NCBI RefSeq assembly: GCF_001713395.1
Contig: NZ_CP016450.1
Location: 3,316,501 to 3,380,500, forward strand
Reading direction: 5' to 3'
Origin: Sinorhizobium sp. RAC02
Lineage (GTDB): Bacteria; Pseudomonadota; Alphaproteobacteria; Rhizobiales; Rhizobiaceae
Length of the DNA: 64,000 bases
Shown here: piece after piece, positions 1 to 64,000 of the stretch
How the letters are laid out: the number at the start of each line of letters is the position of its first letter
Position numbering within the stretch: the first letter of the stretch is position 1
Position numbers and translations under genes: made by a program
The notes under the pieces: generated by a model
What the model was told of the DNA's origin: nothing
The model's database searches: none
Seen by the model: the letters and a program-made list of their open reading frames with translations, nothing else

Positions 1-672
1 CTTGCGGCGCGCCTCCTGCATCCAGCGCGACAGGCTGTTGCCGCTGGCCGCAAAGGCGAGGGTTACCTCGCCCGGTAGCTGGCGGATGGCGCGTTGCGTA
101 CCCGTCTGGCTGAGGCCGAGGCCGCCGACGACGATGGCGATGCGCGTACCGCGCGCGCCGGACCAGGGCCGGGCGTATTGGTCCATCGGCCGGGTGCCGT
201 CGGGACCGATGATCGGGATCTTGCCGTCGGACGTGTCTTCGAGCAGGTCGTCGTTCGGGAACGCGGCCGTGCGCGCGTCCTGGCCGATGCGGTTGGCTTC
301 GATGATGAGCGGGCCATCGCCGTCGCGTGTACCCGGCGAGTACTTGCGCACGATATTGCCGTCGTCGGTCAACGTTTCCTCGACCTGCGCGCCGGAAAGC
401 CCATTCGCCCTGCGCACGCCGTCCTTGGCGTCGGCCGTCTTCTGGTCGGCATTGGTGTCGGTCGGCGTTTGGGATGCGGCTTCTTCAACGGGAGCCGTGA
501 GGGGCGCGGTGCGCAGCCCGCTCGGCGCCAGCGATGTCCAGCCGGAAAAGCCGAGGAGACCCACGATGGCGACGGCAAACACGAAATTGCCGGCGGAGAA
601 CCGCGAGGGTCCTGCCGTTCCTGGCCTTGCCTTGCGGTCCTGGCCGAGAGGTGCGTGAATGTCTGTGCCCAA
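1..672 (-). CDS. divergent polysaccharide deacetylase family protein (partial, 3' end outside window)
   Basis: 224 codons read without a stop from a TTG at 672 to the window edge. The N-terminus (about residues 26-44) is one hydrophobic segment, so the protein is probably membrane-anchored with its body in the periplasm. A low-complexity Ala/Thr/Asp linker follows, and the conserved core begins at IAIVVGGLG (residues 178-186), a signature of the YibQ/DUF610 family related to NodB-type deacetylases. The gene lies 72 bases downstream of ctpA on the same strand, the usual rhizobial order, which suggests a cell-wall or envelope role. The catalytic part is mostly outside the window. The TTG start is the first in-frame start and no clear ribosome site was seen, so the exact start is uncertain. 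Confidence 0.85.
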   Translation of the reverse strand, partial: MGTDIHAPLGQDRKARPGTAGPSRFSAGNFVFAVAIVGLLGFSGWTSLAPSGLRTAPLTAPVEEAASQTPTDTNADQKTADAKDGVRRANGLSGAQVEETLTDDGNIVRKYSPGTRDGDGPLIIEANRIGQDARTAAFPNDDLLEDTSDGKIPIIGPDGTRPMDQYARPWSGARGTRIAIVVGGLGLSQTGTQRAIRQLPGEVTLAFAASGNSLSRWMQEARRK

Positions 673-744
673 GGTCAGTCCGCGCTGGCCGGAAGGTGCG
701 GAGGAAAACAGGGCCCGCGCTGCGGCGGGCCCTGCGAATGCATC

Positions 745-2067
745 TTACTTCTTCAGCTCGGCCTTTTCCGGATTGGCTGGGAAGGACGGGTCGGTCTTCT
801 GGCCGCGCAGCAGTTCCAGCGCGTACTGCAGCTGCAGGTCGTCCTTGGCTTCCGGCGGCACGTAGGCGGACGAACCCGAACCGGATTCCGTCTCGCTCTG
901 GCCCTGGATATGGCCGCGCAGGTTCGATTCGCCGGCGGATTCCAGCTTGCCCTGCAATTCCGGCGGCAGCGGCTGTTCGACCGTGACGTCCGGCGTAATA
1001 CCGGTGCCCTGGATCGATTTGCCGGATGGCGTGTAGTAGAGCGCCGTCGTCAGGCGCAGCGCACCGGCGTCACCCATCGGGATGATGGTCTGGACCGAAC
1101 CCTTGCCGAAGGACCGCGTGCCGAGCACGGTGGCACGGCGCAGATCCTGCAGAGCGCCAGCGACGATTTCAGACGCCGATGCCGAACCGCCATTGACCAT
1201 GACGATGACCGGCTTGCCGTCGGTGATGTCGCCCGGCGTCGCGTTGAAGCGGCGGGTTTCGTCCTCGTTGCGGCCGCGGGTCGAGACGACCTCGCCGCGT
1301 TCCAGGAAGGCGTCGGAAACGTTGATTGCTTGGTCGAGCAGACCACCCGGGTTGAGGCGCAGGTCGAGCACGTAGCCCTTCAGCTTGTCGGCCGGAACCT
1401 CTTCCTTGATCTTTTCGATCGCGGCTTCCAGGTCGTCATAGGTCTTTTCCGTGAACGAGATGACGCGGAGGTAACCGACATCGCCCTCGACGCGGGATTT
1501 TACGGCCCGCACGGCGATGATGTCGCGCATGATCGTCAGTTCGATCGGCTTGTCGGCGCCCTTGCGGATCAGCGTCAGCTTGATCGGCGTGTTGACGGCG
1601 CCGCGCATCTTCTCGACGGCTTCTTCCAGCTTCAGGCCGCGCACTTCCGCGCCGTCGATCTTCGCAATGAAGTCGCCCGCGAGAACACCCGCGCGGGATG
1701 CCGGCGTGTCGTCGATCGGCGTGATGACCTTGACGAGTTCGTCTTCCATCGTGACTTCGATGCCGAGACCGCCGAATTCACCGCGCGTCTGCGTGCGCAT
1801 GTCCTCGGCGTCCTTGGCATTCATGTAGGAGGAATGCGGGTCGAGCGAGGTGAGCATGCCGTTGATGGCATTCTCGATCAGCTGGTCTTCCTTCGGCGGC
1901 GTCACGTACTGGGCGCGCACACGCTCGAAGACATCACCGAAGATGGAAAGCTCGCGATAGGTCGACGAGCCGGCAGCTTCGGCGGGCAATGTTGCCGTGT
2001 TGATGACGCTCATGGCCGTCGCACCCATGAGTGCACCGACGAGAACAAGAGAAGCCCTACGTATCAT
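745..2067 (-). CDS. ctpA: carboxyl-terminal processing protease CtpA (S41 family)
   Basis: 440 residues: signal or anchor peptide (1-33), PDZ domain (about 102-170) and S41 protease domain. The catalytic serine lies in GGSASASEI (Ser297) and the lysine in GTRSFGKG (Lys322); the 25-residue spacing matches that of E. coli Prc as I recall it. The family cleaves C-terminal tails of exported proteins and cell-wall enzymes in the periplasm. The chosen ATG gives MIRRASLVLV and overlaps the end of the upstream envC-like gene by 11 bases, implying translational coupling. A longer frame to 2142 exists but would put 25 polar residues before the signal peptide, so I reject it. Confidence 0.95.
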   Translation of the reverse strand: MIRRASLVLVGALMGATAMSVINTATLPAEAAGSSTYRELSIFGDVFERVRAQYVTPPKEDQLIENAINGMLTSLDPHSSYMNAKDAEDMRTQTRGEFGGLGIEVTMEDELVKVITPIDDTPASRAGVLAGDFIAKIDGAEVRGLKLEEAVEKMRGAVNTPIKLTLIRKGADKPIELTIMRDIIAVRAVKSRVEGDVGYLRVISFTEKTYDDLEAAIEKIKEEVPADKLKGYVLDLRLNPGGLLDQAINVSDAFLERGEVVSTRGRNEDETRRFNATPGDITDGKPVIVMVNGGSASASEIVAGALQDLRRATVLGTRSFGKGSVQTIIPMGDAGALRLTTALYYTPSGKSIQGTGITPDVTVEQPLPPELQGKLESAGESNLRGHIQGQSETESGSGSSAYVPPEAKDDLQLQYALELLRGQKTDPSFPANPEKAELKK

Positions 2068-3487
2068 TGCGTGCCTTTCCAGCATATTTGGCGGACCACC
2101 ATGGCCGGGAATCAACCGGTTTTCCGTTCTTTCGGAATTCAATGTAAAGTGTCGGCTTGTCTGTTTCCAGCGTCAAAGCGTTGACACTCGCGACCCTTTT
2201 TTCACCCATCACGGCGAGCGGTTCTCCCGCCACGACGAATTGACCCTCTCGCACGTTCACCCGGTCCATGCCGGAGAGGACGAGATGGTAGCCCGCCCCC
2301 GCATTCAGGATGATCATGCGCCCGTAACTGCGGAACGTGCCGGCAAAGACGATCCAGCCATCCGAGGGTGCCGTGACCAGCGCGCCCGGATTGGCAGCCA
2401 GCGTCAGCCCCTGCGAATCATGGCCGGTGCCGTCCGCTTCGCCGAATCGGCGCAGAACGTCGCCCGCCACGGGATAATCGAGTTTTGCCTGCAGTTCGGA
2501 GAATTCGTATGCCGGAGCAATGCGGTTTTTGTCGGGCACCGCGTCGCGCGCGATCGCCCTCGCCTTCTCCCGCTCGGCCGCGCTCAGGTTGCGCAGTTCC
2601 TCTTCCTTGGAGCGCGCAAGGGCTGCCGCATCACGCACAGAGCCGATATCGCGCTCCAGGCTGCCGATCAGGCCTTCGAGGCTGGTCGCGCGGGCTGCGA
2701 GCTCTCCGGCGCGCCGACGTTCGGCGGCGAGCGTGCGGTTGTTGGTCTCTGCCAGGGCCTCGTTCTGGGCCACCAGCAGTTCCGAGCGCTTTTCTTCCTC
2801 GATGCGCAGTTGCATCGCGTCGGTCAGCTCGGTCTTTTCCTGGTCGATATCGCTCTTGATGTCCATCAAGGAGGCGAGGTCGTCGACAAGCGCATTGGTT
2901 TCCTTGCGGATGCCCGGCACGACGGCGCCAAGCAGGATGGCACTGCGCACGGATGACAGCGCATCTTCCGGCGTCACCAGCAAGGCGGGCGGCGGATTGC
3001 GGCCCATGCGCTGGAGGGCAGCCAGAACCTCCGCCAAAAGGCCGCGGCGATCATGCAGCGAGGCGCGCACGCCGGCCTCGCGCTCGCGCATGCCTTCGAG
3101 CCGCTTTTCGCCGGCGAGTATCTTCTCTTCCATATCCTTGCGCGTTGCGGCCGACTTGACGATCGCCTCGCGCAGGCTTTGCCGCGATTTTTCGAGCGTG
3201 GCGATTTCCGCTTCCAGCTCTTTCGTCTTCTCCGAGGAGACGGTGATCGATTGCGAGAGCGTTTCCAGCTCCCGGCGCGTGCTGTCGCGGCGAAGTGCCA
3301 GGGCTGCGGCCGGATCCGGCTCCGCCTTGGGCAGCGAGCCGGTCTTTTCGAGCGTGACCTCGGCCTCGTTCGGCTCGGCGGCAATCGGATAGGGTGCCAC
3401 GGCCAGGATCACGGCAGCCGAGAGCAAAGCCGGCCGCAGCAGGCGGCCAAACCCTTCACCCCGGTTGATTGTGCCGGTTTTCCTCAT
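2057..3487 (-). CDS. murein hydrolase activator EnvC family protein (M23/LytM domain)
   Basis: 476 residues from ATG 3487. A signal peptide ends near the AEPNEAEV segment, a long coiled coil follows (about residues 50-290, rich in Glu/Lys/Leu with leucine heptads), and a LytM/M23 domain closes the protein. The domain lacks a clear set of zinc-binding His/Asp residues, as in EnvC, which activates amidases rather than cutting peptidoglycan itself. The role is therefore probably control of septal peptidoglycan splitting in the periplasm. The frame is open to a TTG at 3541 and a GTG lies between; ATG 3487 fits the signal peptide best. It forms an apparent operon with ctpA. Confidence 0.9.
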   Translation of the reverse strand: MRKTGTINRGEGFGRLLRPALLSAAVILAVAPYPIAAEPNEAEVTLEKTGSLPKAEPDPAAALALRRDSTRRELETLSQSITVSSEKTKELEAEIATLEKSRQSLREAIVKSAATRKDMEEKILAGEKRLEGMREREAGVRASLHDRRGLLAEVLAALQRMGRNPPPALLVTPEDALSSVRSAILLGAVVPGIRKETNALVDDLASLMDIKSDIDQEKTELTDAMQLRIEEEKRSELLVAQNEALAETNNRTLAAERRRAGELAARATSLEGLIGSLERDIGSVRDAAALARSKEEELRNLSAAEREKARAIARDAVPDKNRIAPAYEFSELQAKLDYPVAGDVLRRFGEADGTGHDSQGLTLAANPGALVTAPSDGWIVFAGTFRSYGRMIILNAGAGYHLVLSGMDRVNVREGQFVVAGEPLAVMGEKRVASVNALTLETDKPTLYIEFRKNGKPVDSRPWWSAKYAGKARNDT

Positions 3488-3641
3488 CGTCTCCCGAACG
3501 TCCGTTCTCACCGCTCTATGCTGATTTGGCGCTTTCGCCAAGAAATCCCGCGATCACGAAATCAATTGGGCAACAAACAGCGCCAAAAATACGGCCTCTG
3601 CCATCCTGAACTCTGGGGCTTGCGTGGCGATGACGCTTTCG

Positions 3642-4124
3642 TCAGCTGCGATGGTATGGGTGGCCGGAAAGAATAGTGACGGCGCGATAAAGCTGCTCGG
3701 CGAGTAGGATGCGCACAAGCTGGTGCGGCCAGGTCAACTTGCCGAGGCAGAGCGTGGCGTCGGCACGGGTATAGAGGGCGGGGTCGAGCCCGTCGGCGCC
3801 GCCGATTGCGATCATCAGGTCGCGTTTGCCGCCGTCGCGAAAACCGGCAAGGAGGTCGGCAAAGGCTGGAGAATCGAGCGATTTGCCGCGCTCGTCGAGC
3901 AGGATCAGCACAGCGCCGTCAGGCAGCGCCTTTTCCAGCATCGCCGCTTCCTCGCGCTTGCGTGTCTCGGGGTTGCCGGCACGGCTTTCGCCGACTTCGG
4001 CAAGCTTGCCGAGTTCGAGGCCGATGGCGGGACCGGCCTTCGCGAAACGGTCTATGTAGCGGGCCGCAAGATCCTTCTCCGGGCCGGCCTTCAGCCGTCC
4101 CACCGAAAAAAGTCCAACCCGCAT
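3642..4124 (-). CDS. rlmH: 23S rRNA (pseudouridine-1915-N3)-methyltransferase RlmH
   Basis: 160 residues, the normal family length. It is a SPOUT methyltransferase that modifies helix 69 of 23S rRNA with S-adenosylmethionine. The knot motif IAIGGADGLDP and the C-terminal segment LTWPHQLVRILLAEQLYRA are present, followed by the Tyr-His-Arg-Ser tail that typically ends RlmH. It lies downstream of rsfS on the same strand, a common pairing of two ribosome-related genes; a 129-base gap with a repeat element separates them. Confidence 0.96.
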   Translation of the reverse strand: MRVGLFSVGRLKAGPEKDLAARYIDRFAKAGPAIGLELGKLAEVGESRAGNPETRKREEAAMLEKALPDGAVLILLDERGKSLDSPAFADLLAGFRDGGKRDLMIAIGGADGLDPALYTRADATLCLGKLTWPHQLVRILLAEQLYRAVTILSGHPYHRS

Positions 4125-4207
4125 TGCCCTCGTCCTGTCCGTTCATGGTGGCGCGAAATCGCGTCACCTCTTTTCCTCACCGGACAGGTGTCCGGCACTA
4201 TCGTCGT

Positions 4208-4254
4208 GCGCAATTCCGGACGCAAAAGCGTGTCGTGCTTTCGCTCGAATTGCT
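4208..4254. repeat. rhizobial intergenic palindromic repeat, copy R1
   Basis: A 47-base element bounded by GCAATTCC and GAATTGC, forming an imperfect hairpin. Related copies lie at 34151-34197 (R2) and 53047-53091 (R3). Its last base coincides with the end of the rsfS stop codon on the minus strand, so it sits immediately downstream of rsfS and may end or stabilise that transcript. Confidence 0.7.
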
Positions 4255-4667
4255 CAGTGTACGGTGCCGTCCTCGATCTCGGGAGCTGCCCACATCCGTT
4301 CGATGTTGTAGAACTCCCGGATTTCCGGCCGGAACACGTGAACGATGATATCGCCCGCGTCGATCAGTACCCAGTCGCCCGCCTCGAGGCCTTCGACGCG
4401 GGCATTGCCCAGGCCTTCGTCCTTGAGATCGGAAATGAGGTGATCGGCAATCGCCATGACATGACGGTTCGAGCGTCCGGACACGACCACCATGTAGTCG
4501 CCCAGCGCCGATTTACCGGCAATGTTGATTGAGACGATATCTTCTGCCTTCGAGTCCTCGAGGCTTGCGAGGACCAGTTGAAGCGCACGGTCGGCGGCAT
4601 CGTCGCCACGTCCCGGGCTTTTCGAGAAAACGCTTTTGGCGCTTCCCTTTGCGTGCACTGTTGTCAG
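4254..4667 (-). CDS. rsfS: ribosomal silencing factor RsfS
   Basis: The conserved DUF143/Iojap core runs from DRALQLVLASLEDSKAEDI through ALGDYMVVVSGRSNRHV and WVLIDAGDIIVHVFRPE to the C-terminus. RsfS binds ribosomal protein L14 and blocks subunit joining under starvation. The start is uncertain. A good AAAGGA site lies 6 bases before a CTG at 4667 (Leu-Thr-Thr-Val-His-Ala); the next candidate is a GTG at 4658, and an upstream start at 4700 adds an unlikely Cys-rich extension. I list the CTG reading (137 residues). nadD lies upstream and rlmH downstream on the same strand. Confidence 0.92.
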   Translation of the reverse strand: MTTVHAKGSAKSVFSKSPGRGDDAADRALQLVLASLEDSKAEDIVSINIAGKSALGDYMVVVSGRSNRHVMAIADHLISDLKDEGLGNARVEGLEAGDWVLIDAGDIIVHVFRPEIREFYNIERMWAAPEIEDGTVH

Positions 4668-4786
4668 GTTCGTTCCTTTCTGGGTACCAGGACAGCACAT
4701 CTCGTACCGGCATACCGGACCGGTACATACTAAATGTAGGCATCAATGGGTGCCAGTTTCAAGACGTACTTCTGATGGATGGTTTT

Positions 4787-4849
4787 CTCTAGAGTCTGCG
4801 TTTGTCTTTTCGGGAAAACCGGGTTCGACTTTTCCCTGACAAACTCTAG
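4787..4849. repeat. rhizobial intergenic palindrome between nadD and rsfS
   Basis: Nested inverted repeats: GTTTGTC (4800-4806) pairs with GACAAAC (4838-4844), and GGGAAAA (4812-4818) with TTTTCCC (4830-4836). CTAGAGT and ACTCTAG flank the element. This pattern is a familiar dispersed repeat of Rhizobium and Ensifer genomes, from memory. Its end contains the TAG stop codon of nadD (4846-4848). Confidence 0.7.
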
Positions 4850-5430
4850 CTCTGTGCAGTGCGCAACGCCGTGGAACTCAGTCCCGAACGCGGCCCGTGA
4901 ATGAAGGTCCAGGCGGGCGCCCGGCGGCCCGGCAGCGACATGGCGTCTTCCTCGTCAACGCGGGCATAATCGAAGGTTTTTGCCATGCGCGAGGAGAGGT
5001 AGGAGAGCGTCGAGCCCGGCCGGTCGATGACGGCGATCGGGAAGGTGCAGGCGATCTTCTGCCAGTTCTGCCACTTGTGGAAATTCTTGAGGTTGTCGGC
5101 ACCCATGATCCAGACGAAGTTGACACCGCGGTTCAGCGCCTGCACGCGCTCCAGCGTCTTGGCCGTATAGCTCTGGCCGAGCCGCTTTTCGAAGGCGGTC
5201 ACCTTGATGCGCGGGCCGGGCGCCATGGCCTCGCTCAGGCGAAGGCGCTCGGCAAGTGGCGCCAGTTCGCGGTGATCCTTCAGGGGGTTGCCGGGTGTGA
5301 CCATCCACCAGAGCTGGTCGAGGCCGAGCCGGCGGAGCGCGGTTTCGGCAACCAGTGCGTGGCCTTGGTGCGGCGGGTTGAAGGAGCCGCCGAACAGGCC
5401 GACGGCCATGCCTTTTTCAACATGCGGCAT
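4846..5430 (-). CDS. nadD: nicotinate-nucleotide adenylyltransferase NadD
   Basis: 194 residues from ATG 5430 (Met-Pro-His-Val-Glu-Lys). The nucleotidyltransferase signature GLFGGSFNPPHQGH lies at residues 10-23, with the ISTTALR-like C-terminal motif seen here as LSSTALR. The enzyme makes nicotinate adenine dinucleotide from NaMN and ATP in NAD synthesis. A GTG just after the proA stop would add 13 residues; I prefer the ATG because the family motif then starts close to the N-terminus. It follows proA closely and precedes rsfS, the conserved proBA-nadD-rsfS order. Confidence 0.95.
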   Translation of the reverse strand: MPHVEKGMAVGLFGGSFNPPHQGHALVAETALRRLGLDQLWWMVTPGNPLKDHRELAPLAERLRLSEAMAPGPRIKVTAFEKRLGQSYTAKTLERVQALNRGVNFVWIMGADNLKNFHKWQNWQKIACTFPIAVIDRPGSTLSYLSSRMAKTFDYARVDEEDAMSLPGRRAPAWTFIHGPRSGLSSTALRTAQS

Positions 5431-5467
5431 TTTCAGATAGTGGTCTGCAACCGCGTCCGACGTCACT

Positions 5468-6745
5468 TCAGGGCCGCACCTGTCCGGTGCCGCGCACCCG
5501 GTATTTGAACGAGGTGAGCTGCTCGACGCCAACGGGGCCGCGCGCATGCATCTTTCCCGTGGCGATGCCAATCTCGCCGCCCATGCCGAACTCACCGCCG
5601 TCGGCAAACTGCGTGGAGGCGTTGTGCAGCAGGATCGCCGAATCGATCTCGGTGAAGAAGCGTTCGACCACCGCCGGATCCTCGGCGATGACGGCTTCCG
5701 TATGGGCGGAAGACCAGCGATTGATGTGCTCGATCGCGCCGGAAATGCCGTCAACGAGCGAGACGGAGATGATGGCGTCGAGATATTCCGTCGACCAGTC
5801 CGCCTCCGTCGCGGCAACGAGATCTGGAATACGGGCGCGGATCTCGTCCGTCGCACGAACTTCGCAGCCGGCGGCGCGCAAGCCCTCCATGAGCGGCGCC
5901 AGATGCGTATCGGCGACAGCGCGGTCGATCAGCAGCGTTTCCGCCGCGCCGCAGATGCCGGTGCGGCGCATCTTGGCATTGACGACAATCTGTTGGGCCA
6001 TGCCGAGGTCCGCCGACTTGTCCACGTAGATATGGCACAGGCCTTCGAGATGGGCGAAGACCGGCACGCGTGCCTCGCTCTGCACGCGGGCGACGAGGCT
6101 CTTGCCGCCACGCGGCACAATGACGTCGATCGAGCCGTTGAGACCGGACAGCATGGCGCCGACGGCAGCACGATCCGTCACCGGCACATACTGGATCGCA
6201 TGTTCCGGCAGGCCGGCGCTCTTCAGGCCGGCGACGAGGCAGGAATGGATAGCCTGCGATGAATTTACGCTGTCGGAGCCGCCACGTAGGATCACGGCAT
6301 TGCCGGCCTTCAGGCAGAGCGCGCCGGCATCCGCCGTCACGTTCGGCCGACTCTCATAGATCACGCCGATCACGCCGAGCGGCGTGCGCACGCGCTCGAT
6401 ATGCAGACCGTTCGGGCGGTCCCATTCGGCAATGATGTCGCCGACCGGGTCCTTCAGACCCGCGATGTCGCGGATCGCCGCGGCGATGCCCTCGATGCGC
6501 TCCGGCGTCAGGGTCAGCCGATCGATGAAGGAGGTGGCGACGCCGCTTTCTTTGGCATTGGCAAGATCGATGGTATTTGCCGCGAGAATGGTCTCGCGAC
6601 CCGCAAAGATCTCCGCGGCCATGGCTTCGAGTGCGCGGTTCTTCTGCTCGGCGCTCGCGATGGCGAGCGGGCGGGCGGCCGCGCGGGCGTTGCGGCCGAT
6701 ATCGGCCATCAGGCTGTCGATATCGGTCCTGATCTGATCAAGCAT
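5468..6745 (-). CDS. proA: glutamate-5-semialdehyde dehydrogenase ProA
   Basis: 425 residues, the usual length. An aldehyde-dehydrogenase-fold enzyme that reduces gamma-glutamyl phosphate to glutamate semialdehyde in proline synthesis, using NADPH. The catalytic cysteine lies in [15 protein letters not shown], and [22 protein letters not shown] is the substrate and cofactor region. Its ATG overlaps the end of proB by 8 bases, so the two steps are translationally coupled. Confidence 0.97.
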
Positions 6746-7910
6746 GGCTCAAATCCTTTCCCGCCTCGGCAGCGGCCGGCGCGAAAAAGCCGGTCACCAC
6801 CAGATCGTCTCTGTGCACCATGGCAGCGCGGCCGGCATAACCAAGAATGGGCGCGATCTCCGCCGATTTCTTGCCGACGATCAGCCGCGCTTCGTCGGCG
6901 TCGTAACCGGCAAGCCCACGGGCGATCTCGCGCCCGTTGGTGCCGTAGATCGATACGGTATCGCCGCGGGAAAACGAGCCCCAGACGCCCCGCACGCCGG
7001 CAGGCAGCAGGCTTTTACCCGAGGTGAGCGCCGTTTCTGCGCCCGCATCGATTTCGAGACGCCCGGCTGGCTGCAACTGCCCGGCGATCCACGTTTTCCG
7101 TGCCGTTACCGGCGAACCGGAGGGCGCAAACCAGGAGGAGCGGGCGCCCTCTTCCACGGCGCGTAGCGGATGGTCGACCTTGCCCGAGGCGATGATCATG
7201 GCGCAGCCCGCACCCGTCGCGATCTTGCCGGCATCGATCTTGGTGCGCATGCCGCCGCGCGACAGTTCAGAGGCCGCGCCGCCAGCCATCGCCTCGATTT
7301 CCGGCGTGATCGCGTCGATCGTCTCGAGGAAGCGGGCGTCGGGATCGAGATGCGGCGGGGCCGTATAGAGGCCATCGATATCGGAGAGCAGAACCAGCAG
7401 GTCAGCGCCGGTCATGGTGGCGACGCGCGCGGCAAGCCGGTCGTTGTCGCCGTAACGGATTTCCGTGGTCGCGACCGTGTCGTTCTCGTTGATGATCGGC
7501 ACGGCGCCGAGTTTCAGCAATTGGTTGATGGTCGCGCGTGCGTTGAGATAGCGCCGGCGTTCTTCCGTGTCGCCGAGCGTCAGGAGAATCTGGCCCGCGA
7601 CGATGCCATCGGTGGACAGGCTTTCCGACCAGGCGCGGGCGAGCGCGATCTGGCCGACGGCGGCGGCGGCCTGGCTTTCTTCCAGCTTCAGCACGCCCGA
7701 GGGCACCTTCAGCACGGAGCGGCCGAGCGCGATGGCGCCGGAGGAGACGACGAGCACTTCGGTGCCGCCAGCCCTGAGCGCCGCGATATCGGCGCACAGG
7801 TTATCGAGCCATGCCTTTTTCAGGCCGGTGCCCCGGTCGACGAGCAGGGCGGAGCCGATCTTGATCACAATCCGGCGGTATTTTCCGAGCGGTTTGCGGC
7901 TTTTCGTCAT
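6738..7910 (-). CDS. proB: glutamate 5-kinase ProB
   Basis: 390 residues: an amino-acid kinase domain ([13 protein letters not shown] near the N-terminus, INENDTVAT and [11 protein letters not shown] for substrate binding) followed by a C-terminal PUA domain, the long form of ProB. It phosphorylates glutamate, the first and normally proline-inhibited step. The ATG at 7910 lies one base after the obgE stop and overlaps proA at its own end, so obgE-proB-proA read as one transcript. An in-frame upstream start at 7943 lies inside obgE and is less likely. Confidence 0.97.
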
Positions 7911-7911
7911 C

Positions 7912-9868
<1,957 letters not shown>

Positions 9869-9907
9869 TGCAGGAGAACCGGGGCGGTTTTTCCGCCCCG
9901 GTTCATG

Positions 9908-10498
9908 TTAGTGCCTTGGCGCTGCCGGACGGAAATCACCCGGCTCCAGGCGCGTTTCGATATGGGCGACCATCGTGCCACGCGCCAGGCTGAACACGTC
10001 GCTGCACCCGGTCACGCGAAACCCCGCCTTTTCCTGCACCTTCAGCGAGGCGAGGTTGTCGGCGAAGATGCCGGAATGGATCACCGTGCCCGGCATGCGC
10101 ATGAGGAAACGTGTCGTTGCCGCATGCACCGCCTCGCTCATATAGCCGCGCCGCCAGTAGAAGCGGTTCAGCCAATAGCCGAGTTCCCATTCGCTGCCAC
10201 GCTGCTCGAAGGAGACGCAGCCGATATGGACGTCGTCGCCGGCGGTGATGGCAAAGGCCCAGCCCTCCTGGAGATCGGTGGTCGCCACCGACAGCCATTC
10301 GGTCGCATCCTGCCGGTCATAGGGGGCGGGCACCCGCGCCAGCATGCGCGAGACCTGGAAGTCGTTGAGCGACTGGGCGATCGCGTCCGCATCGGACATG
10401 CGGTGCGGACGCAGCACGAGACGCGCCGTCGTGATGACCGGGCAGGGCCCGGGACCGGTAACGCGCTCGTGCTCCATCGGGGTCTGCATGGCATTCAT
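9908..10498 (-). CDS. GNAT family N-acetyltransferase (RimJ/RimL type), second of a tandem pair
   Basis: 196 residues. ITTARLVLRPHRMSDADA opens the domain, ELGYWLNRFYWRRGYMSEAV is the acetyl-CoA binding region, and NLASLKVQEKAGFR is the family's C-terminal motif. It probably transfers acetyl from acetyl-CoA to an amine of a protein or small molecule; the substrate is unknown. Its ATG overlaps the stop of the upstream acetyltransferase (ATGA). The two proteins align over their whole length, so they look like an old tandem duplication. Confidence 0.88.
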   Translation of the reverse strand: MNAMQTPMEHERVTGPGPCPVITTARLVLRPHRMSDADAIAQSLNDFQVSRMLARVPAPYDRQDATEWLSVATTDLQEGWAFAITAGDDVHIGCVSFEQRGSEWELGYWLNRFYWRRGYMSEAVHAATTRFLMRMPGTVIHSGIFADNLASLKVQEKAGFRVTGCSDVFSLARGTMVAHIETRLEPGDFRPAAPRH

Positions 10499-11127
10499 CG
10501 CATGCCTCCCCAGCTCTTCAACGAGACCCAGGTCTTGCGGTCGAGCCTGTACCATTCGACGGGAACCATACCGCCGACCGAAAGGCTCTGCACCATGCCG
10601 GTCGCCTGGAACTGGAAGCCGCACTTCTGGATGACCCGCCGGGACGGGATGTTCATGACCCGGCAGCGCGCATCGATCTGCTCGACGTCGCGGGTGCGGA
10701 AGACCATGTCGATCAGTGCATGGGCCGCTTCGGTGACATAACCCTGGTTCCAGTAGGGCTCGCCCAGCCAATAACCAAGCTCGACCGTTCGCCCATCCTC
10801 GTGCGGCTCGATGCCGCAGCAACCGAGGAAGGCGCCGTTGTCGGCTTTGGTAATGGCATAGACGCACTTGCCAATCGCGCCGGCGCGTGTGCGTCGCACG
10901 AAATCGGCGGCATCCGCCACCGTATAGGGGTGGGGCATGCGGGCGACCATGTTGGCGATGTTGGCGTTGTTGGCGAGATGGGCAAGGGCGTCGATGTCGT
11001 CTTCGTGCGGAGCTCTCATGACGAGCCTCTGCGACAGTAAGATCGGGCAATCGGTCCTTGGCCGTTCAGGCCTCAGCCTTTCCTTGGGAGACCGTGATTG
11101 GTCTCCTCTCAACAAGTCGGTTTGCAT
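10495..11127 (-). CDS. GNAT family N-acetyltransferase (RimJ/RimL type), first of a tandem pair
   Basis: 210 residues from ATG 11127 with a GGAGGA site 8 bases upstream. About 27 non-conserved residues precede ILLSQRLVMRAPHEDDIDA. The acetyl-CoA site is ELGYWLGEPYWNQGYVTEA, and the end motif contains IPSRRVIQKCGFQ. It resembles the next gene (shared RLV-R, M-ARMP-PY and ELGYWL blocks) and is translationally coupled to it. Substrate unknown. Confidence 0.88.
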   Translation of the reverse strand: MQTDLLRGDQSRSPKERLRPERPRTDCPILLSQRLVMRAPHEDDIDALAHLANNANIANMVARMPHPYTVADAADFVRRTRAGAIGKCVYAITKADNGAFLGCCGIEPHEDGRTVELGYWLGEPYWNQGYVTEAAHALIDMVFRTRDVEQIDARCRVMNIPSRRVIQKCGFQFQATGMVQSLSVGGMVPVEWYRLDRKTWVSLKSWGGMR

Positions 11128-11150
11128 GGTTCAGTCCTCCGGAACGAGAA

Positions 11151-11185
11151 AGGGGAGATGGGTCTTGCCCCATCTCCCCTTTTTT
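11151..11185 (-). terminator. hairpin terminator after rpmA
   Basis: A 12-base-pair perfect stem (11151-11162 with 11169-11180) and a 6-base loop, flanked by a T run on the plus side and a shorter, T-rich stretch on the minus side. It lies between rpmA and the acetyltransferase genes, all on the minus strand, so its likely job is to end the rplU-rpmA transcript. The shape would work in either direction. Confidence 0.75.
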
Positions 11186-11252
11186 CGTCAGGTCTGAACC
11201 TGTCGCGCCAGCCGGGTCAATGAGACGCCGGCTGTTTTAGAGCGCTACCGGC

Positions 11253-11522
11253 TTATTCCGCTGCTTCCGCTTTCGGGGCGACAGACACGTAAACGCGACC
11301 GTTGGCCTTCGTACGGAAATTCACATTGCCAGCCGTAAGAGCGAAGATCGTGTGATCTTTGCCGAGACCAACATTGGCACCGGGATGCCACTGCGTGCCG
11401 CGCTGGCGGAGGATAATGTTGCCTGCGATGACGGCTTCGCCGCCAAACTTCTTCACGCCAAGGCGCTTGGACTCGGAATCGCGACCGTTGCGCGAGGAGC
11501 CGCCAGCTTTTTTGTGTGCCAT
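11253..11522 (-). CDS. rpmA: 50S ribosomal protein L27
   Basis: 89 residues beginning [19 protein letters not shown], the conserved L27 N-terminus that reaches the peptidyl-transferase centre. [20 protein letters not shown] is the family core. It has no cleavable N-terminal extension of the kind seen in Firmicutes. It follows rplU with a 25-base gap, the standard L21-L27 operon. Confidence 0.98.
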
Positions 11523-11547
11523 GGGAGTTCTCCTTTACCTGCCCGGA

Positions 11548-11916
11548 TTATTCGGCTGCTGCTTCGGCGGCTTCAGACTTCTTGGAAGCCTTCTTTGCCT
11601 TGCCGGCGCCAGCGATGTCGAGAATGCGGACAGTCGTGTTGTGCTGACGATGACCGCGCGTACGCTTCGAGTTCTGGCGACGACGCTTCTTGAAGGCGAT
11701 AACCTTCTTGGCGCGGCCATGCTCGACGACTTCGGCGGTGACGATGGCGCCTTCGACGAAGGGTGCACCAATCGTCGCATCGGCACCGACGCCAACCATC
11801 AGCACTTCGGTGAATTCGATCTTCGCACCAGCGTCGCCCGACAGCTTTTCGATTGTCAGAACGTCGTTGGCGGCCACGCGGTACTGCTTACCGCCGGTCT
11901 TGATGACTGCGAACAT
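11548..11916 (-). CDS. rplU: 50S ribosomal protein L21
   Basis: 122 residues from ATG 11916, preceded by AAAGGA at a good distance. The start reads [39 protein letters not shown] is the rRNA-binding basic stretch. An Ala/Lys-rich tail extends beyond the usual end of about 103 residues, as is common in rhizobia. The frame remains open upstream to about 12120, but the L21 start is unambiguous. Its 5' leader can fold into short hairpins (for example TGCC/GGCA around 11950-11965). Confidence 0.98.
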
Positions 11917-12261
11917 TTTATATCCTTTCATGTTCGTGCCGGCTCTTTGCCCCGAAAGGCACGGCCGTCTTTTTGTCAGTCGTGAATAGCGATGCATTGG
12001 CGCATCGCCGGCCCAAATGGTTCCCTGCAACATGCCACGCTTGAGAAACATCAAGGATGTGCGGCACAAAGAACCAGCGTTGCGGCACGGGTTAAACCTA
12101 TACCACTGCACCTTGCGCAATAGGTGAGGCGATGAAAACTGTCAAGGAGATTTCCGTCACCGTGACAAATAGATGAACATTCAGGGCCCGCGCCCCCTTG
12201 CAAGCCCGTCCGACACCCGCTATGTACCGCCCCGCGCTGACCAAGCGCCGACCAGCAAAGC
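11917..12261. other. intergenic region between rplU and tRNA-Ser
   Basis: About 345 bases without a gene. It should hold the rplU-rpmA promoter and leader. A perfect 7-base-pair hairpin lies at 11989-12008 (GCGATGC/GCATCGC). I see no riboswitch or small coding gene. Confidence 0.5.
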
Positions 12262-12351
12262 GGAGAGGTGGCTGAGTGGTCGAAAGCACCGCACTCGAAA
12301 TGCGGCATACGGGCAACCGTATCGTGGGTTCGAATCCCACCCTCTCCGCCA
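12262..12351 (+). tRNA. tRNA-Ser (anticodon CGA)
   Basis: 90 bases including an encoded CCA end. The acceptor stem GGAGAGG pairs with CCTCTCC; the D arm is followed by an anticodon arm CCGCA-CTCGAAA-TGCGG with anticodon CGA. A long variable arm (class II) and a T arm with GGTTCGAATCC follow. It reads UCG serine codons, which are frequent in this GC-rich sequence. Confidence 0.97.
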
Positions 12352-12467
12352 TAAACTTTTGATTTTCAGCTGACTAAGCCGGCGCGTTGAGTCCGCTTCC
12401 GGGCCGCTAAACGCTCGGCTAGAACCCACCTTGCTAATGTTCGCGGGACAGTACCTCGATAAACGAA

Positions 12468-12489
12468 CGCCGCCGATCGATCGGCGGCG
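12468..12489 (-). terminator. palindrome downstream of the RTX gene
   Basis: A 22-base perfect palindrome centred at 12478/12479 (core GCCGATCGATCGGC). On the minus strand it is followed by a T-rich stretch and lies 48 bases after the RTX stop codon, so it is a plausible terminator. It might also be a protein-binding palindrome. The rest of 12352-12536 shows nothing recognisable. Confidence 0.5.
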
Positions 12490-12536
12490 CCTTGGTTGTG
12501 GCTGGGGTTTGCACTTGGTCACCCTCGATCGAGGGT

Positions 12537-13274
12537 TTACCAGCTGAAGTCGTCGTGGCTGAGTTCGCTGAGGCGTGTGTCCTCGATCACCAGATAGTCG
12601 CTGCCGGCGCGGAGGATGACGTCGGTGCCCGACTGTTTGGCGGCGTTGCGAATGTCGGAATAGCTGTCGAACTGGTTGTAGTGGGATACGTCGATGCGGT
12701 CGTCGCCGTTCTCGAAGTCGGTGACGGTGTCGCGACCGCCGTTGAAGACGAAGAGGTCGGCGCCTTCGCCGCCGGTCATCCGGTCGTTGCCGGCGCCGCC
12801 GTTCAGGACGTCGTTGCCTTCATGCGCGACGATGCGGTCGTTGCCGGATTGGCCGAAGATCGTGTCGTCGCCCTCGCCGCCGGAAAGCGTATCGTTACCG
12901 GCGCCCGCATAGATCCTGTCATTGCCTTCGCCGCCGCTGATATAGTCGCTGCCCTTGCCGGCGACGGCGTAGTCGTTGCCTTCGTCGAGGATCAACCGGT
13001 TGTTGCCGTCGCCGGCGCGCAGCACGTCGTCGCCCTCGCCGCCCCACAGCTTGTCGTTGCCGCTGCCCGAGACGATCCGGTCGTTGCCCGAACCACCCCA
13101 GACCTGGTTGTGGCCGCTGCCGGCGTCGATGCGGTCATTGCCTTCCTCGCCATAGAGGAAATCGTTGCCGCCATGGCCGTACAGCAGGTCATCGCCCGAA
13201 CGGCCATAAAGATAATCCTGCTGGTTCGTCCCGACGATCCGGTTGTCGTCGTCGTTCCCGCGTTTCGTAACCAT
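12537..13274 (-). CDS. RTX-repeat calcium-binding protein
   Basis: 245 residues, nearly all repeats. About 18 nonapeptides of the GGxGxDxUx type run from residue 15 to 176, for example GGEGNDRIY and GGAGNDRMT. They end in DLFVFNGGRDTVTDFENGDD, the usual RTX C-terminal cap, then a 45-residue tail. Such repeats bind calcium and fold into a parallel beta-roll after export. There is no cleavable signal peptide, as expected for a type I secretion substrate, but no secretion genes are in the window. There is no enzymatic domain, so the role may be structural, adhesive or biofilm-related; this is inference. Confidence 0.9.
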   Translation of the reverse strand: MVTKRGNDDDNRIVGTNQQDYLYGRSGDDLLYGHGGNDFLYGEEGNDRIDAGSGHNQVWGGSGNDRIVSGSGNDKLWGGEGDDVLRAGDGNNRLILDEGNDYAVAGKGSDYISGGEGNDRIYAGAGNDTLSGGEGDDTIFGQSGNDRIVAHEGNDVLNGGAGNDRMTGGEGADLFVFNGGRDTVTDFENGDDRIDVSHYNQFDSYSDIRNAAKQSGTDVILRAGSDYLVIEDTRLSELSHDDFSW

Positions 13275-13534
13275 TTGAAAGCTCCTCGGTTCACAGGCAC
13301 CATTGCCGTGTTGCGAGGGAAGAACGGGGCGCCTAGCGGCTTATTCCATCGAAATGCATTTTTTGCTGGATGAGGCTCATGCCTCTCGCCTTGATCCGAA
13401 ATGGTCGCTTGCGTGGGGCGGAAGGCGAAGAGCAGCATTGTCGCCTGAATTTGCCGGTTTTCCTGCGTCTACGGCATGGACTCGCTGCACTGCGGCATGG
13501 CATAGGGCGCGGAACACGACGAGGCCTGTTTTTC

Positions 13535-15157
13535 ATGATCCGCATCGAGAATATCAGCAAGTCCAACAGCCACCGCATCCTCTTCATCGAGGCGTCGGCC
13601 GCGTTGAACCGCGGCGAGAAGATCGGGCTTGTCGGGCCGAACGGCGCCGGCAAGACGACGCTCTTCCGCATGATCACCGGGCAGGAGGCGCCGGACGAGG
13701 GGCAGGTTTCGGTCGAGAAGAATGTCTCGGTCGGCTATTTCAGCCAGGATGTCGGCGAGATGGCGGGGCGCAGCGCCGTCACCGAGGTGATGGACGGCGT
13801 GGGGCCGGTGAGCACGGTGGCCGCCGAGTTGCGCGACCTCGAGGCGGCGATGGTCGATCCGGAACGGCTCGACGAGATGGACGCGATCATCGAGCGGTAT
13901 GGCGAGGTGCAGGCGCGCTACGAGGAGCTCGACGGCTACGGGCTCGAGAGCCGGGCGCGCGAGGTGCTGGCAGGCCTGAGCTTCAGCCAGGAAATGATGG
14001 ATGGCGATGTCGGCAAGCTTTCGGGCGGCTGGAAGATGCGCGTGGCGCTCGCCCGCATCCTCCTGATGCGCCCGGACGTCATGCTGCTCGACGAGCCGAG
14101 CAACCATCTCGACCTCGAAAGCCTGATCTGGCTGGAGCAGTTTTTGAAGGGCTATGACGGCGCGCTGCTGATGACTTCGCACGACCGCGAGTTCATGAAC
14201 CGCATCGTGACAAAAATCATCGAGATCGACGCCGGCTCGCTCACCACCTATTCCGGCGACTACGGTTTCTACGAGGGGCAGCGGGCGCAGAACGAGAAGC
14301 AGCAGCAGGCGCAGTTCGAGCGCCAGCAGGCGATGCTGGCCAAGGAAATCAAGTTCATCGAGCGCTTCAAGGCGCGCGCCTCCCATGCCGCGCAGGTGCA
14401 GAGCCGGGTGAAGAAGCTCGACAAGATCGAGCGCGTCGAGCCGCCGCGCCGGCGCCAGACTGTCATGTTCGAGTTCCAGCCGGCGCCGCGCTCCGGCGAA
14501 GACGTCGTCAATCTCAAGAACGTCAACAAGGCCTATGGCAGCCGGTCGATTTACCAGGATTTCAGCTTCCTGATCCGCCGCAAGGAGCGCTGGTGCGTGA
14601 TGGGCATCAATGGCGCCGGCAAGTCGACGCTGCTGAAGCTCATTGCGGGCGCAGCGACCCCGGACGAGGGCAGCGTGACGGTTGGGGCAAGCGTCAAGGT
14701 TGGCTATTTTGCACAGCATGCGATGGATCTGTTGGACGGCGAACTGACGGTGTTCGAATGGCTGGAGGCGGAGTTTCCGCGCGCAGGCCAAGGGCCGCTG
14801 CGCACACTGGCCGGCTGCTTCGGCTTTTCCGGCGATGACGTCGAGAAGCGGTGCCGGGTGCTTTCCGGCGGCGAGAAGGCCCGCCTCGTGATGGCGGCGA
14901 TGCTGTTCGATCCGCCGAACTTTTTGATCCTCGACGAGCCGACGAACCATCTCGACCTCGATACCAAGGAAATGCTGATCAAGGCCTTGTCGGAATATGA
15001 GGGCACCATGCTTTTCGTGTCGCACGACCGGCATTTCCTCGGTGCCCTGTCGAACCGGGTGCTTGAGCTCAACGGCGACGACGTGCACCAATATCCCGGC
15101 GGCTATACCGAATATGTTGCCCAGACCGGCCATGAGGCGCCTGGCGTGCCCAACTGA
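13535..15157 (+). CDS. ABC-F family ATP-binding protein
   Basis: 540 residues with two ABC domains and no membrane segment. Domain 1: Walker A GPNGAGKTT, signature LSGGWKMRVALARIL, Walker B LLLDEPSNHLDLE. Domain 2: Walker A GINGAGKST, signature LSGGEKARLVMAAML, Walker B LILDEPTNHLDLD. A charged, Gln-rich linker joins them (about residues 235-330), as in translation-associated ABC-F factors (Uup/EttA/YheS type). They act on the ribosome rather than in transport. The start is ATG 13535 (MIRIENISKS); longer upstream starts give sequence unlike the family. It is divergent from the RTX gene. Confidence 0.93.
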   Translation: MIRIENISKSNSHRILFIEASAALNRGEKIGLVGPNGAGKTTLFRMITGQEAPDEGQVSVEKNVSVGYFSQDVGEMAGRSAVTEVMDGVGPVSTVAAELRDLEAAMVDPERLDEMDAIIERYGEVQARYEELDGYGLESRAREVLAGLSFSQEMMDGDVGKLSGGWKMRVALARILLMRPDVMLLDEPSNHLDLESLIWLEQFLKGYDGALLMTSHDREFMNRIVTKIIEIDAGSLTTYSGDYGFYEGQRAQNEKQQQAQFERQQAMLAKEIKFIERFKARASHAAQVQSRVKKLDKIERVEPPRRRQTVMFEFQPAPRSGEDVVNLKNVNKAYGSRSIYQDFSFLIRRKERWCVMGINGAGKSTLLKLIAGAATPDEGSVTVGASVKVGYFAQHAMDLLDGELTVFEWLEAEFPRAGQGPLRTLAGCFGFSGDDVEKRCRVLSGGEKARLVMAAMLFDPPNFLILDEPTNHLDLDTKEMLIKALSEYEGTMLFVSHDRHFLGALSNRVLELNGDDVHQYPGGYTEYVAQTGHEAPGVPN

Positions 15158-15221
15158 GGCGGCTGTCTCTGGTCGGCGTTTCACGCTATGACGTGGGCGT
15201 GATCGCACGGCTGGAGCGCAC

Positions 15222-15686
15222 ATGCGGCGAAAGAAACCGCTTTATCGAAGCGTCAACACGCGCACCCGGGGTGTCTTTCATAATTCCGGCGGCGACTATC
15301 GCTGGTCGCGGCGCCGAGAAGACCGGGTGCATGTCGGCGCCATGCCCGGCAAGCAGCGCCGCGGGCTCGATTATACGCCGCTCTTCAAATTCCTGCTGTC
15401 GCACCTTGGTGACGATTGGGATGCCGTCCATGCCGAAGCGGTGGCGCGGCTCGACAGGCCCGAGCCGATCTTCTGGATGGTCGCCCGATCGGATGCGGAT
15501 AAAAGCGCGTTCGTGTTGATCGGCGAAAACGCCTATTACAGCGGTCTCTTCGTCGATGGGGACAACCGGCTGCGGCTGGTCGATCCGGACCTGCGTGTCG
15601 AGCATATGGAGCCGGGCTGCGCCTGCTGCACGCACACGTTCAACGGCGTGCCTTTCACGCGCAAATACGATTCGTCGGCCGGTTGA
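15222..15686 (+). CDS. hypothetical protein with C-terminal CACCTH cysteine motif
   Basis: 154 residues, soluble, basic N-terminus (MRRKKPLYRSVNTRTRG) and acidic middle. I do not recognise the family. A cluster of three cysteines and a histidine (GCACCTHTF) near residues 133-141 could bind a metal or form disulfides. Codon use matches its neighbours, and the gene is well placed, 64 bases after the ABC-F gene and on the same strand. It is probably real, but function is unknown. Confidence 0.7.
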   Translation: MRRKKPLYRSVNTRTRGVFHNSGGDYRWSRRREDRVHVGAMPGKQRRGLDYTPLFKFLLSHLGDDWDAVHAEAVARLDRPEPIFWMVARSDADKSAFVLIGENAYYSGLFVDGDNRLRLVDPDLRVEHMEPGCACCTHTFNGVPFTRKYDSSAG

Positions 15687-15689
15687 TCG

Positions 15690-16094
15690 TCAGGCTTTTC
15701 CGCCGCGATATTGCTCGTCCGTCACCTTTTCCAGCCAGGTCACCGGCGAACCATCCTGCGATTCGGCGATGGCGACATGGGTCATCGCGGTGCGGTCGGT
15801 GGCGCCGTGCCAGTGTTTTTCTCCGGGCGGAAACCACACGACGTCGCCGGGGCGGATTTCCTCGATCGGCCCGCCCTCATGCTGCGCCCAGCCGAGGCCG
15901 GCGGTGACGATGATGAGCTGGCCGAGCGGATGGGTGTGCCAGGCGGTGCGCGCTCCGGGCTCGAAGGTGACGATCGCGCCGCCGGCGCGGCCGGGCGCCT
16001 CGGCCTTGAACGGCGTGTCGAGGCGGACATTGCCGGTGAAATAATCCGCCGGGCCGGGCGTCGAAGGATTGGTGCCGTTGCGCTTGATGTCCAT
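15690..16094 (-). CDS. cupin domain protein
   Basis: 134 residues with both cupin motifs: [19 protein letters not shown] (metal-binding His-x-His) and [17 protein letters not shown] (third His). The layout resembles cupins annotated as carboxymuconolactone-decarboxylase partners or hydroxynitrile-lyase-like proteins, which bind Mn or Fe. The substrate is unknown. The gene converges on the hypothetical gene with 3 bases between stop codons. Confidence 0.88.
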
Positions 16095-16193
16095 GACCGT
16101 CTCCGATTCGTTTGCGCGACCTTACACCCGATCACTGGCGGAGCCACCGGAGACGACTTATGAGGGTGGCCAGGATTTTCAAGGTGGAGCAGC

Positions 16194-17408
16194 ATGAGCA
16201 AGCGGATCGGGATCGTCGGCGGCGGGCCGGCCGGGCTGATGGCGGCGGAGGTGCTGTCTGCACGCGGCCGTGCGGTGACGGTGCTGGAGGCGATGCCGAC
16301 CATCGGGCGAAAATTCCTGCTGGCCGGAAAATCGGGCCTCAACATCACCCATTCGGAGCCCTATGCGCGTTTCGCCGGCCGTTTCGGTGCGGCGAATGAC
16401 CGGCTGCGCCCGGCGCTCGATGCCTTCACACCGGAAGACCTGCGGGCCTGGGCGCTGGCGCTCGGCACGGAAACCTTCGTCGGCACGTCCGGCCGGGTGT
16501 TTCCCAGGGTGATGAAGGCCTCGCCCTTGTTGCGCGCCTGGCGGGCGCGCCTGGAAAAGCAGGGTGTCGAAATTCGCGTGCGCCACCGCTGGAAAGGGTT
16601 TGCACCGGGCGGTCTGCTGGTCGAAACGCCGGAAGGTGAGAGCGTGATGGAATTCGATGCCGTCCTGCTCGCGCTTGGCGGGGCGAGCTGGCCACGGCTT
16701 GGCTCGGATGCCGCGTGGGTCGACGGGCTTGCAGAGAGAGGCGTCGATATCGCACCCTTCCGTCCCGCCAACTGTGGCTTCGACGTGGATTGGTCGGCGG
16801 TCTTCGTGGAAAGGTTCGCCGGCGCGCCGGTCAAGGGTGTCACCGCAACGTCGGCGGCCGGCACAATTCCCGGGGAATTCGTTATCGCCGGGACCGGCGT
16901 CGAAGGCAGCCTCGTCTATGCCCATGCCGCTGAACTTCGCGATGCTCTCGAGGAGGCGGGCGCGGCAAGGCTGATGCTTGATCTGGCGCCGGGACGATCG
17001 GCTGAACGGCTTGCTGCGGATCTAGCGAAGCAGGGGAGCAAGGCGAGTTTTTCCACGCGCCTGCGCAAGGCCGCGGGGCTTGACGGCGTGAAGGCGGCGC
17101 TGCTGCGCGAATGCCTTGCCGATGCTGCAAAGCTTGCTCCCACGGCGCTGGCTGCGGCGATCAAGGCGTTGCCGCTCAGCCTTGTTCGGCCGCGGCCGAT
17201 TGCCGAGGCGATTTCGTCGGCCGGCGGCATTCGTTTCGACGCCATCGACGAGGCCTATATGGTGAAAGCCATGCCGGGTGTCTTTGCCGCCGGTGAAATG
17301 CTCGACTGGGAAGCACCGACCGGTGGGTATCTTCTGACCGCGTGTTTTGCCACCGGACGGGCGGCGGCGGCCGGTATGGATCGCTGGCTATGCAACCAGG
17401 CGACATGA
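16194..17408 (+). CDS. TIGR03862-type flavoprotein (BaiN/HI0933-like)
   Basis: 404 residues. The FAD-binding GxGxxG motif is at residues 7-12 (IVGGGPAGLMAAE), followed by GRKFLLAGKSGLNITHSE, a hallmark of the HI0933/BaiN family, and a C-terminal GVFAAGEMLDWEAPTGGYLL that closes the FAD site. The protein is cytosolic; reaction unknown. Members of the larger family reduce C=C bonds or are of unknown function. It is divergent from the cupin gene and converges on the IclR regulator. Confidence 0.88.
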   Translation: MSKRIGIVGGGPAGLMAAEVLSARGRAVTVLEAMPTIGRKFLLAGKSGLNITHSEPYARFAGRFGAANDRLRPALDAFTPEDLRAWALALGTETFVGTSGRVFPRVMKASPLLRAWRARLEKQGVEIRVRHRWKGFAPGGLLVETPEGESVMEFDAVLLALGGASWPRLGSDAAWVDGLAERGVDIAPFRPANCGFDVDWSAVFVERFAGAPVKGVTATSAAGTIPGEFVIAGTGVEGSLVYAHAAELRDALEEAGAARLMLDLAPGRSAERLAADLAKQGSKASFSTRLRKAAGLDGVKAALLRECLADAAKLAPTALAAAIKALPLSLVRPRPIAEAISSAGGIRFDAIDEAYMVKAMPGVFAAGEMLDWEAPTGGYLLTACFATGRAAAAGMDRWLCNQAT

Positions 17409-17417
17409 CACCGGAAT

Positions 17418-18203
17418 TCAGCTCCGCTTCGGCCGCGCCGGGGCATGGCTGAGGCCGCGGGCCGCTTCCTTCAGGCAATCGAGATAGCGCTCGCGATTGG
17501 CAAGCCCGTCATCGCGCGGGGCGACGAGGCAGAGCGTTGCCGCCACATGGCCCTCTTCGTCGGTGACCGGCACGGCGAAGCAATGGGTAAAGCTGTCGAC
17601 GATGCTGTTGAAAGTAAAAAGCCCGTCCCGTTCGGCCTGGCGCACCTCGGCGAGGAAGGCCTGCGGGTCGAGCCATTCGCCGCTCGGCAGGCAGAAATCC
17701 TGCGGCGGAATGAAGGTCAGGATGTCCTCGTTACTCATATGTGCCACGAGCAGCCGGCCGGACGCCGTCCACGGGATCGGCACCGACTGGCCGACATCCG
17801 TGGAGATGCGGAAGGGGCGCGCGCCTTCGCGCATACGCACGACCGTGTATTTGTTGCCGTCCAGCATGCAGAACTGCGCGGTCTCGCGCGTCTCGTCGGC
17901 CAGCCGTTCCAGCGCTGCCTCGCATTCGCGGGTGAAGTCGAAATGGTTTTCGTAAGCTGCGCCAAGGAAATAGAGCTTTCGGCCGAGATAGACGCGGCCC
18001 TCGCCGCCGGTGAATTCCAGAATGCCGTTGCGCAGCAACAGGTTCACCAGCTCATAGACGGATGAGCGCGGTGCGCCGATTTGCGCGGCGATCTCGTTGG
18101 GTTTCAGCGCCTGGCGCTTCTGGCGCAGGAAATCGAGGATCTCGAAGGCGCGGTCGAGCCCACGGGCACGTTTTCCCCCTGCATCGTCGGAAAGTGCATC
18201 CAT
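17418..18203 (-). CDS. IclR-family transcriptional regulator
   Basis: 261 residues from ATG 18203. A winged helix-turn-helix at about residues 14-75 (LKPNEIAAQIGAPRSSVYELVNLL) is followed by the IclR effector domain, with a PIPWTASGRLLVAHMSNED segment and FTHCFAVPVTDEEGHVAATL near the end. It is divergent from the ABC-importer operon with a 224-base shared promoter region holding operator A, so it most likely controls that operon in response to the imported compound or its product. The effector is unknown. An upstream start at 18329 would add a tail without family similarity. Confidence 0.92.
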   Translation of the reverse strand: MDALSDDAGGKRARGLDRAFEILDFLRQKRQALKPNEIAAQIGAPRSSVYELVNLLLRNGILEFTGGEGRVYLGRKLYFLGAAYENHFDFTRECEAALERLADETRETAQFCMLDGNKYTVVRMREGARPFRISTDVGQSVPIPWTASGRLLVAHMSNEDILTFIPPQDFCLPSGEWLDPQAFLAEVRQAERDGLFTFNSIVDSFTHCFAVPVTDEEGHVAATLCLVAPRDDGLANRERYLDCLKEAARGLSHAPARPKRS

Positions 18204-18340
18204 TCTCGTCGGTCCCTGGCTTTCGTCGACCAAGCTTCTCTCGCCGGCCGCGACATCTGTCAATCCGCACGCTCCCGCCGCGTCGCACGAAATTTCGCCA
18301 CCCCTCTTGCGGGCAGAAAAAATCAGCATAAGATCGCGCC

Positions 18341-18376
18341 GTCCAGTATTTAGATCATGTGTACATTATATTGGAC
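18341..18376. promoter_or_regulatory. operator A, imperfect dyad upstream of the ABC-importer operon
   Basis: A 36-base dyad. The outer arms GTCCAGTAT and ATATTGGAC match except for one pair, and the centre is CATGTG. A close relative (27 of 36 identical positions) lies at 27808-27843 upstream of the TIM-barrel gene; both share TTAGA-x-CATGTGT. It ends 52 bases before the binding-protein start. Probable site for the neighbouring IclR protein; this is inference. Confidence 0.65.
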
Positions 18377-18427
18377 GAAAGCGGATGGCAAGCCCGTAAC
18401 CGCTCGCCGAACAAAAAGGGGAACGCC

Positions 18428-19498
18428 ATGAAGAATTTTGAAAACCGCCCGTCCACCGCGCTGCGCAGCCGCCTTCTCGCAGGTGCCGCCGCTGCCGCGG
18501 CCCTTCTCGTCCTGTCGGCCGGCACGGCATCGGCCGCCGCCAATTGCATCAAGGGCGACCGCAAGGCGCCCTATACGGTCGGCTGGGCAAACATCTATTC
18601 CGTGCCGACCTGGATGAAGCAGACAGAAGGCACGATTGCCGCCGAAGTGGAGGAACTGAAGAAGGCCGGCCTGGTCAAGGACCTGATGATCACCGACGCG
18701 CAGGGCAATGCGCAGACGCAGATCCAGCACATCCAGTCGATGATCGACGCCAATGTTGACGCCATCGTCGTCATCGCCGGCTCGTCCAACGCGCTTGACC
18801 GTGTGATTTCGGATGCCTGCGACAAGGGCATCGCCGTCGTGAACTTCGACAGCCTCGTCAACACCGACAAGGTAACGGCAAAGATCAATACGGATTCCGC
18901 CGAATGGGGTGCGGGTGCTGCCAAGTGGCTCTCCGACCAGCTCGGCGGCAAGGGCAAGATCATCGTGATGAACGGCCCGGCCGGCATTTCTGTCAGCGAC
19001 GACCGCCGCAAGGGCGCCCAGCCGGTGCTCGAAGCCAATCCGGGTCTCGAAATCATCACCGAGACGAACACCGAATACAACGCCGCCCCCGCGCAGGAAG
19101 CCATGACCAGCCTGCTCTTCGCCAATCCGGAAATCGATGGCGTGCTGTCGCTCGGCGGAGCGATCTCTGCCGGCTCCGTCATGGCCTTCGACCGCCAGGG
19201 CCGCGAGCAGGTTCCCATTACCGGCGAGAATGCCCGCCAGTTCCTGGAACTGTGGAAGGAAAAGGGCCTGAAGGGCTGGGCGACCATGCAGCCGAACTGG
19301 CTTGGCGCATTCTCGGTCTATACGGCCGTGCAGGCGCTGGAAGGCAAGGATGTACCGGCCTTCATCAAGGTGCCGCTGCCGGTCATCGATGACAGCACGA
19401 TCGACAGCTATCTCGCTCGCGCCGACCAGTTCCCGGCCGACGGCTACATCTACTCGGATTACGACAAGGCGCTGTTCGACAAGCTGCTCGCCCAGTAG
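18428..19498 (+). CDS. sugar-type ABC transporter substrate-binding protein
   Basis: 356 residues from ATG 18428 (AGGGG site about 6 bases upstream). A signal peptide (about 1-37, ending SAGTASAA) directs it to the periplasm. The mature part is a type I periplasmic-binding fold of the ribose/RbsB class (VDAIVVIAGSSNALDRVI, GKIIVMNGPAGISVSDDRR, GVLSLGGAISAGSVMAFDR). This class binds sugars, polyols, autoinducer-2 and other small polar compounds, so the fold does not fix the ligand. It is first in the importer operon and follows operator A. Confidence 0.93.
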   Translation: MKNFENRPSTALRSRLLAGAAAAAALLVLSAGTASAAANCIKGDRKAPYTVGWANIYSVPTWMKQTEGTIAAEVEELKKAGLVKDLMITDAQGNAQTQIQHIQSMIDANVDAIVVIAGSSNALDRVISDACDKGIAVVNFDSLVNTDKVTAKINTDSAEWGAGAAKWLSDQLGGKGKIIVMNGPAGISVSDDRRKGAQPVLEANPGLEIITETNTEYNAAPAQEAMTSLLFANPEIDGVLSLGGAISAGSVMAFDRQGREQVPITGENARQFLELWKEKGLKGWATMQPNWLGAFSVYTAVQALEGKDVPAFIKVPLPVIDDSTIDSYLARADQFPADGYIYSDYDKALFDKLLAQ

Positions 19499-19518
19499 TC
19501 CGCGTGAAGGATGCCGTC

Positions 19519-21027
19519 ATGACGGATGCAAAACCCCTGCTGGAAGCCCGGCAGGTGTTCATGGGATTCTTCGGCAATCCCGTTCTGAAGGGCGTCGACA
19601 TCGCCCTTCATCCCGGCAGGGTGCACGCCCTGCTGGGGGAGAACGGAGCTGGAAAATCCACGCTGATCAATCTTCTCTCCGGTGCCCTCCAGCCGGACAG
19701 CGGCACGATTGCCGTCGACGGTCGGCCGGCCGGGCGTTTCAGCCCGGCGGCCGCCCGTGCGGCTGGCATTGCCGTGGTGCAGCAGGAACTCAGCCTCACC
19801 GCCGACCTGTCGATCGCCGAGAACATCGGGCTTGGCGCCTTCCCGCGCCGCTTTGGCCTGATCGACTATGCGGCGCTGCATCGCGGCGTGCGTGAGGTTT
19901 GCGCCATGGTGGGGCTGACCGAGCCGCTCGACATGCCGGTTGCCGATCTCGCCCTTGGCCGTCGCCAGATGGTGGAGATCGCCAAGGCGCTGTTCCGCAA
20001 GCCGCGTGTGCTCATCCTCGACGAGCCAACCTCCTCGCTTTCCGCCCATGAGGCCGGCATTCTGGCCGGCGTCATTGAGAGGCTGCGGGAGCGCGGCACC
20101 GCACTTCTCTACATTTCCCACCGCCTCAACGAGGTGCAGGCGCTCTGCGCGCATGTCACCGTGCTGAAGGACGGCGGCGTCACGGCGGACCAGTCGCTGT
20201 CGGGTATCGACGGCGAAGGGCTGGTGCGCCTGATGGTCGGCCGCGAGACGGGTGATCTCTTCCCGCCGCGCCCGGCATGCACGCCCGGCGCACTGCGCAT
20301 CGACGTCGATGGACTTTCCGCGGGCCTCGTGCGCGATATCACCTTCTCCGCCCGTGCCGGCGAAATCGTCGGAATCGGTGGGCTTGTCGGGCAGGGGCAG
20401 GAAGATCTGTTGCTGGGCCTCTACGGGGCGATCCCGGCGAGGGCCACCAGGGCGGAGGTTTCGGGCGTGCCCGCGCTGCCGGCGGATGTCGGCGCGGCGA
20501 ACGCCGCCGGCCTCGTCTATGTGCCGGCCGACCGCAAGCACGAGGGGCTGGTTCTGCCCCATTCCATTGCCTCCAACCTCATCCTGCCCTCGCTCGGCCG
20601 TCTCGCCCGCAACGGGTTTCGCGATTCGGCGGCGGAGACCGGCCTTATCGCCGACCTGGCACGCCGGCTGACCATCAAGGGCGACGTCGCTCGCCCGGTC
20701 CAGGCGCTGTCCGGCGGCAACCAGCAGAAGGTGGCGCTCGCCAAGTGGCTGCCGCTCGATCCCTCCGTGCTGCTGCTCAACGACCCGACGCGCGGCGTCG
20801 ATATCGAGACCAAGCGTGAAATCTACCTGATGCTGCGTGCCTTCGCCGCCGAAGGGCGGCTCATCATCATCGCCAGCTCCGACACGCCGGAGCTCGTACA
20901 TCTCTGTGACCGTGTCGTCGTGCTGCGCGAGGGCCATGTCGCCGCGACGCTTGTCGGTAATGCGATCAGCGAAGAGGCCATCGTCGGCGCGGCCATGGGC
21001 GTCGATAGAAAGGGAGCGGCCGCATGA
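19519..21027 (+). CDS. sugar-type ABC transporter ATP-binding protein (double ABC domain)
   Basis: 502 residues. Two fused ABC domains as in RbsA/MglA. Domain 1 has GENGAGKST, LALGRRQMVEIAKAL and LILDEPTSSLS. Domain 2 has a degenerate Walker A (GLVGQGQED) but a good signature, LSGGNQQKVALAKWL, and LLLNDPTRGVD. The ATG at 19519 has GAAGGA 7 bases upstream; a GTG at 19504 is less likely. The second domain's Walker A is weak in the whole family, so only one site probably hydrolyses ATP. Confidence 0.93.
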   Translation: MTDAKPLLEARQVFMGFFGNPVLKGVDIALHPGRVHALLGENGAGKSTLINLLSGALQPDSGTIAVDGRPAGRFSPAAARAAGIAVVQQELSLTADLSIAENIGLGAFPRRFGLIDYAALHRGVREVCAMVGLTEPLDMPVADLALGRRQMVEIAKALFRKPRVLILDEPTSSLSAHEAGILAGVIERLRERGTALLYISHRLNEVQALCAHVTVLKDGGVTADQSLSGIDGEGLVRLMVGRETGDLFPPRPACTPGALRIDVDGLSAGLVRDITFSARAGEIVGIGGLVGQGQEDLLLGLYGAIPARATRAEVSGVPALPADVGAANAAGLVYVPADRKHEGLVLPHSIASNLILPSLGRLARNGFRDSAAETGLIADLARRLTIKGDVARPVQALSGGNQQKVALAKWLPLDPSVLLLNDPTRGVDIETKREIYLMLRAFAAEGRLIIIASSDTPELVHLCDRVVVLREGHVAATLVGNAISEEAIVGAAMGVDRKGAAA

Positions 21028-21989
21028 GCGCTGTTTCGTCCTCCTTCGGGCTCTATGGCGCCATCCAGCGTCGCCGCAATCGCGGCCTTGGCGGCCTCTA
21101 CTTCGTCGTCGCCGCGTTTCTCGTGCTTTATGCGGTGCTCTTTCCGGGCCTTCTTTCGATCGGCGGCTTTTCCAAGTTCACGCAGAACTGGTTTCCGCTC
21201 GCGCTCGTCACGATGGCCCAGGCACTGCTGATGCTGAATGGCGGCATCACGCTGGCGATTGGCCCGCTTGTCAGCCTCGGCGCGGTGATCGCGGCAACCA
21301 CCATGGGCGGCGTGTTCGGCGTGCCGGGCGGCATTCTCGCCGTCGCCTTCACCGGCCTTGCCATCGGCGCCGTCATCGGCGTCATCGTGGCGCAGCTGCG
21401 CCTGCCGGCGATCATCGTCACGCTGGCCGGCTCCTTCATCATCACCGGCGTGGCACTGCTTCTCCTGCCCCGCCCTGGCGGCTTCATTCCCGGCTGGCTT
21501 TCCACCATGCTTGCCGGCCACACGCCCGTCGCCTTCCTGCTGCTCGTCCTCATCCTGGCACTCTGGAAGGTGTTTCTGGCGACGCCGCTCGGCCTCGGCA
21601 TCTATGCGGCGGGTGACAACCCGATCGGCGCCTTCCGCTCCGGTGTGCCGGTCGAGCGGGTGAAGATCGTCGCCTTCGCGCTTTCCGGCCTGCTTACCGC
21701 GCTGGCGGGGCTCTTCGTCGCCGCGCAGACCGGCTCGGGCGACCCGGTCATCGGCGCACCCTTCACACTCAACTCCATTGCCGCGGCGGTGCTCGGCGGC
21801 GTCGGCTTCCTCGGCGGCAAGGGCACGATGCGCGGGGCGATCTGCGGCAGCCTGCTGCTATCGGTGATGATCAATGTGATGTTCTTCCTCGGTTTCCCGC
21901 CGGTCGCGCAATACATCGCGCAGGGCCTCATCATCGTCGGTGCCGTCGCGGTGCCGGAACTTCTCAAGCAGTGGAGAGCCAGGCGATGA
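21024..21989 (+). CDS. ABC transporter permease (RbsC type), first of two
   Basis: 321 residues, hydrophobic with about nine predicted membrane segments. GGITLAIGPLVSLGAVIAA and NSIAAAVLGGVGFLGGKGTMRG are the BPD_transp_2 family motifs, the latter near the ATPase-coupling loop. The ATG overlaps the ATPase stop (ATGA). With the next gene it forms an asymmetric permease pair, less common than the single homodimeric RbsC. Confidence 0.92.
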   Translation: MSAVSSSFGLYGAIQRRRNRGLGGLYFVVAAFLVLYAVLFPGLLSIGGFSKFTQNWFPLALVTMAQALLMLNGGITLAIGPLVSLGAVIAATTMGGVFGVPGGILAVAFTGLAIGAVIGVIVAQLRLPAIIVTLAGSFIITGVALLLLPRPGGFIPGWLSTMLAGHTPVAFLLLVLILALWKVFLATPLGLGIYAAGDNPIGAFRSGVPVERVKIVAFALSGLLTALAGLFVAAQTGSGDPVIGAPFTLNSIAAAVLGGVGFLGGKGTMRGAICGSLLLSVMINVMFFLGFPPVAQYIAQGLIIVGAVAVPELLKQWRARR

Positions 21990-22927
21990 AGGCCGCAAAA
22001 TCCCTGTTGCGCAATCCGCCGCTGCTCACCCTCGTCCTGGTGGCGCTCGTCTGGCTGGTTGCCGGCCTTACGCTGCGCGGCTTCGGCGCCTACGGTCATC
22101 TGCGCTACCTGCTGGAACTCGCCGCGGTCATCGGCATTGCCGCCGCCGGACAGACGCTGGTCATCCTGATGGGCGGCATCGACCTTTCGGTCGGCGCGGT
22201 CATCACCGTCACGGCGATCCTCGTGCCGCTGATTTCACCCGCCTGGGATCCGACCGGTCTTGTCGGTATCGCACTTGCGCTGACGATTGCCACCGGCATC
22301 GGCGTCCTTAATGGGGCGGGCGCCGCCTATCTGCGCGTGCCGCCGATCATCATGACGCTCGCCATGGCGACGTTCCTGCAAGGTCTGCTCGTCGTCGTGG
22401 CCGGCGGCAGCGCGGTCACCGTCAGCAATCCCGCCGTGCTCCTGCTGGGGCAGGCAAGGCCGCTCGGGGTTCCGGCCGGCATCCTGCTCTGGCTCGTGGT
22501 CTCGGCCGCCGTGCTGCTCATCATCCACCGCATGCCGATCGGCGCGCGCTTCCTGGCACTCGGCGCAAACCCGCTCGCCGCCCGCCTGTCCGGCGTCAGT
22601 GTGGCGCGCAACACGCTGATCCTCTATGCGTTGTCCGGCTTTTTCGCGGGTCTCGCCGGCATTCTGGTGCTCGGCATGAACCGGCAGGGTTATGTCGGCA
22701 TCGGCGATCCCTACCTGCTGACGTCAATTGCTGCCGTCGTGCTCGGCGGCACCTCCATCCTCGGCGGGCGCGGCACCTATGCCGGCACCATTCCGGGCGC
22801 CATCCTGCTCGTGACGACCACGGCGCTGATCACGGTGGTCAACGCCTCGCCCGGCTGGCGCTCCATCATGTTCGGCACGCTGATCCTGTCGCTTCTCCTG
22901 GTTTCCGGCCGCGAGGCGCGGCGATGA
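21986..22927 (+). CDS. ABC transporter permease (RbsC type), second of two
   Basis: 313 residues from the ATG at 21986 that overlaps the previous stop (ATGA). Motifs parallel those of the first permease: GGIDLSVGAVITVTAI, NPLAARLSGVSV and SIAAVVLGGTSILGGRGTYAG. A GTG at 21971 is possible but would overlap more. Two different permeases in one importer suggest a heterodimeric channel. Confidence 0.92.
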   Translation: MKAAKSLLRNPPLLTLVLVALVWLVAGLTLRGFGAYGHLRYLLELAAVIGIAAAGQTLVILMGGIDLSVGAVITVTAILVPLISPAWDPTGLVGIALALTIATGIGVLNGAGAAYLRVPPIIMTLAMATFLQGLLVVVAGGSAVTVSNPAVLLLGQARPLGVPAGILLWLVVSAAVLLIIHRMPIGARFLALGANPLAARLSGVSVARNTLILYALSGFFAGLAGILVLGMNRQGYVGIGDPYLLTSIAAVVLGGTSILGGRGTYAGTIPGAILLVTTTALITVVNASPGWRSIMFGTLILSLLLVSGREARR

Positions 22928-23880
22928 CGGCGCGCTATGACGGGCCGGTCATCGACCCGCACCATCATCTCTGGGACTTGTCGCTGAAACGCCATCCCTG
23001 GCTGGTAAAAGCCCGGACGGCTGGCGAGGAGATGGTTTTCGGCAGCCTCGCACCGCTCCTGCGCGACTACGGCATCGCGGACTACCGTGCCGATGCCGCA
23101 AACCAGAATGTGGTCGCCACCGTACATGTCGAGGCTGGCTGGTCGGATGCCCATCCGCTGGAGGAAAGCCGTTGGCTGGATGGTCTGGACCGCAGCGCCG
23201 GCGTGGCGAGGCGCTACGTTGCGCGCGTTTCGCTCGACAGTCCTGATGCCGCGCGCCTCATCGACGCGGAAGCGGACAATCCCAACGTGGTCGGCATCCG
23301 CGACATCGTGAGCTGGCATCCTGAGCCGGCGAAGAGTTTTGCCGCGCGCGCCTACCGCATGGTCGATCCCGTCTGGCGGACCGGGTTGGCGCATGCCTCC
23401 GGGCTCGGGCTGGTCTTCGATCTCATGCTCTATCCCTGGCAGATGGTCGAGGCGCTCGACCTGGTGACCGCCTTTCCCGATACGCTCTTCGTGCTCAACC
23501 ATGGGGGAAGTCCGGCCGATCGTACGGCGGGGGGCATGGCGCTGTGGCGCAGTGGCCTTCGTGCGCTCGGCAGGCAACCGAATGTCCGCCTGAAGATTTC
23601 CGACCTCGTCGCCTACGACAATGACTGGACGCCCGGAAGCCTCGGTCCGGTGATCGAACATTGCCTCGACTGCTTCGGCCCGGAGCGGTCGATGTTTGCC
23701 AGCGATTTTCCCGTCGCCGGCCTGCACGCGTCCTTCGATGAGGTTTATGCGGTCTTCCGCGCCGCTGCTGCTCCGCTCTCCATCGATGAGCAGCGCGCCC
23801 TTTTCTTCACGACCGCCAACGATACCTACCGCCTCGGGATGAGCGATCCCGCCTTGGGCGAAGGAGAAAACCATGTCTGA
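22924..23880 (+). CDS. amidohydrolase family protein (lactonase-like, COG3618 type)
   Basis: 318 residues. VIDPHHHLWDL (His13-15) supplies the metal ligands of an amidohydrolase-2 TIM barrel; LNHGGSPAD and MFASDFPVAGL (catalytic Asp) follow in family order. Relatives hydrolyse sugar or aromatic lactones. It overlaps the permease by 4 bases and the next enzyme gene by 8, so it is co-translated with the importer. It probably opens a lactone or cleaves an amide in the imported compound's route; the exact substrate is not visible. Confidence 0.88.
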   Translation: MTARYDGPVIDPHHHLWDLSLKRHPWLVKARTAGEEMVFGSLAPLLRDYGIADYRADAANQNVVATVHVEAGWSDAHPLEESRWLDGLDRSAGVARRYVARVSLDSPDAARLIDAEADNPNVVGIRDIVSWHPEPAKSFAARAYRMVDPVWRTGLAHASGLGLVFDLMLYPWQMVEALDLVTAFPDTLFVLNHGGSPADRTAGGMALWRSGLRALGRQPNVRLKISDLVAYDNDWTPGSLGPVIEHCLDCFGPERSMFASDFPVAGLHASFDEVYAVFRAAAAPLSIDEQRALFFTTANDTYRLGMSDPALGEGENHV

Positions 23881-25186
23881 CCTGCACGCAAATGGCGCGG
23901 ACAATCCGCTGATCGACGACCGCATTCGCGGGTTCCCGCCGGGACACGCAGCCTTGCCGCTCGATGCGCTCGGAAAGCAGGGCTGGAAACCCTATGACGG
24001 CACGATGGCGCTGCCGCTGATCTCTCTCGACCGACAGGCCTTCGCCGGTAATATCGACCTGATGATGGCCTATGTGAAGGATCATGGCGTCGAGATCGCC
24101 CCGCATGCCAAAACGCCCATGTCTACGGCGATTGCCGGCGCACTGCTGGCGGTCGGCGCCTGGGGCACGACGGTTGCGGATATCCGACAGGCCGCAGTGA
24201 TGCTGAAGGCCGGCCAGCGTCGGCTGATCCTCGCCAACGAGATCGGCGGCATCGCCGCCGCGCGCCGGCTGGCCGCCCTGCTTGCCTTCTATCCCGAGGC
24301 GGAGATGCATGTCTTCGTCGATTCCGTCCCTCTTGCCACGGCCCTTAGTGCCGCTTGGCGCGAACGCAATGACCTGCCGCCGCTCGGCCTGATGGTGGAG
24401 TTGGGCATTGGCCGCGCCGGGGTGCGCGATCCGGACGCGGCGGGTGCGATTGTCGATACCATCCTTGCGGCCGAGACACCGAGTTTCCGCCTCACCGGCA
24501 TCGCCGCCTACGAGGGCGCTGCCGCGACAGCAGACGCAGATGAAACCCTGCGCCGGATCGACGGGCTGGTTGCCATGACGGCGACCTTCCTGCCCGCGGT
24601 CCGCGCCAGAATCGGCAAGAAACGGCCGCTCATCCTGACAGCGGGCGGCTCGGTATTTTTCGACCGGGTCGTCGCCGGCCTTTCGGCTGCGGTCTCGGCC
24701 GATCCCGATTGCCGCCTGGTGCTGCGCAGCGGGGCGATCTTCTTCCACGATCACGGCGTCTATGAACGCGGCCTTGCGGGCCTCGATGCGCGCGGCGGTT
24801 TCCAGTTTGGCGGTGACGTCCGCTCCGCATCAAAGGGCTTCAAGCCGGCGCTGCGCGTCTGGGCTGAGGTGCTGTCGCGGCCCGAGCCGGGGCTCGCGAT
24901 CTGTGGCATGGGCCTTCGCGACGTCGCGATCGACCAGGGCCTGCCCCGGCCGCTTGCACTTTATCGAGACAGCGCGCGCCGCGCCGATTTCACCGGTGCC
25001 GACGTGCTGCGCCTCAACGACCAGCACGCCTTCGTGACCGTGCCCGCCGGCAGCGATGTGGCCATCGGCGACGTGGTCGAGTTCGGCATTTCGCATCCCT
25101 GCACCTGCCTCGACCGGCATGCCATCCTTTACGGCCTCGACCCGGACCACACGGTCGTGACCGCCTATCTCACCAGCTTCGGCTGA
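23873..25186 (+). CDS. PLP-dependent fold-III enzyme, D-serine dehydratase/D-threonine aldolase (DSD1) family
   Basis: 437 residues. The alanine-racemase-type barrel has the PLP lysine in APHAKT (Lys80), and the C-terminal beta domain holds ISHPCTCLDRH (His408, Cys410), the zinc-binding pair of DSD1-type D-serine dehydratases. The family acts on D-3-hydroxy amino acids (D-serine, D-threonine, D-hydroxyaspartate) by dehydration or aldol cleavage. The PLP fold, zinc motif and adjacent RidA make a dehydratase reaction plausible. The first 40 residues are less conserved. Substrate unproven. Confidence 0.86.
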   Translation: MSDLHANGADNPLIDDRIRGFPPGHAALPLDALGKQGWKPYDGTMALPLISLDRQAFAGNIDLMMAYVKDHGVEIAPHAKTPMSTAIAGALLAVGAWGTTVADIRQAAVMLKAGQRRLILANEIGGIAAARRLAALLAFYPEAEMHVFVDSVPLATALSAAWRERNDLPPLGLMVELGIGRAGVRDPDAAGAIVDTILAAETPSFRLTGIAAYEGAAATADADETLRRIDGLVAMTATFLPAVRARIGKKRPLILTAGGSVFFDRVVAGLSAAVSADPDCRLVLRSGAIFFHDHGVYERGLAGLDARGGFQFGGDVRSASKGFKPALRVWAEVLSRPEPGLAICGMGLRDVAIDQGLPRPLALYRDSARRADFTGADVLRLNDQHAFVTVPAGSDVAIGDVVEFGISHPCTCLDRHAILYGLDPDHTVVTAYLTSFG

Positions 25187-25222
25187 ACGTCTCCTCCCAA
25201 GGCAAAAAAAGGAAAACACGCC

Positions 25223-25567
25223 ATGATCCAGCGCTATCAGAAGGGCTCGCGCATGAGCCAGGCCGTCAGCTTCGGCGGGCTCGTTTATATTGCCGGCCAG
25301 GTCGCGGAAGACCGCAAGGCCGCCATCGAGGACCAGACGCGCGACGTGCTCGGCAAGATCGACACCCTTCTGAAGGAGGCCGGCACGGATCGCTCGAAAC
25401 TGCTCGCCGTCAATGTCTTCCTGCCGGCGATTGTCGATTTCGAGGCCATGAACGGCGTCTACGATGCCTGGATCGACCCGGCAAACCCGCCGGCCCGCGC
25501 CTGTGTCGAGGCGCGCCTTGCCGATCCGGACCTGCGCGTCGAAATGACCGCCGTCGCGGCGCTTTGA
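25223..25567 (+). CDS. RidA family protein (enamine/imine deaminase type)
   Basis: 114 residues, the usual RidA length, reading GGLVYIAGQVAED and ending in RACVEARLADPDLRVEMTAVAAL, where the conserved Arg and Glu of the family sit. RidA proteins form trimers and hydrolyse reactive 2-aminoacrylate-type enamines released by PLP-dependent dehydratases. Its place directly after the DSD1-type gene fits that job. 36 bases separate the genes. Confidence 0.9.
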   Translation: MIQRYQKGSRMSQAVSFGGLVYIAGQVAEDRKAAIEDQTRDVLGKIDTLLKEAGTDRSKLLAVNVFLPAIVDFEAMNGVYDAWIDPANPPARACVEARLADPDLRVEMTAVAAL

Positions 25568-25577
25568 GAGGCGCATC

Positions 25578-26591
25578 ATGCACAGCGGCCTCGTCAATCC
25601 GATCGATTTTACGCTGGAAGGCCGGCAGTCCGGCCATCTCGCCATCCCCTATTCGATCGACCGTTCGCCCTATTATCAGATCCGTGTCCCGATCCTGCGC
25701 CTCAGCAACGGCGAGGGGCCGAGCCTGCTCCTGATGGCCGGCAACCATGGCGACGAATATGAAGGCGAACTCCAGCTCGGGCGGCTGATGCGCCTGCTCG
25801 ACGTCGACAGGATTCGCGGCTCCGTCACCATCCTGCCGATGGCGAACCTGCCGGCGGTGATGGCGGCGAAGCGCTGCTCGCCGTTCGACGGCGGCAATCT
25901 CAACCGCGCCTTTCCGGGCGATGCGACGGGTACGCCGACGGCGCGGATGGCGCATTTCCTCGAACACACGCTTTTTCCCCTGCATGACGTGGTGCTCGAT
26001 CTGCATTCGGGCGGCACCTCCATGGCGCATCTGCCCTGTACGCTGATCGAGCGGCAGGCGGATGCCGCGCGCTTCGCCCGCGCCGTCTCGCTGATGCGGG
26101 CCATGGGCGCCGCGCATGCCTTCATCGCCGACAACGGGCCGGCGGCACCGACCTCGATGGGGGCGGCGGGCCGGGCCGGGGCGATCGGCCTTTCGGGCGA
26201 GTTCGGCGGTGGGGGAACGGTGACGCCGGAGACGATGGCGTTCACGGCCGGAGCGATCGATCGTTTGCTCGTGGCGCTCGGCCTCGTCGAGGCTCCGGTG
26301 CTTTCGGGCGCATCGCTGCCTGCGCCACCGGCTCTGCAGCTACTCTCTTTGTCGCGGCACAGCCAGGGTATCTATGCCAGCCGACGCGGCTGGTTCGAGC
26401 CGGCCGCGGCACTCGGAACGCGTGTTGCGGCCGGCGATCGTGCCGGCTGGTATCACGACCTCGAACGGCTGGAGCAGCCCGAGGAGGAGCTGCGCTTTGC
26501 CGAGGGTGGCATCGTCATCTCCCATCGCCTGCATTGCGACAGCCAGGCCGGCGATTGCCTGATCCAGGTCGCCGAGCCGATCGACGGGTGA
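25578..26591 (+). CDS. succinylglutamate desuccinylase/aspartoacylase family deacylase (DoeB-like)
   Basis: 337 residues. Zinc-peptidase motifs GNHGDEYEGE (His57, Glu60), NLNRAFPG (107-114) and DLHSGG (His143), then a C-terminal beta domain. The layout resembles DoeB, which deacetylates N-acetyl-diaminobutyrate in ectoine breakdown, but no ectoine genes are present. It probably removes an acyl group from an amino compound. It is last in the importer operon and converges with the TIM-barrel gene, stop to stop across 11 bases. Confidence 0.87.
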   Translation: MHSGLVNPIDFTLEGRQSGHLAIPYSIDRSPYYQIRVPILRLSNGEGPSLLLMAGNHGDEYEGELQLGRLMRLLDVDRIRGSVTILPMANLPAVMAAKRCSPFDGGNLNRAFPGDATGTPTARMAHFLEHTLFPLHDVVLDLHSGGTSMAHLPCTLIERQADAARFARAVSLMRAMGAAHAFIADNGPAAPTSMGAAGRAGAIGLSGEFGGGGTVTPETMAFTAGAIDRLLVALGLVEAPVLSGASLPAPPALQLLSLSRHSQGIYASRRGWFEPAAALGTRVAAGDRAGWYHDLERLEQPEEELRFAEGGIVISHRLHCDSQAGDCLIQVAEPIDG

Positions 26592-26602
26592 GGATGATCA
26601 TC

Positions 26603-27787
26603 TCAGGTGATCGCGTCGACGGCCTCGCGTACCCAGTCGAGGCGTTTTGCCGGAATGAGGCCGTAGTTGTAGAAGTTCACGCCATCGGCGCCGGCTTCGA
26701 CGGCGGCCTTGGCGCGCGCGGTGAGGATCGCCGGACCGTCGACTTCGGGATAGAAGACGCGCAGGCCCAACCCTAAAAACTTTTCCGGGCCGAGCAGGGC
26801 GCGGCCGGTGTGCATGACATCGGCGATGGCCTCGGGCGTCATGTCGTAGCAGCAGAGGATCGCGCCGTCGCAGAGTTTTCCGACGGCCGCGAGATCGACC
26901 CCACCGAGCCAGCCGTCCTTGAGATCGATCAGCACGATGCGCGTCGCCGGGTCGGCGGCGGCCTTGATCTCGCCGATCAGGCTCGTCACCGGTTCGGAGC
27001 GCCAGATCAGGAAGGCGTGCAGTTCCGGGTGGGCGCGGAAGGCGTCGATACCGGCCGCGGGGAAATCGGGAAACTGTTTTTCCGGCACGGCCCGCTCGCA
27101 CAGTTCGGCAATGAAGCGGGCGACCGTCTTTCGGGCGCCCTCCACCGGGACACCGGCTTTTTCGGCGCGCGCGGTGCAATGGTCGCAGAAGCACAGCGAC
27201 AGCAAAAAGTCGTCCTCGGCGGTGAGGCCGACGCCGTCCTTTTCATGGTGGTATTCATGCGCGAAGCCCATGAAGTTCGGGCTTTCCAGCTCCAGCATGT
27301 CGGGCTGGTAGTTCGTCGTGATGTCGCGGACGAGGGTCACGACATAGTCGCGGGCTGCCGGGCTCGACGGGCAGAGATTGTAGTAGTTGGCGTTGCCATA
27401 GGCATTTCGGGTGACGTGGTCCGGGTGCAGCATGCCGAGCCGGCTGTTGTGCAGGCAGACGGTCCAGCAGGAGACCTTGAGGCCGGTCGTTTCGCGTGCC
27501 TTCGTCAGTGCGTCGAGCATGTCGCCGCGATCGAGAACGTTCTGCGCCACCAGCGGGCGGATCACCTTGTCCTGCCAGAGCGTGTCATCCGGGCGGAAAT
27601 AGACGGTGCCGTCTTCCGGGAAATAGGCCTTCTGGCTCGGGCTGCGCGGCTGCAGGAAGCGGCCTGCATGGTAGGAGGTCGCAACGCTCACGGTGTTGAG
27701 GCCGGCCCGGCCGGCAAGATCGGCGGCAAGCGCCTCGAGCCCCTGGTCCTGGATGTCCCAGGGATAGGTCCACATAGAAAGATGCAT
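26603..27787 (-). CDS. TIM-barrel glycoside-hydrolase-like protein, function unknown
   Basis: 394 residues from ATG 27787 (GGGAG site upstream). No signal peptide. Features include a SVATSYHAGRFL segment, MLELESPNF (Glu166, Glu168 as possible acid residues) and LCFCDHC (Cys199, Cys201, Cys204), then a long alpha/beta pattern. The Cys cluster after an acidic strand recalls glycoside-hydrolase-like proteins of unassigned activity. It shares the operator of the importer operon, so it probably acts on the same compound. I cannot name the reaction. Confidence 0.75.
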   Translation of the reverse strand: MHLSMWTYPWDIQDQGLEALAADLAGRAGLNTVSVATSYHAGRFLQPRSPSQKAYFPEDGTVYFRPDDTLWQDKVIRPLVAQNVLDRGDMLDALTKARETTGLKVSCWTVCLHNSRLGMLHPDHVTRNAYGNANYYNLCPSSPAARDYVVTLVRDITTNYQPDMLELESPNFMGFAHEYHHEKDGVGLTAEDDFLLSLCFCDHCTARAEKAGVPVEGARKTVARFIAELCERAVPEKQFPDFPAAGIDAFRAHPELHAFLIWRSEPVTSLIGEIKAAADPATRIVLIDLKDGWLGGVDLAAVGKLCDGAILCCYDMTPEAIADVMHTGRALLGPEKFLGLGLRVFYPEVDGPAILTARAKAAVEAGADGVNFYNYGLIPAKRLDWVREAVDAIT

Positions 27788-27807
27788 GGCGTGCTCCCGT
27801 TGCGCTT

Positions 27808-27845
27808 GTCCGGTACTTAGAACATGTGTCCATAATAGTGTCCAG
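27808..27845. promoter_or_regulatory. operator B, related to operator A
   Basis: It lies 20 bases upstream of the TIM-barrel start codon. It matches operator A at 27 of 36 positions, including GTCC at the edge, GTA, TTAGA and CATGTGT. Only the inner part is palindromic (GAACA-TG-TGTCC). The position suits repression of the minus-strand gene. Confidence 0.6.
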
Positions 27846-28157
27846 ATGGATTTTGGAGACACGACAGGCGGGCTTGCATTGCTGAGAGATTCGGTGCGGC
27901 CTGTCTTTCAGGTGGGATCATGTCGGGGCGATCCTCGGCTTCAGTCACAGCCCGGAACGACCCCGTTGGCATTTTCGACGCATTGGATGTCGCGAACCGG
28001 AGGGATTCCTTGCAAGAGGCGGCGTAGCTTCTCGCCATTGCAGGGGCTTGCGCTGGCGCAAGCGGACTGAAATATGCGCCATGCCGTAAGTGCGGCCCGC
28101 ATGACAAGGGGATCGCCGATGCTTGCCCCCGCATCGGCCGAACGCGAGATGGAACCG
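27846..28157. other. 312-base intergenic region upstream of purU
   Basis: No gene seen. A perfect 8-base-pair inverted repeat at 28046-28063 (GCTTGCGC, then TG, then GCGCAAGC) could form a hairpin in the purU leader. I looked for, and did not find, a glycine or other known riboswitch pattern. Confidence 0.4.
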
Positions 28158-29042
28158 ATGAAAAGCCACGTCCTGACAGTATCGTGCCAATCGACCCGCG
28201 GCATCGTCGCCGCGATCACCGGCTACCTCGCCGAGAAGGGGTGTTACATCTCGGATTCGTCGCAGTTCGACGACCTCGAAACGGGCCTGTTCTTCATGCG
28301 CCTCACCTTCCTGTCCCAGGAAGGCGTATCGGAGGAGGACATCAAGGCCGGCTTCGCCCCGGTCGCCAAGCCCTTCGGCATGAACTACCGCTTCAACGAC
28401 AGCGACGAGCGTATGAAGGTTCTGCTGATGGTGTCGCGCTTCGGCCATTGCCTGAACGACCTGCTCTACCGCTGGAAGATCGGCGCGCTGCCGATCGACA
28501 TCGTCGGCGTCGTGTCGAACCACTTCGATTACCAGAAGGTCATCGTCAACCACGACATCCCCTTCCACCACATCAAGGTGACGAAGGAGAACAAGCCGCA
28601 GGCCGAAGCCCGCCTGATGGAGGTGGTGGAACAGTCCGGTGCGGAACTCATCGTGCTCGCCCGCTACATGCAGGTTCTGTCGGATGCGGTGTGCAAGAAG
28701 ATGTCTGGCCGGATCATCAACATCCACCACTCGTTCCTGCCGTCGTTCAAGGGTGCGAACCCGTACAAGCAGGCCTTCGAGCGCGGGGTGAAGCTGATCG
28801 GCGCGACGGCGCACTATGTGACGGAGGACCTCGACGAGGGTCCGATCATCGAGCAGGACGTGGCGCGCATCACGCATGCGCAGTCTGCGGAGGACTATGT
28901 GTCGATCGGGCGGGACGTGGAGAGCCAGGTTCTGGCCCGCGCAGTGCATGCCCACATCCACCACCGCACCTTCATGAACGGCAACAAGACCATCGTCTTC
29001 CCGCCGAGCCCGGGCTCCTACGCATCCGAGCGTATGGGCTGA
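28158..29042 (+). CDS. purU: formyltetrahydrofolate deformylase PurU
   Basis: 294 residues from ATG 28158. An N-terminal ACT domain (about 1-80, HVLTVSCQSTRGIVAAITGYL) is followed by a formyl-transferase-like domain with VVSNHFDY, LARYMQVLS and the catalytic Asn-x-His region INIHHSFLPSFKGA, with the catalytic Asp in the conserved EDLDEGPII. It hydrolyses 10-formyl-THF to formate and THF, balancing one-carbon pools. Starts farther upstream (28074, 28149) give sequence unlike the family. Confidence 0.96.
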   Translation: MKSHVLTVSCQSTRGIVAAITGYLAEKGCYISDSSQFDDLETGLFFMRLTFLSQEGVSEEDIKAGFAPVAKPFGMNYRFNDSDERMKVLLMVSRFGHCLNDLLYRWKIGALPIDIVGVVSNHFDYQKVIVNHDIPFHHIKVTKENKPQAEARLMEVVEQSGAELIVLARYMQVLSDAVCKKMSGRIINIHHSFLPSFKGANPYKQAFERGVKLIGATAHYVTEDLDEGPIIEQDVARITHAQSAEDYVSIGRDVESQVLARAVHAHIHHRTFMNGNKTIVFPPSPGSYASERMG

Positions 29043-29085
29043 CCAAACGACGGCTGCTAAGGCCCGGTATTGCTGTGTCCTAGAG

Positions 29086-29110
29086 AGACCTCCGCCCTTG
29101 GCGGAGGTCT
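29086..29110. terminator. hairpin between purU and the MFS gene
   Basis: A perfect 10-base-pair stem (AGACCTCCGC, 29086-29095, with 29101-29110) and a 5-base loop. The T tract is poor on both sides. It lies between two converging genes, so it probably ends both transcripts. Confidence 0.55.
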
Positions 29111-29117
29111 TGCCGTT

Positions 29118-30512
29118 TCAGGCCTGGCGCTTGAAGCCGCTTACAAGAGCGAGGGCGATCAGGAGCAGGATGGCGGCCACCGCGAAGGTGACATGCATGC
29201 CGGTCGCCACGGCCGCGGCGCTGGCGCCCGTTACGTCCTTCGTGCCGACGGCAAGCGTGAAGATCGCGCCCATCAGCGAGGCGCCGGTGATCAGGCCGAG
29301 ATTGCGCGACAGGTTGAGCAGGCCGGAGGTGACGCCGCGCTCCTCCGCGGCAATGCCCGTCATCACGGCCGCATTGTTGGCGGCCTGGAAGAGCTGGTAG
29401 CCGGGTGTAAGAACAACGATCGCCAGCATATAGCCGGGAAGGCCGAACAGGGCGGACAGCACGGGCAGGCCTGCGGCGCCCGTCGCCATTGTGGCAAGTC
29501 CGGCGGCGACCATGGGGCTTGCGCCGAATCGGTCGACGAGGCGTCCGGCAAGAATACCGGTCAGCACCGACACCACGGGACCGATCGCCAGCACGAAGCC
29601 GACCTGCGCCGGGCCGAGGCCGAGCGTGCGCGACAGGTAGAACGGTCCGACGACCAGCGTCACCATGATCACCGTCGCGACGAGGATGTTCGCCGCAAGG
29701 CTTGCGGGAAAACCGGCACGGCGGAAGGCGGCAGGCCGAATCAGCGGAAAGGCGATCCGGCGTTGCCGAAGCACGAAGAGGCCGGCACCCACGGCCGAGG
29801 CGGCGACGAGCGCGACATTCAGCGGACCGATCCGGCCCTCGCCCACCGTCATCGCCAGTGCGTAGGCCGTCAGCGTTGCTGCCAGCAGGCCGGCGCCGAC
29901 GAGGTCGAAACGGCCGGTCGCGGCAGCTTTGCGGTCGTCGGGAAGGAAATGGTGGACGAGGGCGAAGGCCGACAGGCCGAAGGGTACGGCGACGAGGAAG
30001 ATCGCGTGCCATCCGAAGCCCGATATCAGCAGGCCGCCGAGCGACGGGCCAAGCGCTGTGCCGACGGCGGACATGGTGCCAAGCAGGCCCATGACGCTGC
30101 CGATCCTTTCCTTCGGCACGGTTTCGCTGACGAAGGCCATGGCAAGCGCCATCATCGCCGCGGCACCCGCTCCCTGAACGGCGCGGGCGGCAATGAGGAG
30201 GGGCAGCGACGGCGACAGGCCCGCCAGCAAAGAGGCGGCGGAAAACACCGCAAGGCCCGCCAGCAGCAACCGGCGGCGGCCGAATAGGTCGCCAAGGCGC
30301 CCGATGCTGGCGATCAGCACGGTGCTGCTCAAGAGATAGGCGAGCACGACCCACTGCACCTGCTGGAAGGGTGCGGCAAAGACATCCGCCAGCGTCGGCA
30401 AAGCGACATTGGCGATGCTGGTGCCGAGGGAGGACAAGAGGATGGCGAGCGAGAGGCCGGCAAGGGCCCCGGCCCGTTGACGGTTCGCCGTTATGGTCTC
30501 TGTATCGTGCAT
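29118..30512 (-). CDS. MFS transporter, drug:H+ antiporter (DHA2-like)
   Basis: 464 residues with about 14 hydrophobic segments. The family loop motif GRLGDLFGRRRLLLAG lies between helices 2 and 3, with antiporter motif C-like AVGTALGPSLGGLL in helix 5. It is probably an inner-membrane exporter of toxic compounds; substrate unknown. ATG 30512 has a clean AAGGAG site. It is divergent from a LysR regulator, a usual control arrangement. Confidence 0.88.
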   Translation of the reverse strand: MHDTETITANRQRAGALAGLSLAILLSSLGTSIANVALPTLADVFAAPFQQVQWVVLAYLLSSTVLIASIGRLGDLFGRRRLLLAGLAVFSAASLLAGLSPSLPLLIAARAVQGAGAAAMMALAMAFVSETVPKERIGSVMGLLGTMSAVGTALGPSLGGLLISGFGWHAIFLVAVPFGLSAFALVHHFLPDDRKAAATGRFDLVGAGLLAATLTAYALAMTVGEGRIGPLNVALVAASAVGAGLFVLRQRRIAFPLIRPAAFRRAGFPASLAANILVATVIMVTLVVGPFYLSRTLGLGPAQVGFVLAIGPVVSVLTGILAGRLVDRFGASPMVAAGLATMATGAAGLPVLSALFGLPGYMLAIVVLTPGYQLFQAANNAAVMTGIAAEERGVTSGLLNLSRNLGLITGASLMGAIFTLAVGTKDVTGASAAAVATGMHVTFAVAAILLLIALALVSGFKRQA

Positions 30513-30639
30513 GGTTTTGCTCCTTGGGATCCTCAGAGCAGGTAGTCCTCCGCGTGATAAGGCGGAAGGCGCATCATTTGCATTGTGCTCGTGCGTTTGA
30601 CGCCATGTCATCTTTTCGCGGGCATGCTAGGATCGCGCC

Positions 30640-31560
30640 ATGTCACGACCCGATCTCAATCTTCTCGTCATGCTCGATGTGCTGCTCGCCGAGGGCAATG
30701 TGGCGCGGGCAGCGCAAAGGCTGCGGCTCAGCCCCTCGGCGATGAGCCGTGCGCTCGCGCGGTTGCGGGAGGTGACCGGCGATCCGCTGCTCGTGCGGGC
30801 CGGGCGGGGGCTCGTGCCGACGCCGCGGGCGCTGGAGCTGCGCGGTGAGGTCGGCCAGGTCGTTGCGGCAGCCGAAGCGCTGCTGCGCCCGGCAAAGCTT
30901 CTCGATCTCGCAACCCTCGAGCGGACCTTTACGCTCCGCAACCGCGAGGGTTTCGTCGATACGTTCGGGTCGGCCTTGCTGGCGCGCCTTACGCGGGAGG
31001 CGCCCCATGTGAAAATCCGCTTCGTTCCAAAGCCGGACAAGGAAAGCACGCCGCTGCGCGATGGAACGGTCGATCTCGAAACGGGCGTGATCGGCGATAC
31101 GACGGGACCGGAAGTGCGCGCACAGGCGCTGTTTCGCGATCGTTTCATCGGTGTCGTGCGCAAGGGGCACCCGCTGCTTGACGGCCCGATCACGCCGGAG
31201 CGCTACGTTGAGGGCAGCCATATCCTTGTTTCCCGCGGCCGGCGCGAGCGCGGCCCAGTCGACGAGGCACTGGCTTTGATGGGGCTGGCGCGCACCGTTG
31301 CCGTGACCGTCGCAAGTTTTGCCGAGGCCGTGACGCTCGCGCGGCACTCCGACCTGATCGCCCAGGTCTCCGACCGTTCGACCCTGTCGCTTCGCGACGA
31401 CATGGCGAGTTTCCCGCTGCCGATCGCCCTGCCGGACTTCACCATTTCCATGCTCTGGCATCCGCGCATGGATGCCGATCCGGCGCATCGCTGGCTGCGC
31501 GCCTGTTTCCGCGAGGTCTGCATCGGCAAGGCAGGTGACTTTCTGCCGGAACAATGCTAA
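30640..31560 (+). CDS. LysR-family transcriptional regulator (divergent from MFS exporter)
   Basis: 306 residues. Helix-turn-helix at about residues 4-63 ([25 protein letters not shown]), then a LysR substrate domain ([32 protein letters not shown]). The NodD/LinR-like subgroup layout is typical of regulators of neighbouring transport or detoxification genes. The 127-base gap to the MFS gene should contain its site. Inducer unknown. Confidence 0.9.
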
Positions 31561-31688
31561 AGGGCCGGCAACTGGGCCCTGAGCCGCATCGAGCGGCGCC
31601 GGTGGGCCCGCAACGAACTTCTGTCGAGCATGGACCGCTTGCGGCGCAACAGCCTGCGCCAGCCTGGCCTGTTCTTGAGGATGACCCG

Positions 31689-32927
31689 ATGGCAAGCATG
31701 GATTTTCTCAACACGGCCGAGCCCGTCAAGGCACCGGTCGTCCGTGCCCTTCCCGCCGCCGAAAAGCCGTCGCTGATCGGCCTTTCGCGTGAGGACATGG
31801 GCCGGGCGCTCGCTGAAAAGGGCATTCCCGAGCGGCAGGTGAAGATGCGCGTCAGCCAGCTCTGGCACTGGCTCTATGTGCGCGGTGTTTCCGATTTCGA
31901 CGACATGGCGAATATCTCCAAAGACATGCGCGAAATGCTGAAGACGCATTTCACCATCGCCCGTCCGGAGATCGTCGAGGAGCAGGTTTCCGCCGATGGC
32001 ACGCGCAAGTGGCTGCTGCGTTTCCCGCCGCGCGGTGCCGGCCGACCGGTCGAGATCGAGACCGTCTACATTCCCGAAGAAGGCCGCGGCACGCTGTGCA
32101 TTTCCAGCCAGGTCGGCTGCACGCTCACCTGCTCCTTCTGTCACACCGGCACGCAGAAGCTGGTGCGCAATCTGACGGCCGAGGAAATCCTTGCGCAGCT
32201 GCTGCTTGCCCGTGATCGCCTCGGCGATTTCCCCGACCGGGACACGCCGGCCGGCATGATCGCGCCGGCCGAAGGCCGCAAGGTCTCCAACATCGTCATG
32301 ATGGGCATGGGCGAGCCGCTCTACAACTTCGAGCACGTCAAGACGGCGCTGTTGATCGCGACTGACGGCGATGGCCTGTCGCTCTCCAAGCGCCGCGTGA
32401 CGCTGTCGACATCGGGCATCGTGCCGGAAATCTATCGCACGGGCTCCGAGATCGGCGTCATGCTGGCGATCTCGCTGCATGCGGTGCGCGACGACCTGCG
32501 CGACATGCTGGTGCCGATCAACAAGAAATATCCGCTGAAGGACCTGCTCGAGGCCTGCCGGGCCTATCCGAGCCTGTCGAATGCACGCCGCATCACTTTC
32601 GAATATGTGATGCTGAAGGACGTCAACGACTCGCTGGAGGACGCCAAGCTGCTCACCCAGCTGCTCAAGGGCATTCCGGCGAAGATCAACCTCATCCCGT
32701 TCAACCCCTGGCCGGGCACCAACTACCAGTGTTCGGACTGGGAGCAGATCGAGCGTTTCGCCGATTTCATCAACCAGGCCGGCTATGCCTCGCCGATTCG
32801 CACCCCGCGCGGCCGCGACATTCTCGCCGCCTGCGGCCAGCTGAAGTCGGAATCCGAGCGCATGCGCAAGGTCGACCGCATGGCCTTCGAGGCGATGATG
32901 ATCGTCGGGCATGGCGAGGACGACTGA
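31689..32927 (+). CDS. rlmN: 23S rRNA (adenine-2503-C2)-methyltransferase RlmN
   Basis: 412 residues. A radical-SAM enzyme: the iron-sulfur cluster cysteines are Cys144, Cys148 and Cys151 (CTLTCSFC), followed by [13 protein letters not shown] and [18 protein letters not shown] late cysteine in DILAACGQL is the methyl-accepting partner. It methylates A2503 of 23S rRNA and also some tRNAs. ATG 31689 has GAGGAT upstream. The frame extends upstream to 31554, overlapping the LysR end, without similarity. Confidence 0.96.
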
Positions 32928-33044
32928 GGGGTCGACACCTCCATCTCCTATCAGAAATTGTGATTGAAGAAGCGGATTCCGAGAATTGATTTGAACGGCC
33001 GTTTTGCCTAGAAACGGGTCAAAATCATTCTAGGGAGGCCCTCC

Positions 33045-33998
33045 ATGCGTCAACTTCTCCTCGCTTTCGCGGCAACGCTCGCGATTTCGCTGCCGGCCAA
33101 GGCCGAAAACGTCACGGTTGCCGTGACGGCCATCGTCGAACATCCGGCACTGGATGCTGCTCGTGACGGCGTCAAGGAAGCGCTAGAAGCCGCCGGCTAC
33201 AAGGAAGGCGAGAACCTGAAGTTCCTCTACGAGTCGGCGCAGGGCAACCCCGCGACGGCAGCGCAGATCGCCCGCCAGTTCGCCGGCGAGGAGCCGAACG
33301 TCATCGTGCCGATCTCCACGCCGTCCGCCCAGGCCGTCGTTTCCACGACGCGCGACATCCCGGTGGTCTTCACGGCCGTTTCCGACCCACTCGGCGCGCA
33401 GCTCGTCAAGGACATGGACAAGCCCGGCGGCAACGTCACCGGCCTGTCCGACATGTCGCCGGTCGCCGAACACCTGGCGCTGATCAAGGAAATCCTGCCG
33501 AACGCCAAGACCATCGGCTTCCTCTACAATTCGGGTGAAGCCAACTCCGTTTCGCTGCTTGCCGTGCTGAAGACGGAAGCGGAAAAGGCCGGCCTGACGG
33601 TCGTCGAATCCGCTGCCACGAAGTCGGCTGAAGTCCAGGGTGCGGCCCGCGCGCTCGTTGGCCGTGCCGATGCGATCTACATCCCGACCGACAACACGAT
33701 CATTTCGGCGCTCGAAGGCGCGGTTGCCGTTGCCGAAGAAGCAAAACTGCCGCTCTTCACCGCCGACACGGATTCCGTTTCGCGCGGCGCCGTCGCGGCA
33801 CTCGGCTTCAACTACAAGGACGTCGGCAAGCAGACGGGCGAGATCGTTGTGCGCATCCTCAAGGGTGAAAACCCGGGCGACATCGCCGTGAAGGTTGCCG
33901 CCGGCACCGACCTCGTGGTCAACAAGTCCGCCGCCACCAAGATGGGCGTCACCCTTACGGAAGCCGTGGTCGGCCGCGCGACCCGCGTCATCGAATAA
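33045..33998 (+). CDS. ABC transporter substrate-binding protein (TrpX/COG2984 family)
   Basis: 317 residues with a signal peptide ending near SLPAKAE (about residue 20). The family is ABC_sub_bind: VAVTAIVEHPALDAARDGVKE and IVPISTPSAQAV, with ADAIYIPTDNTIISALE later. It forms a three-gene transporter with the next two genes. Streptococcal members (TrpXYZ) are linked to tryptophan, but in proteobacteria the substrate is not established. The 119-base gap from rlmN indicates its own promoter. Confidence 0.9.
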   Translation: MRQLLLAFAATLAISLPAKAENVTVAVTAIVEHPALDAARDGVKEALEAAGYKEGENLKFLYESAQGNPATAAQIARQFAGEEPNVIVPISTPSAQAVVSTTRDIPVVFTAVSDPLGAQLVKDMDKPGGNVTGLSDMSPVAEHLALIKEILPNAKTIGFLYNSGEANSVSLLAVLKTEAEKAGLTVVESAATKSAEVQGAARALVGRADAIYIPTDNTIISALEGAVAVAEEAKLPLFTADTDSVSRGAVAALGFNYKDVGKQTGEIVVRILKGENPGDIAVKVAAGTDLVVNKSAATKMGVTLTEAVVGRATRVIE

Positions 33999-34029
33999 TC
34001 TGCCGTCCCCCGGACAGCTGAAATCGGAA

Positions 34030-34062
34030 TCAACCGCTGCCGGATCGCCCGGCGGCGGTTGA
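34030..34062. other. strong hairpin after the binding-protein gene
   Basis: A 14-base-pair stem with one G-T pair (TCAACCGCTGCCGG, 34030-34043, with 34049-34062) and a 5-base loop. It may protect the binding-protein mRNA from 3' decay. No T run follows directly. Confidence 0.6.
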
Positions 34063-34105
34063 TCTGTTAAAAGGACCCCTCCCGCAAGACCCGCGGGAAA
34101 CGGGC

Positions 34106-34150
34106 AGAGCATTTCCACCTTCAGTGAAAATGCTCTATCTTTTTGTTTTT
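34106..34150 (+). terminator. terminator-like hairpin between binding protein and permease
   Basis: A 13-base stem with one mismatch (34106-34118 with 34124-34136) and a 5-base loop, followed by a T-rich tail (34137-34150). Inside an operon this would lower transcription of the permease and ATPase relative to the binding protein. Part of it resembles a common rhizobial repeat. Confidence 0.6.
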
Positions 34151-34197
34151 ACGCAATTCCGGACGCAAAACCGCTGCGCACTTTTGCTGGAATTGCT
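34151..34197. repeat. rhizobial intergenic palindromic repeat, copy R2
   Basis: The best-preserved of three copies: the edges GCAATTCC and GGAATTGC pair, with an A/T-rich inner stem. Related to R1 (4208-4254) and R3 (53047-53091). It ends 21 bases before the permease start. Confidence 0.7.
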
Positions 34198-34217
34198 TAG
34201 GAGAAAGCGTAAGAGCC

Positions 34218-35096
34218 GTGAGCCTGATTGCCTTCTGGGGTGCCGTCGAACTGGGGCTGGTCTATGCCTTCGTCGCGATCGGCGTTTACCTTGCCTTCCG
34301 CGTGCTGGATTTTCCGGACCTGACCGTGGACGGCTCGTTTCCGCTCGGCGCTGCCGTCACGGCGGTTCTGATCATCGCGGGCGTCAATCCCTGGCTTTCG
34401 GCTGGTGTCGCCATGGTGGCCGGTGCGGGTGCCGGCCTCGTTACGGCGATGCTGAACGTACGTTTCCGCATTCTCAACCTGCTTGCCTCGATCCTGACCA
34501 TGATCGCGCTCTTCTCGGTCAACCTGCGTGTGATGGGCAAGCCGAATGTCGCACTGATCAATGCCGATACGATGATCAGCCCGTTCTTCGGCCTCGGCCT
34601 GCGTGATTTCTATGTCCGCCCGCTGTTCGTCGGCGTTCTGGTGGTAATCGCGGTCATCATCGTCTGGCGCTTCCTGGAAAGCGACGCCGGTCTTTCGATG
34701 CGGGCAACCGGCGCGAACGCCCGCATGGCCCGCGCACAGGGCGTCGATACCAACCGCCAGATCTATCTCGGCATCGCGCTGTCCAATGCGCTCGTGGCGC
34801 TCGGCGGCGCGCTCTTTGCCCAGACGAACGGTTTTGCCGATGTTACCTCCGGCGTCGGCACCATCGTCGTCGGTCTTGCAGCCGTCATCATCGGCGAGAC
34901 GCTGTTTGGCGCACGCGGCATCCTGATGGCCCTGATCGGCTGCGTGCTGGGGTCGATCCTCTACCGAATCGCGATCCAGCTGGCACTCTCCTCCGACGTG
35001 CTCGGCCTTCAGGCCTCCGACCTCAACTTCGTGACGGCGCTGCTTGTCACCGTGGCGCTCGTGCTGCCGCGCCTTCGCCGCGGGGGAGCCGCCTGA
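34218..35096 (+). CDS. ABC transporter permease (TrpY/COG4120 family)
   Basis: 292 residues from a GTG at 34218; eight or more hydrophobic segments. FRVLDFPDLTVDGSFPLGAAV and the loop ATGANARMARAQGVD are family hallmarks. Upstream starts lie in the repeat R2 and give an unrelated N-terminus. The stop overlaps the next start (TGATG). Confidence 0.9.
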   Translation: MSLIAFWGAVELGLVYAFVAIGVYLAFRVLDFPDLTVDGSFPLGAAVTAVLIIAGVNPWLSAGVAMVAGAGAGLVTAMLNVRFRILNLLASILTMIALFSVNLRVMGKPNVALINADTMISPFFGLGLRDFYVRPLFVGVLVVIAVIIVWRFLESDAGLSMRATGANARMARAQGVDTNRQIYLGIALSNALVALGGALFAQTNGFADVTSGVGTIVVGLAAVIIGETLFGARGILMALIGCVLGSILYRIAIQLALSSDVLGLQASDLNFVTALLVTVALVLPRLRRGGAA

Positions 35097-35890
35097 TGAT
35101 TTCCGTTTCCGATATCAAGGTCGTCTTCGGCAAGGGCACGCCGCTGCAGAAGCAGGCGCTGAACGGCGTCAGCCTCACCATCGAGGAAGGCCAGTTCGTC
35201 ACCGTCATCGGCTCGAACGGCGCCGGCAAGTCGACGCTGCTCGGCGTGTTGGCCGGCGACGTCATCGCGACCGAAGGCCATGTGAAGATCGGCACTGTGG
35301 ACGTTACGCGCCAAGGCACGGCGGCGCGCGCCGGCCGGGTCGCCCGCGTGTTCCAGGACCCACTGACGGGAAGCTGCGGTGCACTCTCGATTGAGGAAAA
35401 TCTGGCCCTTGCCGCCCGTCGCGGCGAACGGCGCGGACTGTCCTCGTCGCTCGGCCCCAAGCGCCGCGCGCATTTTCGCGAGCGCATCGCCGAACTGAAC
35501 CTCGGGCTTGAGAACCGCATGCGCGACCGCATGGACCTCCTGTCCGGCGGCCAGCGTCAGGCCGTCTCGCTCGTCATGGCGACGCTCGCCGGATCCGACG
35601 TGCTGCTGCTCGACGAGCACACCGCAGCGCTCGATCCGGGCATGGCGGAGTTCATCATGACCCTCACGCAAAAGATCGTGTCGGAGCGCAAGCTGACGAC
35701 GCTGATGGTGACGCATTCGATGCGTCAGGCGCTCGACTACGGCCACCGCACGGTGATGCTGCATGGCGGCGAGATCGTGCTCGATGTGGCCGGTGACAGC
35801 CGCAAGGACCTCCAGGTCGAGGACCTGATCGACATGTTCCGCAAGATGCGTGGCCAGACGCTGGACGATGACGCCCTGCTGATCGGCTGA
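35096..35890 (+). CDS. ABC transporter ATP-binding protein (TrpZ/COG1101 family)
   Basis: 264 residues, single ABC domain. Walker A GSNGAGKST, signature LLSGGQRQAVSLVM, Walker B LLLDEHTAALD. The Glu-His-Thr after Walker B differs from the usual Glu-Pro-Thr but is typical of this subfamily. It completes the three-part importer. Confidence 0.92.
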   Translation: MISVSDIKVVFGKGTPLQKQALNGVSLTIEEGQFVTVIGSNGAGKSTLLGVLAGDVIATEGHVKIGTVDVTRQGTAARAGRVARVFQDPLTGSCGALSIEENLALAARRGERRGLSSSLGPKRRAHFRERIAELNLGLENRMRDRMDLLSGGQRQAVSLVMATLAGSDVLLLDEHTAALDPGMAEFIMTLTQKIVSERKLTTLMVTHSMRQALDYGHRTVMLHGGEIVLDVAGDSRKDLQVEDLIDMFRKMRGQTLDDDALLIG

Positions 35891-35943
35891 CGCCCACAAA
35901 GCGCCCGAATCCGGCAACAGCTTGCTTTAGTCGGATTTGGGGG

Positions 35944-36555
35944 ATGCGCATGCTGTTTCGCCGTACGCTGCTGGCCGGTGGCCTGTCTTCAGGGGTTGTG
36001 TTCGCGCTGCCGGCAGTCTTGCGGGCAGAGGCCGCACCGGCGGATCGGCTCGTTGCGGCCGCGCGAAAACAGGTCGGCGTGACGCTGACCTATGATGCGG
36101 CCTATTCCAGGCTCGACTATCCCGGCGGCGACGTGCAACGCGAGAGGGGCGTGTGCACCGACGTGCTCGTCCGGGCCTACCGGGATGGGCTCGGCATCGA
36201 CCTTCAGGTGCTGGTGCACGAGGACATGCGGCGCGCCTTCTCGGCCTATCCGGCGCTCTGGGGCCTGAAGAAGACGGACCGCAATATCGACCATCGCCGG
36301 GTGCCCAACCTTCAGGCGTTCTTCAGGCGCGCGGGTGCGGCATTGGCGCTGAGCGAGAATGGTGGGGATTACCTGCCGGGTGATATCGTCTCGCAGATGC
36401 TGCCCGGCAATCTGCCGCATATCGCCATCGTGGCGAATGAGCGTTCTTCCGATGGCTCCCGGCCACTCGTCGTGCACAATATCGGCGCAGGCGCGCGTCT
36501 GGAGGACGTGCTTTTCGCTTACCCGATCACCGGGCATTACCGCTACGGCGTGTGA
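35944..36555 (+). CDS. DUF1287 domain protein, probably exported
   Basis: 203 residues. The N-terminus MRMLFRRTLLAGGLSSG with a hydrophobic stretch and AEAAP looks like a twin-arginine-like or lipobox-free signal peptide. The domain has a conserved Cys in ERGVCTDVLVRAYRDG, Asn-Ile-Asp-His-Arg-Arg-Val-Pro-Asn-Leu, GDIVSQMLPGNLPHIAIV and VVHNIGAG. These are DUF1287 blocks, related in shape to cysteine peptidases of the NlpC/P60 type. Function unproven; a periplasmic cell-wall role is possible. Confidence 0.85.
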   Translation: MRMLFRRTLLAGGLSSGVVFALPAVLRAEAAPADRLVAAARKQVGVTLTYDAAYSRLDYPGGDVQRERGVCTDVLVRAYRDGLGIDLQVLVHEDMRRAFSAYPALWGLKKTDRNIDHRRVPNLQAFFRRAGAALALSENGGDYLPGDIVSQMLPGNLPHIAIVANERSSDGSRPLVVHNIGAGARLEDVLFAYPITGHYRYGV

Positions 36556-36561
36556 CCGCCC

Positions 36562-37203
36562 CTACTTCGCCTGCGTGAAGAAAATCTTCATCGCAAAGAC
36601 CGAGAAGACGCCGGCGAAGGTGTAGTCGATGCCGCGCAGCACCTTGGGGTTCTGCTGGAGCCAGGCGGCGAGCCTGTCGGCGGCGAGAATGACAATGATG
36701 TTAATCGGCATGCCGACGATGATGAAGAACAGGCCGAGGAAGATCAGCTTGCCGGTGACGTCCGGGTCGCCGGCCGAGATGAATTGCGGCAGGAAGGTCA
36801 TGAAGAAGATGATGACCTTGGGGTTGAGCAGGTTCACCCAGAAGCCGCTGGAAATGTTGGCCAGAGCCGTACCGCGCGGGCCGGCCGCGGCATCGACAGA
36901 AAAATTCGAGCCGTAGCGGATAGCCTGAATGGCGAGCCACAGCAGGTAGGCGGCACCGCCGGTCTTCAGGATCATGAAGGCGGTCGGCGAGGCGGTGATC
37001 AGCGCCGAAATGCCGAAGGCGACCAGCAGCGTGTGCACGATGATGCCGAGGCCCGTGCCGACCACCACGAAGAGCGCCGGACCACGGCCCTGCGACAAGG
37101 CCCGACTGATCGACAGCGTCATGTCCGGGCCGGGGGTGGCCGCCAGAAGCAGGCTTGCGGCAGCGAAGGTGAGAAGTGTCGGCAGCGTGGGCAGAAAGTC
37201 CAT
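36562..37203 (-). CDS. LysE-family translocator (amino-acid exporter)
   Basis: 213 residues, about six membrane segments. LLAATPGPDMTLSISRALSQGR and GFWVNLLNPKVIIFFMTFLPQF are the two LysE/RhtB family signatures. The family exports amino acids such as lysine, homoserine or threonine; which one is not clear here. It converges with the DUF1287 gene, 6 bases apart. Confidence 0.9.
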   Translation of the reverse strand: MDFLPTLPTLLTFAAASLLLAATPGPDMTLSISRALSQGRGPALFVVVGTGLGIIVHTLLVAFGISALITASPTAFMILKTGGAAYLLWLAIQAIRYGSNFSVDAAAGPRGTALANISSGFWVNLLNPKVIIFFMTFLPQFISAGDPDVTGKLIFLGLFFIIVGMPINIIVILAADRLAAWLQQNPKVLRGIDYTFAGVFSVFAMKIFFTQAK

Positions 37204-37340
37204 GATGGTGTTTCTCAGAAGCCGGAAGGATGCGAAATCCCTAGTCCGGCTTTCAGCGAATTACCAATCAAAGCTTGTGATAAGCCGTCATAACGCTCGA
37301 TGAACGCCCCGGTTTTGCCGACAGGCCTGCCCCACCCGGG

Positions 37341-37370
37341 ACGTCATCCCCGGCCCTGAGCCGAGGATCT
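37341..37370. repeat. degenerate copy of the CGTCATCC palindrome
   Basis: It reads CGTCATCCCCGGCCCTGAG and then CCGAGGATC, matching one arm of the large element at 45439-45536 with several changes. It is an alphaproteobacterial intergenic repeat unit in the 192-base gap between the SDR and LysE genes, otherwise empty. Confidence 0.6.
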
Positions 37371-37395
37371 GTGTCGAGGGGGAAGGTCTCGGGCG

Positions 37396-38247
37396 TTACT
37401 CGCCCTCGACGAAGGCCCGGAACTTTTCCGCATAGTCATTGTGCCAGCGCGATAGCGGCGGGCGGTTTTCGATGACGTCGCCGATCGCCCAGGCCATGCG
37501 GCGTTCATCGAGTGCGCGGGGCACGTCGTTGTCGGGGCAAAGGATGTAGAAGTCGCCGCGCTCCAGGCTTTCCAGCAGGAAGTCGACGGTCTGGGAGGAG
37601 GTCCAGGCGGCATCCGGCTTTTCCGTGCGGTCGCCTCTGGTCAGGCCGGTGAAGACGAAGCCTGGGATGAGTAGATGGGCGGAGATGTTTGCGCCCTCGG
37701 TGTTGCGCAATTCGTGCTGGAGGGCTTCGGTAAACACCTTCACCCCGGCCTTGGAGACATTGTAGGCCGGATTGCCGGGCGGCGTGGTGATGCCCTGCTT
37801 GGAGCCGGTGTTGATGATGAGGCCGGGTTCGCCATGGGCCAGCATGTTGGGGCCGAAGACCTGGCTGCCGTGGATGACGCCCATCAGGTTGACGGCGAGG
37901 ATATGGTCCCAGTTGGCCTCGGCGCTGAAGATCGAGGTGGCCGGCTGGATGCCGGCATTGTTCATCAGCACATGCACACGGCCGAAGCGCTGGAGCACGG
38001 CGCGTTCCAGCGCCTCCAGTTCGTGACGGTGGGCGACGTCCGTCTCCACCGCCATGGTGTTGGCTTCGCCGGCAATCGCCTCGAGTTCCAGACGGGCTTC
38101 ACCGAGCCGGTCGCCGCCGAGATCGGCGATCGCGACGCACATGCCGGCTTCTGCGAAACGCCGTGCAGCCGCCAGCCCGATGCCGGAGGCACCGCCGGTG
38201 ATGACGGCGACATTGGCTTCCTTGATGATGTCCTGGATGTTCGTCAT
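37396..38247 (-). CDS. SDR family NAD(P)-dependent oxidoreductase
   Basis: 283 residues. Rossmann motif TGGASGIG (residues 18-25), NNAGIQ, and the catalytic Tyr-x-x-x-Lys in AYNVSKAGV. It lacks a clear specificity hint; the C-terminal part (FYILCPDNDVPRALDERR) is found in SDRs of unknown substrate. It stands alone and is divergent from argG. Confidence 0.9.
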   Translation of the reverse strand: MTNIQDIIKEANVAVITGGASGIGLAAARRFAEAGMCVAIADLGGDRLGEARLELEAIAGEANTMAVETDVAHRHELEALERAVLQRFGRVHVLMNNAGIQPATSIFSAEANWDHILAVNLMGVIHGSQVFGPNMLAHGEPGLIINTGSKQGITTPPGNPAYNVSKAGVKVFTEALQHELRNTEGANISAHLLIPGFVFTGLTRGDRTEKPDAAWTSSQTVDFLLESLERGDFYILCPDNDVPRALDERRMAWAIGDVIENRPPLSRWHNDYAEKFRAFVEGE

Positions 38248-38431
38248 GGGGCACCCCTTCCATGGTTTACTGAGGCGAATATGGGTTGCGATGGCGCGCT
38301 GTCAAACCTGGCTTGCATCAGGAAGCCGCCCGCCTCGCCCTTGCGTCACGCGCCAACTTCGCTAAAAGTGCCGCGACACCGGGCCTTGCGGGCTTGCCGC
38401 AGATCCTCTCCATGCAACGGACCTCATCACC

Positions 38432-39655
38432 ATGGCATCTTACAAAGACGTGAAAAAAGTCGTGCTGGCCTATTCCGGCGGCCTCGACACCTCGATCATC
38501 CTGAAATGGCTGCAGACCGAGCTCAATGCGGAAGTCGTGACGTTCACGGCCGACCTCGGCCAGGGCGAAGAACTGGAGCCGGCGCGCAAGAAGGCCGAGA
38601 TGCTGGGCATCAAGGAGATCTTCATCGAGGACGTGCGCGAGGAATTCGTGCGCGATTTCGTCTTCCCGATGTTCCGTGCCAATGCGGTCTATGAAGGCGT
38701 CTATCTGCTCGGCACGTCGATTGCCCGTCCGCTGATCTCCAAGCACCTGATCGAGATCGCCGCCAAGACCGGCGCCGATGCCATCGCGCATGGCGCGACC
38801 GGCAAGGGCAACGACCAGGTCCGCTTCGAACTGTCGGCCTATGCGCTGAACCCGGACATCAAGATCATCGCGCCGTGGCGCGACTGGTCGTTCAAGAGCC
38901 GCACGCATCTTCTCGAATTCGCCGAGCAGCACCAGATCCCGGTCGCCAAGGACAAGAAGGGCGAAGCGCCATTCTCCGTCGACGCGAACCTGCTGCACTC
39001 CTCCTCCGAGGGCAAGGTGCTGGAAGACCCGGCCGTCGAGGCCCCGGAATATGTGCACATGCGCACGATTTCGCCGGAAGCTGCTCCCGACAAGGCGACC
39101 ACCATCAAGGTCGGCTTCGAGCGCGGCGACGCCGTCTCGATCAACGGCGTTCGCATGTCGCCGGCAACGCTGCTCGCGACCCTCAACAATTACGGACGCG
39201 ACAACGGCATCGGCCGCCTCGACCTCGTGGAAAACCGTTTCGTCGGCATGAAGTCGCGCGGCGTCTACGAGACGCCCGGCGGCACCATCCTGCTGGCCGC
39301 GCACCGCGCAATCGAATCCATCACGCTCGACCGGGGTGCAGCACATCTCAAGGACGACCTGATGCCGCGTTATGCCGAGCTGATCTATTACGGCTTCTGG
39401 TTCTCGCCGGAACGCGAAATGCTGCAGGCGCTGATCGACCGGAGCCAGGAGCATGTCGAGGGCGAAGTGACGCTGAAGCTCTACAAGGGCAATGTCATGG
39501 TCACCGGCCGTGAATCGGACAAGTCGCTCTATTCCGACAAGCTTGTCACCTTCGAGGACGACCAGGGCGCCTACGACCAGAAGGACGCTGCCGGCTTCAT
39601 CAAGCTGAACGCGCTGCGCCTTCGCACGCTTGCCGCCCGTAACCGCCGCAGCTGA
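38432..39655 (+). CDS. argG: argininosuccinate synthase
   Basis: 407 residues, type I family length. ATP pyrophosphatase loop AYSGGLDTS (residues 13-21), [13 protein letters not shown] and [10 protein letters not shown] are present. It joins citrulline and aspartate in arginine synthesis. The ribosome site before ATG 38432 is weak, but the N-terminus is that of the family. A strong terminator follows. Confidence 0.98.
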
Positions 39656-39673
39656 TCCGATCGTCTACCCATG

Positions 39674-39709
39674 AAAAAGCCCGCTGTTGGAAACAACAGC
39701 GGGCTTTTT
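39674..39709. terminator. bidirectional terminator after argG
   Basis: A perfect 15-base-pair stem (39674-39688 with 39695-39709) with an A run on one side and a T run on the other, and a GGAAAC loop. It serves argG and the converging FAD oxidoreductase gene. Confidence 0.9.
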
Positions 39710-39727
39710 GCTTGGGAGGGTTCGATC

Positions 39728-41032
39728 TCAGAGGCCGAAGGCGTCCTTGAACTGGTACCACCAAGACCCGATGGTGGAATACTGCGCGCGGAACATGCGT
39801 CCGCCCGGGAAGGGAATCCAGGGCAGTTTCTCGAACTGGCTGAAACGCGACAGGTCGCCGTGGATCGCCTCGCTGAGGATGCGGCCGAACAGGTGCGAGC
39901 CCGTAACGCCGTGGCCGCTGTAGCCATGGGCGAAATAGGTGTTCTTGCCGATCTTGCCCATCTGCGGCACGCGCGAGAAGGAGAGGGCAAAATTGCCGCT
40001 CCAGGCGTAGTCGATCTTCACGCCCTTCAGTGAAGGAAAAACCTTTTCGAGGTTCGGGCGGATTTTTGCCCGCACGTCCGTCGGGTCGGTGCCGCCATAG
40101 ACGGTGCCGCCACCGAAGATCATGCGCTTGTCGGCCGACAGGCGGAAATAATCTAGGATGTAGCGTACGTCCTCGACGCACATGTCGCTCGGGATCAATC
40201 CATCGGCGCGGTCACCGAGCGGTTCGGTCGCGACCATCTGGGTCGAGACCGGCATGACGCGCGAGACGAGTTTCGGCACGACATGGCCGAGATAGGCATT
40301 GCCGCAGATGACGGCGGTGTTTGCCGTGACGCTGCCGCGCGCGGTGTGGATGACCGGCTTTTCAGCCTCATGTTCGACGCGGATGACGGGCGATTGTTCG
40401 TAGATCACGCCGCCGAGCGATTCGAGTGCCTTGGCCTCGCCGAGGGTGAGGTTGAGCGGGTGCATGTGGCCGCCGGTGGTGTCCAGCATGCCGCCGACAT
40501 AGGCATCCGTCTTGACGAGTTTCTGGATCGCCGCCTTGTCGAGCATCTGGTGGTCGTCCATGCCGTAGCTCTTCCACAGAGCTTTCTTGTGCTCCAGGTC
40601 CTTCATGTGCGCGGGCGTGTAGGCGGCGTAGATGTTGCCGGTCTTCATGTCGCAATCGATGTCGTATTGCGAGACGATGCGGCGAATGATCTTGCCGCCT
40701 TCCTGCACGAGGCCACCGACAAAGGCGCCAGCCTGGTCGCCGTAACGGCGCTTGATCGTGTCGAGGCTGGCGTTCAGACCGTTGACGATCTGGCCGCCGT
40801 TGCGGCCCGATGCGCCCCAGCCGATGCCCGCACCTTCGACCATCACGACCTTGTAGCCCTTCTCGGCGAGATGGATGGCGGTCGAGAGGCCGGAATAGCC
40901 GGCGCCGAGCACGGCGACGTCGGCCGTCACTGCGCCTTCAAGCACTTTTGGCGTACGCACGATGTTGCGGGAAGCGGCGTAGTAGCTGTCGGGATAGGTG
41001 CCGTTGCCGGCATAGGATTCATTCGTAGCCAT
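39728..41032 (-). CDS. FAD-dependent oxidoreductase, gamma-glutamylputrescine oxidase-like (PuuB type)
   Basis: 434 residues. DAO-family FAD motif ADVAVLGAGYSGLSTAIHLAEKG (its GxGxxG near residue 45), then WGASGRNGGQIVNGL and YAWSGNFALSFSRVPQMG in the FAD-binding C-terminal region. PuuB oxidises gamma-glutamyl-putrescine. The gene's ATG shares one base with the stop of the glutamine-synthetase-like gene (TGATG), which supports a PuuAB-type pair. The substrate could be another gamma-glutamylated amine. Confidence 0.87.
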   Translation of the reverse strand: MATNESYAGNGTYPDSYYAASRNIVRTPKVLEGAVTADVAVLGAGYSGLSTAIHLAEKGYKVVMVEGAGIGWGASGRNGGQIVNGLNASLDTIKRRYGDQAGAFVGGLVQEGGKIIRRIVSQYDIDCDMKTGNIYAAYTPAHMKDLEHKKALWKSYGMDDHQMLDKAAIQKLVKTDAYVGGMLDTTGGHMHPLNLTLGEAKALESLGGVIYEQSPVIRVEHEAEKPVIHTARGSVTANTAVICGNAYLGHVVPKLVSRVMPVSTQMVATEPLGDRADGLIPSDMCVEDVRYILDYFRLSADKRMIFGGGTVYGGTDPTDVRAKIRPNLEKVFPSLKGVKIDYAWSGNFALSFSRVPQMGKIGKNTYFAHGYSGHGVTGSHLFGRILSEAIHGDLSRFSQFEKLPWIPFPGGRMFRAQYSTIGSWWYQFKDAFGL

Positions 41033-42375
41033 CAGACGATTTCCAGGTAGGCGCTGAACTCGAAGTCGGTCACCTGTTCGGCGAAGCCGGCGATTTCCTG
41101 CCGCTTGCAGGCGATCAGCATGGAGCGGAGATCCGCGTCGAAGATTTCCGAGACGATCGAGCCGTTCTCGAAGGCGGTGACGGCCGAACCCCATTCCGAG
41201 GGGATGCGCGGCAGCTGCGAGAGATAGGCGCGGCCCGAGACCGGTGCCGGCGGCTCCCACTTGTTGCGGATGCCGACAAGCGCAGCGCCAAGGATGCCCG
41301 CCATGACGAGATAGGGGTTGGCGTCGGCGCCGGCGACGCGGTGCTCGATGCGCCGCGCCTTGTTGCTGCCGCCGGGAATGCGGATGGCGGCGGTGCGGTT
41401 CTCGTAGCCCCAGGAGACGGAGGTCGGGGCGTGCGTGTCCGGCCTGAGGCGGCGGTAGGAGTTGAAATGCGGCGCGAAGAGCAGCGTCGATTCCGCCATG
41501 CCGCGCGTGAGGCCCGCGACGGCATGTTTCATGATGTCGGAGCCCTCAGGCGTGCCGTCGTCGAAGACGTTGTTGCCGTCCTCGTCGATCAGGCTGAAAT
41601 GCATGTGCATGCCGCTGCCGGAACGCATGCCGTAGGGTTTTGCCATGAAGGTGGCGGCAAAGCCGTGTTTGCGGGCGATGCCCTTGATGATGCGCTTGAA
41701 GAACAGTGCGTCGTCGGCGGCCTTCAACGGGTCGTCGGAATGCATGAGATTGATTTCGAACTGGCCAATGCCGTTTTCGGCGACGGCCGAATCCGCCGGC
41801 ACGTTCTGCCGCTCGCATTCCGCATAGACGTCGGAGAAGAACTGGCCGAAATCGTCAAGCTCGTCGATCGACAGGATGGCGTCGGAATCGAGCCGCTTGC
41901 CGGTATAGGGCGAGATCGGCGGCTGGGCATGATCCGGCTCGGCGTCGATCAGGTAGAATTCCATCTCCGAGGCGACGACGGGGCGCAAGCCGAGTTCGTG
42001 ATACTGGCGCACGATATTGGCGAGCGCCTGGCGCGGATCGGCGAGGAAGGGTTCGCCATTCTCCTTGAACAGCCAGAGCGGCACGACGGCGGACGGTTTC
42101 AGCGTCCAGCTCACGGGCAGCGCACCACGGCCGGTCGCCGCGCAGATGCCGTCCATGTCGCCGCTCGCGAAGACGTGGCTCGAGCCGACGATGTCCTCGC
42201 CCCAGACGTCCACGCCGACGATGGAAAGCGGCATGCGGATGCCGCCCTTCAACACCTTTTCCGCCTGCCCGACGGGCACGCGCTTGCCGCGCAGGATGCC
42301 GTTCAGATCGCAGACGACGGCCTGGATGCTTTCCACGCCATCGGCGGTGATCAGCCAATTGGAATCTTCGTTCAT
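41032..42375 (-). CDS. glutamine synthetase family ligase, gamma-glutamylputrescine synthetase-like (PuuA type)
   Basis: 447 residues, the single-subunit GS catalytic fold. ASEMEFYLID and NGIGQFEINL (metal sites), GMRSGSGMHMHFSL, and NRTAAIRIPGG are present; the Tyr used for adenylylation in housekeeping GS is absent. Such GS-like enzymes attach glutamate to amines. Paired with the oxidase and a divergent GntR gene, it probably begins polyamine or amine breakdown. Confidence 0.87.
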   Translation of the reverse strand: MNEDSNWLITADGVESIQAVVCDLNGILRGKRVPVGQAEKVLKGGIRMPLSIVGVDVWGEDIVGSSHVFASGDMDGICAATGRGALPVSWTLKPSAVVPLWLFKENGEPFLADPRQALANIVRQYHELGLRPVVASEMEFYLIDAEPDHAQPPISPYTGKRLDSDAILSIDELDDFGQFFSDVYAECERQNVPADSAVAENGIGQFEINLMHSDDPLKAADDALFFKRIIKGIARKHGFAATFMAKPYGMRSGSGMHMHFSLIDEDGNNVFDDGTPEGSDIMKHAVAGLTRGMAESTLLFAPHFNSYRRLRPDTHAPTSVSWGYENRTAAIRIPGGSNKARRIEHRVAGADANPYLVMAGILGAALVGIRNKWEPPAPVSGRAYLSQLPRIPSEWGSAVTAFENGSIVSEIFDADLRSMLIACKRQEIAGFAEQVTDFEFSAYLEIV

Positions 42376-42392
42376 CGCCCTCGTCTTTCTAT

Positions 42393-42418
42393 ATCACATA
42401 GTAATATTTGTGATCACA
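42393..42418. promoter_or_regulatory. probable GntR operator between the PuuA-like and GntR genes
   Basis: Two overlapping symmetric elements: ATCACA (42393-42398) with TGTGAT (42409-42414), and the perfect palindrome TGTGATCACA (42409-42418). The T-GT-AC-A pattern suits a FadR-subfamily GntR protein. It lies 18 bases from the PuuA-like start and about 100 from the GntR start. Confidence 0.6.
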
Positions 42419-42516
42419 TTTTGGAAATATGCACACTTTCTTGTCGCCGGTCAAGCTGCTAGAACCTGTCACAAGGGGTAGGATAGCACCCCGCAGCCGG
42501 TCACAGGAGGGATGGA

Positions 42517-43212
42517 TTGGGCAATTTGGCGCTTGAGCCGCTGGACCGGCCGGAAGGCATGACGACGCATGAATATGCGCATCGGCGCCTGCGCCAGGCG
42601 ATCATGGTGGGCTCCATCCGGCCGGGCGAATCACTGACCATTCGCGGCATTGCGGAGGCGATGGAATCGAGCCCGACGCCCGTGCGCGAAGCCCTGCGGC
42701 GCCTCAGCTCCGAGGGGGCACTCCGGGTGCTCGACAACAGGCGCATCATGGTGCCGCGCATGACGGCGGACCGCTTCAGCGAGCTGGTCTCGCTGCGCTC
42801 CGTGCTGGAGCAGCATGCCGCCCGCCGGGCCGTGCCGCACATCACCGAACGGCGCATCGACCGGCTTGCCGAGATCGACAAGGCGCAGGACGAGGCGATT
42901 TCCCGCAAGGACAACGGGACGGCCCTGTTGCTGAACCAGGAATTCCATCGCACGCTATACACTGCCAATCCCGAGCAGGTGATCATGCCGATGGTGGAGA
43001 GCATCTGGCTCCAGCTCGGCCCCTTCCTCGGCATCGCCATGGAACATGTCGCCCAGCTCTATTTCGTCGATCGTCACGTGGAGGCCATCGAGGCGCTGCG
43101 CAAGCGCGACGAGGATGCTGTGGCGGCGGCGATCAAGGCCGATATTTCCGAGGGCATCGGCGGCTTCGAGCGCGCGGCGATCGAAAACCTGCTGCGGCTT
43201 GCCGGGCAATAG
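42517..43212 (+). CDS. GntR-family transcriptional regulator (FCD domain)
   Basis: 231 residues from a TTG at 42517 with AGGAGG 6 bases before the start. Winged HTH near residues 15-80 (GESLTIRGIAEAMESSPTPVREALRRLSSEG) and a helical FCD domain with conserved metal-site residues (EFHRTLY and later a DRHVEAIEALRKRD). Divergent from the PuuAB-like pair, so probably its repressor. Confidence 0.9.
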   Translation: MGNLALEPLDRPEGMTTHEYAHRRLRQAIMVGSIRPGESLTIRGIAEAMESSPTPVREALRRLSSEGALRVLDNRRIMVPRMTADRFSELVSLRSVLEQHAARRAVPHITERRIDRLAEIDKAQDEAISRKDNGTALLLNQEFHRTLYTANPEQVIMPMVESIWLQLGPFLGIAMEHVAQLYFVDRHVEAIEALRKRDEDAVAAAIKADISEGIGGFERAAIENLLRLAGQ

Positions 43213-43214
43213 GT

Positions 43215-43922
43215 CTAATCGACCGTCACAGTATCGCCAAGCGCAATCCTGCCCGGGGCGACCACCCTGGCCAGTACGCCAAAGCCGCCGCCGCCATGTT
43301 TGGCGATCGTGTGCAGCACATCCTTGTCGAACGGCACGCCGGGCTGGCCAAGCGCGGTAAAGGCGCAACGCGCGCAGGGCTCGAGGATTTCGATGACCGC
43401 GTTGCCGGCGCGTAGGATGCGGCCAATGAGCTTTTGCTCGACGAAATCGACGTCACCCGCATATGTGCCGATCAGGATGTTGGGCCGAAAACGCCTGATG
43501 TCGAGGATGGCCGTGGGCAACAGTGCTTGCAGGTGTGCCAGCGAAGACGTGGTCAGAATATGCAGGTGATCGCGATCATAACGCGGTGCCGCACCCGTTT
43601 CGCCGAAGGGCAGGAACTGGACGGGGAATTCGAGATGGTCGGAAGCGATCGTGTCGGCCGTCGGCGAGGGGAGGGCATGCCATGCGGTGCCATCGCGGCT
43701 GATTTCCGGCCCATCGACAGCCGCCCGCGATTGGAGCCCCGGAACCGGCCGCCAGCGCCGCTCTTTTTCCGGCGCCGCAACGGCCTTGCTGTCTTTGTCG
43801 AACAGGCCCCATTGGCGGTCGCCGACGATACCGGCTTCGTCGAGCTCGGCGGTTTCGAGCTGTTCTCCGGTCAGCGAGCTGACGGGATAACGCCAGAGTT
43901 CGCGCGTGGTACCAAACTGCAT
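43215..43922 (-). CDS. MOSC domain-containing protein
   Basis: 235 residues. N-terminal beta-barrel MOSC_N region (LWRYPVSSLTGEQLETAELDEAGIVGDRQWGL) and a C-terminal MOSC domain with RFRPNILIGTYAG, ILEPCARCAFTALG (putative molybdenum-cofactor Cys) and FGVLARVV. Relatives (MOSC/YcbX type) take part in molybdoenzyme sulfur chemistry or amidoxime reduction. Its stop is 2 bases from the GntR stop. Confidence 0.9.
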   Translation of the reverse strand: MQFGTTRELWRYPVSSLTGEQLETAELDEAGIVGDRQWGLFDKDSKAVAAPEKERRWRPVPGLQSRAAVDGPEISRDGTAWHALPSPTADTIASDHLEFPVQFLPFGETGAAPRYDRDHLHILTTSSLAHLQALLPTAILDIRRFRPNILIGTYAGDVDFVEQKLIGRILRAGNAVIEILEPCARCAFTALGQPGVPFDKDVLHTIAKHGGGGFGVLARVVAPGRIALGDTVTVD

Positions 43923-44088
43923 GCCGCTTCCTTTCGAAGGTCCCCTCGTGTCGTGACGCTATCGCCGCATCCGGCCGGTGTCCATCTCTGGCGCCTGAAG
44001 GCGCTTTGCCGCAAGCAAGCGGCTTGCATCCCCCGTTCGGCCCATGCAATGGATCAGAAAACCTGAATGTGGACTATGGGGCAGGCAC

Positions 44089-45342
44089 ATGAAGACGGAC
44101 GTCATTGTTCTCGGCGCGGGCGTGATCGGCATTTCGACCGCGATCCATCTGGCACGGCGCGGCAAATCGGTGGTGCTCGTCGATCGCCGGGGTGCTGCGG
44201 AAGAGACATCCTATGGCAATGCCGGCCTGATCCAGCGCGAGGGTGTCTTTCCCTACGGTTTCCCGCACGATTTCGGCGCGCTGTTCCGCTATGCGCTGAA
44301 CAACACGATCGATGCGCATTATCATCCGTCGGCGATCCCGAGCATCATTCCGTTCCTGGCGCGCTACTGGTGGCATTCCGGCTTCCGGCAGCACCAGAGC
44401 ATCGCCCATCTCTATGCGCCGCTCATCGAGAATTCGATTTCCGAACATGCCGACCTGATCGCGGCGTCCGGTGCCGACGACCTCATCCGCAAGGACGGCT
44501 GGATGAAGGTTTTCCGTTCCGAGAAGGCGCGCGACGCCGCCTATGCGGATGCGGAAAAGCTGTCCGCCAATTTTGGCGTCAACCACCAGAAGCTGACGAC
44601 GGCCGAAGTGGCGGCGGCCGAGCCGTCCATCCGCGCGGAGCTCACCGGTGGCCTGCGCTGGACCGACCCATGGTCGATCCTCGATCCGCAGAGCCTGATG
44701 AAGCGCTATCTCGCCTATTTCCAGTCGCTCGGCGGCACGCTCCAGTCCGGCGACGCCGCGACCATCGAGCATGTGCTGGAAGGCGAGGGCTGGCGCATCG
44801 CGACGCCGGAAGGTCCGCTGGAGGGCAAGGAAGTCGTCGTGGCGCTCGGCCCCTGGGCCGATACGGTAACGCGCAAGCTCGGCTACCGTTTCCCGCTCGC
44901 CGTCAAGCGCGGTTATCACATGCACTATGGTGCCGAAGAGGGTGCACACCTCAACAACTGGGTGCTCGACGCCGAGCGCGGCTATTTCCTCGCGCCGATG
45001 CAGCGCGGCATCCGCCTCACCACCGGTGCCGAATTTGCAAGGCGCGACACGCGCAAGACGCCGGTGCAGCTGCGCCGCGCGGAAAAAGTGGCGCGCGAAT
45101 TCTTTCCGCTCGCCGAACGGCGCGACGACGAGCCGTGGATGGGCTGCCGCCCCTGCACGCCGGACATGATGCCGATCATCGGCAAGGCCCCGCGCCATTC
45201 CGGCCTCTGGTTCGCCTTCGGCCACGCCCATCATGGCATGACGCTCGGTCCGATCACCGGGCGCGTGCTGGCGGAAAAGATGCTGGGCGAGCGGACGGTG
45301 ATCAATATCGGCCCGTATCGGCCGGAGCGCTTCATCGCCTGA
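44089..45342 (+). CDS. FAD-dependent oxidoreductase, D-amino-acid dehydrogenase (DadA)-like
   Basis: 417 residues from ATG 44089. DAO FAD motif DVIVLGAGVIGISTAIHLARRG, ETSYGNAGLIQREGV, and a late WMGCRPCTPDMMPIIG, closing with FGHAHHGMTLGPITGR. This layout is that of DadA-like enzymes that oxidise D-amino acids to 2-oxo acids and pass electrons to the respiratory chain. The specific substrate is not visible. The upstream start at 44044 is less likely. Confidence 0.85.
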   Translation: MKTDVIVLGAGVIGISTAIHLARRGKSVVLVDRRGAAEETSYGNAGLIQREGVFPYGFPHDFGALFRYALNNTIDAHYHPSAIPSIIPFLARYWWHSGFRQHQSIAHLYAPLIENSISEHADLIAASGADDLIRKDGWMKVFRSEKARDAAYADAEKLSANFGVNHQKLTTAEVAAAEPSIRAELTGGLRWTDPWSILDPQSLMKRYLAYFQSLGGTLQSGDAATIEHVLEGEGWRIATPEGPLEGKEVVVALGPWADTVTRKLGYRFPLAVKRGYHMHYGAEEGAHLNNWVLDAERGYFLAPMQRGIRLTTGAEFARRDTRKTPVQLRRAEKVAREFFPLAERRDDEPWMGCRPCTPDMMPIIGKAPRHSGLWFAFGHAHHGMTLGPITGRVLAEKMLGERTVINIGPYRPERFIA

Positions 45343-45438
45343 CCGCGGGTGCGGACGCCGCGAAGGCGAGGCGTCGGCACAAAGAGTGCTTGCCCAACCG
45401 CCCCGCCTGATCCGCTTTGCCACCACCGTTCACCCCAC

Positions 45439-45536
45439 CCTCCGTCATCCTCGGGCTTGACCCGAGGATCCACACATCACGGCACGCCACGAGTTTGTGG
45501 CATGGATCCTCGGGTCAAGCCCGAGGATGACGGAGG
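45439..45536. repeat. large perfect inverted repeat (BIME-like pair of palindromic units)
   Basis: Arms of 34 bases (45439-45472 and 45503-45536) are perfect complements. Each arm is itself a hairpin (CCTCGGG, CTTGA, CCCGAGG), and a GCCAC/GTGGC stem fills the centre. It lies in the 241-base gap between the DadA-like gene and the Lrp regulator, where no gene is seen. The unit is a widespread alphaproteobacterial repeat. Confidence 0.8.
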
Positions 45537-45583
45537 AGAGGTGGCGGGACAGGCTGAGAGGCTTACCCGGCCGGTGTCGTGAC

Positions 45584-46036
45584 CTAACGCCTTATCCGCG
45601 TCGAAAGAATGATCGAGGACAGCGTGCGTTCCACGCCGTCGATCGCGCCGATCTTGTCGATCAGGTGGTCGAGTTCGGCGATGGATGCCGCCTCGACCAC
45701 GGCGATCAGGTCGAAGTTTCCGCTCACTGAATGCAGCGTGCGCACGGCGGAAATGGCGTGCAGCTCTGTCGTGATGCGCGAAAGCGTCTTGGGCGCGATG
45801 GTGATCAGCACGTGGGCCTTCACCATGCCGCTCTCATAGGCGTCGGAAAGTTTGACGCCGTAGCCGGCGATCACCCCGTCCCGCTCCAGCCGGTCGATCT
45901 TTGCCTGCACGGTGGTGCGCGACAGCCCGAGCTTGCGGGCGATCGTCGCGGTCTGTTCGCGGGCGTTTTCGCTAAGGATGGCGAGAAGCTCGCGATCCTT
46001 GGTGCCTAACGTCGAAATGCTCATTTTTGCCGTCAT
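45584..46036 (-). CDS. Lrp/AsnC-family transcriptional regulator
   Basis: 150 residues. HTH near residues 10-60 (TATIARKLGLSRTTVQAKIDRLERDG), then a RAM ligand-binding domain (SAVRTLHSVSGNFDLIAVVEA). Lrp proteins usually sense an amino acid. It is divergent from the lysine-6-dehydrogenase-like gene (100-base gap), so lysine or a product is a plausible signal; this is inference. Confidence 0.92.
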   Translation of the reverse strand: MTAKMSISTLGTKDRELLAILSENAREQTATIARKLGLSRTTVQAKIDRLERDGVIAGYGVKLSDAYESGMVKAHVLITIAPKTLSRITTELHAISAVRTLHSVSGNFDLIAVVEAASIAELDHLIDKIGAIDGVERTLSSIILSTRIRR

Positions 46037-46136
46037 TCTGCCGATACTGATAATGTATTATGCCGGATGTGGCGCTTTAAATCGACAGTCACTGCCTCCA
46101 AAATAAGCGCATCAATTCATGCCGGAGGGAAATCAC

Positions 46137-47237
46137 ATGAAAGACATCGTCGTCATCGGCGCAGGCAAGATCGGCTCGACCATCGCCCGCATGCTGGCTC
46201 ACAGCGGGGACTACCGCGTCACCGTCGCGGACCGTTCGGACGAGCAGCTCGCCGCCGTCGAGCGCCACGATGCCGTTTCGACCGTCGTCGTCGACATCGC
46301 CGACGCTGCCGCCATGAAGGCCCTGCTGACCGGCAAGTTCGCCGTTCTTTCGGCCGCTCCCTACCACCTGACGGTCGCGATTGCCGAAGCCGCGGCGGCT
46401 GCCGGCGTGCACTATCTCGACCTCACGGAAGACGTCGAATCCACCCGCCACGTCAAGCGCATCGCTGAAACCGCCAAGACGGCCTTCATTCCGCAGTGCG
46501 GCCTTGCACCGGGCTTCATCTCGATTGTCGCCAATGACCTTGCCAGCCGCTTCGATTCGCTCGAAAGCGTGCGCATGCGCGTCGGCGCCCTGCCGCAGTA
46601 CCCCTCCAATGCGCTGAACTACAACCTCACCTGGAGCACGGACGGCGTCATCAACGAATATATCGAGCCCTGCGAAGCGATCGTCGAAAGCGCGCTGATC
46701 GAGGTTCCGGCGCTGGAAGAGCGCGAAGAGTTTTCGCTCGATGGCGTCACCTACGAAGCCTTCAACACGTCGGGCGGCCTCGGCACGCTCTGCGAATCGC
46801 TGAAGGGCAAGGTCCGCACGCTGAACTACAAGACGATCCGTTATCCCGGCCACGCCGCCATCATGAAGGCACTCTTGAACGATCTCGGCCTGCGTCACCG
46901 CCGCGAAGTCCTCAAGGACATCTTTGAAAACGCCCTGCCGACCACCACGCAGGACGTCGTCATCATCTTCGTGACCGTTTCCGGTCGCAAGGGTGGCCGC
47001 CTGATCCAGGAAACCTACGCCAACAAGGTCTACAGCGCGCCGATCGCCGGCGCCCTGCATTCTGCCATCCAGATCACGACCGCCGGCTCGATCTGCGCCG
47101 TGCTCGACATGCTGGCCGATGGAACGCTGCGCGCCGAAGGTTTTGTTCGCCAGGAAGAAATCGCCCTTGAGGCCTTCCTCGCCAACCGCTTCGGCCACCA
47201 CTACGCCCAGGACCAGCACGGCGCCCGCGCCGCCTGA
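46137..47237 (+). CDS. saccharopine dehydrogenase-family protein, lysine 6-dehydrogenase-like
   Basis: 366 residues from ATG 46137 (GGAGGG site). Rossmann motif VVIGAGKIGST at residues 5-15, then APYHLTVAIAEAAAAAGVHYLDLTED and CGLAPGFISIVANDLA, blocks of the saccharopine-dehydrogenase fold. The length matches bacterial lysine 6-dehydrogenase (known in Agrobacterium and Geobacillus), which turns L-lysine into aminoadipate semialdehyde, the open form of piperideine-6-carboxylate. The neighbouring enzymes use that product. It is probably not the fungal saccharopine enzyme. Confidence 0.8.
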   Translation: MKDIVVIGAGKIGSTIARMLAHSGDYRVTVADRSDEQLAAVERHDAVSTVVVDIADAAAMKALLTGKFAVLSAAPYHLTVAIAEAAAAAGVHYLDLTEDVESTRHVKRIAETAKTAFIPQCGLAPGFISIVANDLASRFDSLESVRMRVGALPQYPSNALNYNLTWSTDGVINEYIEPCEAIVESALIEVPALEEREEFSLDGVTYEAFNTSGGLGTLCESLKGKVRTLNYKTIRYPGHAAIMKALLNDLGLRHRREVLKDIFENALPTTTQDVVIIFVTVSGRKGGRLIQETYANKVYSAPIAGALHSAIQITTAGSICAVLDMLADGTLRAEGFVRQEEIALEAFLANRFGHHYAQDQHGARAA

Positions 47238-47252
47238 TTTTTCCAGCTTTTC

Positions 47253-47283
47253 AACACCCCGGCCCAAAAGCCGGGGTGTTTTC
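47253..47283 (+). terminator. terminator after the lysine-dehydrogenase-like gene
   Basis: Stem AACACCCCGGC (47253-47263) pairs with 47270-47280, with a 6-base loop and a T run after it. Confidence 0.88.
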
Positions 47284-47333
47284 GCATCTGTGGCGCCGCC
47301 GCGGGGAAGCAGAGAACGCCAAAAGGCGCGGAT

Positions 47334-47367
47334 CAATAAAAATGGGGCCCCTTTCGAGGCCCCTTTT
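47334..47367 (-). terminator. terminator after the aminotransferase gene
   Basis: On the minus strand a GGGGCC/GGCCCC stem (47358-47363 with 47344-47349) is followed by an A-TTTTT-A tail. It ends the four-gene hglS-type operon. Confidence 0.8.
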
Positions 47368-47391
47368 CTTTTGTCGATTGTCTGGTGCGGC

Positions 47392-48630
<1,239 letters not shown>

Positions 48631-48646
48631 TTACTCGATATCGCCC

Positions 48647-50170
48647 TTATTCGATGTCAAACGAGACGCCCTGGGCGAGCGGCAGGGCCTTCGAGTAGTT
48701 CACCGTGTTGGTGGCGCGGCGCATATAGGCCTTCCAGGCGTCGGAGCCGGATTCGCGGCCGCCGCCGGTTTCCTTCTCGCCGCCGAACGCGCCGCCGATT
48801 TCCGCACCGGACGTGCCGATGTTGACATTGGCGATGCCGCAATCCGAGCCGTCGACCGAGAGGAAGCGCTCGGCTTCCTGGACGTTCAGTGTGAAGATCG
48901 ACGAGGAGAGGCCAGCCGAGACGGCGTTGTGGTCGTCCAGCACGGCGTCGAAGTCGGAATATTTCATGACGTAGAGGATCGGCGCGAAGGTTTCTTCGAG
49001 AACCGGGCCGGCCTGCTTCGGCATTTCGACGATGGCCGGCTTCACATAGTAGGCCGTGTCCTTGCCGGCATCGGCAACGCGATCACCGCCGGTGACGGAG
49101 CCGCCTTCGGCCTTGGCGGCTTCCAGCGCCTTCTGCATGCCGTCAAAGGCCTGCTTGTCGACGAGCGGGCCGACGAGAGCCGAGGTTTCCAGCGGGTTGC
49201 CGACGGAAACGCTGGTATAGGCCTTCTTCAGGCGCGGCACGAGCTGGTCGTAGACGCTGTCATGCACGAAGAGGCGGCGGAGCGTCGTGCAGCGCTGGCC
49301 GGCAGTGCCCATGGCACCGAAGGCGATGGCGCGCAGCGCCATGTCGAGGTCGGCGGAGGGGCAGACGATGCCGGCATTGTTGCCGCCGAGCTCGAGGATC
49401 GAGCGGGCAAAACGCTTGGCGAGACGCGGGCCGACTTCCTTGCCCATGCGGGTGGAGCCGGTGGCCGAGACGAGGGCGACCTTCGGGTGATCGACAAGGA
49501 CTTCGCCGATGGCGCGGTCGCCAATGAGGACCTGGGAGAGGTTTGCCGGGGCTTCGCCGAAGCGGGCAAGCGCACGCTCGAAGATCGCCTGCGATGCAAG
49601 CGCGGTGAGCGGGGTCTTCTCAGACGGCTTCCAGACGGTGGAATTGCCGGCAACGAGGGCGAGTGCGGTGTTCCACGACCAGACGGCGACGGGGAAGTTG
49701 AAGGCCGAGATGATGCCGACGACGCCGAGCGGGTGCCAGGTTTCCATCATGCGGTGGCCGGGGCGCTCGGTGGCGATCGTCAGGCCGTAGAGCTGGCGGG
49801 AGAGGCCGACGGCGAAATCGCAGATGTCGATCATTTCCTGCACTTCGCCGAGGCCTTCGGAGGTGATCTTGCCGGCTTCGATGGAAACGAGGCGGCCGAG
49901 ATCGGCCTTGGCGGCGCGCAGTTCTTCGCCGAGCAGGCGCACGAGCTCGCCGCGCTTGGGAGCGGGCACGAGGCGCCATTCCTTGAAGGCCTCATGGGCG
50001 GCTTCGATGGCCTTGGCGGCATCGGCCGCGGAAATGGACTTCAGCTTGGCGATTTCCTCGCCGCTGACCGGGCTGTAGGAGGTCATGTCACCGCCTTGCC
50101 AGGCGGCGCGCGGCACGCCGAGCTTGTCGAGAAGGGCGGCAGTTTCCTGTTTCACGTCGACTTTCGTCAT
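48647..50170 (-). CDS. aldehyde dehydrogenase, ALDH7 type (L-aminoadipate semialdehyde / piperideine-6-carboxylate dehydrogenase)
   Basis: 507 residues, the ALDH7/antiquitin length. SAFNFPVAVWSWNTALALVAGN, ELGGNNAG (Glu260) and GTAGQRCTTLRR (Cys294) give the NAD site and catalytic pair. Bacterial members (AmaB, Pcd) oxidise aminoadipate semialdehyde to 2-aminoadipate. It is third in an operon with HglS-, D2HGDH- and aminotransferase-like genes. Confidence 0.92.
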   Translation of the reverse strand: MTKVDVKQETAALLDKLGVPRAAWQGGDMTSYSPVSGEEIAKLKSISAADAAKAIEAAHEAFKEWRLVPAPKRGELVRLLGEELRAAKADLGRLVSIEAGKITSEGLGEVQEMIDICDFAVGLSRQLYGLTIATERPGHRMMETWHPLGVVGIISAFNFPVAVWSWNTALALVAGNSTVWKPSEKTPLTALASQAIFERALARFGEAPANLSQVLIGDRAIGEVLVDHPKVALVSATGSTRMGKEVGPRLAKRFARSILELGGNNAGIVCPSADLDMALRAIAFGAMGTAGQRCTTLRRLFVHDSVYDQLVPRLKKAYTSVSVGNPLETSALVGPLVDKQAFDGMQKALEAAKAEGGSVTGGDRVADAGKDTAYYVKPAIVEMPKQAGPVLEETFAPILYVMKYSDFDAVLDDHNAVSAGLSSSIFTLNVQEAERFLSVDGSDCGIANVNIGTSGAEIGGAFGGEKETGGGRESGSDAWKAYMRRATNTVNYSKALPLAQGVSFDIE

Positions 50171-50192
50171 GGGTATTCTCCCTGATGTCTTG

Positions 50193-51611
50193 TTAAAAGG
50201 TCATGGCGCCGAGCGAACCCGGCGAGGTGATGGTTTTCAGCCCGGCCGCAAGCCGGCGGATATCTTCGGGCGTGTATTTGTCGTAAAAGGCCTGGTTCTT
50301 GCGGCCGATGGCGTGTTCCGCGCTGAAGCTGCCGTCGAACTGTTCGACCGCCACCGTGAACACCCAGTCGCGCAGGTCCATTTCGAAATCGGGATCGGCA
50401 AGGCGTGGATCGTCCTTGGCGACGACGAGGTTGAAGTGCACGCCACCATCGCCGATATGGCCGAAATCGCAGATCGTCACGTCTTCGAAGTGACCGGGCA
50501 TTTCCGCCTTCATATGGGCGAGGAAAGGCATGATGTCACCCCGGCGGAACGATAGATCGAAGGCGATCAATCGCCCGCTATGTTTCACGCCTTCGGACAA
50601 AGCATGTCGCAGCGCCCAGATCTCATGCGGCGGGCCGACGAAAGCGTCGGCGAGCGGTGCATCCTCGCGCTCCCAGATGGCGGCCAGCACCTCTTCCAGC
50701 ACTGCATCGAGCGGCTGTTCGCCGTCGCGCGGCGGGCTGGAGCGGGAGATTTCCGCAAGGATCACGAAATCCGGCACGATGCCACCCTGGAAGGGGTTTC
50801 TCAACGACGGTACATGGTCGAGGGCGGCGCGAATGGCATTGCCGGACATGCCCTCGAAGGCCGAGAGGTAGCTGCCGAGCGCATCTTCCATGGCGACGAG
50901 GAGGGCGGAAACCTGTTCGTCCGAAGACGGAATGAGGAGCGCTGTCGCAGACTGTTTTGGTGCGGGTTCGAGGTTGAGCACACATTCGGTGATGATGCCG
51001 AAGGCGCCGGACGTACCGATGAAGAGCTGTTTCCAGTCCACGCCGGTGTTGTTCTTGCGCAGATCCGAAGAGAGGTCGAGCACGGTGCCGGCCTCGTCGG
51101 CGAGAACGATGGTGAGGCCCAGCGTGTTGCGGCGCACGTCGCCATAGCGCAGGAAGCGCGAGCCGCCGGTGTTCGTGGCGATCATGCCGCCGAGACGCGG
51201 GTCCGCGCCGAGGTCGATCGGGAAGAACAGGCCGGTTTCGTCGAGCTTGCCGTTGAGATCGGAGAGGCGAACGCCAGAACCTGCCTTGATGGTGCGGTTG
51301 ACGCGGTCGAGCTCAAAGGGCGCCGTGAGGCGATCGAGGCTCAAAATGCCCTGCTGGCCGCTGTCGTCCGGTGTCGAGCCGGAGACGAGGCCGGTATTGC
51401 CGGATTGCGGCACCAGCGCGATGCCGTTTTTCACGCAGTAGGAGACGACGGCGGAGACTTCTTCTGTCGCGGTCGGACGGGCGACGAAGGCGGCGCGGCC
51501 CTTGTCGTAGCGCGCGCCGGTCTCGTAGGCAGCCATGTCCGAAGCCTCGGTGAGAAGACCCTTCTCGCCGAGCAGGCTTTTCAGCGTGTCGATATGGCGT
51601 GCCTCGATCAT
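50193..51611 (-). CDS. FAD-binding oxidoreductase, D-2-hydroxyglutarate dehydrogenase-like
   Basis: 472 residues from ATG 51611. A VAO-type FAD domain (ALVPQSGNTGLVSGS, GSGVRLSDLNGKLDETGLFFPIDLGADPRL, TNTGGSRFLRYG) and a C-terminal FAD-oxidase domain (DFGHIGDGGVHFNLV, SAEHAIGRKNQAF). This pattern is shared by D-lactate and D-2-hydroxyglutarate dehydrogenases. A GTG start at 51626 overlapping the hglS stop is possible. Next to the HglS-like gene it probably oxidises D-2-hydroxyglutarate to 2-oxoglutarate. Confidence 0.88.
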   Translation of the reverse strand: MIEARHIDTLKSLLGEKGLLTEASDMAAYETGARYDKGRAAFVARPTATEEVSAVVSYCVKNGIALVPQSGNTGLVSGSTPDDSGQQGILSLDRLTAPFELDRVNRTIKAGSGVRLSDLNGKLDETGLFFPIDLGADPRLGGMIATNTGGSRFLRYGDVRRNTLGLTIVLADEAGTVLDLSSDLRKNNTGVDWKQLFIGTSGAFGIITECVLNLEPAPKQSATALLIPSSDEQVSALLVAMEDALGSYLSAFEGMSGNAIRAALDHVPSLRNPFQGGIVPDFVILAEISRSSPPRDGEQPLDAVLEEVLAAIWEREDAPLADAFVGPPHEIWALRHALSEGVKHSGRLIAFDLSFRRGDIMPFLAHMKAEMPGHFEDVTICDFGHIGDGGVHFNLVVAKDDPRLADPDFEMDLRDWVFTVAVEQFDGSFSAEHAIGRKNQAFYDKYTPEDIRRLAAGLKTITSPGSLGAMTF

Positions 51612-51622
51612 TCTTTCGTCCG

Positions 51623-53020
51623 TCACTCCGCGGCGGCCGCCATGTTGACGATGCCGAGGCACATTTCAAGCGATGCGCGCTGGATGCCGGCATAGTGCGC
51701 GAATTCGTCCAGAACCGTTGCACCGAGATCGCGCTCGAACATCATCTGGTTCGGGCTCGCGACAAAATCCTGCGCCGCATCGTCGCCGAGGTTCGACTGG
51801 AAGATGCCCGCGGCGCTGACCGGGAGAAAATCTTCGTAGACGATCGGATCGAACTGGATGAGACCGGCTTCGATGGCGGTTTCGAGATCGGCCCTGCGGC
51901 CGGAGACCGACATACCCTTTTCGGTCAGCGAATAGCTGAAATAGCCAAGGCCCGCCTTGCGAATACCGTCCCAGGTGTCCGGGAAGGCCTTGAAGACGTC
52001 GGCAAGTGCTGCCTCGTATTCGCTCGCATTGGAGCCGTCGGCGGCTGGGCGCACGCGGGCACGGGTGTCGTTCAAAAGCGTGTCGTAGAGCGCGCGGCCC
52101 TTCGGGGTCAGCGCCACACCACGCTGTTCGATCTCGCCGAAGCGGGCGCTGTGCGATCCCGCCTGCCAAGTGCCGTCCGCAGCAATGAAGGAAACGGCCT
52201 CCTCCAGCGCCTTGAACGAGGTCTGGCGCAGCAGGATCGGGCAATTGCGGGTCGGCGGGCCTTCGACGATGGCCTTGGGCGCGATGCCCTCCTGCGGCAT
52301 GCGCGCCTGGATCTTGTCGATATCCAGCGTGCGCGGCGTCAGGTGGTTGATGTGCGGGCCCTTGAAGGAGACGACGTCGGCGATCAGGCGGTGCGCATCG
52401 TGCAGGCGCTTGTACATGTCGGCGCTGACGATGGCATGGTCGTGCCAGCGGAAGGTTTCGAGCACCTGCGCGACGAAGCGGGCGGCGTTAGCGGCATCCA
52501 GGCCGCCGTCGCGCTCGGCCTTCTCGACGAGGGCCACGGCTTCATCCGTGAAGATTTTCCGTGCCGCGAGCACGTCGGCGGCTTCCTGGCGCAGTGTTTC
52601 GTCGGCGATCAGGTCGAGGCGGAGCAGCGAGGTGAAAACGCGAAACGGGTTGCGGCTGAGGCTTTCGGCGCCGACCGGCCGGAAGGCGGTGGAATGAACA
52701 GGCACGCCGGCCGTGGAAAGATCGTAATAGCCGACCGGATGCATGCCCATGACGGCGAAGACGCGGCGCATCATGGAAAGCTCTTGTCGTGTGCCGAGGC
52801 GGATGGCGCCATGGCGTTCTTCCGAGATGCGGTCGAGCGTATCCGTCGCTTCGAGGCGCGTCTTCAGATGCGCGTCTGCGGCGAGCGTCTCGTCGTTGAC
52901 CGAGGCCACCAGCGACATCAGCGTGCCATAGGCCGGCACCTCGTCGCGGTACATGGCGGACATGGCGGCGGAGAAATTCGAGCGGATCTTGTCGGCGGAA
53001 AGGATCGAACTGGATGTCAT
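51623..53020 (-). CDS. hglS: 2-oxoadipate dioxygenase/decarboxylase (HglS/DUF1338 family)
   Basis: 465 residues, close to Pseudomonas putida HglS (about 464). From this start, His70 and Arg74 (in EERHGAIRLGT) and His226 (in GPHINHLTPR) fall at exactly the metal and substrate positions I recall for P. putida HglS; a glutamate at about 296 (FGEIEQ) is the likely third ligand. The enzyme turns 2-oxoadipate plus O2 into D-2-hydroxyglutarate, releasing CO2, an unusual reaction first described in lysine breakdown. It is first in the operon. Confidence 0.9.
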   Translation of the reverse strand: MTSSSILSADKIRSNFSAAMSAMYRDEVPAYGTLMSLVASVNDETLAADAHLKTRLEATDTLDRISEERHGAIRLGTRQELSMMRRVFAVMGMHPVGYYDLSTAGVPVHSTAFRPVGAESLSRNPFRVFTSLLRLDLIADETLRQEAADVLAARKIFTDEAVALVEKAERDGGLDAANAARFVAQVLETFRWHDHAIVSADMYKRLHDAHRLIADVVSFKGPHINHLTPRTLDIDKIQARMPQEGIAPKAIVEGPPTRNCPILLRQTSFKALEEAVSFIAADGTWQAGSHSARFGEIEQRGVALTPKGRALYDTLLNDTRARVRPAADGSNASEYEAALADVFKAFPDTWDGIRKAGLGYFSYSLTEKGMSVSGRRADLETAIEAGLIQFDPIVYEDFLPVSAAGIFQSNLGDDAAQDFVASPNQMMFERDLGATVLDEFAHYAGIQRASLEMCLGIVNMAAAAE

Positions 53021-53046
53021 GGCGAACGGTCTCGTCTCGTTGGCGC

Positions 53047-53091
53047 GGCAGTTCCGGATGGAAAAGGCTTCACACTTTTCCTGGAATTGCT
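53047..53091. repeat. rhizobial intergenic palindromic repeat, copy R3
   Basis: Edges GCAGTTCCGG and GGAATTGC, with a GGAAAAG/CTTTTCC inner stem. Related to R1 and R2. It sits in the leader or promoter region of hglS, an unusual position compared with R1. Confidence 0.65.
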
Positions 53092-53119
53092 TTAGAAGGG
53101 TGGGAGGGCCCTGATCATT

Positions 53120-53153
53120 CTCAAAACGGATCATACCGGATCGTTTCCTTGAG
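53120..53153. promoter_or_regulatory. imperfect dyad between hglS and its LysR gene
   Basis: CTCAA at one edge and TTGAG at the other, with AACGGATC repeated in part as CGGATCG inside. Its position between two divergent genes makes it a candidate LysR site, but the symmetry is weak. Confidence 0.35.
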
Positions 53154-53192
53154 CGATTGCGACCGTTCTGACTATGTTGATGCGAGGAAAGA

Positions 53193-54095
53193 ATGAAGCT
53201 CAGTCGAAGGCTGATCCCGGACGTCACCACGCTGCAGGCGTTCGAATGTGCTGCCCGCCATGGCAGTTTCACGCAGGCGGCACACGAGCTGAACCTCACC
53301 CAGAGCGCCGTCAGCCGCCAGATCAAGGACCTGGAGGAACAGCTCGGCGTGCTGCTGTTCGAGCGCGTGCGCCAGCGGGTCGTGCTGTCGGATGACGGGC
53401 GGCGTTTCCTGCCGGAAGTGCGCAAGCTGCTGCACCAGACGGAAGAGACCATGCTGCGTGCCATGGCGTCGGCGTCGTCCGAACACAGCCTCAGCATCGC
53501 AACGCTGCCGACCTTCGGCAGCCGCTGGCTGACGCCGCGCATTCCGGCATTTCTCAGCGAACATCCGGGCACGATCGTCAACATCGCCTCCCGTTCGAAA
53601 CCCTTCGATTTCGACGAAGAGAATTTCGACCTTGCCATCCATTACGGCCAGCCAGTGTGGGCACGCGCCGCCTGCTCCTATCTGTGCAGCGAGGTCATCC
53701 TGCCGGCAGCAAGTCCAGAGCTTCTGAAGGCGTGGAACTTTTCCGAGCCGAAGGACCTGGAGACGGCACCGCTTCTCCATCTCGCGACGCGCCCGAAGTT
53801 GTGGGCGCAATGGTTCGAGCTGAACGGCGGTTCGGCGGATACCGCCTATCGCGGCCATCGCTTCGACCAGTTCGCCATGGTCATCGAATCGGCCGTCGCC
53901 GGCCTCGGCTTTGCGCTCCTGCCGCACTACCTGATCGAGCAGGAGCTGGCGAGCGGCCGGCTGGCTGTCGTCTTCGACCGGCCGATGGAGACGGAAAACA
54001 GCTATTATCTCGTCGTGCCCGAGGGAAAGCTCGAAAACCCGTTGAGCCAGGCGTTTCGTGCCTGGATCGCCAATCAGGTTCCCGACCGGCATTGA
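53193..54095 (+). CDS. LysR-family transcriptional regulator (GcvA-like)
   Basis: 300 residues. HTH near residues 10-68 (GSFTQAAHELNLTQSAVSRQIKDLEEQLG) and a GcvA/AmpR-like effector domain (LSIATLPTFGSRWLTPRI, VIESAVAGLGFALLPHYLI). Divergent from hglS and upstream of the pipecolate-oxidase-like gene, so it probably controls the lysine-breakdown genes. Confidence 0.9.
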   Translation: MKLSRRLIPDVTTLQAFECAARHGSFTQAAHELNLTQSAVSRQIKDLEEQLGVLLFERVRQRVVLSDDGRRFLPEVRKLLHQTEETMLRAMASASSEHSLSIATLPTFGSRWLTPRIPAFLSEHPGTIVNIASRSKPFDFDEENFDLAIHYGQPVWARAACSYLCSEVILPAASPELLKAWNFSEPKDLETAPLLHLATRPKLWAQWFELNGGSADTAYRGHRFDQFAMVIESAVAGLGFALLPHYLIEQELASGRLAVVFDRPMETENSYYLVVPEGKLENPLSQAFRAWIANQVPDRH

Positions 54096-54205
54096 CCGCC
54101 TGTCATGCGGACGGGGCATGACCCCGTTCTCAATTTTTGCTTTAGTCATGGTGCCGCATCGTCGATGGTGCGGGAATAGCTCCTCCTTCTGAAAAGCAGA
54201 CCACC

Positions 54206-55489
54206 ATGCTCAACGACCCGCGCTCCCATGGCCTTTGGGAGATGACCGCACCGCCCGCCCCCGAAACGGTCGCCTTTTCCGGCAAGGCGGATGCGGATGT
54301 CGTCATCGTCGGTGGCGGCTATACCGGGTTCTCGACAGCACTCCATCTTGCCGAGCGCGGCACGCGGGTCATCCTGCTGGAAGGTGCTGAAATCGGTTAC
54401 GGCGGCTCGGGCCGCAATGTCGGCCTCGTCAATGCCGGCATGTGGGTGATGCCGGACGAGTTGCCGGGCGTGCTCGGCGATCTCTATGGCAGCCGGTTGC
54501 TCGAACTGCTCGGCAATGCGCCGCGCCTGGTGTTCGACCTTGTTGAGAAACACAAGATCGACTGCGAGATCAACCCGGCCGGCACGCTGCACTGTGCCGT
54601 CGGCCAGTCCGGCCTCGATGAATTGAAGCAGCGCGCGGAGCAGTGGTCGCGCCGCGGCGCACCGGTGCGCCTGCTCGATGCGGCCGAGACGGCGGTGAAG
54701 GTGGGAACCGATGCCTATGCCGGCGCACTTCTCGACATGCGCGCCGGCACGATCCAGCCGCTTGCCTATGCGCGCGGCCTTTCGCGCGCTGCGATTGCCG
54801 CCGGCGCACAGGTCTTTACGGGAAGCCCGGTGACGGGTGCGGAGCGGACCGGCAAGCGCTGGACGGTCAACACTCCGCGCGGCTCGGTGACGGCGGACTG
54901 GGTCGTCGTCGCGACCAATGCCTATACGGTGGCACCCTGGAACGAGGTGCGCGCAGAGCTTCTCCACCTGCCCTATTTCAACTTCGCCACGGTGCCGCTT
55001 TCGGCGGAGATGCAGGCAAAAATCCTGCCGGAAAAGCAGGGCGCGTGGGACACGAAGGAGGTGCTCTCCTCCTTCCGCTTCGACAAGCGCGGCCGGCTGG
55101 TGTTCGGCAGCGTCGGGGCATTGCGCGGCATGGGGACCGGCATCCACAAATCCTGGGCCCGACGGGCGCTGAAGAAGCTGTTCCCCGCCATCGGCGATGT
55201 CGCTTTCGAGGCGGAATGGTACGGCAAGATCGGCATGACCACCGACAACCTGCCGCGCTTCCATCGCTTGGCCGAAAATGTCATCGGTTTTTCCGGCTAT
55301 AACGGTCGCGGCATCGCGCCAGGCACCGTTTTCGGCCGCACGCTGGCGCAACTCATATCCGGCGAGATCGCCGAGATGGACCTGCCGCTGCCGGTCAGCG
55401 ATCCCGAGGCCCAGTCCTTCCGCTCGGTGCGGGAGGGCTATTACGAACTCGGCGCGCAGATCGCCCATTTCGCAGGCGCGCGCATTTAA
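54206..55489 (+). CDS. FAD-dependent oxidoreductase, L-pipecolate oxidase (AmaA)-like
   Basis: 427 residues (P. putida AmaA is about 428 from memory). DAO FAD motif DVVIVGGGYTGFSTALHLAERG, GYGGSGRNVGLVNAGMW and GFSGYNGRGIAPGTVFGR. Position next to the aminoadipate-semialdehyde operon suggests it oxidises L-pipecolate to piperideine-6-carboxylate, giving the route a second entry. Other amine substrates are possible, since many rhizobial genes of this family are uncharacterised. Confidence 0.75.
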   Translation: MLNDPRSHGLWEMTAPPAPETVAFSGKADADVVIVGGGYTGFSTALHLAERGTRVILLEGAEIGYGGSGRNVGLVNAGMWVMPDELPGVLGDLYGSRLLELLGNAPRLVFDLVEKHKIDCEINPAGTLHCAVGQSGLDELKQRAEQWSRRGAPVRLLDAAETAVKVGTDAYAGALLDMRAGTIQPLAYARGLSRAAIAAGAQVFTGSPVTGAERTGKRWTVNTPRGSVTADWVVVATNAYTVAPWNEVRAELLHLPYFNFATVPLSAEMQAKILPEKQGAWDTKEVLSSFRFDKRGRLVFGSVGALRGMGTGIHKSWARRALKKLFPAIGDVAFEAEWYGKIGMTTDNLPRFHRLAENVIGFSGYNGRGIAPGTVFGRTLAQLISGEIAEMDLPLPVSDPEAQSFRSVREGYYELGAQIAHFAGARI

Positions 55490-55502
55490 ACGCCTTTAAT
55501 GA

Positions 55503-55533
55503 AAACGCCCGGTCGAAGCCGGGCGTTTCTTTT
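55503..55533. terminator. terminator between pipecolate-oxidase-like and MFS genes
   Basis: A perfect 10-base-pair stem (AAACGCCCGG, 55503-55512, with 55519-55528), TCGAAG loop, then TTTT. It probably serves both converging genes. Confidence 0.85.
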
Positions 55534-55540
55534 CATGATC

Positions 55541-56740
55541 TCAGTGTCTGCCCGGCAGGCGGGGCAGGAAGATCGTGAGAATGCCGAGCAGCGGCATATA
55601 CGAGCAGACCTGGAAGACGAACTCGATGCCGTGGCTGTCTGCGACGCCGCCAAGCAGCGCAGCGCCCAGGCCGCCCGCGCCAAAGGCGAAGCCGAAGAAG
55701 ATGCCGGCGATCATGCCGACGCGGCCCGGTATCAGCTCCTGCGCGAAGACGACGATGGCGGAGAAGGCCGACGAGAAGATCAGGCCGATCAGCACCGTCA
55801 GGGCGCCCGTCCAGAACAGGTTGGCGTAGGGCAGCATCAGTGCGAAGGGAATGACGCCGAGGATCGAGAACCAGATCACGAAGCGCGTGCCGAAGCGGTC
55901 GCCGATCGGGCCGCCCAGGAAGACGCCGACGGCCGAGGCACCGAGGAACAGGAACAGCATGAGCTGCGCCTGCTGTATGTCGAGGCCGAAGCGTTCGATC
56001 GTGTAGAAGGTAAAGTAGCTCGAAATGCTGGCGAGATAGGCGTTCTTCGTCGTGGTCAGCAGAACGAGCACGGCGAGCGCCCAGGCAACGCGCTTGCCCG
56101 GCAGCGGCAGTTCACGGCTGACGGCGGGGCGGCCGGCGGACGAGCGGCGCTCGCCGGCATACCAGTTGCCGACCCAGGTCAGGATGACCATGCCGAGAAG
56201 CGCGATCGCCGAGAACCAGGCAACGCTCGTCTGGCCGAAGGGCAGCACGATGAAGGCGGCGAGCAGCGGGCCGATCGCCGTGCCGGCATTGCCGCCGACC
56301 TGGAACATCGATTGCGCGAGGCCGTGGCGACCGCCGGAGGCGAGACGGGCGACGCGAGAGGATTCCGGATGGAAGATCGCCGAGCCGAGGCCGATCAGGC
56401 AGGCGCCGAAGATCAGCACGGGGAACGAGTGCGCATAGGCGAGCATGATGAGGCCGACGAAGGTGCTGCCCATGCCGACCGGCAGCGAGAAGGGCATCGG
56501 CCAGCGGTCCGTCACGATACCGACGGCCGGCTGCAGCAGCGAGGCCGTGACCTGGAAGGCCATGGTGAGCAGGCCGATCTGCACGAAGTCGAGCGCGTAG
56601 TTTTCCTTCAGGAGCGGATAGAGTGACGTCAGCAGCGACTGCATGATGTCGTTCAGCATGTGGCAGGCGCTGACCGCGGCGATGATGGAATAGGTGGTGG
56701 TGGCAGCGCTGCGGGGCGCTGCGGGAACGACAGTCGACAT
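55541..56740 (-). CDS. MFS transporter, fosmidomycin-resistance (Fsr)-like
   Basis: 399 residues, about 12 membrane segments. HMLNDIMQSLLTSLYPLLKENY near the start, GLGSAIFHPESSRVARLASGG and MFQVGGNAGTAIGPLLAA are hallmarks of the Fsr branch. It is probably an exporter, though the true substrate is unknown. ATG 56740 follows a promoter region shared with an AraC regulator. Confidence 0.88.
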   Translation of the reverse strand: MSTVVPAAPRSAATTTYSIIAAVSACHMLNDIMQSLLTSLYPLLKENYALDFVQIGLLTMAFQVTASLLQPAVGIVTDRWPMPFSLPVGMGSTFVGLIMLAYAHSFPVLIFGACLIGLGSAIFHPESSRVARLASGGRHGLAQSMFQVGGNAGTAIGPLLAAFIVLPFGQTSVAWFSAIALLGMVILTWVGNWYAGERRSSAGRPAVSRELPLPGKRVAWALAVLVLLTTTKNAYLASISSYFTFYTIERFGLDIQQAQLMLFLFLGASAVGVFLGGPIGDRFGTRFVIWFSILGVIPFALMLPYANLFWTGALTVLIGLIFSSAFSAIVVFAQELIPGRVGMIAGIFFGFAFGAGGLGAALLGGVADSHGIEFVFQVCSYMPLLGILTIFLPRLPGRH

Positions 56741-56851
56741 GGGTAGCCTCGAATGATCCGCCCGGGTTGGCGTCTTTTGCCGTTCCCATACTAGGATTGC
56801 CTGCGGCCTGCTTTTGTGCTGAGGTCCATTTCTTACGCGAGTGGGCCAAAG

Positions 56852-57673
56852 ATGGAAAAATTGACAGCTGCGCGCCTCAAGGCGCTCGATGACGATCACA
56901 TCCGCAATCTTTCTCGCATGGAACAGTCGAACGAGGACGTTCTGGTCCACAGTTCGGAGATTCCGGGCGGCTACACCGTGCCGCCGCACCGCCATCGCCG
57001 CACGCAGTTCCTCTGCGTCTTTGCCGGCGTCGTGCTGGTTTCGACGGATCGCGGCCGCTGGATGATCCCGCCCGGCCACGCGCTGCTCATCCCGCGCGGG
57101 CTGGAACATTCGGTCGAGATGTACAGCGATGTCAGCATGCGCTCCGTCTATATCTATTCGCCGGAAGGCCGCGCCGCCTCGCAGGAGCCGACGGTGCTGG
57201 AGGTGACGGACCTTGCCCGGCAGCTGATCACGGAGGCGGTGCGCAAGGGCGCGCTTTCCGAGGAGCGCAACCGGGCGGAGCTGGTGATGGCGCTGCTGCT
57301 TGACGAGATCAGCCGCCTGCCCGAACGCCGCCTCGGCTTGCCCTTTCCGGCGAGCGGCCGGCTTGCCGGCCTCTGCCGCGACTTCGTCGAGCAGCCGTCA
57401 CCGACGGCGAAGATCGACGATTGGGCGCGCCGCCTCAACATGAGCCGGCGCACCTTCACGCGGTTCTTTCGCGAGGAGATGGGCATCAGCTTCGTGACCT
57501 GGCGCCAGCAGGCCTGCCTCTTCGCCTGCCTGCCGCGGCTTGCTGCCGGCGAGCCGGTGACGCGCGTGGCGCTCGAAGCCGGCTATGAAAGCGTGCCGGC
57601 CTTCACCACCATGTTCAAGCGCATGCTCGGCTCCTCGCCGCGCGCCTATCTCACAAGCCGCGAGGCGGCATAG
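56852..57673 (+). CDS. AraC-family transcriptional regulator
   Basis: 273 residues. Cupin-like sensor at the N-terminus (PPHRHRRTQFLCVFAGVV, IPPGHALLIPRGLEHSVEM) and two HTHs at the C-terminus (DDWARRLNMSRRTFTRFFREE and VALEAGYESVPAFTTMFKRMLG). Divergent from the Fsr-like exporter with 111 bases between, so it probably controls it. Confidence 0.9.
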   Translation: MEKLTAARLKALDDDHIRNLSRMEQSNEDVLVHSSEIPGGYTVPPHRHRRTQFLCVFAGVVLVSTDRGRWMIPPGHALLIPRGLEHSVEMYSDVSMRSVYIYSPEGRAASQEPTVLEVTDLARQLITEAVRKGALSEERNRAELVMALLLDEISRLPERRLGLPFPASGRLAGLCRDFVEQPSPTAKIDDWARRLNMSRRTFTRFFREEMGISFVTWRQQACLFACLPRLAAGEPVTRVALEAGYESVPAFTTMFKRMLGSSPRAYLTSREAA

Positions 57674-57801
57674 GAGTCTCAAAAAGACCGGCAAAGGACG
57701 CGATCCGGGGACTGTTTTCCGCCGGCTTTTGGGATTAGGAAGGGGTGCGGGACCCAAATCGGGCCGCAGACCGGGAGCGCAAGCCGCACGGGAGACGGAA
57801 T

Positions 57802-58581
57802 TTGAGAAAAATACGGGTCATCGGGATCGGCGCGGGCAATCCCGAGCACATGACCGTTCAGGCGATCAATGCGCTGAACCGGTCGGATGTGCTGCTTATA
57901 CCTGTGAAGGGCGACGAAAAGGCCTTTCTCGCCGATGCGCGCCGTGACATCTGCGACCGGTTCCTCACCAATCCTGCCTGCCGCATCCTCGACTATGCCG
58001 TACCGTTGCGCCGCGCCGATGGCTCCTACGAGGACGGTGTCAACGACTGGCACCGCGCCATCGCCGCGATCTACGAGCGCACGCTGCTGAACGCGGTCGG
58101 CGAGGACGAGACGCTTGGCCTGCTCGTCTGGGGCGATCCCATGCTCTACGACAGCACGCTGCGCATCATCGACCATGTCCGCGATGCCGGACGCGTCGCC
58201 TTCGAAACGGAGGTCATCCCTGGCATCACCAGCGTCCAGGCGCTTTGCGCCAGCCACGGCATCGCGCTGAACCGCATCGGGCTGCCCGTCGAAATTACCA
58301 CCGGCCGCCGGCTTGCCGAAGGTTGGCCGGAATCCTCGCGTGATGCGCTGGTCATGCTCGATGGCGTGCAGGCTTTTCGAACGGTGACGGATCCGGAAGC
58401 CGACATCTGGTGGGGCGCCTATCTCGGCACGCCACACGAAATCCTGCTTTCCGGCCGGCTGGCCGACATGGCCGAAACCATCACCGAGACCCGCCGCACG
58501 GCGCGCGAAAAGCATGGCTGGATCATGGATACCTATCTGATCCGCCGTCCTGCCACTGAGGCGGAGGAGGGGCCGGCATGA
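57802..58581 (+). CDS. cobF: precorrin-6A synthase (deacetylating) CobF
   Basis: 259 residues from a TTG at 57802 with GGAG 7 bases upstream. A corrin methyltransferase fold: IGIGAGNPEHMT (SAM site), LVWGDPMLYDSTLRI and VIPGITSVQALCA. CobF methylates C-1 and removes the C-20 acetyl group in the aerobic cobalamin route. Its end overlaps cobG (ATGA). Confidence 0.94.
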   Translation: MRKIRVIGIGAGNPEHMTVQAINALNRSDVLLIPVKGDEKAFLADARRDICDRFLTNPACRILDYAVPLRRADGSYEDGVNDWHRAIAAIYERTLLNAVGEDETLGLLVWGDPMLYDSTLRIIDHVRDAGRVAFETEVIPGITSVQALCASHGIALNRIGLPVEITTGRRLAEGWPESSRDALVMLDGVQAFRTVTDPEADIWWGAYLGTPHEILLSGRLADMAETITETRRTAREKHGWIMDTYLIRRPATEAEEGPA

Positions 58582-59927
58582 CGGTGACGCTCGCCCTCGA
58601 CCGGTGCGATACGGGTGCGCTGCGCCGCGGCGCCTGCCCCTCGATCGCCGCGCCGATGCAGACCGGTGACGGCCTGCTGGTGCGCCTGCGCCCTGCCGCG
58701 CCTGCCCTGACGGCGGATGATCTGCTTGCCCTTGCCGATCTCGCCCGCGCCCATGGCAATGGCCTCATCGAAATCACCGCACGCGGCAATCTCCAGCTTC
58801 GCGGCTTGACGGAGGCTTCGGTGCCGCATCTGGCGGCCGGCCTTGCCGCTGCCGGCATCGTTCCCCAGACGGGCGTCGCCATTGAAGTCCCGCCGTTCGC
58901 CGGCATCGATCCGTCAGAAATCGCCGATGCCACGCCGGTTGCGGATGCGTTGCGCAAGGCGATTTCCCGGGCATCGTTTACCCTCGCCCCGAAGCTCGCA
59001 ATCGTTGTCGATGGCGGTGGCATGCTTTCGCTTGCCGACATGATCGCGGATCTCCGGCTTGATGCCGTCGTTGTCGGGGGACGCATGGCGTGGCGCCTGT
59101 CGGTCGGTGGTGATCGTCAAAGGGCCAGACCTGTCGCCTTGCTGCCAGAAGACTCCGTGTTGGATGGTGCAATGGCCGTCATCGCCGCGCTCGTGGCCAT
59201 CGGTCCCGCCGCCCGCGGCCGCGATCTGGATGTCGCCGCGCTGGTGCGGATGCCGGGTGCTGCGCCGATGCAGGCTGTACCTGCGGCCCTGTCCACCCAC
59301 CCGCTCGGCGCACACCGCATCGGGAGCGAAACCGTGCTTGGCCTGGCGCCGGCATATGGCCAGATGCATGCCGATCGGCTTGCGGCGCTTGTCGAGGGAC
59401 TTTCCGCCTGTGGCGCCGTGGAATTCCGCCTCGCACCGCATCGCAGCCTGCTGGTGCGCGGCCTTTCCGGCGAAACGCTTGCAGTCGCCCGGGCCTGCGC
59501 CGATCGCCAGGGGTTCTGGAACACGGACAACGCGCCCGGCCGCACCATCTCCATATGCGCCGGCGCCGCCGGCTGCGCTTCGGCCAGCTTCGACACTCGT
59601 GCCGCCGCCGATGCCTTGGTCGCAGAAGCTGGCGGCTTGCTGGACGGTTCCCTAGACATGCACATTTCCGGCTGCCCGAAGGGCTGCGCCCATCCGCCCG
59701 TTGCCGCCATCACGCTCTGCGGCACGACCGCAGGTGTCGGCCTGATCCTTGACGGGCGGGCGAGCGATGCGCCGGCGGCGATTATCCCAGCCGGTGATCT
59801 GAAGCCGGCTATCCAGCGCTTCGGCAGCGTTTTGCGCGCGCGCAGCGCGGGAGGCGAGACCGCCAGAAACCTGCTCGACCGCACCCCGTCCGCGGTCCTT
59901 CTTTCCGCATATCAAGGCCAATCATGA
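58578..59927 (+). CDS. cobG: precorrin-3B synthase CobG
   Basis: 449 residues, a nitrite/sulfite-reductase-like monooxygenase that inserts oxygen before ring contraction. The four Fe4S cysteines are Cys327, Cys333, Cys366 and Cys370 (CAGAAGC and GCPKGC). GNGLIEITARGNLQLRG is the family N-terminal half. Oxygen dependence makes this the aerobic pathway. Confidence 0.95.
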   Translation: MTVTLALDRCDTGALRRGACPSIAAPMQTGDGLLVRLRPAAPALTADDLLALADLARAHGNGLIEITARGNLQLRGLTEASVPHLAAGLAAAGIVPQTGVAIEVPPFAGIDPSEIADATPVADALRKAISRASFTLAPKLAIVVDGGGMLSLADMIADLRLDAVVVGGRMAWRLSVGGDRQRARPVALLPEDSVLDGAMAVIAALVAIGPAARGRDLDVAALVRMPGAAPMQAVPAALSTHPLGAHRIGSETVLGLAPAYGQMHADRLAALVEGLSACGAVEFRLAPHRSLLVRGLSGETLAVARACADRQGFWNTDNAPGRTISICAGAAGCASASFDTRAAADALVAEAGGLLDGSLDMHISGCPKGCAHPPVAAITLCGTTAGVGLILDGRASDAPAAIIPAGDLKPAIQRFGSVLRARSAGGETARNLLDRTPSAVLLSAYQGQS

Positions 59928-60556
59928 CCCAGTACGACTACATCAAGGATGGCACTGCCATCTATGAAAAATCCTTCGCGATCATCCGCGCCGAGGCCGA
60001 TCTCTCGCGCTTCTCCGAAATGGAAGCGGATGTCGCGGTGCGGATGATCCACGCTGCCGGCCTGGTGGAAGCCGCGCCGCATTTCGTCTTTTCGCCGGAT
60101 TTCGTGACGTCCGCGCGCGCGGCCCTTCAGGGTGGTGCGCCGATCTTCTGCGATGCCGAGATGGTCGCCCGCGGCGTTACCGCCGCCCGCCTGCCGGCAA
60201 ACAACGACGTGCTCTGCACGCTGCGCGATCCGCGCACGCCGGAACTTGCCGCGGAAACAGGCAACACCCGCTCGGCGGCCGCCATCCGGCTCTGGCTCGA
60301 TCGCATGGCCGGCTCGGTCGTTGCCATCGGCAACGCGCCGACGGCACTTTTCTACCTGCTCGAACTTTTGCGCGATGGCGCGCCAAAACCGGCGGCGATC
60401 CTCGGCATGCCGGTCGGCTTCGTCGGGGCGGCTGAATCCAAGGATGCGCTGGCCGAAAATTCCTATGGCGTGCCCTATGCCATCGTGCGCGGCCGTCTCG
60501 GCGGTAGCGCGATGACGGCGGCGGCGCTCAATTCGCTGGCGAGGCCGGGACTATGA
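59924..60556 (+). CDS. cobH: precorrin-8X methylmutase CobH
   Basis: 210 residues. Reads YIKDGTAIYEKSFAIIRAEADLSRF, then the catalytic-histidine region MIHAAGLVEAA and AIGNAPTALFYLLELL. It moves a methyl from C-11 to C-12, giving hydrogenobyrinate. Overlaps cobG and cobI by 4 bases each. Confidence 0.97.
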   Translation: MTQYDYIKDGTAIYEKSFAIIRAEADLSRFSEMEADVAVRMIHAAGLVEAAPHFVFSPDFVTSARAALQGGAPIFCDAEMVARGVTAARLPANNDVLCTLRDPRTPELAAETGNTRSAAAIRLWLDRMAGSVVAIGNAPTALFYLLELLRDGAPKPAAILGMPVGFVGAAESKDALAENSYGVPYAIVRGRLGGSAMTAAALNSLARPGL

Positions 60557-61296
60557 ACATGGTGGCGACGGTGACGGGACGATTGTATGGCGTGGGCACG
60601 GGGCCGGGTGATCCGGAACTCCTCACGCTGAAGGCGGTGCGGGCGATCGGCGAGGCGGATGTGCTTGCCTACTTCGCCAAGGCCGGGCGCTCCGGCAATG
60701 GACGGGCGATTGTCGAAGGCCTGCTGAAGCCGGATATGGTGGAGCTGCCGCTCTACTATCCGGTGACGACGGAGATCGACAAGGACCACGACGACTACAA
60801 GAACCAGATCACCGCCTTCTACGATGCCTCCGCCGCGGCCGTCGCCGAGCATCTCGCCGCCGGTCGCACGGTCGCAATCCTCTCCGAGGGCGACCCGATG
60901 TTCTACGGCTCCTATATGCATCTGCATGTGCGGCTCGCCGATCGCTTTCCGACGGAGGTCATCCCCGGCATCACGGCCATGTCCGGCTGCTGGTCGCTCT
61001 CGGGCCTGCCGATCGTGCAGGGCGACGACGTGCTTTCCGTGCTGCCAGGCACGATGGGCGAGGACGAGCTGTCGCGCCGTCTCGTCGATACACAGGCCGC
61101 CGTCATCATGAAGGTCGGCCGTAACCTGCCGAAAATCCGCCGGGCCCTTTCGCAGGCCGGCCGCCTGGGCGAAGCGGTCTATGTCGAGCGCGGTACCACG
61201 CCCGTCGGCAAATCCATCCGGCTCTCGGAAAAGCTCGACGACACCGCGCCCTATTTCTCGCTGGTGCTCGTGCCGGGCTGGAGCACCCGCGGATGA
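60553..61296 (+). CDS. cobI: precorrin-2 C20-methyltransferase CobI
   Basis: 247 residues. SAM motifs GVGTGPGDPELLTLKAV, ILSEGDPMFYGSYMHL and VIPGITAMSGCWSLSGLPI. It adds methyl at C-20 of precorrin-2, committing uroporphyrinogen-derived material to cobalamin. Start chosen at the ATG overlapping cobH (4 bases). Confidence 0.97.
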   Translation: MNMVATVTGRLYGVGTGPGDPELLTLKAVRAIGEADVLAYFAKAGRSGNGRAIVEGLLKPDMVELPLYYPVTTEIDKDHDDYKNQITAFYDASAAAVAEHLAAGRTVAILSEGDPMFYGSYMHLHVRLADRFPTEVIPGITAMSGCWSLSGLPIVQGDDVLSVLPGTMGEDELSRRLVDTQAAVIMKVGRNLPKIRRALSQAGRLGEAVYVERGTTPVGKSIRLSEKLDDTAPYFSLVLVPGWSTRG

Positions 61297-62057
61297 CGGG
61301 CAAGCTCTTCGTGATCGGAACCGGTCCCGGCAATCCGGACCAGATGACGCCGGAGGCGCTTAACGCCGTTGCGGCGTCGACCGAGTTTTTCGGCTACTTT
61401 CCCTATATCGACCGGCTGAATCTTCGCTCCGACCAGATCAAGGTCGCCTCGGACAATCGCGAGGAACTGAACCGTGCGCAGGCGGCGCTGATCCGTGCTG
61501 CGGCGGGTATCAATGTCTGCGTCGTCTCCGGTGGTGATCCGGGTGTCTTTGCCATGGCGGCGGCGGTTTGCGAGGCGATCGATGCCGGGCCGGACGACTG
61601 GAAATCCGTCGACCTCGTCATCGTTCCGGGCGTCACCGCGATGCTGGCCGTCGCAGCCCGCATCGGCGCGCCGCTCGGCCACGATTTCTGTGCGATCTCG
61701 CTGTCCGACAATCTCAAGCCTTGGGAGATCATCGAGAAGCGGCTGCGCCTGGTGTCCGAAGCCGGGCTTGTCATCGCGCTCTACAATCCGATCAGCAAGG
61801 CGCGGCCGTGGCAGCTCGGCAAGGCATTCGAGATACTTCGCGAGACACTTCCGGCCACGACGCCGGTGATCTTCGGCCGTGCCGCGGGCCGGCCGGACGA
61901 GCATATGCTGGTCATGCCGTTGGGAGACGCCGCGGCGGAGCGGGCCGATATGGCGACCTGCGTCGTGATCGGCTCGCCGGAAACGCGGGTCATCGCGCGT
62001 CCCGGCCTGCCGGACCTGGTCTATACGCCGCGCTTCCTGAAGGACGCGAGCAGATGA
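61293..62057 (+). CDS. cobJ: precorrin-3B C17-methyltransferase CobJ
   Basis: 254 residues. VIGTGPGNPDQMTPEAL and VVSGGDPGVFAMAAAV, then ALYNPISKARPWQLG. CobJ methylates C-17 and contracts the ring, using the CobG product. Its last 37 bases overlap the 3' end of cobK on the other strand. Confidence 0.97.
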   Translation: MTGKLFVIGTGPGNPDQMTPEALNAVAASTEFFGYFPYIDRLNLRSDQIKVASDNREELNRAQAALIRAAAGINVCVVSGGDPGVFAMAAAVCEAIDAGPDDWKSVDLVIVPGVTAMLAVAARIGAPLGHDFCAISLSDNLKPWEIIEKRLRLVSEAGLVIALYNPISKARPWQLGKAFEILRETLPATTPVIFGRAAGRPDEHMLVMPLGDAAAERADMATCVVIGSPETRVIARPGLPDLVYTPRFLKDASR

Positions 62058-62791
62058 TCGGTAAGCCGGACCGCATCCTCGACCGTCTCTGCGTGGTGGC
62101 CGCTTTCGCTGGCCGCCCGCTCGACGAGTATGACGGGGAGGCCGAGAATACGCGCGGCGACGATCTTGCCGTAGGTGGCGTCGCCGCCGGAATTCTTGCT
62201 GACGATGACATCGATGCGCTGTTGCCGCAGCAGGTCCACTTCCGCCTCGACGGCGAAGGGACCGCGGGCGAGCAGGTATTCGACGCTCGGTGCCTCCATC
62301 GGCGGATCGACCGGATCGACGCTGCGCACGAGATAGTGGTGCTGAGGTGCTGCGTCGAAGGCTCTCGCCTCCTGCCGGCCGATGGCAAGAAAGACGCGGC
62401 GCGGCTGCACACCCAAGGCGGTAACGGCCTCTTCGATGGAGGTCCGGCGGATCCAGCGATCACCCTCCGTCTCCTCCCAGCCGCGCCGTTCCAGCCGCAG
62501 CAGCGGAATATTCGCCGCAGCGCTTGCTGCACGGGCATTGGCCGAAATTTGTCTCGCGAAGGGATGGGTCGCATCGATCACGAGCTCGATGGCATGCTCA
62601 TCGAGATAGGCCGCAAGCCCCGGTACGCCGCCGAAACCACCGATGCGCACGGGCACGGGCTGCGGCGCGGGATCGACGGTCCGGCCGGCAAGCGAGAGCG
62701 TGACGGCAAGATCGGTTCGGCCGGCAAGGCGGCCGGCAAGGTCGCGGGCTTCCGTCGTGCCGCCCAGTATGAGGATGCGTCGCTTGTCCAC
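62021..62791 (-). CDS. cobK: precorrin-6A reductase CobK
   Basis: 256 residues from a GTG at 62791. Rossmann-like ILGGTTEARDLAGRL and IDATHPFARQISANA, ending with VSKNSGGDATYGKIVAARI, are CobK motifs. It reduces precorrin-6A with NADPH. Opposite orientation to the rest of the cluster; its start codon region overlaps cobL's. Confidence 0.95.
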   Translation of the reverse strand: MDKRRILILGGTTEARDLAGRLAGRTDLAVTLSLAGRTVDPAPQPVPVRIGGFGGVPGLAAYLDEHAIELVIDATHPFARQISANARAASAAANIPLLRLERRGWEETEGDRWIRRTSIEEAVTALGVQPRRVFLAIGRQEARAFDAAPQHHYLVRSVDPVDPPMEAPSVEYLLARGPFAVEAEVDLLRQQRIDVIVSKNSGGDATYGKIVAARILGLPVILVERAASESGHHAETVEDAVRLTDHLLASFRKRGV

Positions 62792-64000
62792 GCCTGATCA
62801 AATCCCCCCGCAAGCCGCCCCCTGGCTTTCCATCGTCGGGATCGGCGAGGACGGTCTAGCGGGTCTCGGTGACGAGGCCAAGGCCGCAATTGCCGCCGCC
62901 GAGCTGGTTTTCGGCGGCACACGGCATCTGGAACTCGCCGATGCGGCGATCCGGGGCGAGCGCCATGGCTGGTTGTCCCCGTTCGAGCGTTCGGTCGATG
63001 CCGTGCTGTCAGTCCGGGACCGGCCGGTCGTCGTGCTGGCCTCGGGCGATCCGTTTTTCTACGGCGTCGGCGTCACGTTGTCCCGTCGCATCGCGCGGGC
63101 CGAAATGCGCGTCTTTCCGGCGCCGTCGTCGTTCAGTCTTGCGGCTTCCCGCATGGGCTGGGCGCTTCAGGATACGCTTTGCCTTTCGCTGCATGGCCGC
63201 CCCATCGATCTCATTCGCCCGCACCTGCATCCAGGCAGCCGCATTCTTGCTCTGACGTCGGACAGTGACGGCCCGGCGGCGCTGGCCGCATTGCTCGCGG
63301 AAAACGGCTTTGGCGCCTCGACGCTCACCGTTCTCGAAGCGCTCGGCGGCGCGCGGGAGCGGCTGAGCAGCCATCGGGCGGAGACCTTTGCACTTACGGA
63401 TGCCGATATGCTGAATGTTTGCGCCGTGGAGGTTGTGGCTGGCAGTGCCGCACGGGTCCTCGCCTATACGCCCGGTCTCGATGATGGTTTGTTCGAGCAT
63501 GACGGGCAGATCACCAAGCGCGAAGTCCGCGCGCTGACCCTCTCCGCGCTGGCGCCGAAGCGGGGCGAATCGCTGTGGGATGTCGGCGCCGGCTCGGGAT
63601 CGATCGGCATCGAGTGGATGCTGGCCGACCCCTCGCTTCGCGCCATCGCGATCGAGGGAAACACCGAACGCGCCGCCCGCATCCGCCGCAATGCCAACAA
63701 TTTCGGCGTGCCGGGCCTTTCGGTCGTCGAGGGCGCGGCGCCGGCAGCGCTTGCCGGGCTTGCTGCGCCGGATGCCGTCTTCATTGGCGGCGGCGGCAGC
63801 GAGGCGGGGGTGATGGAGGCGGCGATTGGCGGCCTGAAGGCCGGCGGTCGGCTCGTCGCCAATGCGGTGACGACGGAAATGGAAGTGGTGCTGCTTGCGC
63901 ACCATGCGCGGCTTGGCGGCGCGTTGACCCGCATCGATGTCACGCGGGCCTCACCCATCGGGCAGATGACGGGCTGGCGGCCCGCCATGCCGGTCACGCA
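62784..64000 (+). CDS. cobL: precorrin-6Y C5,15-methyltransferase (decarboxylating) CobL, partial
   Basis: 405 full codons readable before the window end cuts it, close to the complete family length. The N-terminal corrin methylase domain has SIVGIGEDGLAGLG, LASGDPFFYGVG and PAPSSFSLAASRMGW. A second SAM methyltransferase domain begins near DVGAGSGSIGIEW (Asp266). The fused CobL methylates C-5 and C-15 and removes the acetate carboxyl at C-12. The start is a TTG with GAGGA 9 bases upstream; it overlaps the cobK start by 8 bases. Confidence 0.93.
   Translation, partial: MSTPDQIPPQAAPWLSIVGIGEDGLAGLGDEAKAAIAAAELVFGGTRHLELADAAIRGERHGWLSPFERSVDAVLSVRDRPVVVLASGDPFFYGVGVTLSRRIARAEMRVFPAPSSFSLAASRMGWALQDTLCLSLHGRPIDLIRPHLHPGSRILALTSDSDGPAALAALLAENGFGASTLTVLEALGGARERLSSHRAETFALTDADMLNVCAVEVVAGSAARVLAYTPGLDDGLFEHDGQITKREVRALTLSALAPKRGESLWDVGAGSGSIGIEWMLADPSLRAIAIEGNTERAARIRRNANNFGVPGLSVVEGAAPAALAGLAAPDAVFIGGGGSEAGVMEAAIGGLKAGGRLVANAVTTEMEVVLLAHHARLGGALTRIDVTRASPIGQMTGWRPAMPVT

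Follow-up and report, generated by a model that had tools for sequence, protein, structure and literature searches.

Within the window, i.e., the whole 64,000-nucleotide stretch of the Sinorhizobium sp. RAC02 genome that was analyzed, lies a co-directional run of plus-strand genes joining an importer to four enzymes. The run opens with the parts of a CUT2 importer, a class serving mostly sugars, all of them above their Pfam cut-offs: a substrate-binding protein of the Peripla_BP_4 family (SBP; 18428..19498; PF13407 at 175.7 bits, cut-off 35.1; best solved relative 2ioy, E 6.2e-26), a tandem sugar-type ABC ATPase (19519..21027 from an ATG, with an alternative GTG start at 19504; PF00005 in two stretches) and two BPD_transp_2 permeases (21024..21989, PF02653 at 97.5 bits; 21986..22927, 105.2 bits, with an alternative GTG start at 21971; cut-off 26.8). 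The SBP falls below the cut-off of every NCBIfam model among those listed. There follow a lactonase-like PF04909 amidohydrolase (22924..23880; 118.4 bits, cut-off 26.4), a DSD1-type PLP/metal enzyme (23873..25186; PF14031 at 66.6 bits, cut-off 22; PF01168 at 45.1 bits, cut-off 24.1), a RidA-family protein (25223..25567; PF01042 at 91.3 bits, cut-off 27.3; 68.1 of the 106.25 bits of TIGR00004) and a DoeB-like deacylase of the AstE/AspA family (25578..26591; PF24827 at 154.9 bits, cut-off 25). On the minus strand, ahead of this run, is the gene for an IclR-type regulator (17418..18203) with both the HTH_IclR (PF09339, 49.8 bits, cut-off 22) and IclR_C (PF01614, 61.6 bits, cut-off 24) domains, which reaches no NCBIfam equivalog cut-off; its frame is open up to 18329, and the length of an annotated orthologue (786 bp) suggests 18203 as the start. 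Computation establishes this gene set and its family assignments, with all nine proteins from the regulator to the deacylase passing Pfam cut-offs. An earlier note had described the importer and the four enzymes as one co-directional run, with overlapping or nearly touching genes and gaps of 36 and 10 bases before the RidA and deacylase genes, and the reading frames and Pfam matches bear this out. That note did not describe the next gene (26603..27787, minus strand), which codes for an uncharacterized glycoside-hydrolase-like barrel protein of 394 aa, here called hypTIM.

Ahead of the importer operon, an alignment of 15 upstream regions hand-picked from 63 revealed a conserved promoter-like stretch (CTCTTGC...CATAAGAT, consensus read by eye; 18304..18334, plus strand) and a 36-bp palindrome (18341..18376), proposed as the first IclR operator from the alignment, a matrix and a genome pattern. 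A similar palindrome-like site, the proposed second operator, lies at 27808..27843, 20 bases before the hypTIM start. It is the second-best of all plus-strand positions in the window (23.7, against -13.1 for the third), and since the matrix was trained solely on sites before SBP genes, this score provides independent support for the site before hypTIM. The score threshold of >10 was fixed after the gap between 15.8 and -12.2 was visible, and the shuffled controls preserve base counts only. The 36-bp pattern has two matches in the whole 6.6-Mb genome, both at the block and none at a third site; having been written from these two sites, it shows the absence of a similar third one rather than predicting the two. 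Both palindromes may be bound by the IclR protein of the block, a suggestion that for the first of them comes from its position. Each of the ten genes is covered by one or other of the two operator-like sites. By its operator as well as its co-occurrence with the other genes, hypTIM belongs to the system.

This co-occurrence was seen in two samples. Among 80 hypTIM-anchored loci, the best of 254 confirmed stretches from titled genome records, the PLP enzyme is present in 61 and all nine counted genes (the ten minus IclR, with gene order ignored and identity thresholds of our choosing) in 58; as only the best 80 were retained, the 61 of 80 is skewed toward close relatives. A sample of 121 genomes drawn evenly from the family is without that skew, and there hypTIM is present in 10 of the 11 genomes that have the PLP enzyme (Fisher p 2.5e-10; cut-offs of 1e-130 and 1e-100, chosen by us before the searches). 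The earlier note had proposed looking for the same gene set in other rhizobia, where the same row is indeed annotated on Rhizobium plasmids; in one further Rhizobium record the deacylase gene is without annotation and a transposase lies behind it. All ten genes are present on plasmid pRL10 of strain 3841, which carries most of the nodulation and nitrogen-fixation genes of that strain (PMC3333776, in the part available). A literature search with guessed old locus tags yielded no functional data on the block in strain 3841, the matches concerning gmcA, and the available part of a rhizosphere transcriptome paper has nothing on it. Every enzyme family here is broad and functions are assigned by family only, as would also suit an ordinary sugar importer operon with housekeeping enzymes loosely attached; the joint presence of nine genes in 58 of the 80 loci, the PLP enzyme–hypTIM association in the unselected sample and the two sites covering all ten genes make this very unlikely.

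The block probably allows these soil and root bacteria to import a sugar-like compound and break it down via deacylation and a vitamin-B6 enzyme. As a more specific reading, which we favor tentatively and at somewhat less than even confidence, it may serve, as a self-contained unit, to import and degrade an N-acylated 2-amino-2-deoxy-aldonic acid (e.g., N-acetylglucosaminate or an epimer) entering as the acid, a lactone or a small glycoside. The substrates and the order of reactions, as we infer them, would run as follows: in the presence of the inducer compound the IclR protein would leave its two sites and the CUT2 importer would take up the compound; hypTIM could then cleave a bond, glycosidic or of a similar kind, after which the PF04909 protein would open a lactone; deacylation would fall to the DoeB-like enzyme, which in some relatives is accompanied by a D-aminoacylase; the DSD1-type enzyme, a member of a family that works on beta-hydroxylated D-alpha-amino acids, would eliminate water and release ammonia, with RidA hydrolyzing the enamine/imine; and the resulting 2-keto-3-deoxy sugar acid would be completed by enzymes encoded elsewhere. 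The earlier note had envisaged an N-acylated or lactone-containing D-amino compound undergoing deacylation, PLP-dependent elimination and RidA clean-up. This is partly supported: it agrees with the enzyme families and with the related loci, of which 7 of 61 add a D-aminoacylase, but the glycoside-hydrolase-like hypTIM gene, which shares the operator, points to a sugar-derived substrate when taken with the lactonase-like gene and the CUT2 importer.

The PF04909 protein is a candidate lactonase, its nearest solved structures in the PDB being the 4dlf and 4dnm group (E 1.4e-17), while the L-fucono-1,5-lactonase model NF052480 gives it 95.4 bits against a cut-off of 400. Its gene runs in the opposite direction in the Mesorhizobium loci. 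At one locus (L040) the gene was not found, which counts against an aldonate substrate. The deacylase scores 195 bits with the DoeB model TIGR02994 (N2-acetyl-diaminobutanoate deacetylase; cut-off 402.7), and its nearest solved structure is 3cdx (E 2.7e-53), with DoeB itself (6twm) at E 4.1e-44. That it comes from a family of amino-acid N-deacylases supports the aldonate reading, as do the D-aminoacylases of the seven related loci. The latter score 297 and 291 bits with true D-aminoacylases against 241 bits with PpOngB of the ong pathway for oxidized chitin sugar, and are 31–33% identical to the OngB-like protein of locus L036; they are thus Dam-like, which counts the other way.

The PLP enzyme is proposed to be a 2-amino-aldonate (D-beta-hydroxy amino acid) dehydratase/deaminase. 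Like the D-serine dehydratase/D-threonine aldolase family it combines an Ala-racemase-like PLP domain with a D-ser_dehydrat domain, and a solved relative, 3gwq (E 1.3e-56), is annotated as a D-serine deaminase; the 3-hydroxy-D-aspartate aldolase (BhcC) model NF045642 gives 80.8 bits against a cut-off of 690. It has the His-x-Cys metal motif of serine dehydratase in place of the His-x-Asp ligands of the D-threonine aldolase AxDTA (PMC4401734, in the part available). As His-x-Cys occurs in 34 of 34 aligned rows, those of the outgroup included, the motif alone does not separate dehydratases from aldolases and was dropped as a dehydratase marker. A search of a phage collection found no relative of this enzyme. 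In a tree of the window sequence and 33 others hand-picked from 124 matches, the focal enzymes form a clade (support 96/91), with OngC and a Klebsiella enzyme in its sister clade. The genes of the closest relatives lie beside importers for polar amino acids, and two sequences from such settings branch within the focal group. Both this neighborhood and the placement of OngC count against the aldonate reading, and the neighborhood keeps alive a non-sugar version of the kind the earlier note had in mind. On that account, our main rival although a rather unlikely one, the block would import an N-acylated beta-hydroxy D-amino acid (of the D-serine, D-threonine or D-3-hydroxyaspartate type) or one of its conjugates, hypTIM and the PF04909 protein would free it, the DoeB-like enzyme would deacylate it and the PLP enzyme and RidA would deaminate it. 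Clusters in Agrobacterium fabrum and Ponticoccus indeed combine RidA, a DoeB-like deacylase and a polar amino-acid ABC importer with a PLP enzyme that is 46–54% identical and of one clade with the focal ones, and in three loci (L101, L104 and L119) an amino-acid unit of this kind comes after the importer, the lactonase-like gene and hypTIM. Further, OngC itself takes D-serine and D-threonine (PMC9537276, in the part available), and the D-aminoacylase of the related loci resembles Dam more than OngB. Against this, a regulon that unites a CUT2 importer with a lactonase-like gene and a glycoside-hydrolase-like barrel suits a compound with a sugar part.

The hypTIM barrel itself is computationally established as a fold (model pLDDT 92.8, pTM 0.92): among the matches listed, a structure search places PgaB, GH42 and Cwp19 nearest, and the model has the Cwp19/PgaB-type barrel characteristic of GHL10. 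Glycoside hydrolases make up most of the matches listed, those of the GHL10/PgaB and GH42 groups sharing 12–15% identity with hypTIM at Foldseek TM-scores of about 0.5–0.6. The model is suggestive of a glycoside hydrolase, and with its co-occurrence and operator ties it supports the aldonate reading alongside the importer and the lactonase-like protein. Counted on the other side are the lack of an invariant acid at strand 7 across the family (structure alignment of 43 hand-picked sequences) and scores under the GHL10 (PF02638) cut-off of 27.9 bits in all six members scanned (13.5 bits in the window, 25.6 in locus L121), none of which reaches the cut-off of any Pfam model. At E 0.001, at least 2717 of the 7999 candidates scored are relatives of this barrel family. 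In 12 of the 80 loci (3 that have the focal PLP enzyme and 9 that lack it), hypTIM precedes a second CUT2 importer accompanied by an FGGY kinase and by one protein each of the PTE type and the creatininase family, and Gfo/Idh and isomerase genes adjoin the phaseoli locus L004. Such company might speak for another nitrogen-bearing sugar-like compound (an aminocyclitol, opine-like compound or sugar-lactam conjugate), with the DSD1-type enzyme handling a minor amino-acid piece, but the second module is missing in the remaining 68 loci and the neighbors of L038 differ from those of L004, so that we regard this as improbable.

Two loci with far hypTIM relatives, L050 and L150, place these alongside a D-aminoacylase, a DSD1-type enzyme and a MurR regulator, and L150 additionally has relatives of an annotated Klebsiella 2-dehydro-3-deoxygalactonokinase (36%) and its aldolase (47%); this gene company supports the aldonate reading, as does Eda, which lies above its cut-off in the genome. 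In the loci related to the focal block, a 2-keto-3-deoxy sugar kinase/aldolase was not found except for 24–25% kinase matches in L066, L073, L077 and L082, and this want of a convincing kinase/aldolase counts against it, together with the absence of a third operator and of an LPMO_10 gene in the genome. A KdgK-like match in the genome (266.7 bits, under the cut-off of 400) was withdrawn as support because the same search was positive in 14 of 14 control genomes and is little informative. With no LPMO_10, an oxidative attack on chitin by the bacterium itself is unsupported.

If the aldonate reading is extended to all parts, rhizobia and their kin might have a second bacterial route for oxidized amino sugars, assembled separately from the first. 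In this CUT2 block under IclR control, hypTIM would act as a cytoplasmic hydrolase and free N-acyl-amino-aldonates from small glycosides; the lactonase, the AstE/AspA-type deacylase and a DSD1-type dehydratase from a distinct clade would act next. This full version we consider unlikely. Should the aldonate reading be right, oxidized amino sugars left by chitin-attacking microbes would be food for root-nodule bacteria, and the enzymes involved would be ones currently labeled in records as alanine racemase, deacylase or hypothetical protein. Under the main rival, too, the ten pRL10 genes of a well-used strain acquire a testable role, and the operator pair, by linking the barrel family to one defined block, offers a direct way to its function.

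Among known arrangements, the amino-acid-importer clusters (L031 of A. fabrum, L033 of Ponticoccus, and also L045–L049) share with the block a PLP enzyme of the focal clade, RidA and a deacylase of the same family, but they have a polar amino-acid importer, and the PF04909 gene and hypTIM were not found there; in L031 and L033 RidA is divergent and a LacI-type regulator is annotated where the block has IclR. A search for the gene set, its chemistry or the kinase/creatininase module returned, within the searched library, the ong work and nothing on this set. The earlier note knew of no described pathway with this set, but the logic of deacetylase, PLP deaminase and RidA has precedent in the ong cluster of Pseudoalteromonas prydzensis, described for oxidative chitin utilization and growth on GlcNAc1A (PMC9537276; this and the following as given in its available parts). 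Membership in ong was considered and dropped. That cluster has an SSS transporter, TonB receptors, a D-aminoacylase-type OngB, a MurR/RpiR regulator, KdgK and GH20, whereas the block has a CUT2 importer, an AstE/AspA-type deacylase (PF24827, outside the OngB family), IclR, the PF04909 hydrolase and hypTIM, with no KDG kinase or any other kinase among its ten genes and its PLP enzyme outside the OngC clade (34 rows). In ong, OngC converts glucosaminate to 2-keto-3-deoxygluconate, and a strain lacking the RidA gene ongD no longer grows on GlcNAc1A (PMC9537276). The pairing of a DSD1-type enzyme with RidA, found in the block as in ong, supports the aldonate reading. The ong pathway is the closest described system, and the block, though not a member, would work like it: in both, an N-deacylase, a fold-type III PLP deaminase and RidA are clustered, and in the block, as in ong, a sugar acid would be broken down without prior phosphorylation.

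The reading-frame map of the window bears out the frame positions of the earlier note, and the gene run described there is confirmed here, with a tenth gene and a regulon of two sites added to it. Each of the nine proteins of the run passes its Pfam cut-off. The minus strand encodes an IclR regulator; the plus strand, starting after iclR, encodes the CUT2 substrate-binding protein (SBP), the tandem ATPase and both permeases, followed by a PF04909 amidohydrolase, the DSD1-type PLP enzyme, a RidA-family protein and, last of the run, an AstE/AspA-type deacylase. Of the curated single-function NCBIfam models listed, none is reached by any of the nine; the PF04909 protein gains 95.4 of 400 bits with the L-fuconolactonase model, the PLP enzyme 80.8 of 690 with BhcC and the deacylase 195 of 402.7 with DoeB, all under cut-off.

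The tenth gene, hypTIM (26603-27787, minus strand), which codes for a predicted glycoside-hydrolase-like barrel protein, lies convergent to the run and matches no NCBIfam or Pfam family at E 0.001. Four lines of evidence place it with the block: neighborhood counts, co-occurrence, shared direction and the operator. The closest named relative by hypTIM is Shinella kummerowiae (96%), which makes the source organism probably a Shinella. Among the best 80 of 254 confirmed stretches related to hypTIM, 61 have a PLP enzyme that shares at least 53% identity with that of the window, and 58 of the 80 hold all nine counted genes together, i.e., hypTIM and those for the PLP enzyme, PF04909 protein, deacylase, RidA, SBP, ATPase and two permeases, with IclR and gene order excluded. 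Across 121 genomes drawn evenly from the family, the PLP enzyme occurs in 11, hypTIM in 15 and both in 10 (Fisher's exact p 2.5e-10; 1.8e-9 without the window's own genome), and hypTIM and the PLP gene are co-directional in 21 of the 61 loci with the focal PLP enzyme. This barrel family is the part of the block most worth specialist attention.

Alignment of iclR-to-SBP intergenic regions (15 of 63 aligned) reveals a conserved promoter-like stretch and a palindrome of the form GTCC..TAT, 18 bases, ATA..GGAC, at 18341-18376 in the window. A weight matrix built on 52 unique sites that precede SBP genes, both orientations included and the window's own site excluded, ranks 18341 (51.2) and 27808 (23.7), the latter 20 bases before the hypTIM start, highest among plus-strand window positions, with the third at -13.1; the maxima of an equivalent matrix on 20 mononucleotide shuffles ranged from -15.4 to -3.5. 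Such a site precedes hypTIM in 36 of 40 related loci in which this gene and the PLP gene have opposite directions, in 0 of 21 in which the two are co-directional and in 0 of 19 lacking the focal PLP enzyme. A degenerate pattern derived from both window sites, allowing up to 3 mismatches, recovered these two and no third site from the 6.6-Mb genome, and its backwards control gave zero matches. As both genome-wide matches lie at the block, the ten genes look like a closed regulon, with the IclR protein, judged by its position, as the putative binder.

In 12 of the best 80 of 254 hypTIM loci, the gene is followed by a second module of another CUT2 importer, PTE-type protein, creatininase-family protein and FGGY kinase, joined by the focal block in three (L111, L115, L120); the focal PLP enzyme is mostly absent, and no function was found for the module. 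The module, which also includes a GntR-like regulator, recurs in L095, L097, L102, L103, L106, L107, L110, L113 and L116, as well as in these three and L040. In L040 the focal block stands with PTE-type and creatininase-type genes and without a PF04909 match. Far hypTIM relatives adjoin a NitT/TauT-type importer, Gfo/Idh oxidoreductases and a MurR regulator (L147, L148, L149, L050), with an amidase and an amidohydrolase over the PRK09237 cut-off nearby in L147, several of these names being assigned by eye. In L118, hypTIM, D-aminoacylase, RidA and a D-TA-type PLP enzyme replacing the DSD1-type one stand next to a CUT1-like importer. M81-family (MlrC-like) metallopeptidase genes, 53% identical to each other, lie near the block in the otherwise different L033 (9144-10628) and L040 (492-1973). 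On the Rhizobium leguminosarum Vaf10 plasmid (L003), 13700-16130 holds an unannotated deacylase gene (78% match from 13828) with an ISNCY transposase gene directly behind it.

The class of the importer, the relatives of the lactonase-like protein and the fold of the barrel protein point to a sugar part in the substrate. The deacylase, the PLP enzyme and RidA point to an N-acylated D-alpha-amino-beta-hydroxy acid; since a 2-acylamino-2-deoxy-aldonic acid is both, we tentatively propose it. Soil bacteria have long been known to have a D-glucosaminate dehydratase that depends on metal and PLP; that term is absent from the papers listed by a literature search. The genome has an Eda over cut-off; its KdgK-like match, under cut-off, says little because the same search responds in 14 of 14 control genomes. 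Against an aldonate speak a block without kinase, aldolase or dehydrogenase and no third operator site found, the absence of an LPMO_10 gene from the genome, and the PF04909 gaps in some relatives. A non-sugar N-acyl-D-amino acid, the main rival and in our judgment less likely, would fit the closest PLP relatives, which accompany amino-acid importers, and the D-aminoacylase of related loci (7 of 61 with the focal PLP enzyme), which is nearer to true D-aminoacylases than to PpOngB. In a 34-row tree the window enzyme's clade (96/91) includes enzymes from polar amino-acid-importer clusters, with two such rows (L032, L033) nested among the focal ones, and in L101, L104 and L119 the genes for importer and PF04909 protein and hypTIM precede a unit that combines an amino-acid importer with a PLP enzyme and a deacylase of its own, as though either enzyme unit could stand in for the other. 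For these reasons the aldonic acid, though preferred, is held at somewhat below even chances.

For that aldonic acid, the Pseudoalteromonas prydzensis ong pathway shows, by analogy, a precedent for the proposed chemistry. According to PMC9537276, OngB deacetylates the oxidised chitin sugar GlcNAc1A, OngC, not OngD, converts glucosaminate to 2-keto-3-deoxygluconate and ammonia and also accepts D-serine and D-threonine, and deletion of kdgK, ongB, ongC or ongD abolishes growth on GlcNAc1A. A later OngB paper has GlcNAc1A in equilibrium between lactone and open acid (PMC12017989), so a lactonase, as the PF04909 protein may be, would have a task in such a pathway. By eye, L036 is a true ong cluster (TonB-type receptor, PLP enzyme, MurR, D-aminoacylase, RidA, SSS, kinase, hexosaminidase); its kinase scores 265.2 bits against the KdgK model, and its PLP enzyme pairs with a Klebsiella enzyme (100/99) in the sister clade to the focal one of the same tree. 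Far hypTIM relatives in L150 and L050 lie near a D-aminoacylase, a DSD1-type enzyme and a MurR regulator, and L150 also has an SDR together with proteins related to the DgoK (36%) and the aldolase (47%) annotated in Klebsiella. On Klebsiella pneumoniae plasmid pKLP00155_3 (L037), D-aminoacylase, RidA, amino acid deaminase, sodium:solute symporter and 2-dehydro-3-deoxygalactonokinase and -aldolase are annotated together, possibly the Klebsiella ong cluster of PMC9537276 or a galactosaminate version of it. A literature search found no paper on the focal gene set. The block resembles the ong pathway in its working but differs in deacetylase, PLP clade, importer and kinase, and because these four defining features fail, its membership was rejected; it is a variant form of an already known type of catabolic block.
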